Of a stretch of DNA of 52,909 nucleotides, positions 1 through 52,909 are shown one piece after another. This DNA comes from Bacteroidota bacterium (GTDB taxonomy: Bacteria; Bacteroidota; Bacteroidia; Flavobacteriales; JADGDT01). The number at the start of each line of letters is the position of its first letter. Within the stretch, counting starts at the first letter, position 1. The position numbers and the translations under genes were made by a program. Where the stretch lies: positions 1 through 52,909 of the forward strand of contig JBDLJM010000007.1 of NCBI GenBank assembly GCA_039714315.1, read 5' to 3'. The notes under the pieces are model-generated. The model did no database searches, was not told the DNA's origin, and saw nothing but the letters and a program-made list of their open reading frames with translations.

Positions 1-45
1 TTGACTCACAGGGGAATAAAAAAATTTTGTCTTTCGAACACCATT

Positions 46-181
46 TCCTGTCACGCATTAAGCGTGATGGCCAAAACATAAAATTATTAACATATGAAAT
101 CCCCATGAACACCGGGCGTACACCAAGTGTGATGAATATAAATGGGGATAACATATGACCGAAATATTAAATTATATACAT
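46..181 (+). repeat. Interspersed palindromic repeat, copy A (partial unit plus full unit)
   Basis: A full unit covers about 94-181. It starts with ATGAAA, carries an 8-bp inverted repeat ATCCCCAT (99-106) / ATGGGGAT (142-149), and ends in an AT-rich tail (ATTATATACAT) that is again followed by ATGAAA. Before it, 46-93 resembles the second half of another unit: a hairpin with arms TCACGC / GCGTGA (51-67), then CCAAAACATAAAATTATTA. The same unit occurs at 9739-9939 (twice in tandem) and, inverted, at 52817-52909. The sequence after the final ATGAAA closes after six codons, so this copy does not start a gene. Positions 182-358 contain no gene I can support and lead into the response regulator. 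Confidence 0.8.
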
Positions 182-358
182 ATGAAAATTAGAATTCTGT
201 AAAATAAAGTTCATTAAAAAGTTAAGGTGTTAATTTGTCGCAAACTGCAGGTTAACCATATGTTACTAACTTTAAAAGATTGTAAAGAGTATTGAAAATC
301 AATAATTATCTCTACTTTTGAACTATAAAATCAAAAAAAAACGCCTACTTTATATAAG

Positions 359-1048
359 ATGAAAAAAGAAGATATTACAATATTATTAGTTGATGATGAG
401 CAGGATATTATCGAAATCATCGGTTACAACCTGAAAAAAGAAGGATACAAAGTTGTTAGCGCCAAGAATGGAGTTGAAGGACTCGAGAAGGCCAGGAAGT
501 ACCTTCCTCAATTAATTATTCTCGATGTTATGATGCCTGAAATGGATGGTATTGAAACATGCGAAAACATCAGAAACATACCTCAACTCGAAAATGTTCT
601 CATTACTTTTCTAACCGCACGAGGAGAAGATTATTCCCAATTGGCGGGTTATGAGGCGGGTGCTGATGACTATATAACAAAACCTATTAAACCGAGAGTT
701 CTGGTAAGTAAAATTAATGCTTTACTAAGAAGAATTTCAGTTGAAACAAATGTTATAACAGGAAATATTGTTGAAGTCGGACCTATAAAAATTGACAGAG
801 ACGAGTATAAAGTTTTCAAGGATGATGAAGTTATGCTACTTCCACGCAAAGAATTCGAATTACTGTCTTTACTTAGCTCCCGCCCCGGAAAAGTTTTCAA
901 AAGAGAAGAAATTCTGGACAAAGTTTGGGGACACGAAGTAGTTGTTGGAGGCAGAACAATCGATGTACACATCAGAAAATTAAGAGAAAAGATAGGCGAT
1001 CAATACTTTAAAACCGTTAAAGGTGTTGGCTATAAAATGGAAATATAA
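359..1048 (+). CDS. PhoB/OmpR-family response regulator
   Basis: A DNA-binding response regulator of 229 residues, the usual length for this class. The N-terminal receiver domain (about 5-120) has the acid pocket D12-D13, phosphoacceptor D56 in the ILDVMMPEMDG motif, T86 and K108 in the ITKP motif. A winged-helix trans_reg_C domain (about 135-228) ends in the typical VKGVGYKM motif. It is followed after 3 bp by a sensor kinase, so the two almost certainly form a cognate pair in one operon. The composition resembles Bacteroidota RprY/PhoB-like regulators, but the signal and target genes cannot be read from the sequence. The start follows an A-rich stretch with no Shine-Dalgarno, normal for this phylum. 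Confidence 0.93.
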   Translation: MKKEDITILLVDDEQDIIEIIGYNLKKEGYKVVSAKNGVEGLEKARKYLPQLIILDVMMPEMDGIETCENIRNIPQLENVLITFLTARGEDYSQLAGYEAGADDYITKPIKPRVLVSKINALLRRISVETNVITGNIVEVGPIKIDRDEYKVFKDDEVMLLPRKEFELLSLLSSRPGKVFKREEILDKVWGHEVVVGGRTIDVHIRKLREKIGDQYFKTVKGVGYKMEI

Positions 1049-1051
1049 TTT

Positions 1052-2110
1052 ATGAGCGAAAACAGAGAGGGCACTTATTTTAACAGGCCATATAAATTCT
1101 CCCTAAAACTGGCGAGCATACTTACCGCCTTCAATATTTTAATAATATCGGCTTTTGAATATAGCGATGGTGATGTATTCCACTTAAACTCCATAATTTA
1201 TGCATCTATAGTTTCTTTTATAGGGTTATTTTTCATAATACGATATAGAGTCGAAAAATACATCTACCGTAAAATAAACATCATTTATGATAACGTTTCT
1301 ATATTGGATATTAAAGATGTCGACAGAAAAAGGATCACCACCGATATAGAAACGCTGAGTAAAGAAGTTATCAAATTTGCCGAAACCAAGAGACTTGAGA
1401 TAGAAACTTTACAAGCTCAGGAAAATTTCAGGCGAGAATTCATTGGAAATCTTGCCCATGAATTAAAAACACCGTTATTTACCGTTCAGGGATATATAGA
1501 AACCCTTCAGGATGGAGCAGCAGAAGAAGAAGAATTACTGGAAAAATACCTCGAACGCGCCAACATAGGAGTACAAAGGCTAATAAATATTACCAAAGAC
1601 CTCGACTTAATAACAAAATTAGAAACCGGTGATCACGGTTTAGAAGAAAATCAGTTTGCTATAGATGAATTAGCTCAATCAACCATTGAGTTGTTGGAAA
1701 TAAAGAGTAAAAGAAAAAATATCACTTTACATATCGACAATAAAATAGATTCGCCTGTAATGGTATATGGCGATAAGGAAAAAATTAGTCAGGTATTGTT
1801 AAATCTTATTTCAAACTCTATCAAATACGGTAAAGAAGGAGGTGAAACAATTATAAGTTTCAGATATCAAAAGAATAAAATTCTAACCTCTATAAAAGAT
1901 GATGGCGAAGGGATGAAAACAATACATCTAAACAGAATATTTGAACGTTTTTACAGAATCGACCGTCACAGATCGAGAGAAGAAGGTGGATCGGGCTTAG
2001 GATTGGCGATAGTAAAACATATTCTTGAGGCACATAACGAGAAAATATATGTAGAAAGCAATCTTACTGAAGGCTCTACTTTTTCTTTCACATTACCATA
2101 CCACACTTAA
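1052..2110 (+). CDS. Sensor histidine kinase (PhoR-like)
   Basis: A membrane histidine kinase of 352 residues, partner of the upstream response regulator. Two hydrophobic segments (about 19-35 and 47-64) flank a very short periplasmic loop, so there is hardly any extracellular sensor domain. A linker leads to the dimerisation domain with phosphoacceptor H136 in the motif NLAHELKTPL. The HATPase domain shows the N box around N255 (NLISNSIKYG), the G1 box DDGEGM (283-288) and the G2 box GSGLGL (313-318). It autophosphorylates and would transfer phosphate to D56 of the partner. The minimal loop suggests sensing within or near the membrane, which is inference. It ends 8 bp from a convergent glycosyltransferase gene. 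Confidence 0.92.
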   Translation: MSENREGTYFNRPYKFSLKLASILTAFNILIISAFEYSDGDVFHLNSIIYASIVSFIGLFFIIRYRVEKYIYRKINIIYDNVSILDIKDVDRKRITTDIETLSKEVIKFAETKRLEIETLQAQENFRREFIGNLAHELKTPLFTVQGYIETLQDGAAEEEELLEKYLERANIGVQRLINITKDLDLITKLETGDHGLEENQFAIDELAQSTIELLEIKSKRKNITLHIDNKIDSPVMVYGDKEKISQVLLNLISNSIKYGKEGGETIISFRYQKNKILTSIKDDGEGMKTIHLNRIFERFYRIDRHRSREEGGSGLGLAIVKHILEAHNEKIYVESNLTEGSTFSFTLPYHT

Positions 2111-2118
2111 GCGATTTT

Positions 2119-3135
2119 TTAGTCTATAGACATAAAACCACTATAATTTTCCGATTTGGCAAATACGTCGATTAATCTAAACGATTCCTGATAGGAATAA
2201 TTACATATTTTCTTTTCCTCAAGGAATCTTGCCAAATACTCTTGTTCTGTCTGACCAGGTGTTGGAATAAAAAATGCTTTCTTTTTAAGTGCAAATAAAT
2301 CCATTATTGTGGAGTATCCTGACCTTGAGATAACCAGAGAGCTTTCCATCATTTCTTTTTCCAGTTCTGCTGCCGGCATATAATTGTAAACCGTAATATT
2401 GTCTTTTTTATCTACAGTCATATTACCTTCCACTATTCCTAGTACAATGGTCACTTCTTTTTTTACGTCAGATAATTGTGAATAAATGATCTCCTGAAAT
2501 AAACTGCGCTGGGGTTCCGGTCCTGTCAGCAATATCAGCAATTTATCTTTTTCTTTAATACTTTTATTACACATAAACCTACTCAAAGGCCCTATATACC
2601 TAACTATCTGACCTCCTGAATAATCGGACAATTCTCCTGCCAATGATAAGTCGGATTCGTAATCAGGAATCCAAATTTCATTGAAGCGTTTCATATAATA
2701 ATGATGAACTTTATTTGCTATTTTCGAAAATTTACCGGCCTGAATATTAGTCTGGTGGGTAAGATAAACCGAAAGAACTCCTTTATGGTACATCCCTAAC
2801 CGATTATCCGAAATAACCAGATCGAGCTTATATTTCTCCATCAGTTCTTCCAGAACTTCATTCTCAGCATTAATGGTTTGTAATATCCTATTTGTCATTT
2901 TTAGGAGATGCCAAATAAGTTGTCTGCCACGGGGATAATTAATCCCATACGATGGTAACTCTACACTTTCAAGCTCAGGAAACTCCTTTTGCAATAGTAA
3001 TAGTGATTCTCCGTCAGAAGCTATTATAACCCGATTCCCCTGCTCAATATGCTGCCTTATAAGTGGAATACACCTGCTAGCATGACCCAGCCCCCAATTT
3101 AAGGGCGCGATCAAAATATTCTTTGCATTGCTCAT
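2119..3135 (-). CDS. MurG/GT28-like glycosyltransferase
   Basis: A 338-residue protein with the two-domain GT-B look. The N-terminus ILIAPLNWGLGHASR resembles the acceptor-side glycine loop of GT28-type enzymes. The C-terminal part has ISRSGYSTIMDLFALKK followed by PTPGQTEQEYLA, similar to the UDP-sugar binding region of MurG and related transferases. It is not MurG itself: it stands outside any division/cell-wall cluster and has a different N-terminus. Related proteins are usually annotated simply as glycosyltransferase. The acceptor is unknown; a glycolipid or cell-surface sugar is possible. It is monocistronic, convergent with the histidine kinase and divergent from the acyl-CoA carboxylase. 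Confidence 0.8.
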   Translation of the reverse strand: MSNAKNILIAPLNWGLGHASRCIPLIRQHIEQGNRVIIASDGESLLLLQKEFPELESVELPSYGINYPRGRQLIWHLLKMTNRILQTINAENEVLEELMEKYKLDLVISDNRLGMYHKGVLSVYLTHQTNIQAGKFSKIANKVHHYYMKRFNEIWIPDYESDLSLAGELSDYSGGQIVRYIGPLSRFMCNKSIKEKDKLLILLTGPEPQRSLFQEIIYSQLSDVKKEVTIVLGIVEGNMTVDKKDNITVYNYMPAAELEKEMMESSLVISRSGYSTIMDLFALKKKAFFIPTPGQTEQEYLARFLEEKKICNYSYQESFRLIDVFAKSENYSGFMSID

Positions 3136-3251
3136 TTTAAGGTGAAATAAATACTTTATTATCTATTTCATTACTAAAAATATAACTAATGAATTAATAA
3201 AACAAGCTGATAATCAAATATATTTATTAACACACTGTAATAACATGTGAT

Positions 3252-3286
3252 AATTACCTTTCTTTTAAAGGTAATTTAAAAGAAAG
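3252..3286. promoter_or_regulatory. Two overlapping, mutually exclusive hairpins upstream of the acyl-CoA carboxylase gene
   Basis: AATTACCTTT (3252-3261) pairs perfectly with AAAGGTAATT (3267-3276). The overlapping TTTCTTTTAAA pairs perfectly with TTTAAAAGAAA just downstream. The two stems share bases and cannot form together. They lie in the divergent region between the glycosyltransferase and carboxylase genes, about 75-110 bp before the carboxylase start. Whether this stretch is transcribed is not known, so a role as a leader switch or protein-binding site is only a suggestion. Confidence 0.35.
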
Positions 3287-3359
3287 AAATTACACTCATC
3301 AACATAGCTGCTTTTTATCTGTTTGAATTTACATAACGGATTAAATTTTAATATATTTA

Positions 3360-4952
3360 ATGCTTAAACCCAACATAGGTATAATGGATTCATTAAACGA
3401 TACTCCTAAAAAATCAAAAGTTCAAATACTGGAAGAAAAAAAGGCTAAAGCTCTTGAAGGCGGTGGTAATAAAAGAATACAGAATCAACATTCAAAAGGA
3501 AAATTAACCGCAAGAGAAAGAATACATTTCTTATTAGACGAAGGATCTTTCGAAGAGATTGGAAGACTGGTAACTCATCGTTCTACTAACTTTGGCCTCG
3601 ATAAGCAAAAAATATATGGCGATGGAGTTGTAACGGGCTATGGAACAATTGGAGGTCGTTTAGTTTATGCTTTCGCTCAGGATTTCACTGTGTTAGGAGG
3701 ATCATTAGCCGAAGCTCATGCGGAGAAGATAGTTAAAATAATGGATCTCGCCATGGAGAACGGTGCCCCGGTGATAGGGCTAAATGATTCAGGAGGAGCA
3801 AGAATTCAGGAAGGTGTGGTTTCTTTAGCGGGATATGCCGATATTTTCTACAGAAACACTCTGGCAAGTGGTGTTATCCCACAAATATCAGCAATTATGG
3901 GACCCTGTGCCGGTGGTGCAGTTTATTCACCGGCATTGACAGACTTTATCATGATGACCGAACAATCATCATACATGTTTATTACCGGTCCCAACGTAGT
4001 TAAAACAGTTACTCACGAAGATATCACTGCAGAAGAACTCGGAGGTGCTAAAGCCCATGCTACCAAGTCGGGAGTTACTCATCTTACTTACGAAAATGAA
4101 CTGGAATTAATAAAAGGTATAAAAATCCTACTTAGTTATATTCCACAAAACTGTGAGGATGAAGTTCCTATGCAACCCTATAAACTTCGTAAAAACGAGA
4201 AAAGAAAAAAGTTAAGTTCAATCATACCGGAAAACACAAACCACCCCTACGACATGAAAAGTGTCATAAAGGAAACAATTGATTACGACAGCTTCTTTGA
4301 ATTACAAAAGGATTTCGCTCAAAATATTGTAATCGGATTTGCCCGGTTAGCAGGTAGGTCAATCGGTATTGTAGCAAATCAACCAATGTTTCTGGCCGGA
4401 GTATTAGATATTGATTCCTCTAATAAAGCTGCTCGTTTTGTTAGATTTTGCGATGCTTTTAATATTCCCCTTCTGGTATTTGAGGATGTACCGGGATTTT
4501 TACCGGGTACTGACCAGGAATGGAATGCAATAATATCGAATGGGGCAAAACTACTTTATGCGTTCAGCGAAGCTACGGTACCACGAATAACAGTAATTAC
4601 AAGAAAGGCTTATGGGGGAGCTTACGATGTAATGAACTCAAAACATATTGGTGCTGATATGAATTATGCCTGGCCTACAGCCGAAATTGCTGTAATGGGA
4701 GCTAAAGGTGCTGCAGAGATTATTTTCAGACATGATATTGCCAATTCAGATAATCCGGAAGCTACATGGAAGAAAAAAGAGGATGAATACTCCGAATTGT
4801 TCGCTAATCCATACAATGCTGCTACAAGAGGGTATATAGATGAAGTTATTAAACCGGAAGACACCAGAGAAAAATTAATCAGGGCGTTTAAAATGCTTGA
4901 GAACAAAGTTGCCAAACTTCCTAAAAAGAAGCATGGTAATATTCCACTGTAA
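3360..4952 (+). CDS. Acyl-CoA carboxylase beta subunit (propionyl-CoA carboxylase / methylmalonyl-CoA decarboxylase alpha type)
   Basis: A biotin-dependent carboxyltransferase subunit of 530 residues, close to the usual 510-530. It moves CO2 between biotin and an acyl-CoA, most often propionyl-CoA, or in the reverse direction as methylmalonyl-CoA decarboxylase. Typical motifs are GKLTARERI near the N-terminus, [17 protein letters not shown], the acyl-CoA oxyanion region [11 protein letters not shown], and in the second half [11 protein letters not shown] and the glycine-rich [10 protein letters not shown]. The CoA-end carboxyltransferase domains are complete. No biotin carboxylase or biotin carrier gene is adjacent, so partners must be elsewhere. 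An in-frame ATG at 3384 (MDSLNDTP) is an equally plausible start. A strong hairpin follows the stop. Confidence 0.92.
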
Positions 4953-5005
4953 AATCTATATTATTCACTGTGTATTTTAAATAACTAAGTGAATAATATA
5001 GATTT
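4952..5005. terminator. Perfect 18-bp stem-loop between convergent genes
   Basis: 4952-4969 pairs without mismatch with 4988-5005, leaving an 18-nt loop. It starts in the carboxylase stop region and lies between two convergent genes, so it probably ends transcription from both sides. There is no clean long T tract, only T-rich flanks, so it is called from stem quality and position. Just beyond it is a threefold heptamer repeat CCTTTTA (5008-5030) that includes the stop codon of the next minus-strand gene. Confidence 0.65.
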
Positions 5006-5025
5006 CACCTTTTACCTTTTACCTT

Positions 5026-5715
5026 TTACCTCTCCCCTTCCCACTCAGCGAAAAATTGGTCCAGGTAAACTTTCATAAAATCATGGCGCTTTTGTGCCAT
5101 TTTTTTAGCTGATTTCGTATTCATTCTTTTCTTGAGCAGCAACAGCTTTTCGTAAAAATGATTTATTGTTGGTGCTAATGAATTCTTATAATCTTCAAAA
5201 CTATCGTGTGCTTCGGGCTTTACTTCAGGATTATGAATCTCACGCCCTTTACTTCCTCCATAAGCAAATGTTCTTGCAATACCTATTGCCCCAATAGCAT
5301 CCAACCTATCAGCATCCTGAACAATCTTTCCTTCAAGAGTACTCATAGGAGTTTCTACATTTGCTCCTTTATATGATATCTCATGTACTATTTGAACAAC
5401 TTTGTCTATCGTTTCCTCATCAGCTCCAATATTATGCAACCAATCAGAAACCATTTTTGGACCAACACTTGTATCTCCATTATGGAACTTAAAATCCCCC
5501 AAATCATGAAGCATTGCTCCTAACTCAACAATAAATAAATCAGCTCCTTCCTTGCATCCTATTTGCATCGCAACTTTTGTCACTCTGTGTATATGCCACC
5601 AATCATGCCCTGTGCCATCACCGCTAAGTTCTTCCTTTATATAGTCCCGGGTTTTATCCAGAATTTCCTGTTTATCCATTTTAATGGATTTACCCAAAGT
5701 TTCTTGCTTCTCCAT
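5026..5715 (-). CDS. HD-domain phosphohydrolase (YpgQ/YedJ-like)
   Basis: A soluble 229-residue HD-superfamily protein. The metal-binding set is visible: H37 in GHDWWHIHRV, the HD pair H70-D71 in GAMLHDLGD, and a later Asp in VQDADRLDAIGAIG. This order fits the YpgQ/YedJ group, some of which hydrolyse nucleoside triphosphates; the substrate here is unknown. The C-terminus is basic and ends in AEWEGER, with the stop codon inside a short tandem heptamer. A second in-frame ATG at 5679 (MDKQEILDK) matches where many relatives begin, so the first 12 residues may not be translated. It is divergent from the ATP pyrophosphatase gene, and the short shared region has a TATTTTTG box on the minus strand. 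Confidence 0.85.
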   Translation of the reverse strand: MEKQETLGKSIKMDKQEILDKTRDYIKEELSGDGTGHDWWHIHRVTKVAMQIGCKEGADLFIVELGAMLHDLGDFKFHNGDTSVGPKMVSDWLHNIGADEETIDKVVQIVHEISYKGANVETPMSTLEGKIVQDADRLDAIGAIGIARTFAYGGSKGREIHNPEVKPEAHDSFEDYKNSLAPTINHFYEKLLLLKKRMNTKSAKKMAQKRHDFMKVYLDQFFAEWEGER

Positions 5716-5765
5716 TTTATCTAAATAATTTTGACAAAAATAGTATATTCGTTGCCTTAAAAAAA

Positions 5766-6461
5766 ATGATTTTTATGCAGAAAAATGCAATATTTAATTG
5801 GAGCGGAGGTAAAGATTCTTCTTTTGCTCTTTGGAAGGTACTTCAAGACAACAAACTAGACATAAGCTACTTATTAACTTCAATGAGCTCCGAACATAAA
5901 CGCATAAGCATGCATGGTGTTTCGGAAAACCTGCTTGACCAACAAGCTGAAAGCATAGGTATTCCTTTAAGAAAAATATACTTGCCGGAAAGTACATCCA
6001 TGGAGGCTTATAACCAAATTATGGCAGAAGAAATGAATTTCGCCAAATCTCAGAAAATAGACAAAGCTGTTTTTGGAGATATTTTCCTTGAGGATTTGCG
6101 TCGGTACAGAGAAAATCAACTCTCTGCTATTGATATGAAAGCTCACTTTCCTATTTGGAAATATGACACATTACAATTAGTAAAAGATTTTATAGATTCA
6201 GGTTTTAAAGCCGTAATTGTCAGCGCAAATGCTAGACTGCTGGACAAATCTTTTTGCGGTAGAATGATTGACCACGATTTTATTAATTCTTTACCTGAGA
6301 ATGTTGATCCCTGTGGCGAAAACGGTGAATTCCATTCTTTTGTAATTGACGGCCCAATATTTTCTAACCCAATCGATATTAATATTGGTGCTACTATCCT
6401 AAAAAAATACGATACTGATGAGGGTATCGATAACGAATTCTGGTATACCGAATTAAGATAA
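5766..6461 (+). CDS. Dph6-like ATP pyrophosphatase (diphthine--ammonia ligase family)
   Basis: A 231-residue adenine nucleotide alpha hydrolase. The P-loop of ATP-PPases is clear near the N-terminus: SGGKDSSFALW. Further family-like parts are the VFGDIFLEDLRRYRE region, PIWKYDT, and the NGEFHSFVIDGP motif near the C-terminus, which is typical of the Dph6/DUF71 group. In eukaryotes and archaea Dph6 amidates diphthine on EF2. Bacteria have no diphthamide, so the bacterial member must adenylate something else, often suggested to be in cofactor metabolism; the substrate cannot be told here. An ATG at 5775 is an alternative start. It is monocistronic. Confidence 0.85.
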   Translation: MIFMQKNAIFNWSGGKDSSFALWKVLQDNKLDISYLLTSMSSEHKRISMHGVSENLLDQQAESIGIPLRKIYLPESTSMEAYNQIMAEEMNFAKSQKIDKAVFGDIFLEDLRRYRENQLSAIDMKAHFPIWKYDTLQLVKDFIDSGFKAVIVSANARLLDKSFCGRMIDHDFINSLPENVDPCGENGEFHSFVIDGPIFSNPIDINIGATILKKYDTDEGIDNEFWYTELR

Positions 6462-6526
6462 TATCCTGATATCAATTATTTTATTCGCTTGATGTGCCAT
6501 AAATACTCTTCGAAAGGAATTTGGTA

Positions 6527-7039
6527 TTAATCTACCTCTGCAACTCCAACAACATGGTTCTCTCCATAATGTTTTGCACATTTCGGACATGTGGTATAAA
6601 AAAAATATATTTTCCTGAGATTTTTTCCTTTAGAAGAAACATAATTCTTCATCTCCTTCCTCCACCGACCGGCATTATTATACGGACCTTCAAAAGTTCT
6701 GGTTAAAAATTTCCCCGACAATCTTAGGTTTGTGTAATCCGGAACCTCTTTCGAAACTGCAATATAATGCTCTCCCCGCCATAGCGATGAATCATCCGAG
6801 AGCATGAAGTAGCCATCATTTAATTCAGATTTAGAATTTTGAATTGCCCCCATCACCTTAGTCATAACAGACCCCATATTTAATGGAACATGTAAAAAAT
6901 TTGTTGTTTTTGCCTTTACGAATAGTTTATCGTCAAATTCAAGCTTTTCATCCTTCCATGGCTCAGGGTTAAACTTAGGGCAACACCCTGTTTCTGAATT
7001 ATCCGTGTTCATTTTAGGAAGTTCATTTACTTTATACAT
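6527..7039 (-). CDS. Conserved cytoplasmic protein with CC and CPxC cysteine motifs, function unknown
   Basis: A 170-residue protein without signal peptide or membrane segment. I recognise it as a conserved bacterial family but know no assigned function. Notable features are an adjacent cysteine pair C19-C20 in TGCCPKFNPEPW near the N-terminus and a CPKC motif (151-154) in YTTCPKCAKHYGENHVV near the C-terminus, with W28 and the FEGPYNNAGRW region (116-126) between them. Four cysteines in two pairs could bind a metal such as zinc or act as a redox pair; this is inference. It is convergent with the Dph6-like gene and its start lies about 190 bp before rpsP on the other strand. Confidence 0.7.
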   Translation of the reverse strand: MYKVNELPKMNTDNSETGCCPKFNPEPWKDEKLEFDDKLFVKAKTTNFLHVPLNMGSVMTKVMGAIQNSKSELNDGYFMLSDDSSLWRGEHYIAVSKEVPDYTNLRLSGKFLTRTFEGPYNNAGRWRKEMKNYVSSKGKNLRKIYFFYTTCPKCAKHYGENHVVGVAEVD

Positions 7040-7103
7040 GACTATTTTTCTATAAAGTTAACAAAAACGCATAACAATCTGCTATACACCTCATTATTAA
7101 GTA

Positions 7104-7131
7104 TTGTATTTCAAAAAAAAGATTATCTTTG
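7104..7131 (+). promoter_or_regulatory. Bacteroidota-type promoter of rpsP
   Basis: A perfect -7 box TATCTTTG (7124-7131) is preceded, 17 bp upstream, by TTG (7104-7106) as the -33 element. This agrees with the known flavobacterial consensus TTG-N17-23-TAnnTTTG. Transcription would begin near 7135-7138, exactly where the first leader hairpin starts. Confidence 0.7.
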
Positions 7132-7136
7132 CACCC

Positions 7137-7208
7137 GCTTTCCTTCGGGTAAGGTAAAGCAAATAATTAATCAGAGGTCGTGCACCTCATTAACAGGGTC
7201 GAGTACCC
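7137..7208 (+). ncRNA. Structured 5' leader of rpsP, candidate ribosomal-protein leader
   Basis: Three consecutive hairpins fill the predicted leader. Hairpin A: GCTTTCCTT (7137-7145) with AAGGTAAAGC (7151-7160), one bulged T and a CGGGT loop. Hairpin B: GAGGT (7174-7178) with ACCTC (7184-7188), loop CGTGC. Hairpin C: GGGT (7196-7199) with ACCC (7205-7208), loop CGAGT. B and C share the pattern GGTCGnGnACC, which suggests two copies of one recognition element. The start codon of rpsP follows 17 bp later. Binding of S16 to its own leader is an inference; I cannot say whether a published leader family covers it. Confidence 0.45.
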
Positions 7209-7225
7209 ACTAATAATTATAAATT

Positions 7226-7750
7226 ATGGCAACTAGAATTAGATTGCAAAGACACGGACGTAAAGCTCGTCCATTTTACCACATCGTAGTAGCAGATACA
7301 AGATCTAAGCGTGACGGTCGTTACATCGAAAAATTGGGAATTTACAACCCTATTACAAATCCTGCAACAATTGAATTGGACTTCGATTCTGCTGTTAACT
7401 GGATGATGAAAGGTGCTGAGCCTTCAGATACTGCAAAAAGAATCCTTTCTTACAAAGGTGTATTGCTTAAAAAACACTTATTGGAAGGAGCTAGAAAAGG
7501 TGCTTTAACTGAAGAACAAGTTGAAGCTAAATTCGAAGCTTGGTTAAAAGAAAAAGAAGCTAAACTTTCAGGAAACGCTGACGCTATCGCTAAAGCTTCT
7601 TCTGATGCTAAAGCTGAAGCTCTAGCAAAAGAGAAAGAAGTAAACGCTAAACGTGCTGAAGAAATTGCTGCTAAAAATGCTCCTGTTGTTGAAGAGACTC
7701 CTGCAGAGGAAGCTCCGGCTGCTGAAGGAACAGAGGAAGCTGCAGAATAA
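7226..7750 (+). CDS. rpsP: 30S ribosomal protein S16
   Basis: The N-terminal 85 residues are a clear bS16: RIRLQRHGRKARPFYHIVVAD, then DGRYIEKLGIYNP and the motif for the conserved tail region with DTAKRILSYKGV. S16 sits in the body of the 30S subunit and is needed for its assembly. The protein is 174 residues, about twice the classical length. The extra C-terminal part (from about 100) is rich in Ala, Glu and Lys and ends acidic, a low-complexity extension common in Bacteroidota S16. It leads a tight operon with rimM (8-bp gap), the same pairing seen in many bacteria, and has its own promoter and structured leader. Confidence 0.97.
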   Translation: MATRIRLQRHGRKARPFYHIVVADTRSKRDGRYIEKLGIYNPITNPATIELDFDSAVNWMMKGAEPSDTAKRILSYKGVLLKKHLLEGARKGALTEEQVEAKFEAWLKEKEAKLSGNADAIAKASSDAKAEALAKEKEVNAKRAEEIAAKNAPVVEETPAEEAPAAEGTEEAAE

Positions 7751-7758
7751 AGTATTTT

Positions 7759-8280
7759 ATGCTTAAAGAGGATTGCTTTTTAGTAGGGTGGATCGTCCGA
7801 AAGCATGGGTTCAAGGGTGATGTTATTATCAAATTAGATACTGATGTACCCGAACAATACGAAAATATGGAATCAATCTTTCTCGCTCAAGGGGAAGATT
7901 TGGTTCCTTATTTTTTTGAACGCAGTAGCTTTACGAACAAAGGATTCATGAAAGTTCATTTTGAAGGTGTGGATACAGAAGAAGAGGCCGATAGAATTAT
8001 GAAATCGGAACTATTTCTTCCTTTAGACTTTCTTCCTGAGCTGGACGAAGATGCATACTATTATCACGAAATTGTCGGTTATGATGTAGTAGATGCAAAA
8101 CATGGAAGTATTGGAGTTGTAAAATTAGTAGACGACAGCTCTGCTCAAAAACTTCTTATTGTTGATCACGATGGCATTGAAATAATGATCCCAATGGATC
8201 ATATGGTCAATAAAGTTGATAAAGAGAAACACATAGTTGAGATAGAAACACCTGATGGTTTATTGGATCTTTACTTGTAA
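7759..8280 (+). CDS. rimM: Ribosome maturation factor RimM
   Basis: A 173-residue protein of normal family length. The N-terminal RimM domain (about 5-85) contains VGWIVRKHGFKGDVIIKLDTD, the typical G-x-HGxxGxxx opening. The C-terminal PRC-barrel domain (about 95-170) starts at YYYHEIVGYDVVD and includes IMIPMDHMVNKVDKEKHIVEIETPDGLLDLY, much as in other RimMs (shown here only in shortened form by its ends). RimM binds S19 and helps mature the head of the 30S subunit. It follows rpsP by 8 bp, so it is cotranscribed and functionally linked to small-subunit assembly. An imperfect hairpin lies in the 78-bp gap before trmN6. Confidence 0.96.
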   Translation: MLKEDCFLVGWIVRKHGFKGDVIIKLDTDVPEQYENMESIFLAQGEDLVPYFFERSSFTNKGFMKVHFEGVDTEEEADRIMKSELFLPLDFLPELDEDAYYYHEIVGYDVVDAKHGSIGVVKLVDDSSAQKLLIVDHDGIEIMIPMDHMVNKVDKEKHIVEIETPDGLLDLYL

Positions 8281-8290
8281 AATATTTATG

Positions 8291-8325
8291 CGTTTATTTG
8301 CTTGTTTTCAATAAACAAATAAACG
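8291..8325 (+). terminator. Stem-loop downstream of rimM
   Basis: CGTTTATTTG (8291-8300) pairs perfectly with CAAATAAACG (8316-8325), loop 15 nt. There is no T tract after the stem, so termination may be weak, or the structure may mark mRNA processing between rimM and trmN6. Confidence 0.35.
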
Positions 8326-8358
8326 TATAAACAGGATAGCAATAAGCAAATAACCAAA

Positions 8359-9057
8359 ATGTCTACTTTCCGTTTCAAACAATTTGAAATACATCAGGAT
8401 AAAACATCTATGAAAGTAGGTACTGATGGTGTACTTCTGGGAGCATGGACCAATGTAAGCAATTCAGTAAACGCACTTGACATTGGAAGCGGAACCGGAC
8501 TTATTTCTCTTATGCTCGCTCAAAGGAGTAAAGCATACATTACTGCAATAGAGATAGAGGAAAATGCCTATATACAGACAGGTGAAAACTTCAACAATTC
8601 TAAATGGAATAATCGTCTTAAGATAGAACACTCAAGCCTGCAAAACTTCAGTCCAAAAAATAAATTTGACCTGATCGTAAGTAACCCGCCGTTCTTCAAT
8701 AACTCTCATAAAACTCCGAATGAAAACAGGAATTTAGCCAGACATACTGATAGTTTGAACTATTCAGAGTTATTAACATTTACCTCTGTGAACCTTGACA
8801 GTAACGGCAAGGCAAGCTTCATCATTCCTAACGATTCCGAAAAAGAATTTTTGCAACTCGCAGAACAAAAGAAACTCTATCCAAATAGAATTACACGTGT
8901 AAAAGGGAATGGCAATTCACCTGTTAAACGCAGTTTGATCGAATTAAATTTTCAGAAAAATATCTGCATGGAAAATTTATTGACCATAGAAATATCAAGA
9001 CATATTTACACCCAGGATTATATAGACCTTACTAAAGACTTCTATTTAAAAATGTAA
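8359..9057 (+). CDS. tRNA1(Val) (adenine(37)-N6)-methyltransferase TrmN6/YfiC type
   Basis: A 232-residue class I SAM-dependent methyltransferase. The SAM loop LDIGSGTGLISLMLAQ (about 40-55) and the catalytic motif IVSNPPFF (about 108-115) are clear; NPPF is the hallmark of N6-adenine/N5-glutamine methyltransferases. The opening FRFKQFEIHQDKTSMKVGTDGVLLGAW is characteristic of the TrmN6 (YfiC) group, which methylates A37 of tRNA1(Val) in E. coli. It follows the translation genes rpsP-rimM in the same direction, which fits a role in translation. It is convergent with the NTF2-like gene, with only a 2-bp gap between stop codons. Confidence 0.88.
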   Translation: MSTFRFKQFEIHQDKTSMKVGTDGVLLGAWTNVSNSVNALDIGSGTGLISLMLAQRSKAYITAIEIEENAYIQTGENFNNSKWNNRLKIEHSSLQNFSPKNKFDLIVSNPPFFNNSHKTPNENRNLARHTDSLNYSELLTFTSVNLDSNGKASFIIPNDSEKEFLQLAEQKKLYPNRITRVKGNGNSPVKRSLIELNFQKNICMENLLTIEISRHIYTQDYIDLTKDFYLKM

Positions 9058-9059
9058 CA

Positions 9060-9527
9060 TTACTTTTTCTTACCTACATACTGCGTAAGAAGTTTTTTTG
9101 TATAACCGTGAATACGTTTGCGGAAAAACGAGGTACCTCCTATTACCTTCCCTCTAAGACCGAATGCTTGTCCGGCCCATTTACGAAGAACAAAGCTATC
9201 ATGGTGCTCTATTATTAAACCGTCCTTAAATTTAAACTCCGATTTAATTTTATTATGTACCTCTCGGTCCGTTTCCGAAAATGTGTACCATGCCTCCCAC
9301 TTGGCTTTACCTCCTTGTTCATCAGCATCTATCGAAGAATATTCGATCTGTAAATCTCCTGCACTCTCGCAGAGCATCTTCCACATAGCTCTGACCCTGT
9401 TTCTTCTAAGTATCCCAAAGGCGGGATCACTGAATATTATATCTTCGTGATAGCAACTCAACATCTTACCCAAATCGCGTTGCTTAAAGCCCTCAAAAAA
9501 CCTAGCTATTAGTTTTTTATTGCTCAT
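9060..9527 (-). CDS. NTF2/SnoaL-like superfamily protein
   Basis: A 155-residue soluble protein of the SnoaL/NTF2-like cone fold. The opening LIARFFEGFKQRDLGKMLSCYHEDIIFSDPAFGI is the usual helix plus first strand of these proteins, and WEAWYTFSETDREVHNKIKSEFKFKDGLIIEHHDSF is the usual central sheet. The basic C-terminus (RKRIHGYTKKLL) is common in the bacterial group annotated as nuclear transport factor 2 family. Members are diverse small-molecule enzymes or binding proteins; no catalytic set identifies a substrate. It stands alone, upstream of the repeat region. Confidence 0.78.
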   Translation of the reverse strand: MSNKKLIARFFEGFKQRDLGKMLSCYHEDIIFSDPAFGILRRNRVRAMWKMLCESAGDLQIEYSSIDADEQGGKAKWEAWYTFSETDREVHNKIKSEFKFKDGLIIEHHDSFVLRKWAGQAFGLRGKVIGGTSFFRKRIHGYTKKLLTQYVGKKK

Positions 9528-9738
9528 AGTTAAGTGTTTTAGCTTGATAAAGTTAATGAAAAAGTTTGTTGGTCTTACCTCTAAATTATGACAATTTCAT
9601 GAAGAACTATTTATCTAAAAATTATTATTATTTTTTAGTCTAAAAAAAACAATTATTTTGTTCCATTTGTAATATTAGGAATTAATCCCTTTTTATGAAA
9701 TTAGGTTAATATAGAAAAATGATTTAGAAAAAGTAACT

Positions 9739-9939
9739 ATGAAATCCCCATGAACACCGGGTTTACACCAAACTGGATGAATATAATGGGGATAACACCT
9801 GCCTGCGTGATGCAGTCAGGCAGGTATGACCAAAACATAAAATTATATACATATGAAATCCCCATGAACACCGGGTTTACACCAAGTGTGATGAATATAG
9901 AGGGGATAACATATGACCTAAACATAAAATTATATACAT
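9739..9939 (+). repeat. Interspersed palindromic repeat, copies B1 and B2 in tandem
   Basis: B1 (9739-9852) and B2 (9853-9939) join head to tail without spacer. Each begins ATGAAATCCCCATGAACACC, has the ATCCCC / GGGGAT inverted repeat and ends in AAAATTATATACAT. B2 and copy A read straight through at the step ATAACA|TATGACC, while B1 carries a 27-nt hairpin there (9798-9824, arms CCTGCCTG / CAGGCAGG). After B2 comes ATGAAA again, but the frame closes after 17 codons and no gene follows. From 9528 to 10355 no convincing gene is visible; 9528-9738 is AT-rich and otherwise featureless. Confidence 0.85.
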
Positions 9940-10027
9940 ATGAAAATATTTTACAAATATACATGGCGATTACCTGTACACATATATAGTAGACCTGTCG
10001 AAATAAAGCGTAACTAATACATTTTAC

Positions 10028-10063
10028 AAACTCCGTGCATAATATATGCAGCGGAGTTTTTTT
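10028..10063 (+). terminator. Strong orphan Rho-independent terminator
   Basis: AAACTCCG plus TGCAT (10028-10040) pairs with ATGCA and CGGAGTTT (10046-10059), one bulged G, 5-nt loop, followed by a T tract. It points along the plus strand, yet no plus-strand gene precedes it after the repeat array. It may end an unannotated RNA or be left from a lost gene. Confidence 0.7.
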
Positions 10064-10092
10064 ATTGAAATAAGCGAAAAATAATAACAAAA

Positions 10093-10233
10093 CTAAAGCA
10101 AAAAATACACTTTAGACATTTTAGTATAAGAACTTCCCGACACTGTTTGTTGGTAATATTCCCTACACTTGTACTCCATTGAGTTTAAATCGGCCAATAC
10201 TACTGCTTTACATTGATAACCAGCAAGATACAT
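10093..10233 (-). CDS. Possible small ORF of 46 codons
   Basis: An open frame on the minus strand runs from ATG at 10233 to TAG at 10093. It begins MYLAGYQCKAVVLADL and ends TKMSKVYFLL. Its composition is protein-like rather than AT-rich noise and it lies in an otherwise empty stretch. I recognise no family, and it could be a decayed gene end or chance. Upstream a stop is close, so it cannot be much longer. Confidence 0.2.
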   Translation of the reverse strand: MYLAGYQCKAVVLADLNSMEYKCREYYQQTVSGSSYTKMSKVYFLL

Positions 10234-10355
10234 CAAGAGGGTTTTTATTAAAAAAACACCGGATTTCTAATCACACTACAACATAAAACCTATTTCCAGA
10301 CAGTTTTTTAGATTATATTACCCAAATAATTTTGAAGATTAAAACAATAATAATT

Positions 10356-10952
10356 ATGAAGAATATCCTTACCGCTCTGTTTCTATTTTATTCTATTGGA
10401 CTTTTCGCCCAGAAGAAACTAAGCACATATAAGGTAGACTATCTGGGGAAGAAATTCGACATTGGTATAATACAAAAAGCCGATGATTATAATTTGCACA
10501 TTAACGGATGGTCCGTAGATCAGCTATCGGATAATGGAGGTATTATAATAGATAAAAAGGATCACAAAACCTTTCTGGAAAACCTGGAGATAGCCAGGGA
10601 AAAATACATGTATTTGTCTGATTATACAAAAGACAAAAAATTGAAACGTTTTACTAAAAAAATCAATGTTAAACCTATAAAAATAAGGGGTTATTTCGAC
10701 TATGGAGATTTGAGGTTTGACAACGATATAAAACCATACTTTGAATTTAATGTTTTCACACGTAACAATGTTGTACACTATCTGCTAATGGTAAAAACGG
10801 GAATATTAACCGACTCACAGGCAAAAGGAGTTGAATCGGATGGAATAGTAATAGTTATGTCATCGTTATACGAGATAGACGAATTTATAAATAAGGTTTC
10901 AACCGAACGGGTTGAATCGTTTAATCAGAAAAATGAAGCCCAAAAAATATAA
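10356..10952 (+). CDS. Secreted protein of unknown function
   Basis: A 198-residue protein. The chosen ATG gives a clean signal peptide MKNILTALFLFYSIGLFAQ, cleaved after the FAQ motif common in this phylum; an in-frame ATG 24 bp upstream would put residues with no role before it. The mature part has alternating hydrophobic strands (VDYLGKKFDIGI, KPYFEFNVFTRNNVVHYLLMVKTG), then an acidic-basic tail. It resembles small Bacteroidota envelope proteins, but I cannot name a family. No lipobox. It is followed by a strong terminator, so it is a single-gene unit. Confidence 0.7.
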   Translation: MKNILTALFLFYSIGLFAQKKLSTYKVDYLGKKFDIGIIQKADDYNLHINGWSVDQLSDNGGIIIDKKDHKTFLENLEIAREKYMYLSDYTKDKKLKRFTKKINVKPIKIRGYFDYGDLRFDNDIKPYFEFNVFTRNNVVHYLLMVKTGILTDSQAKGVESDGIVIVMSSLYEIDEFINKVSTERVESFNQKNEAQKI

Positions 10953-10974
10953 TGGCATTATTTAAATAATGTTC

Positions 10975-11010
10975 AAAAACTCCTGACAACCATCAGGAGT
11001 TTTTTTTTCT
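10975..11010 (+). terminator. Rho-independent terminator
   Basis: AAAAACTCCTGA (10975-10986) pairs with TCAGGAGTTTTT (10993-11004) around a 6-nt loop, followed by more T. It closes the transcript of the secreted protein at 10356-10952. Confidence 0.9.
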
Positions 11011-11073
11011 TATACCCTAATAAAAACAAAGGCATATTATTTGTAATTTTACTTTATCAAAAACTTGAATCAA

Positions 11074-11682
11074 ATGAAGAAAACATTATTCTATATAGTT
11101 GGTTTATTTTTTTTTACTACTGTTGCCTGCCAACACAACTTCGAGGTAACAGAACTTAAATACCCTGAAAATATTTCCATAATTAAGAGAAGTGAATGGG
11201 GATGGATCCCTCTTGAGAAAGATAAACTTCAATCAGAAATTACAAAGATTACAGTACATCATGGAGGAGTTGAATTCACAAAAGATAAAGATCCGGTGGC
11301 TTCTATCCAAAACCTTCAAAAATGGAGCAGGGAATCTAAAAATTGGATAGACCTTCCTTATCATTTTGTAATTGATCTTGATGGAAATATTTATGAAGGC
11401 AGACCAATAAATTATCCCGGTGATACTAACACTGAGTACGATCCTGCCGGACACGCTCTTGTAGAAGTAATGGGGAATTATGAAATACAGGAATTAAACA
11501 AAAAGCAAAAACAATCTCTCGTAGAACTTCTGGCTTACTTAAAGGCTGAATTTAAGGTTTCTCAAGAAGACATAAAGGCCCATAAAGATTATTCTACACA
11601 AACTGTTTGCCCCGGTAAAAATATATACAAGTATTTTGAGGATGGCAGTTTATTGAAGGAGGTTGATTTTGCGGGGAAATAA
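11074..11682 (+). CDS. Lipoprotein N-acetylmuramoyl-L-alanine amidase (PGRP/amidase_2 type)
   Basis: A zinc amidase that would cut the bond between N-acetylmuramic acid and L-alanine. The start at 11074 gives MKKTLFYIVGLFFFTTVAC, a lipoprotein signal with the cysteine as first mature residue; a TTG nine bases earlier is not needed. The PGRP domain (about 40-190) has KITVHHGGVEF (zinc His), LPYHFVIDLDGNIYEGRP, HALVEVMGNYE and the C-terminal KDYSTQTVCPGKN, where the conserved Cys/Asp-Lys positions of active amidases sit. About 80 bp downstream comes a DUF1460 protein, another muropeptide enzyme family, so the two may act together in cell-wall turnover in the periplasm. Confidence 0.88.
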   Translation: MKKTLFYIVGLFFFTTVACQHNFEVTELKYPENISIIKRSEWGWIPLEKDKLQSEITKITVHHGGVEFTKDKDPVASIQNLQKWSRESKNWIDLPYHFVIDLDGNIYEGRPINYPGDTNTEYDPAGHALVEVMGNYEIQELNKKQKQSLVELLAYLKAEFKVSQEDIKAHKDYSTQTVCPGKNIYKYFEDGSLLKEVDFAGK

Positions 11683-11760
11683 TTACTAAACAGAAACTCA
11701 TATCTGATTTATTACCTCCTACTTTTGTAACACGTTTATCGAAACACAAACAATATACAT

Positions 11761-12630
11761 ATGAAAAAAATTATTCTAATTATACAGTTTAGCTTTATCG
11801 TACTTTTTTCTTTTGCCCAGGAGAAAAGCGTAATTTCTACTCTATCTACAAGTAGTATTGACAGTTTGTTGACAGAAACCGCAAAAAAACCAATCACAAT
11901 TAAAGAAAAAATGAATTTCTTTTCCGAAATGTTTCTTAATACAGACTACGATTTAGAGTGTGTTGGCGATGGACCATATTCTCAATACGAACCATGGCCA
12001 CTGGTTAATATGGAAAAAACTAATTGTATGTCGCTTTGTGAGCATGTACTTGCACTCTCAATTTCAGATTCCTGGGATAATTTTTTCAACAACCTTCAGA
12101 AAATCAGATACAATGATGGAATTATAGGTATAAAATCACGTAACCACTATACAATGGCCGACTGGCTACCGGAAAACAACTGGCTGTTAAAAGATGTAAC
12201 GAAAGAAGTTGGGAAAGAATATACCGCAAATGTAACACGTAATATTTCGCATAAAAAGTTCTTCTCAAAAAAAGGATTCTTAAATCTTAACTATGTAAAA
12301 GACGATAGAGAACTTAATATCGACTATATAAAATTAGAAGAACTGCATAAAGTAGTAGACAGGCTGGAGGTAGGTGATATAGCTGTATTGATATACAGAG
12401 AGAAAGAAGATATTTTTGCGGCTCATATGGTGATGGTGATGGTAAAAAACGGAGAAAAAGTTATAAGGGAAGCTACTACCAGTGTCATGTCAACCATAGA
12501 TACAGAGATATCAGAATGGATAAGGGTAAAACAAGAGAAAAGCAATAAACGCTATATTGGAATTTCTGTTATACGCATAAAAGAAGAAATTAACAGTAAC
12601 AAAAAGATTATTCTACCTTGGGAAATATAA
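11761..12630 (+). CDS. Secreted DUF1460 protein (amidase-like cysteine peptidase fold)
   Basis: A 289-residue secreted protein with signal peptide MKKIILIIQFSFIVLFSFAQ. The DUF1460 domain is recognisable: TNCMSLCEHVLALS with candidate catalytic C89, then KSRNHYTMADWLPENNWLLKD, and in the C-terminal half GDIAVLIYREKEDIFAAHMVMV with the candidate His. The family has an NlpC/P60-like fold and is thought to act on peptidoglycan fragments. It follows a lipoprotein amidase in the same direction. The bases before its ATG (AATATACAT) resemble the tail of the interspersed repeat, but the rest of the repeat is absent, so I do not call a copy. Confidence 0.82.
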   Translation: MKKIILIIQFSFIVLFSFAQEKSVISTLSTSSIDSLLTETAKKPITIKEKMNFFSEMFLNTDYDLECVGDGPYSQYEPWPLVNMEKTNCMSLCEHVLALSISDSWDNFFNNLQKIRYNDGIIGIKSRNHYTMADWLPENNWLLKDVTKEVGKEYTANVTRNISHKKFFSKKGFLNLNYVKDDRELNIDYIKLEELHKVVDRLEVGDIAVLIYREKEDIFAAHMVMVMVKNGEKVIREATTSVMSTIDTEISEWIRVKQEKSNKRYIGISVIRIKEEINSNKKIILPWEI

Positions 12631-12707
12631 TTACTTAATTTCAAACAGGGTTTATGAAGAATTACATCTTTTATACTATGGTATTCGCAAATCTCAAAAT
12701 TTAGTTC

Positions 12708-13556
12708 TCAAAATCGATTAATCACATTTTCGATAGATTTTAAATAGCCGGAACCAAAAAGGTTTAGATGCACCAAATTAGGGTATAGATTGTGGATTTC
12801 TATCCTTCCCTCCCATCCGGGTGCCATAGGAAAGACTTCATTATAATATCCAAAATAATTATTATTGAATCCACCAAACATTTGTGTCATGGCAATATCC
12901 ATTTCCCTATGTCCGTAGTAAATAGCGGGATCTATAAAAACAGGAGTACTACCCTTCCCTTTCATTAAATTCCCACCCCATAAATCGCCATGTAGAAGCG
13001 ATGCCTTTTCCTGAGGAACTATTTCACTTACCTTTTTATAGAAATTCTCGAAATATTGAAGGTGTTTTTTTTGTAGTGTACCATAGTTAAATGCCGATTT
13101 TACCAATGGTATTAATCGGTTCTCAATAAAAAAACTTTCCCATGTTGATTTCTGCGAATTATCCTGATGGAGTGAGCCAATGTAATTATCGTAATCAAGA
13201 CCGAATTGCGTTCCTGCAGTTTTGTGAATTCGTGCAAGGCCGATGGCAAACTTTTCCCAAAAATCCATATTCGAAAATCCCTCTTCGATGAATTCCATAA
13301 GCAGGTACTGGTATTCGGCATCGATATAAGTAAGAATAACTTCAGGTACTCTTGCCCCACTTTTCGAAATAGCCTCCAAGCCCCGTTTTTCCTTTTCAAA
13401 CATCCCCGGGAATGCGCTTTTGTTATTTACCTTTAAGGCATACACATTGTCAGTAGTTTCAATTTTATAGGCATCGTTTATGTCACCTCCTGAAAGAGGT
13501 GTGATTCTAATGATGTGTTCCGATAAATTTTGTTCTAATCTTTTTTTAAAAAACAT
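12708..13556 (-). CDS. Fructosamine/ketosamine-3-kinase family protein
   Basis: A 282-residue kinase of the FN3K family (APH-like fold), which phosphorylates sugar adducts on proteins so that they decay, a form of deglycation repair. Seen in the sequence: SGGDINDAYKI (Gly-rich N-lobe), ALKVNN with the ATP-binding Lys, LLMEFI hinge, the catalytic loop LLHGDLWGGN with D191, and the metal site FIDPAIYYGHREMDIAM. Length is normal. It is monocistronic. Bacterial members are common, though their true substrates are seldom known. It is convergent with the DUF1460 gene and divergent from the large propeller protein. Confidence 0.92.
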   Translation of the reverse strand: MFFKKRLEQNLSEHIIRITPLSGGDINDAYKIETTDNVYALKVNNKSAFPGMFEKEKRGLEAISKSGARVPEVILTYIDAEYQYLLMEFIEEGFSNMDFWEKFAIGLARIHKTAGTQFGLDYDNYIGSLHQDNSQKSTWESFFIENRLIPLVKSAFNYGTLQKKHLQYFENFYKKVSEIVPQEKASLLHGDLWGGNLMKGKGSTPVFIDPAIYYGHREMDIAMTQMFGGFNNNYFGYYNEVFPMAPGWEGRIEIHNLYPNLVHLNLFGSGYLKSIENVINRF

Positions 13557-13712
13557 CTGCTAATAAAATATTATACCAATCCTAATAGTTATAACCTCAA
13601 AAATAATTCTTTAGATTTATATTCCCATGTCATTCACAATAATACGCTTATGATTTTCATCAATACCAAATAAAATCTTAACTTCACGTGTCACATATAT
13701 AAATATATAATT

Positions 13713-16700
13713 ATGCAAACCTTTTTACGAATAAAGCTGATTGGTTTATTTATAATTATCACGCTTTTACCAAGCGCACAAACCATTGGTCAGGATAAAA
13801 ATAAAGAAAACAACTACCCTATTAAAAGTGAGTTGATAAACGGACTAAAGTTCCGTAGCATTGGGCCGGCATTTACTTCCGGCAGAATTGCAGACTTTGC
13901 AGTAAACACTAAAAATCCTTCAGAGTTTTATATTGGAGTTGCCAGTGGCAATATATGGAAAACTACCAATAACGGAACCACATTCGAACCAGTCTTCGAC
14001 AAATACGGAGCCTATAGTATAGGCTGTTTGGCTATTGACAATAACAACCCCAACGTTGTTTGGGCGGGAACGGGCGAGAACAATCATCAACGAGCCCTTG
14101 GTTATGGAGATGGTATATACCTGACTCTAGATGGTGGAAAAACCTGGAAAAATATGGGTTTGAAAGAATCACGACAAATAGGAATGATTCTTATCGATCC
14201 CCGCAATTCAAATACAGTTTATGTTGCCGCTGAAGGTTCTGTTTGGGGGCCGGGAGGAGACAGAGGGCTGTACAAAACAACCGACCGGGGGAAAACCTGG
14301 AAAAAAGTACTTGAAATAAGCGAAAACACCGGTATCAATAACATTATTTGCGATCCGAGAAATCCGGATATTCTTTATGCAACAGCCGAGCAGCGACGCA
14401 GGCATGTGCACACAAAAATTGGAGGAGGACCGGAATCTGCAATCTATAAATCGGAAGATGCAGGAGTAAATTGGCGTAAATTAGATAGTGGATTACCAAA
14501 AGAACATATGGGAGGTATAGGAATTGCCATTTCTCCACAGAATCCCGACGTTGTTTATGCCATAATTGAGGCAGCAAATAAATCAGGAGGTTTTTTCAGA
14601 TCGGCCGATCGTGGAGAATCGTGGACTAAAATGAGTTCACATCATGCGAGTGGCCAATACTATAACGAAATATATTGCGACCCTGTTGAGTTTGACAAAA
14701 TTTATTCCGTTGAAACTTTTTCACATTTTACCGAAGATGGAGGGAAAACATGGGAAAAATTAAGCACAAAAGACAGACATGTTGACGACCATGCTCTTTG
14801 GATAAATCCTAAAGACAATAAACACTTTATGATAGGTGGTGACGGAGGGGTTTACATTACTTACGATGCCGGCAACAACTGGCGTCAGATATCAAATTTG
14901 CCTGTAACACAGTTTTACCGTGTTTCGGTTGATAACGAATGGCCTTTTTACAATGTCTATGGAGGAACACAGGATAATGCTACACTGGGCGGACCGTCTC
15001 GTAACATAAGTAGCTTTGGAGTAACCTCAGGCGAATGGTATGTTACTGTTTTTGGTGATGGATTTTGGTCAGCCAGTGATCCAAATGATCCAAATATTGT
15101 TTATTCTGAATGGCAATACGGAAATGTAGTTCGTTACGATAAAAAGAGTGGTGAAAAAATTATGATAAAACCACAACCGAGAAAAGAAGAATTAACATAC
15201 AGATGGAACTGGAATGCTCCTTTAATTATCAGTCCTCATTCATCAAGCAGACTTTATATTGCAGCAAATAAACTTTTCAGGAGCAATGACCGAGGAAATA
15301 CATGGGATGTGATCTCTGATGATTTAACTGCACAAATTGACAGGAATACCTGGCCCGTAATGGGGAAATACTGGAGCTCGGATGCTGTTGTAAAAGATGT
15401 TTCCTCCTCGCAATACGGAACTATCGTGTCCTTAGATGAATCGCCTGTGAAAGAGGACTTAATTTATGTAGGTACAGATGACGGATTGATTCAGATTACT
15501 GAAAATTCCGGAGTAAATTGGCGTAAAGTAAGTTCATTCCGCGGTATTCCTGAAAACACTTACGTTAGTGACCTGCTTGCAGACCGTTTCGACGAAAATA
15601 CTGTATATGCCACATTCGATAATAGCAAACGAGACGATTTTAAACCATATATTTTAAAAAGTACAAACCAAGGAAAAAGCTGGAAAGCTATATCAAAAGG
15701 ACTTCCTGAAAACGGTACAGTACATACAATTTCACAGGATCATATAAATAAAAATCTGCTTTTCGCAGGTACCGAATTTGGAATCTTCTTCACTATCGAC
15801 GGAGGAGACAACTGGGTGCAATTAAAATCAGGGGTTCCAACTATTGCAATACGCGATATTGCTATTCAGGAACGTGAATCAGATTTGGTACTGGCTTCAT
15901 TTGGACGTGGTTTTTATATTTTAGATGACTATTCTCCCTTACGTAAATTAAGCGAAAAAACTTTTAGTACATCGGGGCAACTATATCCTGTACGTGATGC
16001 TTATGTCTACATCCCAACAGATAAAATTTATGGTCAGGGAGCAACATATTTTGGAGCTGAAAATCCGGAATATGGCGCTACTTTTACATATTTCATGAAA
16101 GAAGTACCTAAAACCCAGAAACAAATTAGATCAGAAAAAGAAAAAAAGCTGTTTGAAAATGGAGATCCAATACCTCAACTTACTTTTAGAGAACAGGAAT
16201 TGGAAAAACAAGAAATACCTCCTTACCTGCTTGTTTCTATTAATGATATGGATGGCTCTACAATACGCACTTTTACAAAAAAAGCATCCAAAGGACTTAA
16301 CCGTATAACGTGGGATTTAAAACACAACAAAATAAATGCAATACAATCGGGAGAAAAATTTGACCCATATAAAAAGGAATCAGGTAGTATTTACGTACTC
16401 CCAGGTACATATAGTGTAGAGGTAGCACTTGTGCATAACAACAAGACTATAGCTATTGGAGAATCTCAAAATTTTGAAGTTAAATCGTTAAACAACACAA
16501 CGCTTCCGGCAGACAACAATGACGAAAGGCTGGCATTTTTAAAAGATGTTAACGATTTATCCAAAAACATGGTTGGAGCTATAGCTATTACTGAGACTAT
16601 GATGAAAGAACTCAGATCGATAAAGCAAACGGTGCTGACAATGCCGGGTACACATGAAAATTTTATACCAAAACTCAATGACCTGGAAAAAGAACTGGAC

Positions 16701-16991
16701 GAAATTCTATTTGCATTTAAGGGTGCTAAAGCCAAAGCCAGCTGGGAGGAGATTCCTCCTGCTCAAATGCCTCTTTATAATCGACTTAATTCGATTATCT
16801 GGAGCCAGATAAACAGCACTTCGGCAATCACACAAACTTCTAAAACATCTTTAGAAATTTTGAAGGAAGATTATCCACCGGTATTATCTAAGATTCAGTT
16901 GATATCAACTAAAACCCTTCCTGAAATACGTAAAACACTAGATAATATGAATGCTCCATATACGCCCGGAAGAATTCCTAAATGGGAATAA
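13713..16991 (+). CDS. Secreted BNR/VPS10-like beta-propeller protein
   Basis: A large secreted protein of 1092 residues. An N-terminal signal (about 1-27, ending near SAQTIGQ) is followed by many BNR/Asp-box repeats of the type S-x-D-x-G-x-T-W: for example TLDGGKTWK, TTDRGKTWK, SEDAGVNWR, SADRGESWT, TEDGGKTWE, STNQGKSWK and TIDGGDNW. These make one or two multi-bladed propellers over about residues 40-760. The last 300 residues include a strand-rich segment and a helical end (PYTPGRIPKWE). Such proteins are often named sortilin- or glycosyl-hydrolase-like, but there is no evidence for catalysis here. The function is unknown; a binding scaffold in the periplasm or on the surface is likely. 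Confidence 0.85.
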   Translation: MQTFLRIKLIGLFIIITLLPSAQTIGQDKNKENNYPIKSELINGLKFRSIGPAFTSGRIADFAVNTKNPSEFYIGVASGNIWKTTNNGTTFEPVFDKYGAYSIGCLAIDNNNPNVVWAGTGENNHQRALGYGDGIYLTLDGGKTWKNMGLKESRQIGMILIDPRNSNTVYVAAEGSVWGPGGDRGLYKTTDRGKTWKKVLEISENTGINNIICDPRNPDILYATAEQRRRHVHTKIGGGPESAIYKSEDAGVNWRKLDSGLPKEHMGGIGIAISPQNPDVVYAIIEAANKSGGFFRSADRGESWTKMSSHHASGQYYNEIYCDPVEFDKIYSVETFSHFTEDGGKTWEKLSTKDRHVDDHALWINPKDNKHFMIGGDGGVYITYDAGNNWRQISNLPVTQFYRVSVDNEWPFYNVYGGTQDNATLGGPSRNISSFGVTSGEWYVTVFGDGFWSASDPNDPNIVYSEWQYGNVVRYDKKSGEKIMIKPQPRKEELTYRWNWNAPLIISPHSSSRLYIAANKLFRSNDRGNTWDVISDDLTAQIDRNTWPVMGKYWSSDAVVKDVSSSQYGTIVSLDESPVKEDLIYVGTDDGLIQITENSGVNWRKVSSFRGIPENTYVSDLLADRFDENTVYATFDNSKRDDFKPYILKSTNQGKSWKAISKGLPENGTVHTISQDHINKNLLFAGTEFGIFFTIDGGDNWVQLKSGVPTIAIRDIAIQERESDLVLASFGRGFYILDDYSPLRKLSEKTFSTSGQLYPVRDAYVYIPTDKIYGQGATYFGAENPEYGATFTYFMKEVPKTQKQIRSEKEKKLFENGDPIPQLTFREQELEKQEIPPYLLVSINDMDGSTIRTFTKKASKGLNRITWDLKHNKINAIQSGEKFDPYKKESGSIYVLPGTYSVEVALVHNNKTIAIGESQNFEVKSLNNTTLPADNNDERLAFLKDVNDLSKNMVGAIAITETMMKELRSIKQTVLTMPGTHENFIPKLNDLEKELDEILFAFKGAKAKASWEEIPPAQMPLYNRLNSIIWSQINSTSAITQTSKTSLEILKEDYPPVLSKIQLISTKTLPEIRKTLDNMNAPYTPGRIPKWE

Positions 16992-17086
16992 ATATTTAAT
17001 GGGCTTACTCTTATACGGTTAATATTTTCATGTTACATTTGTCACCTTTTTAATAAAAATTTAAGAGCAACAAAAATCACTGACAG

Positions 17087-17494
17087 ATGAAAACAAAACC
17101 GGAGATAATAAGACCATTTATTCAAAAGGCAGATCACATGAGCCCTGCTGAAATTTTGGAATATATTGAGCAGAATGAAGATGTGGTGATTATTGATTTA
17201 AGACCTTTTGAAAAATACATGGCAGGACATATTAAAGGTGCTATAAACATGGATAGAGGAGCAGTAGAAACCGATGCAACTTTGAAATGGCCAAATTCTG
17301 AAACTAAATTTGTTCTTTACTGTGTTAAGAGTGGTATTAGTTCGATGACACAGCTTACTCTAAAGGAATATGGATATAATAATGTTATCGATATTGAAGG
17401 AGGAATAGTTAATTTTGCATCCCAGGGATTCCCTTTATACAATGCAGTTGGGCAGGTGAAATTTACAGAGATGGAAGGTGTGAAAATAGCATAG
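17087..17494 (+). CDS. Single-domain rhodanese
   Basis: A 135-residue rhodanese-like protein. The pattern VVIIDLRPFEKYMAGHIKGAINM is the usual CH2A/CH2B region and the active-site cysteine C79 lies in FVLYCVKSGISS, followed by the helix and LKEYGYNNVIDIEGGIVNF. The catalytic Cys is present, so sulfur transfer is possible; the six-residue active-site loop is in the size range of sulfurtransferases. There is no signal peptide, so it is cytoplasmic. No sulfur-metabolism genes are adjacent and the acceptor is unknown. Confidence 0.9.
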   Translation: MKTKPEIIRPFIQKADHMSPAEILEYIEQNEDVVIIDLRPFEKYMAGHIKGAINMDRGAVETDATLKWPNSETKFVLYCVKSGISSMTQLTLKEYGYNNVIDIEGGIVNFASQGFPLYNAVGQVKFTEMEGVKIA

Positions 17495-17544
17495 GCTTAA
17501 TCCGGATCAGCAATTAATTAGTAAGCGCCTGATAATACATACAT

Positions 17545-17594
17545 AATACCTGATAATATTTTTTTTCACAAAATTATTATCAGGTATTATTTTA
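17545..17594 (+). terminator. Perfect 14-bp stem-loop after the rhodanese gene
   Basis: AATACCTGATAATA (17545-17558) pairs with TATTATCAGGTATT (17575-17588) around a 16-nt T-rich loop, then ATTTT. A partial third copy of CTGATAATA lies just upstream (about 17529-17537). Confidence 0.7.
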
Positions 17595-17661
17595 ATGCTT
17601 TACCATATATTGGTGAAGTTTTTTATAAAAACTAATTCATAAACTATATTTAAATTAACCT

Positions 17662-18078
17662 ATGAAAAGAATACTACTATTGGTTAGTATATTCGCATTG
17701 TGTGCTACTTCAACAACATACGCTCAGGATTCCGGTAACGTAAAAGAAGAGAACCTCCCTTCAAGCCAGGCTGATGTTATAAAAGAAAAATCAATTTCTT
17801 ATTCTTATGTATACATATTTGATACCAGTAATAAGAACGATGTTAAGCTCGAAGAGGCGAAAGAAGGAGAGTTCATCCTTAAAATTTATCAAAATGATTA
17901 TGTAAGTATTCCGGGAGTTGAAGAAAAACAACTAGTGTATAATATCGGTGGTGTATTCATCTCGGAAAACGAGCGTTATACACTACAAATAAATGGAACA
18001 GGTGCGGCAATTGCAGATACCAAAGATTTGAAATTATACTTATACTCTACTGAGGAAATTAAAGATTATAGTAAGTGA
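17662..18078 (+). CDS. Small secreted protein, function unknown
   Basis: A 138-residue protein with a signal peptide MKRILLLVSIFALCATSTTYAQ. The mature protein has an acidic linker and then a strand-rich part with SYSYVYIFDTSN, LVYNIGGVFISENERYTLQINGTG. The IGGVF-type and N-G-T-G turns suggest a small beta sandwich. No cysteines remain after cleavage and no family is recognised. It is convergent with the VanX-like gene. Confidence 0.65.
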   Translation: MKRILLLVSIFALCATSTTYAQDSGNVKEENLPSSQADVIKEKSISYSYVYIFDTSNKNDVKLEEAKEGEFILKIYQNDYVSIPGVEEKQLVYNIGGVFISENERYTLQINGTGAAIADTKDLKLYLYSTEEIKDYSK

Positions 18079-18129
18079 TTTTGTTTTGTTAAATAGTAGT
18101 TTGAAAGTAATCAACAAAAAGTCCAACAT

Positions 18130-18810
18130 CTACAACTCTTCAATACTCAAATCCATCAAATCATAATCTTTCCAGTTATAAAAACTGTAATGCCACCATT
18201 CGTCAACATAGCTAATAAAACCATATTTTTCCATAATTGTTTTAAGCAGTAATCGGCTTGCAAGTGCTTCTTTAGGTAAATCGTTGTACTTGTGCGATGC
18301 CTTTTTAGTAAAATCGTCGAATGGAGTTGGCATTTGCAGGTCTTCTCCGGTTTTTAGGTCAATTATCGTAAGGTCAATTGCAGCTCCCCGATTGTGCACC
18401 GAACCTGTTTTTGGCGATGCTACAAAAGTTTTGTCTTCGTACACCTCGTAAAATTTCACCGTAGCAGCATAAGGACGGTAAGCATCAAAAACTTTTAACC
18501 CCAGTCCGTTTCCGTTTAGTGCTTTCTCTACTTCAGCAAGCTTTTGTGCTATATACTTTCGCATGTATGCCTTCGGCGATTTGTATATAACTTCTCCAGT
18601 AAAATTGTTTGCAGTTGCATAGCGGATATCGAGCCTTATATTTGGAATAACCTTTTTGATATCAACCAGCTCCAATGAATCGTTTTTTGCAACTTTTTCA
18701 TTGTAAATGTCAATATCCGAGATTACGTATAATCCGTATTCGTTTACCTGAGAAGTAGCTGTTGTGCTTAGTAGCAGAAACAGAAATATAGTTTTGATTA
18801 GTTTTTTCAT
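18130..18810 (-). CDS. D-alanyl-D-alanine dipeptidase (VanX/DdpX family)
   Basis: A 226-residue zinc dipeptidase of peptidase family M15D, exported by a signal peptide (MKKLIKTIFLFLLLSTTATS). The whole catalytic set is there: DAYRPYAA with R112, the zinc motif SVHNRGAAIDLT with H139 and D146, and EWWHYSF with catalytic E204 and zinc H207. It would cut D-Ala-D-Ala in the periplasm. VanX is known from vancomycin resistance, but there are no vanH or vanA relatives here. A housekeeping role in recycling D-Ala from the cell wall fits better, as for DdpX in E. coli. Confidence 0.93.
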   Translation of the reverse strand: MKKLIKTIFLFLLLSTTATSQVNEYGLYVISDIDIYNEKVAKNDSLELVDIKKVIPNIRLDIRYATANNFTGEVIYKSPKAYMRKYIAQKLAEVEKALNGNGLGLKVFDAYRPYAATVKFYEVYEDKTFVASPKTGSVHNRGAAIDLTIIDLKTGEDLQMPTPFDDFTKKASHKYNDLPKEALASRLLLKTIMEKYGFISYVDEWWHYSFYNWKDYDLMDLSIEEL

Positions 18811-18950
18811 AGTTTAATTACTTGTTAAGAATGATTTCAGAAAAGTATAAAACATTTTTCATCTTTCAAACCTGCATGCCGGTAAACAGGGATGCAAAAA
18901 TGCTAAGTTGAGGTTAAATAGTAGACATTTATTTCGGGTTATGCAAATAT

Positions 18951-19000
18951 TATCATTGTCAATGCAAATTACATATGCTTAATTTGCATTGATAATGATA
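18951..19000. repeat. 21-bp inverted repeat (hairpin) between the FAD oxidoreductase and dipeptidase genes
   Basis: 18951-18971 is complementary to 18980-19000 over 21 positions with a single G-T wobble and an 8-nt loop. It includes the ATGCAAAT / ATTTGCAT pair. It has no T tract on either side, so it is not a textbook terminator, though it could end the minus-strand oxidoreductase transcript. The remnant described next begins at its right edge. Confidence 0.6.
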
Positions 19001-19001
19001 A

Positions 19002-19157
19002 TTGTTGTATGAATGCTTTTTAGAACTATTCGATAAACAAGAAACATTTTACTTTGATGAGATTCAAAACATAAAAGCATGGGAGACAAAAGCAAGAAGC
19101 GACTTTAGGAGCTTGATGCTTTTACTAGCAGAACAAGCTTGTGATAAAAAGATATAG
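19002..19157 (+). pseudogene. Possible remnant of an AAA_14/DUF4143-type ATPase gene
   Basis: An open stretch of 51 codons without an ATG at its head starts just after a TAA at 18999. It contains TFYFDEIQNIKAWE, close to the Walker B region of AAA_14/DUF4143 ATPases, where FDEIQ followed by a Trp is typical. The codons after it (TKARSDFRSLMLLL) do not continue the family pattern, and the frame stops at 19157. The Walker A part is missing. The following bases (about 19090-19175) look like repeat sequence. The match is one short motif, so this is only a suggestion; there is no other gene between 18811 and 19262. Confidence 0.35.
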
Positions 19158-19262
19158 CGGATAGCGCCAAAAGGCACCAAAAAAAAAGTGAAGAAGTAAT
19201 AATCTACCTCTCCACCTCGTATTTTATAATATGTTGTCTACTAAATCAAACCGATTTATCCA

Positions 19263-22193
19263 CTACGCCAATGCCTCAAACATAATAGCAAGCGGGTGCT
19301 TTGCACTTACTCCCGTACCGTCGTAAATCTGATGACGACAACTTGTACCGGGTGCTGCTATTTGCACATCCTTTGCTGTTTTACGTACCTCAGGGAACAA
19401 TACCATTTCACCGATTTTCATCGACAAATCGTAGTGCTCTTTCTCATATCCGAATGAACCTGCCATACCACAACATCCACTTTGAATTTCCTCTGCCGAA
19501 TAATTTGCCGGGAAGTTCAACATCTCCAATGTGTTTTGTGTTGATGCAATAGCTTTTTGGTGACAGTGCCCGTGAAGACGAGTCATATTTTCAGCCTCAG
19601 TAAACTGCTCTTTTGTTATATTTCCTTTTTCAACTTCGCGCATAAACCACTCTTCGAAAAGCAAGGCATTTTCACCAAGTTTTTTAGCATCGGCATGCAA
19701 TTCTTTACCAACAAGATCAGGGTATTCGTCGCGGAATCCTAAGATTGCCGATGGCTCAAGACCGATAAGTGGAGTTTCCTCGTTAACTATATCTTTAAGA
19801 GCCTTTACATTTTCGATAGCGTATTTCTTTGCCTCACGAATCATACCTTTACTTAAGAAAGTACGAGCCGAATCTTTATGTTTTGGAATTACAACTTCGT
19901 AACCAAGTTTGTTCAACAAACGTATAGCATGAATACCAACATCAGGATCGTTGTAGTTTGTAAACTCGTCGTTAAACAGGTAAACTTTACCTTTTTCACC
20001 TGCGTTTTCAGTAAGTTTATTGTGGTATTTAGAAACAGTTGCAGTATGTACATCCGGTACTCTTCGGTTTGGATGGAAACCAATAGAAGAAACCATCGCT
20101 TTACCGATTACGGGTAACTTAAGCATGAAGTTAGCAATTGGAGCGACGAAAGTACTACTCATCAATTTGTTTAATGCGGGGTTGTATGCAATCATCTTAG
20201 TACGGAATGGAATTCCGTTTGCATCGTAGTAATGTTGCATAAACTCAGCCTTAAGTCTTGTAATATCTACATTCGAAGGGCACTCACTCTTACAGGCTTT
20301 ACAGCTCAAACACAAGTCCATTACTTCGTAAATTTCTTTGTGGTTAAGAGCATCTTTTCCTTTTGGAGTACTCGACATGTAAGTACGCAATACATTGGCA
20401 CGAGCTCTGGTAGTCTGGCTTTCGTTTTTCGAAGCCTGATACGAAGGACACATAGTCCCCCCTATTTCGTGAGACTTTCTACAATCGCCCGATCCGTTAC
20501 ACTTCTCTGCGGCACGTTGGAAACCATCGGTACCTGAGAAATCGAATACTGTTTTTATTTCTTCGTCTTCGTGTGTAACATAGTTTTCGTCGTAACGAAG
20601 GAAAGTGTTCATTGGAGGAGTATCAACTATTTTATTTCTGTTGAAAATCCCTTTTGCATCCCATGAATTCTTAACATCTTTAAAAAGCTGGTAGTTTTTA
20701 TCACCAACCATTAGAGGGATAAACTCTCCACGCAAACGACCGTCACCATGCTCACCACTCAACGATGCATTGAAGCTTTTTGCAAGCTCTGCAAAATCTT
20801 TGGCTACTGTGCGGAACATATCACGCCCTGACTCTTCCTTAAGATTCAGTACAGGTCGTATGTGTAATTCTCCGGTAGAAATATGAGCATAGTAAACTAC
20901 TTCAAGGCCTCTGTTTTTTAATATATCTTCAACTCCTTCTAAATATGCAGGAAGGTCTTCCGGTTTTACGGCAACGTCTTCCACTACAGGAGCGGGTTTA
21001 GGATCACCTTTCATGTTTCCTAAAATACCAAGACCTGCTTTACGCAAATCCCATACTTTATTAACATCATCACCTGTAACAAGCGGAAAATGGTATCCGA
21101 AGCCTGCTTCGCGTAAAGAAGCTTCAACCTCTTTAGCACATTTATGAAGTTCTTCTTCAGACTCTCTTGAGAATTCAACAATCAATAAAGCTCCGGGCTC
21201 ACCTTCGATGAAGAAACGGTTTTTTACCTGAGTTTTATTTTTCTTTGTAAGCTCTATAATAACACTGTCGATAAGCTCAATAGCATTTGGCTTGTGTTTT
21301 AAAGCAACAATATTTCCTTTGGCTGCATCAGCAACACTATCCATATGTACGCAAACCAATCCTGTGTGTTTTGGAGGAAGTTCTACAAGGTTAACTTTAA
21401 TCTTTGTAGTAAATGCTAAAGTTCCTTCACTACCCGCCAAAAGCTGGTTAAAGTTGAATGCTTTATCAGAATCACCGAAAACCTCGTTATTCAATAACAG
21501 ATCTATTGCATAACCAGTATTTCTTCGTTTTATATCTTTATCAGGGAATTCTCTTTCAATTTCCTCAACGTTTTCTTTGTTCGAAAGCATTTCGTATACA
21601 TCCCTGTACAATTTACTTTCAAAAGAATCGCCTTTCATTTTTGATTCAAATTCAACTTTAGTAATATCTCCAAAGGTAACTTCGCTACCATCGCTCAATA
21701 TCACATCAGTTTCTATTGTATGCATACGTGTATCGCCGTACATCAATGAGTTTGCACCCAAAGAATTGTTACCCAACATTCCCCCGATGTTACAACGATT
21801 GGCAGTTGACGTTTCCGGAGTAAAAAACAATCCGTGCTCTTTTAAAGCAAGATTAAGTTCGTCACGAACAACACCCGGTTCAACAATAGCATACTTTTCT
21901 TCAGGGTTGATTTCGATAATCTTAGTCATATACTTCGAAATATCTACAACCAAACCATTACCTACAACCTGTCCTGCCAATGAAGTACCGGCAGCACGTG
22001 GAATAAGATTTATATTATGTTTGTTAGCAAAATCGATAATGATTTTGATGTCTTCTTTATCTTTTGGACGAGTTATTCCAATAGGCTTTTCGCGATACGC
22101 CGATGCGTCTGTTGAATAAACTACCTTTTGGATTTCATCTAAAAGGATATCTCCTTTTAGATTTTTGCCTAACTCTACTAACTCTGAATGCAT
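19263..22193 (-). CDS. FAD-binding and Fe-S oxidoreductase (GlcD-GlcF fusion; 2-hydroxyacid dehydrogenase type)
   Basis: A fusion protein of 976 residues from the ATG at 22193; an upstream in-frame ATG at 22232 would add 13 odd residues. The first half (to about 530) is an FAD-linked oxidase: PCMH domain with PRAAGTSLAGQVVGNGLVVDIS and TANRCNIGGMLGNNSLG, then the C-terminal cap with SGEHGDGRLRGEF. The second half has 4Fe-4S motifs, including CLSCKACKSECPSNVD, and two CCG-type modules (HGHCHQKA and GCCGMAGSFGYEKEH). This arrangement oxidises D-lactate, glycolate or D-2-hydroxyglutarate and passes electrons to quinone. The substrate cannot be chosen from the sequence. It stands alone. Confidence 0.9.
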   Translation of the reverse strand: MHSELVELGKNLKGDILLDEIQKVVYSTDASAYREKPIGITRPKDKEDIKIIIDFANKHNINLIPRAAGTSLAGQVVGNGLVVDISKYMTKIIEINPEEKYAIVEPGVVRDELNLALKEHGLFFTPETSTANRCNIGGMLGNNSLGANSLMYGDTRMHTIETDVILSDGSEVTFGDITKVEFESKMKGDSFESKLYRDVYEMLSNKENVEEIEREFPDKDIKRRNTGYAIDLLLNNEVFGDSDKAFNFNQLLAGSEGTLAFTTKIKVNLVELPPKHTGLVCVHMDSVADAAKGNIVALKHKPNAIELIDSVIIELTKKNKTQVKNRFFIEGEPGALLIVEFSRESEEELHKCAKEVEASLREAGFGYHFPLVTGDDVNKVWDLRKAGLGILGNMKGDPKPAPVVEDVAVKPEDLPAYLEGVEDILKNRGLEVVYYAHISTGELHIRPVLNLKEESGRDMFRTVAKDFAELAKSFNASLSGEHGDGRLRGEFIPLMVGDKNYQLFKDVKNSWDAKGIFNRNKIVDTPPMNTFLRYDENYVTHEDEEIKTVFDFSGTDGFQRAAEKCNGSGDCRKSHEIGGTMCPSYQASKNESQTTRARANVLRTYMSSTPKGKDALNHKEIYEVMDLCLSCKACKSECPSNVDITRLKAEFMQHYYDANGIPFRTKMIAYNPALNKLMSSTFVAPIANFMLKLPVIGKAMVSSIGFHPNRRVPDVHTATVSKYHNKLTENAGEKGKVYLFNDEFTNYNDPDVGIHAIRLLNKLGYEVVIPKHKDSARTFLSKGMIREAKKYAIENVKALKDIVNEETPLIGLEPSAILGFRDEYPDLVGKELHADAKKLGENALLFEEWFMREVEKGNITKEQFTEAENMTRLHGHCHQKAIASTQNTLEMLNFPANYSAEEIQSGCCGMAGSFGYEKEHYDLSMKIGEMVLFPEVRKTAKDVQIAAPGTSCRHQIYDGTGVSAKHPLAIMFEALA

Positions 22194-22581
22194 GACAATT
22201 ATCTTTATTTTGAATCTGCAAAGATAATCCAAATAAACAAGTAAAAGTGCTGAATCTCCAATATTTACACGGATAAACCAACTATACTAATGTGTAACTC
22301 ATAAGGTAAAATGAATAAATAATTTTCCAGTCTTAAATAATGATTTCATCCTAAATTTTAATTGTTCTGTCGAAAAAAAAGCTCTTATCGCAGTGAAAAA
22401 CACCAAGATTATCCTAAATTAATTTAAATTTCATATTGAAATTAAACACCATGCAATACTTGAATAATGTAAGTTTGTAATATTTTTATTATAGCATATT
22501 TTTTCTATTGCTATTAAATGAATACTAAAAATTGCGGATTTTAATTAATTCGCAATTCTCCGATAGAATATACTTATAAAT

Positions 22582-22611
22582 AAAAAGACCTGCTATGAAA
22601 CATAACAGGTC
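22582..22611 (-). terminator. Rho-independent terminator of the ompA-like gene
   Basis: Read on the minus strand, GACCTGTTATG pairs with CATAGCAGGTC (one wobble) around a 3-nt loop, then TTTTT. It lies 25 bp after the ompA stop. The rest of the 440-bp gap (22194-22636) is AT-rich with no recognisable gene. Confidence 0.85.
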
Positions 22612-22636
22612 AAATATCTTTTATACTTTACGTATC

Positions 22637-24079
22637 TTATCTTTTTACCTTAAAATCAACTCTTCTGTTTATTGAATAATAGGTATCTTTCTTTGTCAGC
22701 GGTCGATCCTCCCCAAGACTTTTCACTTCAAATTTGGATTTATCTACTCCATAAACATCTACAAGGTGTTTAACAACTGCCTCAGCTCTCCTAATACCAA
22801 GCTTTCTGTTATATTCGTCAGGGCCACTCTGATCAGTATATCCAACTACATCAAGATTCAATTCAGGATCCGCAAATAATAGCTTAGCGATCACTACCAG
22901 ATCCTTGTGCATTCTATAATCAACCGAAGAGGAGTTCAGTTTAAAATAAACAGAAGGGATCAATGCTTCTACCAGACTACCCCCTCTGATTGTTTTCCCC
23001 TGCCAGTTTACAAAAGCACCTTCCTCAGAGTCCGGCTCAATATCTCTACTATTTCCTACACCGTCGTTATCTGAATCTATCTCTTTCCCATACTGATCGG
23101 TATCTACTCCTACCGCCGTAAAAGGTTCTATATCTTTATAATCAGGAATACCATCTCTATCTGCATCTAAGGCACGCCCATTTCCTGCAACCATTATTCC
23201 TTCAGGGGTTTCATTATCTACATCAAACATATCGGCAACACCATCATTATCGGTATCAGTTGATATTCCATCTACTTTAGATTCTAAAACATCTATCCGG
23301 GATAAATTTTCATCCAAAGGATCTGTCCAGTCAAGTGCCCGTTCTTTTTTTCCTATTTTCCATACTAAGGAAAGAGAAGTATAATAACTCCAATCAAACT
23401 GGGAAGTTCCATACACCTGCCCGTCAAAATTATCATCGTTATAATGAGTAAAAGTCTCTCTAAGTTCCAGGTCAAAATTCTTTGATAGCCTATATTTGAG
23501 ACTCATCCCAAGTGGTATTGAAAAAACTCTTGTATAAGTATCGGTTTTCTCTCCGTTGTTAGCCCAATCCACATTGTATATAGGGTCTTCGTAACTTGTA
23601 AAATAAGCCTTATGATAAGTAATTCCAAAACCGGGGTAAACAGCAAAATTCCATTTTCTCTGATAGTTATTCCCTGAGAAGATCAGGTTACTTAAATTAA
23701 TAACCAAATTCATATTTCCGGTAATAAACGGTGTACTCGACTCTCCGTTTAACTCCAAAATATTTTCCTTGAACTTATCAGGATAAGTATTTGACGTCCC
23801 CATAATCCCCTGAAATTCTAAGCCTAAGGAAGCATTAAACATTTTGGCAACATACAGGTGATACCCCAAATCGAAAGAGCTCTTACTCGCTCCATAGGTT
23901 TTTAAGTCGCCGGAGGTAATAATATTCCCAACTCCAAAGCTTATAGCCCATGAATTAAAATTTGATTTACTAAGTGGTGAGATCGGCTCCGGTTCGTCGT
24001 CTTGAGAAACATCCTGAGCGTTGATTGTAAATGAGAGCAATAAAAGGGGTAATAAGACAAATTGCAATATTCTTATCAT
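22637..24079 (-). CDS. OmpA-family outer-membrane protein with thrombospondin type 3 repeats
   Basis: A 480-residue envelope protein. The ATG at 24079 gives a good signal peptide (MIRILQFVLLPLLLLSFTINAQ); the longer frame from 24118 is less likely. A membrane beta-barrel follows (about 40-265). Next come calcium-binding TSP3 repeats with DTDNDGVAD, DADRDGIPD and DSDNDGVGN, then an OmpA peptidoglycan-binding domain at the C-terminus: YFKLNSSSVDYRMHKDL, VVGYTDQSGPDEYNRKLGIRRAEAV and INRRVDFKV. It tethers the outer membrane to peptidoglycan, as is usual in Bacteroidota. It may form a unit with the kinase gene upstream (gap about 80 bp), but it has a terminator of its own. Confidence 0.92.
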   Translation of the reverse strand: MIRILQFVLLPLLLLSFTINAQDVSQDDEPEPISPLSKSNFNSWAISFGVGNIITSGDLKTYGASKSSFDLGYHLYVAKMFNASLGLEFQGIMGTSNTYPDKFKENILELNGESSTPFITGNMNLVINLSNLIFSGNNYQRKWNFAVYPGFGITYHKAYFTSYEDPIYNVDWANNGEKTDTYTRVFSIPLGMSLKYRLSKNFDLELRETFTHYNDDNFDGQVYGTSQFDWSYYTSLSLVWKIGKKERALDWTDPLDENLSRIDVLESKVDGISTDTDNDGVADMFDVDNETPEGIMVAGNGRALDADRDGIPDYKDIEPFTAVGVDTDQYGKEIDSDNDGVGNSRDIEPDSEEGAFVNWQGKTIRGGSLVEALIPSVYFKLNSSSVDYRMHKDLVVIAKLLFADPELNLDVVGYTDQSGPDEYNRKLGIRRAEAVVKHLVDVYGVDKSKFEVKSLGEDRPLTKKDTYYSINRRVDFKVKR

Positions 24080-24162
24080 AATTAAGGTTTTAGTAGACAC
24101 ATTCTGGAATACAAACAAAAATAGAAATTATTCTCAATTAGGATACTACTTTTCCTACAAAT

Positions 24163-24798
24163 TTACAAACAAACAAAAGAATAGTTATCAACATGTGTTT
24201 TTTCAAGAATTAAATCTTTAATTCTCTCATAATCTTTCTTATTTTCAACAAAATCAATATTACTGACGTCTACTACCAGAATTTTTAAATCAAGTTGTTT
24301 TCTAATAAACTCAATATAGCCTTTATGTATATCCTCCAAATAATCTACCTGAATATCCTGCTCATAACTTCTACCCCGTTTTTTAATATTTTTCAATAAC
24401 CTGTCAGTATCCTGATGCAGGTAAACAAACAGATCCGGCTTTGCCAGATTTTTATACATCATAAAAAACAATCGGCGATACAGTTCATATTCCTCGGGCT
24501 CGAGATTAATCTCAGCAAATATGAGAGATTTAAACATATAATAATCCGAAACGATAAAAGGAGAAAAAAGATCCGGTTGAGAAGTTTCATCATTCAACTG
24601 CTGATAACGTTCTGCCAAAAAAGACATCTCCAATGGAAAGGCATATTTTTTTGGATCCTTATAAAATTTTGGTAGAAAGGGGTTGTCAGCAAATTGCTCA
24701 ATAATGAGTTTTGCCCCAAATTCATTAGAGATCATCGTACTTAAAGATGTTTTCCCTGAACCAATGTTCCCTTCTATCGCAATAAAGTTATTCTGCAT
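24163..24798 (-). CDS. Deoxynucleoside kinase
   Basis: A P-loop kinase of 211 residues from the ATG at 24798. It has IAIEGNIGSGKTSLST (Walker A), then the motif FLAERYQQLND, DYYMFKSLIFAEINL, the lid-side region KKRGRSYEQDIQVDYLEDIHKGY and VVDVSNIDF. This order is that of the dGK/dCK/dAK family, which phosphorylates deoxynucleosides to dNMPs for salvage. Which base is preferred is not evident. It starts 18 bp after the folK stop on the same strand, so the two are probably cotranscribed. Confidence 0.9.
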   Translation of the reverse strand: MQNNFIAIEGNIGSGKTSLSTMISNEFGAKLIIEQFADNPFLPKFYKDPKKYAFPLEMSFLAERYQQLNDETSQPDLFSPFIVSDYYMFKSLIFAEINLEPEEYELYRRLFFMMYKNLAKPDLFVYLHQDTDRLLKNIKKRGRSYEQDIQVDYLEDIHKGYIEFIRKQLDLKILVVDVSNIDFVENKKDYERIKDLILEKTHVDNYSFVCL

Positions 24799-24816
24799 TA
24801 CCAACAAGTTTTTTCT

Positions 24817-25335
24817 TTAGAGTACTTTTATCACACTTTCCTGATCTTTACAATCTTTAAGCAATTCATTAATACTTTTCCTTTCTGTGGGATGAATTAT
24901 ATTCCCAGCAATTTCAGCCAAAGGATACAGAACAAAATTACGCATTGTCATTCGTGGATGTGGAACAATAAGCAGGTCATTATTTATGACTAAATCATCT
25001 ATCAGTAAAATATCAAGATCTATAGTTCGCGACAAATAACCTTCACCATCTCCATGTCTGTTTCTACCAAGTTCAGTTTCTATTTCCAAAAGAGTTCTCA
25101 TTATAGTATTTGCCTCCATTTCGGATTTTACACAAATAACCCTATTGAGAAATTCACCAACCGAATCGGTCAATGAACCCGCCGAAGTGTCGAATCCCCA
25201 TGGAGATGTCTGATAAAAGGCTGAAAATTTTACTATAGAACCAATTTCATGATCAATTCTCTTTGAAGCCTTTTCAATAAACCCTCTTTTGTCTCCCAGA
25301 TTAGACCCTAATATTATGTAAACATTTCTTTCCAA
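24817..25335 (-). CDS. folK: 2-amino-4-hydroxy-6-hydroxymethyldihydropteridine diphosphokinase
   Basis: A 172-residue HPPK, which transfers pyrophosphate from ATP to the hydroxymethyl pterin in folate synthesis. The hallmarks are present: ILGSNLGDKRGFIEKA at the start, FYQTSPWGF, LLEIETELGRNRHGDGEGYLSRTIDLDILL (the metal and ATP loop, given by its key motifs RTIDLDILL) and PHPRMTMRNFVLYPLAEI. Length is normal. The usual partners folB/folP are not adjacent; here it heads a two-gene unit with the deoxynucleoside kinase. Upstream a TTTG and a TATTTG, 17 bp apart, resemble a Bacteroidota promoter placed close to the start. Confidence 0.95.
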   Translation of the reverse strand: MERNVYIILGSNLGDKRGFIEKASKRIDHEIGSIVKFSAFYQTSPWGFDTSAGSLTDSVGEFLNRVICVKSEMEANTIMRTLLEIETELGRNRHGDGEGYLSRTIDLDILLIDDLVINNDLLIVPHPRMTMRNFVLYPLAEIAGNIIHPTERKSINELLKDCKDQESVIKVL

Positions 25336-25465
25336 TACAAATAATTATCACTGTGGTTGGCAAAAATAGTTATTCTGACAATAATTGTTTAAGCATGTGG
25401 ATAGATTTTATTAACTAAATCTATATATTAGCTTTTCAGATTAACCAGAAACAAACTTCTTTCGC

Positions 25466-27241
25466 ATGAAACAATTTTTCAAATTTACTTTTGCTACGGT
25501 ACTGGGTGTATTCTTAGCATGGATTATATTTATTTTCCTACTGGTGGGGATAGCTTCACTTATGTCGGGAGGTGATGACACAAAAACAATAGCGGAAAAC
25601 TCAGTTTTAGAGCTCGATCTATCTCCACAGATTTTCGATAAGGTGAATGATGACCCATTTGCTGATTTTAACCCAATGAAAATTGATTCGGAGAAACCTC
25701 TTGAATTGTTATGTGTATTAAATAATATCGAAAAGGCAAAAGATGACCCGAAGATAAAAGGTATAGCAATAACAAGTGGAATTATCTCTGCCGGATCTTC
25801 ACACCTTACAGCTATTAGAAACAAGCTAAAAGAATTTAAAGATTCGGGTAAGTTCATTATTGCTTATTCGGATATTTATACGCAAAAAGGCTATTGGCTG
25901 AGTTCCGTTGCTGATACTGTCTTCCTGAATCCGGTTGGGAGTTTGCAATTTAAAGGGCTAGCCGCTGAAATAACCTTTTTCAAAAAGTTTCAGGATAAAT
26001 ATGGAGTAAAATTTGATGTAATCAGACACGGAAAATACAAAAGTGCAGTAGAGCCCTTTATAGAAGATAAAATGAGTGAGGCAAACCGCCAACAAACATC
26101 AGCTTTAATCGGTTCAATATGGAACACTTACCTGAATGACATATCCGAATCCAGAGGTATTTCAATTGAAAAATTAAATGAATTTGCCGACATGAGAGAC
26201 GCTGAACTACCTATTGATGCAATGACTAAGAGATTAATAGATAGAGTAAGCTACGAGAATGATTTTTATAATTCAATAAACCATGCCATAGGAGAACCTC
26301 TAAATTCAAAACCTGAACTTGTATCTTTAAAAGATTACCGAAAGGTGAAACCAACGGTAAAAAAAGAGTTCTCTAGAGATAAAATTGCAATAATCTACGC
26401 TGAAGGCAATATTATTTATTCTCAGGCTGAGGCTTTTGGCAGTGATAAGGTTGTAAAACCTCAACAAATGGTAAAAGCAATTCGAGAACTCAAAAACGAC
26501 AAAAAGGTTAAAGGTGTAGTATTAAGGGTAAATTCAGGAGGAGGAAGCGCTCTTACAAGCGATTTGATCTGGCACGAACTGGAATTATTAAAAGAGATAA
26601 AACCATATGTTGTTTCCTTTGGAAATGTTGCTGCTTCAGGCGGATATTATATTGCATGTGGTGCTGATAAAATATATGCTCAGGAAAACACAATTACAGG
26701 ATCTATAGGAGTATTTGGAATGCTGCCAAATCTGGAAAAAGCAGCAGAAAATATGGGTATTACAAGCGAAGTAGTATCTACAAATAAACAATCTTTCGAC
26801 TTCTCCCTAATAAAAGGTGCTTCTCCCGAAATTAAACAACTTATCTTAAGAAGTATTGAAAACACCTATAAAACATTTGTTACCAGAGTTGTAAACGGCA
26901 GAAAGATGAAATTCGAAGATGTTGACGCTATTGGTCAGGGACGTGTTTGGAGTGGAAAAGACGGAATAGAAATAGGACTGGTAGATGAAATAGGTGGCTT
27001 AGAAGATGCAATTGCACATGTTGCAGAAAAAGCAGAACTCGAGAATTACAGATTAGTAAGTTACCCGAAAGAAGAAGATAAATACAAAAAATTATTGGAA
27101 AGTTTTAGCAGCGAGGCTAAACTATACCTTATAAAAGAAGAACTCGGAGATGATGCATATAAATTATACTCCGATTATAAGTCGTACATAAACAGTGAAG
27201 GTATTCAGGCCCGAATCCCTTTCAATATCACGATTAATTAA
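25466..27241 (+). CDS. sppA: Signal peptide peptidase SppA, 67K type
   Basis: A membrane-bound serine protease that clears cleaved signal peptides. 591 residues, the long (67K) form with two S49 domains. An N-terminal transmembrane segment (about 8-33) anchors it. The catalytic Lys is K192 in GKYKSAVEPF in the first repeat, and the nucleophile is S391 in NVAASGGYYIACGADKI in the second, matching the E. coli K209/S409 arrangement. The motif ITGSIGVFGMLPN follows. It is monocistronic and ends in a 12-bp stem terminator. It is divergent from folK. Confidence 0.95.
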   Translation: MKQFFKFTFATVLGVFLAWIIFIFLLVGIASLMSGGDDTKTIAENSVLELDLSPQIFDKVNDDPFADFNPMKIDSEKPLELLCVLNNIEKAKDDPKIKGIAITSGIISAGSSHLTAIRNKLKEFKDSGKFIIAYSDIYTQKGYWLSSVADTVFLNPVGSLQFKGLAAEITFFKKFQDKYGVKFDVIRHGKYKSAVEPFIEDKMSEANRQQTSALIGSIWNTYLNDISESRGISIEKLNEFADMRDAELPIDAMTKRLIDRVSYENDFYNSINHAIGEPLNSKPELVSLKDYRKVKPTVKKEFSRDKIAIIYAEGNIIYSQAEAFGSDKVVKPQQMVKAIRELKNDKKVKGVVLRVNSGGGSALTSDLIWHELELLKEIKPYVVSFGNVAASGGYYIACGADKIYAQENTITGSIGVFGMLPNLEKAAENMGITSEVVSTNKQSFDFSLIKGASPEIKQLILRSIENTYKTFVTRVVNGRKMKFEDVDAIGQGRVWSGKDGIEIGLVDEIGGLEDAIAHVAEKAELENYRLVSYPKEEDKYKKLLESFSSEAKLYLIKEELGDDAYKLYSDYKSYINSEGIQARIPFNITIN

Positions 27242-27255
27242 CAGGTAATAAACAA

Positions 27256-27300
27256 TAGAAACCCCATTAATATTAAGTTCACACTGATGGGGTTTCTATA
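27256..27300 (+). terminator. Terminator after sppA
   Basis: TAGAAACCCCAT (27256-27267) pairs perfectly with ATGGGGTTTCTA (27287-27298), 19-nt loop, flanked by T-rich sequence. Confidence 0.75.
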
Positions 27301-27326
27301 TTCTCTCAATATAAAACCATTTCCTC

Positions 27327-28352
27327 ATGAAAAAAAATCTACCCTTAATATTGATATTATTCTCAATCAATATTTATGCACAACGCGAACTTAATTATGA
27401 ACGCTTTCTTATCGCCGGAGAAAAAGAAGGGACAACATTAATAAGTGATTATCTTAATCCCGGTATGAAAGGTATGATGATTACTTCCGGATCTTCGTGG
27501 TATTCAACTGCAGAAACACACGCTCAATTCGGTTATGATATTGCTTTAAATACATCATCGACATTTATTCCTTCATCAGGTGAAAGTTTCAAATTTAACA
27601 CCTCGTTTAATAATATATACCTTCCCGATGGAGAGACTTCGTTGCCAACAGTAGCCGGGTCTACTAGTGAAACACCCCTTATGATGGCAAGCCTCGATAA
27701 CGACGGTAATACTTTAACAGCCGGCATCAATGCTCCAACCGGAGTAGGAATAAGCCCAAATGTAACTCCATATACAATGTTACAACTTGGATTTGGAGTA
27801 GGATGGGGTACAGATATAAAATTCAGATTTGTACCAAAACTGGGCTATGATTCATTTAAGACAGGAATGTGGGGCATAGCTCTGCAACACGATGTTTTTC
27901 AATATATCCCATACGAAGGAAAAGTACCTGTTCATATTAGTATTTTAGGTGGATATAGCAGCACTACCGCAAAGTGGACATTAGATCCTGTCGATAGTCA
28001 ATGGGCCGGTTCCGATCAACATACAGATTTCAAAGTTCGTACATGGACCTTCCAGCTGTTAGCATCTACAACATTTTCTATTTTTGATATATATACAGGA
28101 TTAGGTTACGATACTTCTAAATCTTCATACAACATGAAAGGTAGCTACGAGGTAGAATACAACACAAACTACAATTCAAACGATATCACAAAAGTAACAT
28201 ATAGCAATCCCGCTAATGGTAATTTTAAATACAGAGGATTCAACGCCACTTTTGGCACAAGAATAAATATTAAATCTTTTAAAATATTCGCAGATTACTC
28301 CTTCAATTCTTATAATTCTCTAACTCTGGGAATTGCCTATTCCGTAAACTAA
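27327..28352 (+). CDS. Outer-membrane beta-barrel protein, DUF6588-like
   Basis: A 341-residue secreted protein with signal peptide MKKNLPLILILFSINIYAQ. The mature start, YERFLIAGEKEGTTLISDYLNPGMKGMMITSGSSWYSTAETHAQFGYDIAL, recalls the Bacteroidota DUF6588 family of barrel-like proteins (shown by its ends YERFLIAGE and AQFGYDIAL). Many alternating strands follow, with aromatic residues at strand ends, and a last strand SLTLGIAYSVN. It is probably an outer-membrane protein with no known job. The family name is from memory and should be treated as tentative. It is a single-gene unit between two hairpins. Confidence 0.7.
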   Translation: MKKNLPLILILFSINIYAQRELNYERFLIAGEKEGTTLISDYLNPGMKGMMITSGSSWYSTAETHAQFGYDIALNTSSTFIPSSGESFKFNTSFNNIYLPDGETSLPTVAGSTSETPLMMASLDNDGNTLTAGINAPTGVGISPNVTPYTMLQLGFGVGWGTDIKFRFVPKLGYDSFKTGMWGIALQHDVFQYIPYEGKVPVHISILGGYSSTTAKWTLDPVDSQWAGSDQHTDFKVRTWTFQLLASTTFSIFDIYTGLGYDTSKSSYNMKGSYEVEYNTNYNSNDITKVTYSNPANGNFKYRGFNATFGTRINIKSFKIFADYSFNSYNSLTLGIAYSVN

Positions 28353-28363
28353 AGAATAAATTG

Positions 28364-28400
28364 AATTACGCTGTTATTTAAAAATAATAACAGCGTAATT
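28364..28400. terminator. Bidirectional terminator, perfect 15-bp stem
   Basis: AATTACGCTGTTATT (28364-28378) pairs fully with AATAACAGCGTAATT (28386-28400), 7-nt loop. It sits between the stop codons of two convergent genes and is followed by a T-rich stretch on the plus strand. Confidence 0.85.
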
Positions 28401-28403
28401 ATC

Positions 28404-29153
28404 TTATTTTCGGTCAACTACCGTCGCACTTGCCTGTGCTGTAGGCATTATAACCATATCGTTTATTGTAACGTGTGCAGGTCGGCTCACCATAAAATCA
28501 ATAGCATCGGCAATATCATCTGCATAAAGAGGGGTTAATCCCTCGTAAACCATAGCGGCTTTTTCCTCATCACCCAAACGCACTAAAGAGAACTCAGTAT
28601 CTACCATCCCAGGATCTATAGACGAAACTTTGATCCCGTACTTTACCAAATCAATACGCATCCCTTTAGTAAGCGCATCAACAGCATGTTTTGTACCACA
28701 ATACACATTCCCGTTAGGATATACTTCTTTCCCAGCTATTGATCCAATGTTTACAATATGGCCTTTTTTTCGCGAGATCATTATTTGGGAAACAATCTTT
28801 GTAACATACAACAGGCCTTTTACATTAGTATCTATCATTCTTTCCCAATCAGATATGAGTCCATCCTGAATAGGTGCTAATCCTGCCGCTAATCCGGCAT
28901 TGTTTATCAAAATATCGATATTTTTCCACTCCCCGGGGAGCTTAGAAAGATGTTCAACGACCTCATCATTGTTCCTTACATCAAAATTCAGAATAAGAAC
29001 ATCAACACTATATTCAACCTTTAGCTTTTTTGATAACTCTACAAGTCTTTCTTTTCGTCGGCCGGTAATAATAAGATTATACTTTCGTGCAGCTAACTTT
29101 TTAGCTGTTGACTTTCCTATTCCCGAAGTAGCTCCTGTAATAAGTGCGATCAT
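28404..29153 (-). CDS. Short-chain dehydrogenase/reductase (YdfG-like)
   Basis: A classical SDR of 249 residues. It has the cofactor loop TGATSGIGKS near the N-terminus and an Arg-rich TGRRKERL after strand 2, favouring NADPH. NAGLAAGLAPIQDG and the catalytic NIGSIAGKEVYPNGNVYCGTK (active Ser, Tyr and Lys in the YxxxK pattern, given by its parts) follow, with DPGMVDTEFS after. The layout is that of YdfG-type serine/3-hydroxy acid dehydrogenases. The substrate is unknown. It starts 36 bp after thyA on the same strand and is probably cotranscribed with it. Confidence 0.9.
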   Translation of the reverse strand: MIALITGATSGIGKSTAKKLAARKYNLIITGRRKERLVELSKKLKVEYSVDVLILNFDVRNNDEVVEHLSKLPGEWKNIDILINNAGLAAGLAPIQDGLISDWERMIDTNVKGLLYVTKIVSQIMISRKKGHIVNIGSIAGKEVYPNGNVYCGTKHAVDALTKGMRIDLVKYGIKVSSIDPGMVDTEFSLVRLGDEEKAAMVYEGLTPLYADDIADAIDFMVSRPAHVTINDMVIMPTAQASATVVDRK

Positions 29154-29189
29154 TATCCGTTAGTTTTAATATATGCGTTTCTGTTCTTT

Positions 29190-29984
29190 TTAAACTGCTA
29201 CAGCACCCTTAATATGAGGGTGAGGATCGTAACCTTCCAACTCAAAATCTTCAAATTTAAAGTCAAAAATACTTTTCACATCAGGATTAATCTTCATAAC
29301 AGGCAACTTTCTTGTTTCCCTACTAAGTTGTAACTCTACCTGATCCATGTGATTTGAATAGATGTGGGCATCGCCAAAAGTATGCACAAAATCACCAGGT
29401 TCTAACCCTGTAACTTGCGCCATCATCATAGTCAACAATGCATAAGATGCAATATTAAAAGGTACTCCCAAAAATATATCTGCGCTACGCTGGTATAACT
29501 GGCACGACAATTTACCATCGGCTACATAAAACTGGAAAAAAGCATGACATGGCATCAATGCCATTTGATCGAGCTCTCCAACATTCCAGGCAGAAACAAT
29601 TATTCTTCGAGAATCAGGGTTGTTTTTTATCTGATCTATAGCCTGAGTAATTTGATCTACAGTCTGTCCGTTTGCTCCTTTCCAACTACGCCACTGAGCT
29701 CCATAAACCGGCCCCAGATCCCCGTTTTCATCAGCCCATTCATTCCAGATTCTAACCCCATGTTCAGTTAGATATTTAATATTGGTATCGCCTTCCAAAA
29801 ACCAAAGAAGTTCGTGTATAATTGATTTTAGGTGAAGTTTCTTAGTAGTGATCATCGGGAAACCTTCTGACAAATCAAAACGCATTTGATGTCCAAAAAC
29901 ACTAACAGTTCCTGTTCCTGTTCTATCCTCTTTTTTAACTCCCTTTTCTAAAACTGTTTCTATAAGGTTCAAATACTGTTTCAT
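29190..29984 (-). CDS. thyA: Thymidylate synthase
   Basis: 264 residues, the same length as E. coli ThyA. It methylates dUMP to dTMP with methylene-tetrahydrofolate. Seen: [18 protein letters not shown], the folate/dUMP Arg loop with RT at 21-22, catalytic C146 in [31 protein letters not shown], and the C-terminal [14 protein letters not shown] closing the active site. It is the first gene of a probable unit with the downstream SDR. No folA (dihydrofolate reductase) is next to it, unlike in many bacteria. The region upstream (29985-30465) is repeat-rich. Confidence 0.98.
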
Positions 29985-30118
29985 AATCTGATAAATCGTT
30001 ATTTTATTTTAATACCCAAGCCGGTAATATGCCTGTAATATTTTTTGTGAAAATATAAAAAATGAAATCTCAATTTCAATTATCTCAAAATAAGTTTTAA
30101 AAAAGATTTCAACCAATA

Positions 30119-30285
30119 ATACCAATTAAATTTCAAGGTGCTCTGTTAGATTTAAAGTGAAGTTCTTTTTTACGAGTATCAAATCTCTTGCATAGCAGGA
30201 CTACAGAAATAAGCGAAGCGATTGACTCCGTCGAATCTTCGGTTTAACTTCGTTTAACCTAAAAGTTTCATGAACTCATTGGTAT
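30119..30285. repeat. MITE-like element bounded by ATACCAAT / ATTGGTAT
   Basis: The stretch begins with ATACCAAT (30119-30126) and ends with its exact reverse complement (30278-30285). It has no coding content. Inside are short inverted segments (for example GGTTTAACTTCGTTTAACC). The GC-richer interior differs from the AT-rich flanks. A shorter structure with related ends (ATACCAAA / TTTGGTAT) lies at 37291-37322. A non-autonomous element is a reasonable guess, based on form alone. Confidence 0.45.
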
Positions 30286-30293
30286 AACTAAAC

Positions 30294-30431
30294 AATAAAA
30301 AAAGAGACTGTTTCTAAAGTCGAAAAATACGTCATTACGAGCGTAGTTGAGAAATCTCATGATTGCAAATCAGGATGTTGAGATTCCTCTACGGTCGAAA
30401 TGATTATAAATTAACTTTTGAAACAGTCTCT
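30294..30431 (-). terminator. Terminator of the nitroreductase gene with a repeat in its loop
   Basis: On the minus strand, AGAGACTGTTTC (30431-30420) pairs with GAAACAGTCTCT (30314-30303), followed at once by a T tract. This is a normal terminator shape, except that the loop is about 105 nt long. The loop is filled by a second, imperfect palindrome (about 30330-30403) described separately. Confidence 0.6.
30330..30403. repeat. Palindromic intergenic repeat (CGTCATT...AATGA type)
   Basis: The left half CGTCATTACGAGCGTAG, with GAGAAATCTCA after it, is complementary with few mismatches to the right half TGAGATTCCTCTACGGTCGAAATGA. Elements of this look are scattered between genes in many Bacteroidota genomes; this is recalled, not searched. 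It sits inside the loop of a terminator. A shorter hairpin beginning CCGTCATTC at 47207-47251 has similar ends. Confidence 0.55.
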
Positions 30432-30465
30432 ATTATCAATATTTTTAAAAAAAAGCTTAATTCAC

Positions 30466-31212
30466 TTATTGATTCATAAAGCCTTGTTTTTCCAACACCT
30501 CTAGCAGGGCTTTCGAAAAAGCAACATTATTCTCCTTCGTGTACCTGTTATCCGTAAATACCTGGGCAAGGGTTTCCTTTTGGTTTATTTCCAAAAGTTC
30601 CTTAGAAGATTCTAATTCTTCTTTCTCCTCGTAAATTCTATCAATATCTTCAGACGAATAGTCCTGATATTCTTCAAAATGAATTACTCCATCTAAAGGT
30701 AGACGATCTACTAATTCAGGACTTTCATCCGGCACTCCAACAGTTATAGTTGTAACAGGAACTACACCCTTAGGCAAGTTCAAGGTATCGATTATTTGTT
30801 GAGCCGTGTAGTTTGTTGTTCCTAAATAACAAATACCATACCCCATATCTTCAGCAGCAAGTGTAACATTTTGAGCTACTAAAATAGCATCGACAGAAGC
30901 TGTGTAAAAAGACAAAAAATTATCATATCCGGGTTTAGCATCGCGTGCTTCGCACCACTTATTAAAGCGATTAAAATCAGCACAAAAAGTTAAAACCACA
31001 GGAGCTTCTGTTACCATTGGCTGGTTAAAATGTGCGGGAGCAAGTTTTTCTTTCATCTCATCATCGCGGGTAACAACAATGCTGTACAATTGCATATTAC
31101 CTGTAGTAGATGCCCTAATACCCGCTTCCAACATTTTTTCTAAATCGCTATCCGGAATACTGTCTTTTTTGTACTTACGAATAGTTCTGTGTTTTAATAT
31201 TGTATCCATCAT
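30466..31212 (-). CDS. Nitroreductase-family flavoprotein (NADPH-dependent oxidoreductase type)
   Basis: A 248-residue FMN protein. Opening LKHRTIRKYKKDSIPDSDLEKMLEAGIRASTTGNMQLYS is the usual nitroreductase start (key parts HRTIRKY and ASTTGNMQ). VAQNVTLAAEDMGYGICYLG and LNLPKGVVPVTTITVGVPDE are the flavin/dimer part. The length and the long C-terminal tail fit the NfsA/FRP-like group more than NfsB. It would reduce nitro compounds, quinones or flavin with NAD(P)H in the cytoplasm. There is a second ATG directly after the first. It is monocistronic, with a terminator interrupted by a repeat. Confidence 0.88.
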   Translation of the reverse strand: MMDTILKHRTIRKYKKDSIPDSDLEKMLEAGIRASTTGNMQLYSIVVTRDDEMKEKLAPAHFNQPMVTEAPVVLTFCADFNRFNKWCEARDAKPGYDNFLSFYTASVDAILVAQNVTLAAEDMGYGICYLGTTNYTAQQIIDTLNLPKGVVPVTTITVGVPDESPELVDRLPLDGVIHFEEYQDYSSEDIDRIYEEKEELESSKELLEINQKETLAQVFTDNRYTKENNVAFSKALLEVLEKQGFMNQ

Positions 31213-31260
31213 GATAATTTATCAATTAAGAAATTAATACTTGTACCTAATGAATTTCAG

Positions 31261-31305
31261 AATGCACCTATAAAAATAAATTAGATGAAAAAGATAAGGT
31301 GCATT
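31261..31305 (-). terminator. Weak stem-loop downstream of the M3 peptidase gene
   Basis: AATGCACCT (31261-31269) pairs with AGGTGCATT (31297-31305); the loop is 27 nt. It lies between the stop of the M3 peptidase and the start of the nitroreductase gene, both on the minus strand. Confidence 0.45.
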
Positions 31306-31322
31306 TTGATGTTTATTTGGTA

Positions 31323-33461
31323 TTACTTAATAAATCCTGCCCTTTTTGCTAAAGCTGTCGGTGAAGGCTCTGCTCCCCTAAATCTTTTATAAAGCAACAT
31401 AGGATGCTCTGTTCCGCCTTTACTAAGAACATTATCTCTAAAGCTTTTAGCTGTCTCCTTATCAAAAATACCGTTTGTTTTAAAAGCCTCAAAAGCATCT
31501 GCATCCAATACTTCAGCCCATTTATAACTGTAATATCCTGCTGCATATCCTCCGGCAAACAAATGCCCAAACTGAGTACTCATAATATCATTTTCCACTT
31601 CAGGGAAGATATTTGTTTTGGCCATGGCCTCCTTTTCAAATTCACTAACATTTAAATCGACTGCCACCTCTTCAGCTCCTAAAGAATGCCAATCCATATC
31701 AAGGAAACCAAAACTCAACTGACGAATTGTTGCATAACCCTCATTGAAGTTTGAACTTGCCAAAATTTTCTCGACCAAATCAGCCGGTATAACTTCTCCC
31801 GTTTCATAGTGCTTTGCAAATAATTTTAAAGCTTCCGGTTCGCTAACCCAGTTCTCCATAACTTGAGAAGGAAGTTCAACGAAATCTCTGTACACACTAG
31901 TTCCTGATAATTCTTCATACTGAGTATTGGCAAGCATCCCGTGTAATCCGTGTCCAAATTCATGGAACATTGTTTCCACTTCTCTAAATGTAAGCAAAGA
32001 TGGTTGTGATTCGCTTGGAGGTGTAAAGTTGCAAATATTAATCACCTGTGGACGAATATTTTTACCGTTTTCCATTCTTTGTTTCTTCAAAGAATTCATC
32101 CATGCTCCACCACGTTTCCCCGGTCTAGGAAAATAATCTGTATAGAAAACTGCAATGTGCTCACCGTTCTCATCAGTAACATCAAAGGTTTTTACATCCT
32201 TGTGCCAGGTTGGAATATCATTAATTTCAGTGAAGTTTAATCCGTAAAGCTTATTAGCAATTTCGAACATTCCTTTTTGAACTCTTTCAATCTCAAAATA
32301 AGGCTTAAGATCAGCATCATTGATATTGAATTTTTCTTTTTTCAATTTATTTGAAAAATAAGACCAGTCCCAACCCTGTAGTTCATAATCAGCACCATTA
32401 TTCTTCATATATTTCTGAACTTCTGCCTTCTCCGCTTTAGCCACCGGTAAAGCAAGTGCAAGTAAATCGTCAAGGAATCCTGTTACCTGAGGTGCAGAAT
32501 CAGCCATTCGATCGGTTAATACAAAATCGGCATAATTATTATATCCAAGTAATTTTGCTTTTTCATAACGCAACTTAACAATGTCCTTTACAACCTCGCT
32601 GTTATCATTTTCGTTACCATTGTTTCCCTGAGCTTTATAAGATCTATACATATTTTCGCGAAGATCTCTGTTATCAGCATATTTCATCACAACCACATAA
32701 CTAGGTGCATGAAGAGTAAATACCCAAGAACTGTCAAGCCCTTTTTCCTTTGCAACTCCCTTAGCTCTTTCGATAGCATCCTGCGGGATACCTGAAAGCT
32801 CTTCTTCTGTTTTAACCTCAATAAATTTCCCGTTAGTTTCAGCTAACGAATGCTCTCCAAATAATATTGAAAGTCTGGAAAGTTCCTTATTGATATTTCT
32901 TAACACTTCCTTTTGTTCCTTATCAAGCGATGCTCCGTTTTTAGCGAATGATTTATACGTATTTTCTAATAAGGTAGTTTGCTCTGCATCCAAATTAAGC
33001 TCATCCTTTTTATCGTATACAGATTTTATCCTGTTAAAAAGAGCCTCATTCAACAGAATATCATTGTAGTATTCAGTTACAAGTGGCGATACCTCACGTT
33101 GAGTTTTTTGTATCGAATCATTGGTCTCTGCCGAATTTAGATGTCCAAGTAAAACTTGTGTTCTGTTTAATAAGCTCCCTGAAACTGATAATGCTTCAAT
33201 TGTATTTTCAAAAGTAGCTTCGTCACTGTTACTTGTGATTTTTTCGATCTCAGCTTTACCTTGTGCAATACCTTCGTTTATGGCAGGCATAAAATGCTCT
33301 ACCTCAATATTATCAAAAGGAGCTGTTCCAAACTTATTCGTAAACTCTCCAATCAATGGATTCGCTTCCTCCACCTCTTTTTTCTCTTCTGAACTACACG
33401 CTACCATAACAGTTGAAACCATTAATGCTAACGAGGCTTTCTTTATAAATTTAAACTTCAT
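31323..33461 (-). CDS. Lipoprotein M3-family metallopeptidase (peptidyl-dipeptidase Dcp-like)
   Basis: A 712-residue zinc peptidase of the thimet/Dcp family. The zinc motif is HEFGH at 500-504, inside TMFHEFGHGLHGML, and the downstream Glu ligand lies in the region VELPSQVMENW. The N-terminus MKFKFIKKASLALMVSTVMVAC is a lipoprotein signal with C22 as lipid site, so the enzyme sits in the cell envelope. E. coli Dcp is about 680 residues, so the length agrees once the leader is removed. It removes dipeptides from C-termini of oligopeptides. It stands alone with its own promoter region. Confidence 0.93.
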   Translation of the reverse strand: MKFKFIKKASLALMVSTVMVACSSEEKKEVEEANPLIGEFTNKFGTAPFDNIEVEHFMPAINEGIAQGKAEIEKITSNSDEATFENTIEALSVSGSLLNRTQVLLGHLNSAETNDSIQKTQREVSPLVTEYYNDILLNEALFNRIKSVYDKKDELNLDAEQTTLLENTYKSFAKNGASLDKEQKEVLRNINKELSRLSILFGEHSLAETNGKFIEVKTEEELSGIPQDAIERAKGVAKEKGLDSSWVFTLHAPSYVVVMKYADNRDLRENMYRSYKAQGNNGNENDNSEVVKDIVKLRYEKAKLLGYNNYADFVLTDRMADSAPQVTGFLDDLLALALPVAKAEKAEVQKYMKNNGADYELQGWDWSYFSNKLKKEKFNINDADLKPYFEIERVQKGMFEIANKLYGLNFTEINDIPTWHKDVKTFDVTDENGEHIAVFYTDYFPRPGKRGGAWMNSLKKQRMENGKNIRPQVINICNFTPPSESQPSLLTFREVETMFHEFGHGLHGMLANTQYEELSGTSVYRDFVELPSQVMENWVSEPEALKLFAKHYETGEVIPADLVEKILASSNFNEGYATIRQLSFGFLDMDWHSLGAEEVAVDLNVSEFEKEAMAKTNIFPEVENDIMSTQFGHLFAGGYAAGYYSYKWAEVLDADAFEAFKTNGIFDKETAKSFRDNVLSKGGTEHPMLLYKRFRGAEPSPTALAKRAGFIK

Positions 33462-33569
33462 TATTTTTATATTAATTATTGTTAAAGTGTCGCAAACTTA
33501 ATCAGTTTAAGTTATTTATCCTATAACATTCATCCGGTTTTTGAAAAATACAGAAACTAAAATATGATG

Positions 33570-33577
33570 TATATTTG
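33570..33577 (+). promoter_or_regulatory. TATATTTG -7 box just before a small membrane protein gene
   Basis: A perfect TAnnTTTG box lies 5 bp before the ATG at 33583. If used, transcription would start at or next to the start codon, giving a leaderless mRNA. No clear -33 element at the usual distance. Confidence 0.4.
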
Positions 33578-33582
33578 CAGCT

Positions 33583-33816
33583 ATGAATAAATTCAATTTG
33601 AAAAAAATATTCCTGAAGAGTATAACCTTCACAGCTCTTTACACCATTGCTATAATTGCCATAGGTCATTTTAGAGACAAAATAGAAATAAAGACCATCG
33701 TTTCGGAGAGATGGTATGAATTTATCCTGCTATTTTTTGTAATGATGGGGTTTAACTACTATTTCGACAAGAAAAGTAAAAATAATAACAAGAATAAATT
33801 TTACAAGGATTTATAA
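33583..33816 (+). CDS. Small membrane protein with two transmembrane segments
   Basis: A 77-residue protein. Two hydrophobic segments (about 13-29 and 43-58) are separated by a charged loop with RDKIEIKTIVSERWYE. The N-terminus and the C-terminus (DKKSKNNNKNKFYKD) are basic, so both ends are probably cytoplasmic. Family unknown. That it is real is supported by the -7 box just before it and the terminator just after it. Confidence 0.6.
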   Translation: MNKFNLKKIFLKSITFTALYTIAIIAIGHFRDKIEIKTIVSERWYEFILLFFVMMGFNYYFDKKSKNNNKNKFYKDL

Positions 33817-33820
33817 AAGT

Positions 33821-33864
33821 TGTCTCCAAAATTAGCACTTTACTAAGCGAAATTTTTGGAGACA
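33821..33864. terminator. Terminator between convergent genes
   Basis: TGTCTCCAAAA (33821-33831) pairs with TTTTGGAGACA (33854-33864); loop of 22 nt. It serves the small membrane protein and possibly the convergent LD-carboxypeptidase. Confidence 0.65.
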
Positions 33865-33883
33865 GCCTCAAAAATAAATCTGT

Positions 33884-34936
33884 TTATACCACAGCACTTT
33901 CCAAGAACTCAATAGTCCTCTTATCAGAATTCATCCTTGCCATTATTCCTAACGGCAGAGTAAACTGGTTATCGATATGCCCGAATGAGAAGCCGTAAGC
34001 ACAAGGTATTTCCAGATCTTTGGTATTATCATCAAACATTTGTTCTAATGATAATGAAAGCTCGTCTTCAGGTTTTTCCGCATCATCAAAAACACCAAAA
34101 ATCAATCCTTTGGCATCATTTAAATCTTTATTCTGGTCAACCTGAATCAACATCCTGTCTATTCTATAGGGTGCCTCACCAATATCCTCGATAAAAATTA
34201 ATTTGTCTGACAATTCCATTTCCCATTCAGTACCGACCAATGCAGCGATAAGACTTAAATTTCCCCCAACCAATCTTCCTTTGGCCTTTCCGGATTTAAA
34301 CACCTTTGGTTTGAAAAATTCATTCTCCAAAGCTTCGGTGTCATTTTCTTTACATGGATATACCTTTGGAGGAATTTCGGTAGAAGTAATCATTTTCTCA
34401 ACATATTTCCTGGTATAATCTGTAAAAGTAGATGATGCCACAGGTCCGTGAAAAGTCACAAGCCCTGTCTTTTTGAATATTGCCAAATGTAAAACAGTAA
34501 TATCGCTGTATCCTATAAAGACTTTGGGATTTTTCCTGATTAGATCAAAGTCGATTAAAGGGAGTAAACCGGAACATCCGTAGCCCCCGCGGGCAGCCCA
34601 TATTCCTTTAATTTCCGGATCTGCAAACATCTCATGCAAATCATCAACCCTTTCTTCTTTGCTTCCGGCAGTATAGCCCCGTTCCTTCCTGATATTCTTA
34701 GAAAGCTTAACCTTAAATCCTAAGGATTTCACATTATCAATTGCCGTTTCCAGTCCCTCATCACTTATATAGCTCCCCGGAGTTATTAAGCCAATTGTAT
34801 CACCTTTTTTCAGTGCTTTTGGCTTAGTTATCTTCAATTCATTTTCTTCTTCAGCAGAATCAAAAGAATCAAACGACATCAATGGGACAGATGCCGAAGC
34901 CAAAGCTATATTTCTTAAAAAATTTCTTCTTTGCAT
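33884..34936 (-). CDS. LD-carboxypeptidase (peptidase family S66) with a Tat-like signal
   Basis: A 350-residue enzyme from the ATG at 34936; the longer frame from 35005 adds a stretch typical of untranslated DNA. The N-terminus MQRRNFLRNIALASASVPLM looks like a twin-arginine signal. The S66 domain has GDTIGLITPGS, GGYGCSGLLPLIDF, nucleophile S144 in FIGYSD, E250 in FIEDIGEAPYRIDRM and H320 in FSFGHIDNQFTLPLG. It would remove the terminal D-Ala from murein tetrapeptides. E. coli LdcA is cytoplasmic, so a Tat-exported version is different from that model. It adds to the other cell-wall enzymes of this window. Confidence 0.9.
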   Translation of the reverse strand: MQRRNFLRNIALASASVPLMSFDSFDSAEEENELKITKPKALKKGDTIGLITPGSYISDEGLETAIDNVKSLGFKVKLSKNIRKERGYTAGSKEERVDDLHEMFADPEIKGIWAARGGYGCSGLLPLIDFDLIRKNPKVFIGYSDITVLHLAIFKKTGLVTFHGPVASSTFTDYTRKYVEKMITSTEIPPKVYPCKENDTEALENEFFKPKVFKSGKAKGRLVGGNLSLIAALVGTEWEMELSDKLIFIEDIGEAPYRIDRMLIQVDQNKDLNDAKGLIFGVFDDAEKPEDELSLSLEQMFDDNTKDLEIPCAYGFSFGHIDNQFTLPLGIMARMNSDKRTIEFLESAVV

Positions 34937-35035
34937 TTTTAACTTTTTTGATTTGTGTAAGATAAAGATTTTTATCAAAACATCTAAAAAAAATAGATTG
35001 TACAAACAGTTAACTCCATAATCATTACTGTATAA

Positions 35036-35072
35036 AAGATAAAAGGTTGCTTCATAATAAGAAACAACCTTT
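35036..35072 (-). terminator. Rho-independent terminator of pspA
   Basis: On the minus strand AAAGGTTGTTTC pairs with GAAGCAACCTTT (one G-T wobble), 7-nt loop, followed by TTATCTTTTA. It lies 25 bp after the pspA stop. Confidence 0.8.
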
Positions 35073-35096
35073 CAAAGTTCAGAATTCAATATAATC

Positions 35097-35810
35097 TTAA
35101 TCCTTCTTATCCATCCCAAGTTTAGCTTTTAAGGCTGCCAAATCATCTGAAGCCTTTGAGGCAGACTCTCCTTCAAGCGCCTTATCTATTTCATCATCCA
35201 GAGAACGACTCTCATTTGCAACATCTCCATAGGCCTCAGCTAAAGCTTCTTCCTCTGCTACTTTATCTTTCATTTTTTCTAACATCGAAACAGTAGACCC
35301 CGAATCAATATTAGCCATCTGCTTATTAATATTCTTGGTAGCAGAACTAACTTTCACTCTGGCTTTAAGAGTCCTCAACTCGTTTTCGTAAGTAGAAATT
35401 TGCTTCTTTAACTGATTAATTTTTCGTTCCATCTGTGACACATTTGTCTCAAATTTTTCTTTTTCAACTCTAGACTGATCCATCAATTGAACACTTTCCT
35501 CTTTTTTGGATAGTGCTTCAGTTGCTAATCTCTCAGCCTCTGCCATTTCCATTTCTCCCCTTTCGGCTCTCTTAAGCAATAAAACAGCCTTACTCTCGTA
35601 ATCCTTTGACTTTGCCTGGGCAGTATTAAAGTCGTTTCTAGACCTTATTGCTAATGCTTTTATCTCAGCTAAAGCCTTCAATGCATTGTCCAAATCCTTT
35701 TTTAGATCCCTAATTCCCTGTTCGGTCATCTTTATTGGATCCTCTAATTTATCTACTGCTGAATGTGCTTCTGCTTTTCCTACGTTAAATATGCGCTTAA
35801 AAATGTTCAT
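35097..35810 (-). CDS. PspA/IM30 (Vipp1) family membrane-stress protein
   Basis: A 237-residue protein, nearly all helical. The start MNIFKRIFNVGKAEAHSAVDKLEDPIKMTEQGIRDLKKDL (key part EDPIKMTEQGIRDL) is the signature of PspA/IM30. Long coiled coil about 25-190, with ERLATEALSKKEE and KMKDKVAEEEALAEAYGD. The N-terminal helix would bind the inner membrane, and the protein forms ESCRT-III-like oligomers that protect it. It lies 62 bp downstream of a YbjN-like gene on the same strand, with an XRE regulator facing away. No pspF or pspB/C genes occur here. Confidence 0.9.
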   Translation of the reverse strand: MNIFKRIFNVGKAEAHSAVDKLEDPIKMTEQGIRDLKKDLDNALKALAEIKALAIRSRNDFNTAQAKSKDYESKAVLLLKRAERGEMEMAEAERLATEALSKKEESVQLMDQSRVEKEKFETNVSQMERKINQLKKQISTYENELRTLKARVKVSSATKNINKQMANIDSGSTVSMLEKMKDKVAEEEALAEAYGDVANESRSLDDEIDKALEGESASKASDDLAALKAKLGMDKKD

Positions 35811-35872
35811 CTTTTTTTGTTTATATGTTTATGAAACTTCCTGAATAAGTATATCTACTGATATAATAATAA

Positions 35873-36271
35873 TTACATTTTTGAAAATTCGATCAATTCT
35901 TCTGAATATTCATTTAATAGTAAACTCAACGAATTTAATGATCCTTCCAATTCGTTTAGGTCTAAGTTTTCTATCTGAAGAGTATCTCTGAAAATAACTT
36001 TATTTCCACCCTCATCAAGCACAAAAGCCCCGTGTATAATATCTCTATTCTTTATCAAAAGATTCCTGAATACCTGAGGATTATCTTCCTCCATATTAAA
36101 TAGGAATTGTTCAATAATCAGGATTGGATTTGCAACACCAATAAAAAGATTGTTAATTCCGTCCGCTTCTTTTTCTACAACGTAAACTTCAGAATCATCA
36201 TCCTGATGTATTATTGTATAACCTAAATCAAGAAGATACTCCCCTACTTTATTATAATCTGAATTTTTCAT
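35873..36271 (-). CDS. YbjN-like / Tir-chaperone-like small protein
   Basis: A 132-residue acidic, soluble protein. VGEYLLDLGYTIIHQDDDSEVYVVEKEADGINNLFIGVANPILIIEQFLF is the usual opening of YbjN-type domains (key parts GEYLLDLGY and NLFIGV), followed by ENPQ-like helix and LLIKNRDIIHGAFVLDEGGNKVIFRDTL, typical of proteins annotated as YbjN or CesT-like. Such proteins often sit next to pspA in bacteria, and this one directly precedes it, so it probably helps the same stress module. The exact role is unknown. Confidence 0.65.
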   Translation of the reverse strand: MKNSDYNKVGEYLLDLGYTIIHQDDDSEVYVVEKEADGINNLFIGVANPILIIEQFLFNMEEDNPQVFRNLLIKNRDIIHGAFVLDEGGNKVIFRDTLQIENLDLNELEGSLNSLSLLLNEYSEELIEFSKM

Positions 36272-36374
36272 TAATTTAAAATTTAGTTATTATGCTCATC
36301 AAATATAATCACATTTAGTTTCTTTCTATTCAAATTTATTCCAAATATGTATAATTAAATGAATCACATTCCAT

Positions 36375-36418
36375 AACTTAGCTAAGTTTCTTTGCAAATG
36401 TATGCTAAATTTTTTAGC
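36375..36418 (+). promoter_or_regulatory. Cluster of TTAGC half-sites, candidate operator of the XRE regulator
   Basis: A perfect 14-bp palindrome AACTTAGCTAAGTT (36375-36388) is followed at 36404-36418 by a second inverted repeat, GCTAAA / TTTAGC with a 3-bp centre; a further TTAGC lies at 36431. The sites lie just before the regulator gene and in its divergent region with the pspA operon. Binding by the XRE protein is inferred from position and symmetry. Confidence 0.5.
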
Positions 36419-36419
36419 T

Positions 36420-37148
36420 ATGCAAAATAAATTAGCGCAAATGTCATTTATTGGTAAAAATATTAGAAAAATACGGACTGTAAAACAGTTAAATCAGAGT
36501 CAGTTCGCTGAATTATTTGGACTTTCCCGAGCATCAATAGGCTCTTATGAAGAAGGGAGAGCAGAACCTAAGATTGATAAAATTATCGATATTGCTAAAT
36601 ATTTTAGCATTGAGTTAGACCTGATACTGGAAAAAGAACTGTCGGTAAACGAGATAAGTGGATTCAAACTTGCAGATAGTAAAATGATCTCGGGTAACGG
36701 GAATAACCTTTTGGAAGCAAAAAAGACCAAAGCCAAGCGAATTATTTATATTAAGCATAAATCTGAAAAAAAATTCATCAAGCATATTCTGGACGATCAA
36801 AAATGGAAGAGCGATGAAATTGAACTACCCCCAACAATCAACGATAACAGCTCCATAGCTTTTGAACACAACGATAATGCTATGGACCTGAATAATAATG
36901 GTATTTCTATGTCGGATATTGTTTTTGGAAAGACGACAAATTTTGAGAATATCTTTGACGGATATATATATATTATTGTTCAAAGAGATTCTATTTGCCT
37001 GAGAAAAGCATTTGTAAATGATGACAAGATTACATTGAAAGCCATAAATGTCAACTTTCAGCCAAAAATAATTAAGAAGGATGATGTTGTTGCTATATAT
37101 AAAATAACTGCTGTAATTAAAAACTCTATTAATCACTTTATTGATTAA
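36420..37148 (+). CDS. XRE-family transcriptional regulator with a C-terminal S24-like sensor region
   Basis: A helix-turn-helix protein of 242 residues from the ATG at 36420. The XRE domain covers about 8-65: FIGKNIRKIRTVKQLNQSQFAELFGLSRASIGSYEEGRAEPKID (key part QSQFAELFGLSRASIGSYE). Then comes a Lys-rich linker and a C-terminal domain with DGYIYIIVQRDSICLRKA, and DVVAIYKITAVI, similar in strand order to the S24/LexA fold. I see no clear catalytic Ser-Lys pair, so cleavage is doubtful. A first ATG at 36402 lies within the palindrome and ATG at 36441 (MSFIGKN) matches the start of relatives; 36420 is a compromise. Divergent from ybjN-like/pspA. Confidence 0.8.
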   Translation: MQNKLAQMSFIGKNIRKIRTVKQLNQSQFAELFGLSRASIGSYEEGRAEPKIDKIIDIAKYFSIELDLILEKELSVNEISGFKLADSKMISGNGNNLLEAKKTKAKRIIYIKHKSEKKFIKHILDDQKWKSDEIELPPTINDNSSIAFEHNDNAMDLNNNGISMSDIVFGKTTNFENIFDGYIYIIVQRDSICLRKAFVNDDKITLKAINVNFQPKIIKKDDVVAIYKITAVIKNSINHFID

Positions 37149-37290
37149 CAGTCACTAAATATTGTTTATTATCGCCTACCATTATTGTAACAACCCAACT
37201 TTTTAAGTGAACATCGATTCCTGTATAAATATTTTGCCCTTTGAAACTTAATCCATTAATTATAGTTTACTTAAACTTCCTTTTTCAATT

Positions 37291-37322
37291 ATACCAAATA
37301 AATATCAGAAACCTTTTGGTAT
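37291..37322. repeat. Short inverted repeat ATACCAAA / TTTGGTAT
   Basis: 8-bp arms (37291-37298 and 37315-37322) with a 16-nt loop in the 360-bp gap between the XRE and TetR genes. The ends resemble those of the element at 30119-30285. No gene is seen in 37149-37470; the rest is AT-rich. Confidence 0.35.
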
Positions 37323-37471
37323 TAGATATTGTTGTGAATTTCTAATCTACACCAATATAGACGTTTATGCCTTTTTACAAACATACAACCCGAATTTAAC
37401 CAACTTCATAAAATTTTATTTATAAATTACCTATAAAGCTTTGACTATCTACATTTTTTGCTTTTATTTGC

Positions 37472-37495
37472 AACGGAATGAATGTTCATTCCGTT
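37472..37495 (+). promoter_or_regulatory. TetR-type operator, perfect 11-bp arms
   Basis: AACGGAATGAA (37472-37482) and TTCATTCCGTT (37485-37495) are exact reverse complements around a 2-bp centre. It lies just before the TetR gene, directly after a possible promoter (TTTG at 37440-37443 and TATTTG at 37465-37470), so bound repressor would block the transcription start. The motif GAATGAATGTTCATTC is like known TetR sites for fatty-acid regulators. Confidence 0.75.
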
Positions 37496-37507
37496 TTTTA
37501 TTTCATA

Positions 37508-38089
37508 ATGGAAGAAACAGTTAAAAAGTTAGATAAAAGAACCTTGATACTTAACACCACTCTTGGATTATTGTCCGAGAATGGTTTCCATGGTACACCG
37601 ATTTCTTTAATTGCAGAAAAAGCAAATATCGGGGCAGGAACTATATATCGTTACTTCAAAAACAAAGAAGAGCTTATTAATGAACTTTTTATAGAAATAG
37701 AACATCGTGTAATTAATGCCATGTATAGAGGATACAATAAAAGCGCCCCCTACAAGGAGCGTTTTGGAATTCTTTGGATAAACATGATCAATTATTACGT
37801 AAAAAATCCGGAAGAGTTTGTATTCATAGAGCAGCACAGATACGCACCATATGTAAGTACCTTAACCCGTTCGGAAAGTATGAGGGTTTTATCGCCGGTA
37901 CTTATGTTTTTTCTGGAAGGGAAGAGAAACAAGTACATAAAACACTTACCTCTGTACACGATTATAGGATTGATTTATGGACCTATTATCACCATTGTAA
38001 AATTGAATTTAGACCATAATAGAACCTTAACTAATGAACAGATAAACGAAGCGGCTAAAGCTTGTTGGGATGCTGTGAAACACAATTAA
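37508..38089 (+). CDS. TetR-family transcriptional repressor
   Basis: A 193-residue regulator from the ATG at 37508; the longer frame would begin inside the operator. The N-terminal HTH is plain: RTLILNTTLGLLSENGFHGTPISLIAEKANIGAGTIYRYFKNKEELINELF (key parts GFHGTPISLIAEKANIGAGTIYRYF). The C-terminal helical ligand domain is not assigned. The perfect palindrome just before it suggests autoregulation, and the downstream fabH-like gene is 22 bp away, so it probably responds to acyl-CoA or a lipid and controls fatty-acid synthesis. This is inference from context. Confidence 0.88.
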   Translation: MEETVKKLDKRTLILNTTLGLLSENGFHGTPISLIAEKANIGAGTIYRYFKNKEELINELFIEIEHRVINAMYRGYNKSAPYKERFGILWINMINYYVKNPEEFVFIEQHRYAPYVSTLTRSESMRVLSPVLMFFLEGKRNKYIKHLPLYTIIGLIYGPIITIVKLNLDHNRTLTNEQINEAAKACWDAVKHN

Positions 38090-38111
38090 TACTGGTAAAA
38101 TATAATTTAAG

Positions 38112-39191
38112 ATGAAGAAATACCTAAATACGGCAATTATTGGATCAGGACATTATCTCCCTGATAATATTGTTAAAAATTCTGACTTTTTAGACAGGGT
38201 ATTTTACGATGCTTCAGGAAAGCCGATAGACAGACCGATAGAAGATATTATTGAAAAATTTTCAGCAATAACAGAAATAGAGGAAAGAAGATGGGCAGAT
38301 AAGGATATGCTAAACTCCGATATGGGAACTATTGCTTCAAGAAGAGCGATTGAACATGCCGGAATAAATCCGGAAGATCTCGACTACATAATTGTTGCTC
38401 AAAATTTTGGAGATATTGCCTATGGCACTAATAAAACAGATATTATGCCTTCAATTTCTTCTAAAATCAAAAATAAATTAGGTATAAAAAGTGGCAGTGT
38501 TATTCCTTACGATATGATTTATGGCTGTCCGGGATGGATAGAAGGAATGAGAATGGCCGATAATTTCATTAAATCCGGATTGGCAAAAAACATTCTGGTT
38601 GTAGGTACCGAAACTCTTTCAAGAATCATCGATCCATTCGACAGAGATTCAATGATTTTCGCTGATGGTGCAGGGGCTGTTGTTGTTTCTGCTGAATATA
38701 GTGATGAACAATATGGAATACTAAGTCATAATACAATTTCCGACAACGGCGAAGAATTAGACTTTCTGTACAACGCACCTTCATTTAATCCGGAGTATCA
38801 ACCTGAAAATTCTTTTATTAGAATGGCCGGCAGGAAAATTTATGAATACGCACTTACAAAGGTACCTGCGGCAATAAAGAAGTCTCTTGATGATGCCAAT
38901 ATACACCTTGACGACACATCTAAACTACTTATTCACCAGGCCAACGGCAAAATGGATGAGGCTATTCTAAAAAGATTTGTACGTTTATACAAAGGTAAGG
39001 TCGATAAAGATTACATGCCGATGACAATACAAAAATTCGGTAATTCATCTGTTGCAACAGTGCCAACTATGTTCGATTTAATTAATAGAAAACAACTGGA
39101 AAACCACGAATTCAATTCTGGCGACAATCTGGTATTTGCATCTGTTGGTGCCGGAATGACAATAAATTCTATGGTTTATAGAGTAAAATAA
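38112..39191 (+). CDS. 3-oxoacyl-ACP synthase III (FabH) family protein
   Basis: A 359-residue thiolase-fold condensing enzyme, somewhat longer than E. coli FabH (317). The catalytic triad is complete: C139 in IYGCPGWIEGM, H275 in LLIHQANGKMDEA and N311 in FGNSSVATVP. FabH starts fatty-acid chains by joining an acyl-CoA to malonyl-ACP. The extra N-terminal part (FYDASGKPIDRPIEDIIEKF) is typical of the Bacteroidota homologues paired with TetR genes. A second housekeeping fabH is expected elsewhere, so this copy may make a special or branched chain. Operon with the TetR repressor. Confidence 0.9.
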   Translation: MKKYLNTAIIGSGHYLPDNIVKNSDFLDRVFYDASGKPIDRPIEDIIEKFSAITEIEERRWADKDMLNSDMGTIASRRAIEHAGINPEDLDYIIVAQNFGDIAYGTNKTDIMPSISSKIKNKLGIKSGSVIPYDMIYGCPGWIEGMRMADNFIKSGLAKNILVVGTETLSRIIDPFDRDSMIFADGAGAVVVSAEYSDEQYGILSHNTISDNGEELDFLYNAPSFNPEYQPENSFIRMAGRKIYEYALTKVPAAIKKSLDDANIHLDDTSKLLIHQANGKMDEAILKRFVRLYKGKVDKDYMPMTIQKFGNSSVATVPTMFDLINRKQLENHEFNSGDNLVFASVGAGMTINSMVYRVK

Positions 39192-39255
39192 TACCTATTT
39201 ATAGGCATAAGATATTTAAGACGCTATATTTTTTGATTTAGCTTGTTTGTTTGTA

Positions 39256-39290
39256 AAAAGCCCCTTCTTCCCCAATTTGAAGGGGCTTTT
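39256..39290 (+). terminator. Rho-independent terminator after the fabH-like gene
   Basis: AAAAGCCCCTTC (39256-39267) pairs perfectly with GAAGGGGCTTTT (39279-39290), 11-nt loop, then GTTTGTTTTT. Confidence 0.9.
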
Positions 39291-39306
39291 GTTTGTTTTT
39301 ATATTA

Positions 39307-39471
39307 AGGGCGTTACCCTTCGGGTCGGGCTTTCGCTCATACTCCTCGCTCACTTACACTTAGTCTCCCAGCAACCCGTTTATATATAACTCAGCAATAG
39401 CCATCAGCAACGTAAACATTGTAAACCGTTCGCTGCGGGGTAACCGCTCTATCCCTAACGCAAATAGTTTA
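39307..39471. repeat. Intergenic repeat of the GGGCGTTACCCTTCGGGTCGGG type
   Basis: This stretch is richer in G+C than its surroundings. It starts AGGGCGTTACCCTTCGGG and ends CCGCTCTATCCCTAACGC. Similar segments lie between genes in many flavobacteria, as I recall; no search was made. No open frame is convincing. It fills most of the gap between the fabH terminator and uvrC. Confidence 0.5.
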
Positions 39472-39520
39472 ACAACTAAAGCATGGTAGAAACTAAAAAT
39501 ATTTCTGAATAAAAAAATCA

Positions 39521-39528
39521 TAACTTTG
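39521..39528 (+). promoter_or_regulatory. TAACTTTG -7 box four bases before the uvrC start codon
   Basis: A perfect TAnnTTTG box ends 4 bp before the ATG. Transcription would start at or next to the start codon, so the uvrC mRNA may have no leader. No clear -33 box. Confidence 0.45.
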
Positions 39529-39532
39529 CGCT

Positions 39533-41332
39533 ATGGCATCAAAAAAAATAGACCTCCTTCTAAAGACTATTCCCAACAATCCCGGGGTTTATCAATATTT
39601 CGATAAAGAAGAAAAAATAATTTATGTAGGCAAAGCAAAGAACCTTAAAAAAAGAGTTTCTTCATATTTCCATAAAGAGCACGGTGATGCAAAAACCAGA
39701 ATACTTGTTCGAAGAATAGAAAACATCGAATACATAGTAGTAGAAACCGAGATGGATGCACTGCTGCTGGAAAATAACCTTATAAAAAAATATCAGCCCA
39801 AGTATAATATTATGCTCAAGGACGATAAAACATATCCTTGGATCTGTATAAAAAAAGAACGTTTTCCTAGAGTTTTCCTAACCAGAAATATAATTAAAGA
39901 CGGATCGGAATATTTTGGTCCATTTGCCTCTGTAAGAATGGCCAATGCACTTCTGTCGTTAATAAAAGAGCTTTACCCTCTCCGTACCTGCAAACACGAC
40001 CTGAGCGTTAACAATATAGAAAATGGCAAATACAAAGTTTGCCTCGATTATCACATTGGAAAATGTAAAGGAGCATGTGAAGATTTGCAAAGCCATGAAG
40101 AATATATGTCTGATATTTCATCGATTAGAAACATAATCAGAGGAAACTTTTCTGATGCCTTAAAACAACTTAACTCAATAATGATTTCATTCGCTGAAAA
40201 CATGGAGTTTGAGGAGGCACAAAATATTAAAGAGAAGGTAGAATCATTAGAGAACTATCAGGCAAAATCGACAGTTGTAAACTCTAAAATAAATAATGTA
40301 GACGTTTTTTCTATTATTAGCGATGAACAATATGCCTATGTTAATTTCCTTAAAATAATGAATGGGGCTATTATTCAAAGCCACACTATGGAAATTAAGA
40401 AAAAGCTGAATGAAAGCAACAAGGAAATTATTGAGCTGGCCATTATTGAAATACGACAACGTTTTAAATCTCTTTCGAGAGAAATATATGTTCCTTTTAA
40501 TATAGATTTACACGATCCAAATCTAAAAATTACCATTCCAAAAATTGGTGATAAGCTTAAAATAGTTGAGTTATCTGAACGTAATGCAAAATACCTGAGA
40601 CTTGAGAAACTAAAACAGGTAAAAATTACCGATCCCGAAAGACACACTAATCGACTGATGGCACAGATGAAGAAGGATCTGAGACTCAGCGTAGAACCCC
40701 GACACATTGAATGTTTCGACAACTCCAACATTCAGGGTACGAATCCTGTTGCAGCATGTGTGGTTTTCAAAAATGGCAAGCCTGCAAAAAAAGAATACCG
40801 CCATTTTAATATTAAAACTGTCGACGGGCCGGATGATTATGCATCGATGACAGAGGTTGTTTACCGACGCTATAAAAGGCTGCTCGATGAGGAAAAACCT
40901 CTGCCACAGTTTGTTGTTATTGATGGGGGGAAAGGACAACTTAACGCTGCTCTAAAGAGTTTTAACGACTTAGGAATAAGGGGCAAGATAGCCATAGTGG
41001 GAATTGCGAAAAGGCTCGAGGAGCTATTTTATCCTGATGATCCTATTCCTCTTTATTTAGATAAGAAATCAGAAACACTAAAAATCATCCAAAGAGCCAG
41101 AGATGAAGCTCACAGGTTTGGAATAACTCACCACAGGAACAAACGCAGCAATAACAGTTTAAATTCTGAATTGGAAAACATTCCGGGTATCGGAGAAAAA
41201 ACAATAACTGATTTAATGCGAAAATTTAAATCTCTGAAAAGGCTAAAAGAAGCCAAACACGAAGAAATTTCATCTGTTATCGGAGATAATAGAGCTAAAA
41301 AAATTATATCATACTTTAAATCATTGAATTAA
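39533..41332 (+). CDS. uvrC: Excinuclease ABC subunit UvrC
   Basis: 599 residues, the usual size. UvrC makes the two cuts around a lesion in nucleotide-excision repair with UvrA and UvrB. Domains in order: GIY-YIG nuclease (about 12-95: GVYQYFDKEEKIIYVGKAKNLKKRV, shown by its key part IIYVGKAKNLKKRVSSYF), cysteine segment (CKHDLS, CLDYHIGKCKGAC), UVR helix (FEEAQNIKEKVESL), the RNase-H-like nuclease with ECFDNSNIQGTNPVAACVVF and FVVIDGGKGQLNAA, and C-terminal helix-hairpin-helix (IPGIGEKTITDLMRKF). Complete. Ends in a strong hairpin. Confidence 0.98.
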   Translation: MASKKIDLLLKTIPNNPGVYQYFDKEEKIIYVGKAKNLKKRVSSYFHKEHGDAKTRILVRRIENIEYIVVETEMDALLLENNLIKKYQPKYNIMLKDDKTYPWICIKKERFPRVFLTRNIIKDGSEYFGPFASVRMANALLSLIKELYPLRTCKHDLSVNNIENGKYKVCLDYHIGKCKGACEDLQSHEEYMSDISSIRNIIRGNFSDALKQLNSIMISFAENMEFEEAQNIKEKVESLENYQAKSTVVNSKINNVDVFSIISDEQYAYVNFLKIMNGAIIQSHTMEIKKKLNESNKEIIELAIIEIRQRFKSLSREIYVPFNIDLHDPNLKITIPKIGDKLKIVELSERNAKYLRLEKLKQVKITDPERHTNRLMAQMKKDLRLSVEPRHIECFDNSNIQGTNPVAACVVFKNGKPAKKEYRHFNIKTVDGPDDYASMTEVVYRRYKRLLDEEKPLPQFVVIDGGKGQLNAALKSFNDLGIRGKIAIVGIAKRLEELFYPDDPIPLYLDKKSETLKIIQRARDEAHRFGITHHRNKRSNNSLNSELENIPGIGEKTITDLMRKFKSLKRLKEAKHEEISSVIGDNRAKKIISYFKSLN

Positions 41333-41333
41333 A

Positions 41334-41369
41334 AAAGAGAGGCTGTGTTATAATACACAGCCTCTCTTT
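41334..41369. terminator. Bidirectional terminator after uvrC
   Basis: AAAGAGAGGCTGTGT (41334-41348) pairs with ACACAGCCTCTCTTT (41355-41369), 6-nt loop, with A tract before and T-rich after. Shared by two convergent genes. Confidence 0.9.
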
Positions 41370-41377
41370 ATTGTCAA

Positions 41378-44284
41378 TTATTTAATAATCTTCCCTTTGT
41401 AAACTTTACCATCATCACCTACTCCATATATAATATAGACACCTGTATTTAATCGCTCTATACCATATACACTTTCACCATAAACTTCTCTCAATAGCCT
41501 TAGACTTTGCGACTTACCATCCATAGAAATTGCCTGAACAAAAGACATGCTTATATCATCTCCAAGAATTGTCAGTTCGTTGTCTGTATTTATTAATTTA
41601 AAATCTGCAGATATCAAATCCTCTTCCGAAAGCTGTCCGCTATGTGATATAATTATTTCGAATCTGTCGTTAACAGATCCGGTATTCGAAATATTAAACT
41701 CATAGTCTGAATCTAATAAATTAGTCATTACGCCACTTTGCTTGTCTCTTAACTGAACAGCTAAATTAACTGATTGATTCTCCAGTTGAACTTTTGAAAT
41801 TTTATAAACTCCGGTTTCATTTATTGTAATACTTAAAGGAATCACATGCTCATCATTCTCAAGCTTAAGTGATAAGATCTTATATTTTCCTTCTGGCACA
41901 TATGACGAAATCGACATTGAATTATCATATTCGAACTTCGGTACATCATACTGGTCAATTACATCAGTAGCCTCACTCAAAGCAGCTATCATCAGCTGGC
42001 TTTCAATATCGTCGTGGCTTAGTGATACCCACAGTTTATAACCGTTAAATACTGATTGATTGGCCAAAACTACTTCCGGACTTAATCGTTGATTATTATT
42101 AAATTTTACAGAATTTCCCGAATCCCCTAATAACTTTACAACGAAGCCTTGAGAAGTTTTTATTTGATTATTTTCTAATGCATTTGCAGGTACTGTTCCC
42201 AGTAATCCAGAAGTATTCATCTGATTATTAGCTGAATTTTCATCTTCGTGACTCCATGTATAAACTGACTGAGCTACCTTAGTCTCATTTGTTTTCAAAA
42301 ACTCCATATAATCAATTGACGAAGGATATGGGTTTCCTACAAGGTTATACCCGGACTCATTGTAAACCAAATCAACATCTATATCTCCATTGTTTGGACT
42401 CCCCTTAAAATATAAAGTTTTAGGAATAGAGTTTGAATTATTTGGACCGGGAACAAAAATGCCTTTTCCACTTTTTATCTTTGCATCCTTATCAATATTA
42501 TGCCATGTACCTGTTAACTCCTGTAGTTTATTTGAATTGTACTCCTCATCATAGTCGCCGAACTCCCAAACATCTGCTGCGCTAAATTCATCATTATTTA
42601 CAGGAGATGACCAATAATTGTGATTTAACTTGTTAAGTACTTCCTTTCTCTCAATAATAACATCGCCAAAGTTTACAGCTGAATTATCTAATTGGAAAAT
42701 ACTACTTCCCTCTTTCACATTGAACTCACCTCCAATATTTGATATATTTCCCTCTAATATCAGGTTTGCAGTACTTAAAACATTAATCTTCCCACCAATT
42801 AATTCTATTGAACCGGAAAATGATCCGTTACTGAAATACAAATCATCAACGATATCAACTGATCCGTTTGGCATATCAATTATCAACTCTCCGATTGTTT
42901 GTTTCCCTGCAACAAAAAGATTTGAAATATCCGATTTGCTACCTGATACTATATGAAGTTTGGTGTTAGCGTCAGTTTTAAATAATGGAAAATTTGCTAT
43001 GCCACTTCCAATATTTACAGAAGAATTCTCAATTTTAACATGTTTTAAGCTTGTTGATATTTCTTCTTCAAATTTCACATCCGAATTTTCGATCAACAAT
43101 ACTGAGTTTGACCCTATATCAAAATTAACTTTCGAAAATACAATATTTGTTGTTATGTTAATATTTTCCAGTCCGCTTTCATTTTTGAAAACTACTAAGC
43201 CCCCTACTCTCATTAACGATTCAGGTGAAGCATTAAATATACTTTCCGAAACAGATCCGTTATGGATAATAATTTCTCCGGCACTTACATCAAGGTTTCC
43301 ATTGGAAGGATCGACATAAAAAGAATTAAATAAATTTTGTTCTCCAGCAGTTTGAACATCTAAAGATCCTCCGTTTATCTGTAAGTCACCGTAGCTGATG
43401 TCTACATTTCCATTAACGTTAACTTTTCCATTGTTCAACTTAACTAAAGCATTAAAAAAGTCTAATTTTATTCCTTCACCTGCATTATCTCCAACAGTTA
43501 TGCTCCCATTATTACAAATCAACTGACCGTAAACTTTTACTGCATCAGGTAATATTAAATTTGTTTTCTCATTATCTACAACAATAGCAACTTTATCCTT
43601 TATTATATCGTAAGAATCATCATCAACAAATAACTTTTGAGAAAAATTACCGTCAAATACCAATGTTCCTTTTGTTATAATATAATTATCAACATCTCCA
43701 AAAGGAGTCTTTTGACGCAACGAACTTGTTAGATATTCTTTAGAAATAACTACCTCCTTAAGATCAAAATCACCATCACCGCTTACTACGGCACTGTTCG
43801 AACCAACAAACCTTATACTAAAACTGGCAATGGCTCCATACCTGTCAGCATTCCTTGAAAGAATTTTACCTTCATTAATCAGATTTCCTCCAATAGAAAC
43901 AATAGATGTGTTATTAATAGTTCCATTACTTACGATAGTACCACTTGACATAACAACAGCATTACCTGTTATTGTCAGTTCATTTTTAATACTGGACCTA
44001 CTAGGATTTGCTATTTCTAAAGTTCCCGATATGTCAATATCCTTACAAAGCATACCAGCCTGAACAACACTAACTTCTAAATATCGTGGAATATAAACTT
44101 TACTTGATAAATTAGGTATTTCTCCCGCGGCAGCATCCCTCCACAAACCTGATTCATAAATCTGCCATACAGAAGAATCATCCCAGTATCCTGACTGAGA
44201 TAATTTAAAATCACCTTCATTGTTTTGAGAGAACAATGAAAAGGAAGAAATTAAGAAAATAAGTATAGATATTTTTCTAAACAT
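41378..44284 (-). CDS. Large secreted protein, probable T9SS cargo with C-terminal sorting domain
   Basis: 968 residues from the ATG at 44284, which gives a signal peptide (MFRKISILIFLISSFSLFSQ); the frame from 44359 is longer but without sense. After it comes SGYWDDSSVWQIYESGLW, as in G8-like beta-helix proteins of this phylum, then several hundred residues of strand-rich repeats with many Asn, Ser, Gly and Val (ISGTLEIAN, VNGNVDISYGDL, NVNGG). The middle has NHNYWSSPVNNDEFS and GYNLVGNPYPSSIDYMEF, a motif known from T9SS-associated proteins. The end (LNTGVYIIYGVGDDGKVYKGKIIK) resembles a type A sorting domain. It is probably displayed or released by the type IX system; a ligand is unknown. 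Confidence 0.82.
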   Translation of the reverse strand: MFRKISILIFLISSFSLFSQNNEGDFKLSQSGYWDDSSVWQIYESGLWRDAAAGEIPNLSSKVYIPRYLEVSVVQAGMLCKDIDISGTLEIANPSRSSIKNELTITGNAVVMSSGTIVSNGTINNTSIVSIGGNLINEGKILSRNADRYGAIASFSIRFVGSNSAVVSGDGDFDLKEVVISKEYLTSSLRQKTPFGDVDNYIITKGTLVFDGNFSQKLFVDDDSYDIIKDKVAIVVDNEKTNLILPDAVKVYGQLICNNGSITVGDNAGEGIKLDFFNALVKLNNGKVNVNGNVDISYGDLQINGGSLDVQTAGEQNLFNSFYVDPSNGNLDVSAGEIIIHNGSVSESIFNASPESLMRVGGLVVFKNESGLENINITTNIVFSKVNFDIGSNSVLLIENSDVKFEEEISTSLKHVKIENSSVNIGSGIANFPLFKTDANTKLHIVSGSKSDISNLFVAGKQTIGELIIDMPNGSVDIVDDLYFSNGSFSGSIELIGGKINVLSTANLILEGNISNIGGEFNVKEGSSIFQLDNSAVNFGDVIIERKEVLNKLNHNYWSSPVNNDEFSAADVWEFGDYDEEYNSNKLQELTGTWHNIDKDAKIKSGKGIFVPGPNNSNSIPKTLYFKGSPNNGDIDVDLVYNESGYNLVGNPYPSSIDYMEFLKTNETKVAQSVYTWSHEDENSANNQMNTSGLLGTVPANALENNQIKTSQGFVVKLLGDSGNSVKFNNNQRLSPEVVLANQSVFNGYKLWVSLSHDDIESQLMIAALSEATDVIDQYDVPKFEYDNSMSISSYVPEGKYKILSLKLENDEHVIPLSITINETGVYKISKVQLENQSVNLAVQLRDKQSGVMTNLLDSDYEFNISNTGSVNDRFEIIISHSGQLSEEDLISADFKLINTDNELTILGDDISMSFVQAISMDGKSQSLRLLREVYGESVYGIERLNTGVYIIYGVGDDGKVYKGKIIK

Positions 44285-44591
44285 AGTTTTTTCTCTTGCC
44301 GGAGCGTAACTTATACATCTGTTCAGATCATGATTTCCACTCAACAAACTACCAGTCAACTATATATAATTCATGAAATTCAATGTAAAAAACTGCTTCA
44401 CTCTTAAACAAATATAACATTTTCTACTTAAACTGTAGTCTTTTTCTTATTTTTTTAATTATTATTCCTACTCTCATGTAATACCTACCACTTACTTAAC
44501 GTAAGTGATATATCCCCAAACAAATATTCAAGACTATCTACTTGCTTTACAATACGTTACAGTTGCAGTTATTAAAAAGGACGATCTCCTC

Positions 44592-44647
44592 AATTATTAA
44601 TCCATATAAAAAAATACTTACATATTTATTTATATGGATTAATAATT
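44592..44647. repeat. Perfect 19-bp inverted repeat between divergent genes
   Basis: 44592-44610 is fully complementary to 44629-44647, with an 18-nt loop. It is AT-rich and lies between two genes that point away from each other, so a role as terminator for either is not expected. Smaller hairpins lie on either side (CACTTAC / GTAAGTG near 44490; AAAACGAAA / TTTCGTTTT at 44676-44701, the latter followed by T and A). The stretch 44285-44940 has no other gene. Confidence 0.6.
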
Positions 44648-44940
44648 CGAAAAAAAATATCTAAACAGACAGGTAAAAACGAAAATTTTGACTTTCGTTT
44701 TGAAATAAACGAAGATGAATTACACAAAAACAACTCCAATTACACAAACTTTATTACTCATTATGAGAACAATAACACATATCACAAATTAATTAGGTTA
44801 ACTGATTTGCGAGTATTTCATTACCTGTAATTAAGTTGATTTTATTCCCACTATTGAAAATAGCACATATTTTACAACCCTTAGCTTACTATTTAACATC
44901 AATTATTTGTATTTTCACCCCAATTTATAAAGCTTTTATC

Positions 44941-46377
44941 TTGAAAAATATTTCACTACGATCAAAAATATTTCTATCGATGATTGCCATAGTATTGATA
45001 TCATCAATACTAATGGCTATTACTACCACGCTTCATTATAAAAATGAAAATCAAAATTATCATCACAGCAGAATAGAACGTAAGGAAAAAAGTCTGCAGA
45101 CACATATTCAGATGATGTTCGAGGAGAATAATGAAATTGACAGCAGAGATAAAGCAATATCTTTAATGAAAGATAAACTAAAGGAATTATCAACTGTCCA
45201 TAAGCTCACTATAAACCTATATAAACTTGACGGAAGTTTTTATGCATCATCAAAAAATGATACACAGACCAATAAACTTGGCAATAGTGTAATTAATAAC
45301 CTTTCAAATAAAGCAATTTATATAAAAGCAGTAGAAAGCAATAAACTTTTGGAGCAAACAAACTTACTTTCATATTCCTTCATAAAGTTTAACAATGAAA
45401 ATTTATTAATTCTATACCTACCTTACACCCACGAAAACACCATCTTCAAATCAGAGTTGGAAAATATCCTGATAAACTTTGGGGAGCTGTACTTATTCCT
45501 GCTTCTGGGGGCTGTTGTTTTTGCTTATCTGGTTTCAAGATATATCACACAATCTTTAAAAAAAATCAGCTCCGTACTTAACAAAACTGATCTTGGAAAA
45601 AACAAACCGTTTTCCTGGAATTCAAATGATGAAATAGGAAAACTTGTAACAGCTTACAACGACATGGTAGCTAAACTTGATGAAAGCGCCATACTTTTAG
45701 CTAAAAGCGAGAGAGAACAGGCTTGGCGCGAAATGGCTAAACAGGTTGCCCACGAAATTAAAAACCCACTTACTCCTATGCGGCTCGAAGTACAGCTACT
45801 TGAACGCAATGCCACTAAATTAGAGAACGAAAAAGATCGCAAGAAAGTACTGGATTTCACAAATGGAATGATTTTGCAAATAGACACTTTATCGCGCATT
45901 GCAAATGAATTTTCGAACTTTGCCCAAATGCCGGCTCAGCAGCTCATGAAAATAGATTTCTCCGAGTTTGCACAGCGTTTTTCAAAACTACACTCGCACA
46001 GCTCTATAAAATTTAACATCGAGGATAAGCCAATGCCCGTATGCATAGATGAAAAGCAATTTTCCAGAGTACTTAATAACCTGATAAAAAATTCTGAACA
46101 GTCTATTCCCAAAGACCGAACAGCCGATATTCAGGTTAATGTAAAGCACCTAAATGAAAAAATATTAATCACCATTTCCGATAACGGAATAGGAATAAGC
46201 GATAAAGAAAAGGTTAAGGTTTTTGAACCTAAATTCACTACCAAAAGCGGAGGTATGGGACTTGGTTTAGGGATAGTGAAAAATATTATTGAGTCAATTG
46301 GAGGTGAAATCAGTTTTAATTCAGCAATTAATATTGGTACAACGTTCTACATACATATCCCAAAATCAAATAAATGA
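44941..46377 (+). CDS. Sensor histidine kinase with HAMP domain
   Basis: A 478-residue kinase from a TTG start at 44941 (reading MKNISLRSKIFLSMIAIVLIS). There is no ATG before codon 14 of that frame, and the upstream extension reaching 44836 (also TTG) adds a hydrophobic stretch unlike relatives. Two membrane helices flank a periplasmic domain of about 160 residues with a basic, helical start. Then HAMP (about 230-280), HisKA with the phospho-His in QVAHEIKNPLTPMRLEVQLLE, and HATPase with NNLIKNSEQSI, ISDNGIGIS and GMGLGLGIVKNIIE. It has the NtrY-like type. No response regulator is adjacent; the next gene is an enoyl-CoA hydratase overlapping by 4 bp. Confidence 0.9.
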   Translation: MKNISLRSKIFLSMIAIVLISSILMAITTTLHYKNENQNYHHSRIERKEKSLQTHIQMMFEENNEIDSRDKAISLMKDKLKELSTVHKLTINLYKLDGSFYASSKNDTQTNKLGNSVINNLSNKAIYIKAVESNKLLEQTNLLSYSFIKFNNENLLILYLPYTHENTIFKSELENILINFGELYLFLLLGAVVFAYLVSRYITQSLKKISSVLNKTDLGKNKPFSWNSNDEIGKLVTAYNDMVAKLDESAILLAKSEREQAWREMAKQVAHEIKNPLTPMRLEVQLLERNATKLENEKDRKKVLDFTNGMILQIDTLSRIANEFSNFAQMPAQQLMKIDFSEFAQRFSKLHSHSSIKFNIEDKPMPVCIDEKQFSRVLNNLIKNSEQSIPKDRTADIQVNVKHLNEKILITISDNGIGISDKEKVKVFEPKFTTKSGGMGLGLGIVKNIIESIGGEISFNSAINIGTTFYIHIPKSNK

Positions 46378-47165
46378 ATCATATGAATTACAGAAGCATT
46401 TATCAGCAGGAAAGCAATGGTCTTTTGAAAATATACATAAACAGACCTTCAAAGCTAAACGCCCTTAATAAGGAAACAATCGAAGAACTGTCTTCTGCTT
46501 TTAAAGTAGCAGAATCGGATAAAAACATTAAGGCTATCATCCTAAAAGGTGAAGGAACAAAAGCATTTGTTGCGGGAGCTGACATATCGGAATTTGCACA
46601 TTTTTCGCCTGAACAGGGAAGAAAACTGTCGGCAGATGGACACGAGAAACTTTTCAATCTAATAGAAAATCTTTCTACCCCGGTAATTGCAGCAATAAAC
46701 GGTTTTGCCCTTGGTGGCGGCTTAGAACTGGCAATGTCGGCTCATTTTAGAGTTGCCTCTGACAATGCAAAGATGGGATTACCCGAAACATCACTTGGTG
46801 TTATCCCCGGATATGGAGGCACTCAGAGACTAACTCAGCTTATTGGAAAAGGTAAGGCTATGGAGATGGTTATGACCGCGGGTATGATTACGGCCGATGA
46901 AGCAAACAGTTATGGACTTGTTAATTATGTTGTTTCGCAGGAAGAACTCATTCCATTCTGCGAAAAACTGGCGGGAAAAATAATGAATAATTCACCTTTG
47001 GCGGTATCAGGTGCCATAAGATCAATTAATGCTGCAACGAAAAATGATATAAATGGTTTTGAAGTAGAAATTGAAGAATTCGGAAAATGCTTTGGTACAG
47101 ACGACTTCAAAGAAGGCACAAGTGCTTTCCTGGAAAAAAGAAAAGCAAATTTTAGCGGAGAATAG
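46374..47165 (+). CDS. Enoyl-CoA hydratase/isomerase (crotonase) family protein
   Basis: A 263-residue crotonase. Motifs: KAFVAGADISEFA (oxyanion loop), ALGGGLELAMSAHFRVAS with the first catalytic-site Glu position, and GLPETSLGVIPGYGGTQRLTQLIG with the second Glu. Both Glu residues of true hydratases seem present, so it should hydrate 2-enoyl-CoA. Its ATG overlaps the stop of the sensor kinase in an ATGA, so it is cotranscribed and perhaps translationally coupled. An ATG 9 bp later is an alternative. Functional link with the kinase is odd and unexplained. Confidence 0.93.
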   Translation: MNHMNYRSIYQQESNGLLKIYINRPSKLNALNKETIEELSSAFKVAESDKNIKAIILKGEGTKAFVAGADISEFAHFSPEQGRKLSADGHEKLFNLIENLSTPVIAAINGFALGGGLELAMSAHFRVASDNAKMGLPETSLGVIPGYGGTQRLTQLIGKGKAMEMVMTAGMITADEANSYGLVNYVVSQEELIPFCEKLAGKIMNNSPLAVSGAIRSINAATKNDINGFEVEIEEFGKCFGTDDFKEGTSAFLEKRKANFSGE

Positions 47166-47206
47166 ACCGATATAATCAATTATTAAAGCTGTCTGTAAAC
47201 TTTATT

Positions 47207-47251
47207 ACCGTCATTCTTACTTTTCCTTTATGCTTCAGTAAGAATGACGGT
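47207..47251. terminator. Perfect 14-bp stem-loop after the crotonase gene
   Basis: ACCGTCATTCTTAC (47207-47220) pairs with GTAAGAATGACGGT (47238-47251), 17-nt loop, followed by TTATATT. It lies between convergent genes. The ends CGTCATTC recall the palindromic element at 30330-30403, so it may be repeat-derived. Confidence 0.65.
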
Positions 47252-47315
47252 TTATATTAAAATAACTCAAAATAAGTTATTACAATATTCATTAGTTAGA
47301 TACATCCCCGATTAA

Positions 47316-49754
47316 TTATATGGATCCTCTTAAAGTAATTACAAAATTCCTGCCAGGTGCTGACAACCCTGATGCAAAAGTCATGTAATGATGATCCAGA
47401 ATATTTTCAACTCCCATTTGAAGGTTGAGATTAGGAGAAAATTTATATCTGATATTTGCATTAATTGTATACCAGGATGGAGTTCCATAAGTCATTGATG
47501 CAGCCTTTTCAAGATTATCTACACCTCCGTATACATCAAAATCTTCTGCTTTTTTCCTTCCATTGTATGTTGAGTTCAAACTAAACATCCACTTTTTCAA
47601 ATTATATTTCAAGGTAGTGGAGCCAAATAAAGGGGCAATTGAAGGCATGGGTAAATCATCATCAATAGTTCTTCCTTTCGTGTATGTTAAAAAACTTTCC
47701 AGAGTAAATTTTGACTGTAACTTGGCTATCATCCCTAAATTAGCCCCATAAACATAAGCCTGCCCCGAATTTACATTGGCAATTGTTACCGCCATATTTC
47801 CATCGTACACCATTGAGTTAACACCATCTGACGTTTCATAATACTGACGCATAATATAATCGAATATCCTTGTGTAATATAAATCGGCCGACAGTATTAA
47901 TTTTTTATTTAAGAGATATCTATCCACATTAAATTCTGCATTTAAAGCATATTCGGGCCTCAAAAATGTATTTGGCAATGTAAGCAAATCATTTTTTTCT
48001 CTTACTTTCCCTACGTCATCTATATTAGGCGATCTAAACGCTGTAGAAACGTGTGCCTTTAATGCCCAATTTTGATTAGGTTTATGAGTCATTCCTATAC
48101 TACCTGTTAAGGCATTATTGAATAGTGATATGTCATTTTCAGGTAATTCTATAAAAGTATCATCTTCCCACTTGGCATGCATTAATGTACTAGTCCACCT
48201 CAACCCCAAATTAAATGTAGTTTTCTCATTGAATATCTTTCTGAAATCTGAATAAACGGCGAAACTGCCATAATCACTACCACCATCAGGGTAACGTGAT
48301 TGTACTACAAAAGAATCTCCAAAACCAATAATATCATTCCCCGAAACTACTAATGTTTTTCCTTTTGCAACAGAGGATACGGAGTTATACGTTAACTCTG
48401 CTCCATAAGAAATATCGAAGTAATTTATATTAGTGGAGAAATCCGCATTTAAAGAAAATACATTAACATCTTCGTACCTGAATGTTTTTTCCAGGCTTCC
48501 AAATTTTCGCTGCATTCTCGATTCCTCAATATTTTGATATGCAAATGTGATATTACTTTTTTTCATCCATTTGCTATCACTGGTCGAATTTAACCTGGTC
48601 GAGAACATTAACCTGTCCTGAGGTCCATAATACCATTCTGCCCACTTCAGCCCTTCATCTCCGGGATCTGTCAATGCATCGAATCGTGGAACATTGGAAC
48701 TGGTAGAATATTGAAAATTAAACTCCAGCTCATTACTTTTATCCAATTTAAAGATCAGCTTCTGCAAAACATCCAACTGACTATATGCTGTGTTTTTTTG
48801 AATATTCGGATCAGAATTTACAACCGGCAACTCGGAATAATGATGCTCAGTATTATTGGAATAAATATGAACTTTGCCCCAATTATTAAAACCGTGAGTA
48901 CGTACTGACCCCATTCTTAAATCATTAAAATTTCCATAAGATATGGATGAGAAATTTCCAAATTTCTCATTACTATATATGGCATCTCCGTGTAAAACCA
49001 AGCCATTATTTGCTGTTGAAAATGAAGTATTAGCGTTAAGTTCCCAAAACTCTTCTCCAAGCTTTGGCCTTTTAGTGTAAAAATGAACTACGCCTCCCAA
49101 TGCATCAGATCCATATTTAACCGAAGCAGGACCATAAATAATTTCGGCCCTTTCCAGATTCCCATAATCTACAGTTAATGAATTTTGTAAATGCCCCGAA
49201 CGATATATGGCATTATTCATACGAACTCCATCTACAACAAGTAATACCCGATTTGCTTCAAATCCCCTTATTGTAGGGCTACCTCCTCCCATCTGACTCT
49301 TCTGAACAGTAATTCCGGGAGTTCGTGATAAAAGATCAGGAGTAGTCTGTGGGTTTATAACTTCAATAACGTTTGATGAAATAACCGATATTTTTTCAGC
49401 AACACGATTTAAATCTGTCTCTGTATTAGCAACAGACAAAACCACTTCCGGTAATAAATCGTTTGTTCTTGTCAGGTAAACAGTATAACCTTTTCTTTTT
49501 AACACATGCTTTTTAAAAAAAACAAATTGATATGAAACATGCTCTATCATCACCTCTTCATCCTCTTCGAAAGCACTGAGATTTACGTTTCCATCAACAT
49601 CGCTTAGCGCAACTTTCGACTGACCATCATTATACACAAAAACATTATCCACAGGCTTTTTTGTGTCATTATCATAGATGGTTAAAGTTTGCGACATCAA
49701 TGAAGTTGAAACAAACAACATTAGAAATAATGTATATTTTAAAAATGATTGCAT
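47316..49754 (-). CDS. TonB-dependent receptor with N-terminal carboxypeptidase-like domain
   Basis: An 812-residue outer-membrane transporter. Signal peptide MQSFLKYTLFLMLFVSTSLMSQ, then a CarboxypepD-like domain (about 23-95) with VDNVFVYNDGQSKVALSDVDG. The plug follows (about 105-240: NVIEVINPQTTPDLLSRTPGITVQKS, GGGSPTIRGFEANRVLLVVDGVRMNNAIYR, shown by parts GITVQKSQMGGGSPTIRGF), then a 22-strand barrel ending in the usual NFVITLRGSI. The ligand cannot be told; there is no SusD-like partner, so a siderophore, vitamin or metal complex is more likely than polysaccharide. It starts 8 bp after recO, so it is the last gene of a porZ-recO operon. Confidence 0.93.
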   Translation of the reverse strand: MQSFLKYTLFLMLFVSTSLMSQTLTIYDNDTKKPVDNVFVYNDGQSKVALSDVDGNVNLSAFEEDEEVMIEHVSYQFVFFKKHVLKRKGYTVYLTRTNDLLPEVVLSVANTETDLNRVAEKISVISSNVIEVINPQTTPDLLSRTPGITVQKSQMGGGSPTIRGFEANRVLLVVDGVRMNNAIYRSGHLQNSLTVDYGNLERAEIIYGPASVKYGSDALGGVVHFYTKRPKLGEEFWELNANTSFSTANNGLVLHGDAIYSNEKFGNFSSISYGNFNDLRMGSVRTHGFNNWGKVHIYSNNTEHHYSELPVVNSDPNIQKNTAYSQLDVLQKLIFKLDKSNELEFNFQYSTSSNVPRFDALTDPGDEGLKWAEWYYGPQDRLMFSTRLNSTSDSKWMKKSNITFAYQNIEESRMQRKFGSLEKTFRYEDVNVFSLNADFSTNINYFDISYGAELTYNSVSSVAKGKTLVVSGNDIIGFGDSFVVQSRYPDGGSDYGSFAVYSDFRKIFNEKTTFNLGLRWTSTLMHAKWEDDTFIELPENDISLFNNALTGSIGMTHKPNQNWALKAHVSTAFRSPNIDDVGKVREKNDLLTLPNTFLRPEYALNAEFNVDRYLLNKKLILSADLYYTRIFDYIMRQYYETSDGVNSMVYDGNMAVTIANVNSGQAYVYGANLGMIAKLQSKFTLESFLTYTKGRTIDDDLPMPSIAPLFGSTTLKYNLKKWMFSLNSTYNGRKKAEDFDVYGGVDNLEKAASMTYGTPSWYTINANIRYKFSPNLNLQMGVENILDHHYMTFASGLSAPGRNFVITLRGSI

Positions 49755-49762
49755 TATTAACT

Positions 49763-50482
49763 TTAATTAAATAATGTTTGTAATATTTTTAGAGATTTCG
49801 GCTCTCTAAAGCCTGAAATATGCAATGAATAATATTGAACAATTAGCCGTAATAAGAAACCACGTTGTTTTCTATTCATCGAAATCTGATTTGAATCCAC
49901 AAATTTCGTGCCCAAAAATAATTTTAAGTTATCAATAACCTCTCCGGAGAACATATAAGGCATATTTTTATTGTAATCATAAAATATTCCCTGCTCTAAA
50001 TCAAAATATTTATTTTCAGAATCTGAAAAATGAGGATAGAAACCAAGATATTTCGTTAGTTCTATCAAAAAAGCAATATGAAAGTTTGCATATTCATCAA
50101 TTTCATCAAGATAATGGAAAGACGATTCCAGAAAATCGAACAGACTGACATTTTCTTCTTCCTCGTGCAAACTAAGATCAAGCATTTCCGCCAGGAAAAT
50201 AGTAAGCCCCGACTTAAGCGGATCGAATTGTAAACTTTTATAAAAAGAATCTGCCTTAATTTCTTTTAAATTCTTTAATTCAACGGACTTATTTCTGGAA
50301 TATGAAATTATTTCTACTAATGACAGAGGCTGGAATAGTCCCATCACATGATTTTTCTTCTTCTTAACACCACGAGCAATGAAAGAAACGATTCCTCTTT
50401 GCTTAGTGTAACATTTTAATATTATGCTAGTATCTGAATAATTCCTACTCCTTATTACTATGCCATTGTAAACTTCCTGCAT
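49763..50482 (-). CDS. recO: DNA repair protein RecO
   Basis: A 239-residue protein of normal length. The N-terminal OB domain has EVYNGIVIRSRNYSDTSIILKCYTKQRGIVSFIARGVKKKK (key part NYSDTSIILKCYTKQRGIVSF), and the helical C-terminal domain (LTIFLAEMLDLSLHEEEENVSLFDFLESSF) follows. The zinc-finger Cys residues of some RecO proteins are absent, as is common. RecO helps load RecA at gaps with RecR. It is between porZ (6-bp gap) and the TonB receptor (8-bp gap). Confidence 0.94.
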   Translation of the reverse strand: MQEVYNGIVIRSRNYSDTSIILKCYTKQRGIVSFIARGVKKKKNHVMGLFQPLSLVEIISYSRNKSVELKNLKEIKADSFYKSLQFDPLKSGLTIFLAEMLDLSLHEEEENVSLFDFLESSFHYLDEIDEYANFHIAFLIELTKYLGFYPHFSDSENKYFDLEQGIFYDYNKNMPYMFSGEVIDNLKLFLGTKFVDSNQISMNRKQRGFLLRLIVQYYSLHISGFREPKSLKILQTLFN

Positions 50483-50488
50483 AACACA

Positions 50489-52816
50489 CTAGTTCACAAT
50501 TAGAATTTTTGTTACGGATGTTTCCTTTCCATCCTTACTGATTGCAAAAACCAAATACACCCCTGAAGCGGCTTTATACCCGCTAAAACTTTTACCATTC
50601 CACACTGCCTGTCCTCCCTGAGAAATAGTTTCAAAAATCAGGTTCCCGTTAATATCAGTAATCTTCACATTGGTTCTATCCGTAAAACCTTTAATATAGA
50701 TATCTCCTGAATATTCGGGTCTAACCGGATTGGGGTACGCATAAACCTTTCCAAATTCATTTCCTCCTTCGGTGGCATTACCTTTAAAGGATACCAAACC
50801 TTTAAGGGTAACAAAATACACTCTCCCCGTTTCGGGATCTATATCCATATCAAGAACGTTATCAGAAAAAAGAGGAGAATTTTCTGTTGTAAAATGGTGA
50901 ATAGTTTTTTGCCCATCAGATGAAGTGTAATAAACCCCTCCTGATTTTGTTGCAAACCATTTATTATTTGCTCCGTCAACTACAATCTTATTTATTTCCT
51001 GACTTCCTAAAAGCTTTTTACCTACACCATCTTCTTCAATAATAATGGGATTTGCATTTAAAGAAGAGGTATTGAACATTTCATCGATATCATCGAAAAT
51101 AACCAAGCCCAACTTTGTTCCTATCCATGCAACATTATCCTTATCAATAGCTATTGTGTTTACCCTATAATCTGGTAAATTACCTTTATTTTCAATGGTG
51201 GTAAACCTCAGTTTCTTATCATCTCCTGTAGACTCCAACGATTCTCCTTCGTTATAAACCCATATACCATCTCCTCTTGTTCCTATCCACTTATTCCCGT
51301 TTTGATCAATATGGATTCCCTCTATACCATTATCTCCTCTGGACCCTACACCATCAAAAGAGAACGACATCCACTCTCCACTTGCTTTACGCAACACAAT
51401 TGGTTTTGGTACATTCCATCCGTTGGCCACCCACAAATTTCCATCACCATCAAAAACACTCCCACCTACTCTAACACTTACATATGCAGGATTTGATGGA
51501 TAATGTAATTTTTGTATAGGGCTGTTTTCAATATTCCAAAACTCAACCTGTTCATTATTTTGCATCTCCACAACTCCCTGATTATAGTAATCATTCTCAT
51601 TTGATGTTCCACTCCATGTAGATATATATATATGATCACTATCCTTAGGATCTATAGCCACATCGACTAAGTCCCTTCCATTTGAAAAATTTGTATAGTT
51701 AACATATTCCCAGTCATCTTTCTCAAGAATATCATACCCAATTCTCCGCCCTTTTGGAGTATACATCTGATCGTAATAACCATACAGTAAATACATTTTA
51801 TTTTCATCAGCTTTTACCCTGAATGAATAATTCCTGAAAGGACCATCAGGCATAATATTGGTTAAAACTTTATTTTCACTTTTAACCAAACCAATATTAC
51901 TTGTAGAAATCCACGTAATTCCATCTGTCTTAATTGCAGATTTAGGTTTAAAATTATTTTCGGAAGTAGCCCCTATGTTTTCGACCAAATTTAAATTTTC
52001 ATCATATATCATAACATTACTCCATCTTGAATATGTTATGTACTTATCATTAGATTCAACATTTACAACTCCGGTAACACTGCTAACCAACGACCATGTT
52101 GTTCCTTCAAATAAATATTGCTTGGTATCATTCTCATTATTATTGGCTATTATCTTGCCCCCTATTTCCGCAATAGAATTATATTTTTCAACAGGAATAG
52201 AACTCTGTAATTGCCACTGCTTATAATCTACCAAAAAAGGATTCTCTGCATCCGCAGAATAAACACCATTTTCGGTTGCAGCAAATAATATGTTATCTTT
52301 AAGAGCTATGTCATTTACATATATATAAGATCCATTATCTCCAAAATAAAAAGTATCTCCAAATCTCTCATCCTCCATGTTGAACTCTACAATACCAAAT
52401 GGAGTACCCAAATAAATCCTATTTTTATATTCAGCTATACTGGTTATACTTTTAGTAACTGTTACATTTGAATTTTTTATATCTTCTATATGGCTTATTT
52501 TGGAATCTTTATAGACGATATCAAACTCACCTGTTTCAAAACCAATCACAAAAGCGTCTGTATTATTTAATGCTACTAAAGAAGTAATTCTCTCTCCCAA
52601 TAACCCTTTTACTTTCGAATATTTATTTAGGCTTTCATCTTCAGTATCGTATATAAACACGCCGTACTCTCCGGCAACAACAACTTTCTCACCCCAAACA
52701 TCTAAGCCTTTGGTTTCTGCATAGGACAAATGGTCGAGCCACTTCGAATTATCCTGTGCAAGACTAATGTTTAATATAAACAAATAAAAAAATAAAGAAA
52801 GCCATGTTCTTTTCAT
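50489..52816 (-). CDS. porZ: PorZ-like T9SS protein (two-propeller, C-terminal sorting domain)
   Basis: 775 residues from the ATG at 52816, which gives a signal peptide (MKRTWLSLFFYLFILNISLAQ). The longer open frame up to 52888 only translates a repeat. The N-terminal WLDHLSYAETKGLDVWGEKVVVAGEYGVFIYDTEDESLNKYSKVKGL is the PorZ-type propeller start (key parts WLDHLSYAE and YGVFIYDTED). Blades with W-IGT-G motifs follow (WIGTRGDGIWVYNEG, AWIGTKLGLVIFD). The C-terminus is a type A sorting domain: YAYPNPVRPEYSG, VKITDINGNLIFE and ASGVYLVFAISKDGKETSVTKILIVN (last part shortened: SVTKILIVN). In Porphyromonas, PorZ is part of the attachment complex that delivers A-LPS to cargo. recO is its usual neighbour in this phylum, as I recall. 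Confidence 0.85.
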   Translation of the reverse strand: MKRTWLSLFFYLFILNISLAQDNSKWLDHLSYAETKGLDVWGEKVVVAGEYGVFIYDTEDESLNKYSKVKGLLGERITSLVALNNTDAFVIGFETGEFDIVYKDSKISHIEDIKNSNVTVTKSITSIAEYKNRIYLGTPFGIVEFNMEDERFGDTFYFGDNGSYIYVNDIALKDNILFAATENGVYSADAENPFLVDYKQWQLQSSIPVEKYNSIAEIGGKIIANNNENDTKQYLFEGTTWSLVSSVTGVVNVESNDKYITYSRWSNVMIYDENLNLVENIGATSENNFKPKSAIKTDGITWISTSNIGLVKSENKVLTNIMPDGPFRNYSFRVKADENKMYLLYGYYDQMYTPKGRRIGYDILEKDDWEYVNYTNFSNGRDLVDVAIDPKDSDHIYISTWSGTSNENDYYNQGVVEMQNNEQVEFWNIENSPIQKLHYPSNPAYVSVRVGGSVFDGDGNLWVANGWNVPKPIVLRKASGEWMSFSFDGVGSRGDNGIEGIHIDQNGNKWIGTRGDGIWVYNEGESLESTGDDKKLRFTTIENKGNLPDYRVNTIAIDKDNVAWIGTKLGLVIFDDIDEMFNTSSLNANPIIIEEDGVGKKLLGSQEINKIVVDGANNKWFATKSGGVYYTSSDGQKTIHHFTTENSPLFSDNVLDMDIDPETGRVYFVTLKGLVSFKGNATEGGNEFGKVYAYPNPVRPEYSGDIYIKGFTDRTNVKITDINGNLIFETISQGGQAVWNGKSFSGYKAASGVYLVFAISKDGKETSVTKILIVN

Positions 52817-52909
52817 ATGTATATAATTTAATGTTTCGGTCATACCTGTCTGCCAACAGACAGATGTTATCCCCACTATATTCATCACGCTTGGTCTCGG
52901 CTAAGCCGA
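52817..52909 (-). repeat. Interspersed palindromic repeat, copy C, reaching the porZ start codon
   Basis: On the minus strand it reads from the window edge: TCGGCTTAGCCGA, then ACCAAGCGTGATGAATATAG, GGGGATAACA, a hairpin CTGTCTG / CAGACAG (52846-52863), then TATGACCGAAACATTAAATTATATACAT, directly followed by ATGAAA, the first two codons of porZ. The window end cuts the 5' part. It therefore supplies the bases in front of the gene. (Sequence shown in parts shorter than 20 bases: see key words.). Confidence 0.8.

Follow-up and report, generated by a model that had tools for sequence, protein, structure and literature searches.

A tandem, three-hairpin form of the predicted S16 leader upstream of rpsP in a Bacteroidota genome and its likeness to the tip of 16S rRNA helix 17

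Eckert and Weinberg (2020) predicted the S16-Flavobacteria ribosomal leader upstream of rpsP-rimM and graded it a likely candidate; S16 binding and repression of rpsP by this leader stand in their paper as prediction only (PMC7247131). A search of the literature returned no experimental test of the leader binding S16 or repressing rpsP. Rfam holds the family as RF03138, a single 35-nt hairpin element. Table 1 of the 2020 paper marks the leaders of eL15, L20, one S4 and archaeal S15 as resembling rRNA, and S16 does not carry that mark (PMC7247131). On the ribosome, S16 recognises helices 15 and 17 (h15/h17) of 16S rRNA in E. coli (PMC5591316), and in C. acnes a contact between bS16 and h17 is reported (PMC10085706).

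The window analysed here is the whole stretch of 52,909 nt from contig JBDLJM010000007.1 of a Bacteroidota bacterium; the host genome is 3.4 Mb, and the closest named relative in our search was an Ichthyobacteriaceae MAG. On the forward strand, the rpsP ORF (7226–7750) encodes the 174-aa ribosomal protein bS16, the presumed ligand, and is itself the presumed regulated gene. The rimM ORF (7759–8280, forward strand), identified by sequence and context as encoding the 16S rRNA processing factor, begins 8 nt 3' of it. Matches to rpsP of the tblastn type were found in 223 of 248 genomes of the order. A putative sigma-A promoter of the Bacteroidota type (7104–7131, forward strand) comprises a TTG upstream element at 7104–7106 and a TAnnTTTG -7 box at 7124–7131. 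In F. psychrophilum this box occupies -12 to -5 (PMC9723704), which places the predicted +1 near 7136, one base 5' of the first hairpin, as in the sequence-only reading, where a promoter had been proposed to start transcription at that hairpin. A TAnnTTTG/TTCG box at most 150 nt from the start is present in 179 of 246 homologous leaders, compared to about 30 in shuffles. A sigma-70 scan of the E. coli type did not flag the promoter at 7124–7131; promoters of Bacteroidota lie outside its model, and its result was given no weight.

The hairpins upstream of rpsP are real, and all three are present on the forward strand. Hairpin A (7137–7160; GCUUUCCUUCGGGUAAGGUAAAGC) is 5'-terminal, with the apical part CCUU-CGGGU-AAGG. 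Hairpin B (7174–7188; GAGGU-CGUGC-ACCUC) is of the S16 type and lies 37 nt 5' of the start codon, and hairpin C (7196–7208; GGGU-CGAGU-ACCC), the start-proximal S16-type hairpin, lies 17 nt 5' of it. Hairpins B and C had been described as two look-alikes; they do repeat one loop pattern in tandem, but the count is three, as hairpin A has the same W-CGNGN-W loop (U-CGGGU-A) and is a divergent third copy. Pair probabilities are 0.8–0.97 for A, about 0.87 for B and about 0.83 for C. The total folding energy of the leader is unremarkable (z = -1.26), and energy alone lends no support to the structure. Three hairpins with the shared loop occur in all three genomes of the window's genus. Hairpin B is kept in both congeners, and the apical part of hairpin A reads ACCU-CGAGU-AGGU and ACUU-CGAGU-AAGU, so that its loop is conserved while its stem covaries across the three genomes with pairing maintained (CCUU/AAGG, ACCU/AGGU, ACUU/AAGU). 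In one congener (G001, leader L002), an extra 5'-terminal hairpin, GCUUUCC-GCUAAG-GGGAAGC, precedes the three S16-type hairpins and does not have a CGNGN loop.

The window leader is a tandem, three-copy form of the already predicted S16 family. It was first taken for a possible case of S16 autoregulation that could not be cited for this phylum; since such a leader is already in the literature (PMC7247131 Table 1) and in Rfam (RF03138), it is not unprecedented. The suggestion of an S16 leader was right in kind, but it was not new. Like RF03138, the leader lies directly upstream of rpsP (for the family, usually of rpsP-rimM), its hairpins B and C have a GGUCGAGAACC-like core, and the structure is supported by covariation. 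At the place of the outer AUUAAU...AUUAAU stem of RF03138, hairpin B has the flanks AUUAAU and AUUAAC, with one mismatched pair, and the minimum-energy fold contains other long-range pairing. An Rfam search over 5 kb around the leader gave no match up to E = 5. With a 111-base query, hairpin B aligned end to end to RF03138 at 20.0 bits, the gathering score being 35.7. At the same place in relatives, RF03138 scored above this threshold (L013, 43.6; L037, 53.4; L070, 50.8 bits). Comparison with the Rfam leader families, as had been proposed, therefore identified the family through hairpin B and the relatives, while the window copy itself stayed below the gathering score. This threshold is a curated cut-off and not a biological feature, and the window copy cannot be filed automatically; at only 20 bits, it would be missed by annotation pipelines.

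To place the leader among its relatives we used a sample of 246 distinct rpsP leaders from the class Bacteroidia. A W-CGNGN-W hairpin is found in 97 of them (~40%), compared to a mean of 1.3 in shuffles (~0.5% expected). At least two such hairpins occur in 8 leaders and in none of the shuffles; if a TTNGN loop is also allowed, the figure is 20 leaders against 0.2 in shuffles, a few of the 20 (e.g. L046, L071, L089, L249) looking like chance A/T-rich stems. Pentaloops are strongly biased to CGNGN, with 75 on stems of at least five pairs, compared to 0–2 for permutations of equal composition such as GCNGN, GNCGN and NCNCG. Outside the class, the hairpin was seen in 1 of 30 rpsP leaders from sister classes. 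In most relatives the start-proximal hairpin ends 13–20 nt before the AUG. Two-hairpin leaders with CGNGN or UUNGN loops exist in other lineages (L013; L022/L023; L024/L025; Sinomicrobium L037/L042/L048/L075; L070; L211), and two-hairpin leaders with UUCGU loops in L066 (Crocinitomicaceae) and L096. Several Bacteroidales (e.g. L047, L056, L084, L087, L099) have an A-type 5'-terminal hairpin alone, such as CUCCUAU-CGGGU-AUAGGAG, and no start-proximal one.

Several variants were observed alongside these forms. In L005, L009, L011, L022, L030 and others, a UUNGG loop (GGGU-UUCGG-ACCC) replaces CGNGN at the same start-proximal position, and L008, L010, L016, L018, L116, L121 and L127 carry start-proximal variants with weak stems (AAUCA-CGAGA-UGGUU, ACUA-CAGAGA-UAGU). 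Seven rpsP leaders from other Bacteroidia without a CGNGN hairpin (L146, L155, L162, L163, L180, L191, L200) share another 5'-terminal hairpin with a loop that has GGAGA(A/C) as its last bases, for example CCGCUGA-ACAGGAGAC-UCAGCGG; it could represent a second rpsP leader element, so far undescribed. The rpsP leaders L144, L153, L165 and L171 have in common a post-promoter segment, CC..GC.....CUCCGGG..(A)UAUGUUGAAUACAU, possibly a further leader type.

Covariation was measured in an alignment (A1) of 77 hairpins chosen by loop, position and closing pair, including five distal hairpins added by hand and excluding the window's genus. The stem showed 130 double-change cells compared to 42 in shuffles, with a covariation score of 0.70 against 0.18 and none of 500 shuffles scoring as high; conservation with compensatory changes in relatives, on which the sequence-only reading had been staked beforehand, was thus observed. 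Double changes occurred in all six pairs, and 81% of cells were paired, compared to 52% when shuffled. Because the closing pair was used in selection, the covariation evidence lies in the other pairs; the outermost of the six is mostly unpaired. The conserved core is the pentaloop W-CGNGN-W on a freely covarying stem.

A model built from A1 (R1), and so without the window's genus, has hairpin C as its top match in the whole 3.4-Mb genome (21.6 bits); hairpin A is a weak match at 11.3 bits. The rpsP leader is the top match in all three genomes of the genus, and in G001 the top genome-wide match sits at the hairpin B position. A second genome-wide match, C66:8986-9008, was taken as chance, since it overlaps the beginning of an unrelated gene that runs on the other strand. 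When R1 was run on 30 relatives, the rpsP leader was matched in 15 of the 18 genomes with any match; three of these 15 belong to the window's genus and were untrained, and the other 12 have leaders in the training set. These data bear on whether the hairpins serve mRNA stability or basal translation with no regulator bound, which we consider very improbable. Hairpin A does sit at the extreme 5' end of the predicted transcript, a typical place for a protective hairpin, and in Flavobacterium initiation is adjusted by mRNA structure close to the start codon (PMC6847099). However, a stabilising role needs no fixed loop, whereas the stem of these hairpins varies freely around a constant loop, and the top model matches in relatives lie mostly at rpsP.

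The same loop is found in 16S rRNA. The h17 tip of Bacteroidia has a freely varying stem, an A-U or U-A closing pair and a CGUG loop, replaced at times by CGAG or CGGG; several genomes have a pentaloop there, CGUGU or CGUGA. W-CGNG(N)-W is present at the h17 tip in 28 of 31 Bacteroidia 16S sequences (31 of 35 with further sequences added) and in 0 of 11 from sister classes; about 0.14 such sites are expected per shuffled 16S. In the three assemblies of the window's genus no 16S was found, and the comparison is with other Bacteroidia. In one of these (L289), the h17 tip GGGU-CGUGU-ACCC is one base apart from hairpin C, GGGU-CGAGU-ACCC. Most h17 tips are W-CGUG-W tetraloops and most leader loops are pentaloops, with a few of each taking the other's form; the h17-like tetraloop is used by the leaders L051, L135 and L157. 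Since most h17 tips are tetraloops, R1 scores only one of them clearly (L289, 16.8 bits, E = 0.16), and the case for mimicry is built on the scan for the loop and on controls at class level, not on this search. Mimicry of h15 (GGGC-GAGA-GCC), the initial idea, was dropped, as h15 loops vary in the 16S sequences fetched (ACGAAAGU, GCGCAAGC, AGGAAACU) while the h17 tip is constant.

Set against 16S sequences from other genera of Bacteroidia, the leader element has both sequence and structure in common with the rRNA site of the presumed ligand. The association is at the level of the class; it supports, and does not prove, mimicry of the h17 tip by the leader. Families with a UUNGG leader loop keep CGUG in h17, so leader and h17 loops do not vary together from one genome to the next, and many Bacteroidia rpsP leaders have no hairpin although the h17 loop is present (e.g. 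G249, G274, G275). S16 might bind the leader hairpins in a way unrelated to rRNA, W-CGNG-W being a small, stable loop favoured in this class that h17 and the leader each use on their own account. We regard this as unlikely. It would agree with leader loops that are mostly pentaloops, and in some lineages UUNGG, with the missing genome-by-genome correspondence, and with the 2020 paper, where S16 is not marked as rRNA-like (PMC7247131). On the side of mimicry, both the leader hairpin and the h17 loop are confined to the same class in our sample. Moreover, on stems of at least five pairs the loop form occurs in 16S only at the tip of h17, a helix that S16 contacts, and at a conserved segment near position 106 that is unpaired in the accepted 16S model, compared to 0.14 expected per shuffled 16S.

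The probable explanation, in our view, is that S16 represses translation of its own mRNA by way of a leader that mimics the h17 tip, in which the tandem copies would be repeated docking sites; the leader at 7136–7225, as a three-hairpin member of the S16-Flavobacteria family, is part of that explanation. The hairpins themselves are observed, with their conservation, covariation, spacing and place before rpsP, and so is the loop form they have in common with h17 tips; that S16 binds and represses, and that the copies cooperate, is here inferred. Each hairpin would offer one small recognition element, a C-G-N-G-N pentaloop with an A-U or U-A closing pair, imitating the apical loop of h17, a helix of the S16 binding site. 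Whenever more S16 is made than new 16S rRNA can take up, the free protein would dock on the leader loops as on the h17 tip. Bacteroidota start translation without help from a Shine-Dalgarno sequence, and mRNA structure together with upstream A residues modulates this step (PMC6847099). Hairpin C, about 17 nt 5' of the AUG, would lie where the footprint of the initiating 30S subunit has its 5' border; S16 bound there would block 30S loading at rpsP and, via the operon, at rimM. Hairpins B and A may be additional docking sites, raising the effective affinity or steepening the response.

We also weighed whether the hairpins bind a factor other than S16, such as RimM or another 5'-domain protein, and judge this most improbable. 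The rimM gene is in the same operon, but RimM acts on the 3' domain of 16S rRNA. S4 and S20 likewise contribute to the shape of the h17 region (PMC5591316). On the other side, rpsP is the sole ribosomal-protein gene presumed to be under control of the leader, and those who described the family attributed it to S16.

Returning to S16 as the ligand, we lean on balance towards the view that throughout Bacteroidia its leader imitates the h17 tip by means of a minimal W-CGNG(N)-W loop, whose copies could be multiplied in tandem and moved with function kept: 5'-terminal in Bacteroidales, start-proximal in Flavobacteriales and at all sites in the window's genus. In the literature searched, the hypothesis of h17-tip mimicry was not found reported for the S16 family. 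Until now the flavobacterial S16 leader has been a computational prediction. A recognition loop shared with h17 would provide a testable reason for the ligand and would account for what the leader conserves. The element is also broader than the one hairpin in Rfam, taking in leaders with several copies and those of Bacteroidales, which the present Rfam model does not pick up, and the natural series of one, two and three copies could show what tandem protein sites add to feedback control.

Among known systems, the closest is RF03138, which like the window leader is start-proximal, upstream of rpsP-rimM and from the same bacterial class; the gene order here is that of the operon given for the family (PMC7247131 Table 1). 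The core of the family's own hairpin, GAGGU-CGAGA-ACCUC, enclosed there by AUUAAU outer pairing, has its counterpart in hairpin B. Whereas the Rfam model has one hairpin, the window leader has three with an identical loop form. The apical hairpin of Bacteroidia h17 resembles the leader hairpins in its variable stem and in the A-U or U-A closing pair around CGNG(N); it differs in being mostly a tetraloop and part of the ribosome, the leader hairpins being mostly pentaloops on mRNA. The rRNA-mimicking leaders of eL15, L20, one S4 and archaeal S15 likewise resemble the rRNA site of the protein encoded downstream. S16 is absent from that list, and the target proposed for its leader would be the h17 tip, imitated by a short loop in tandem.
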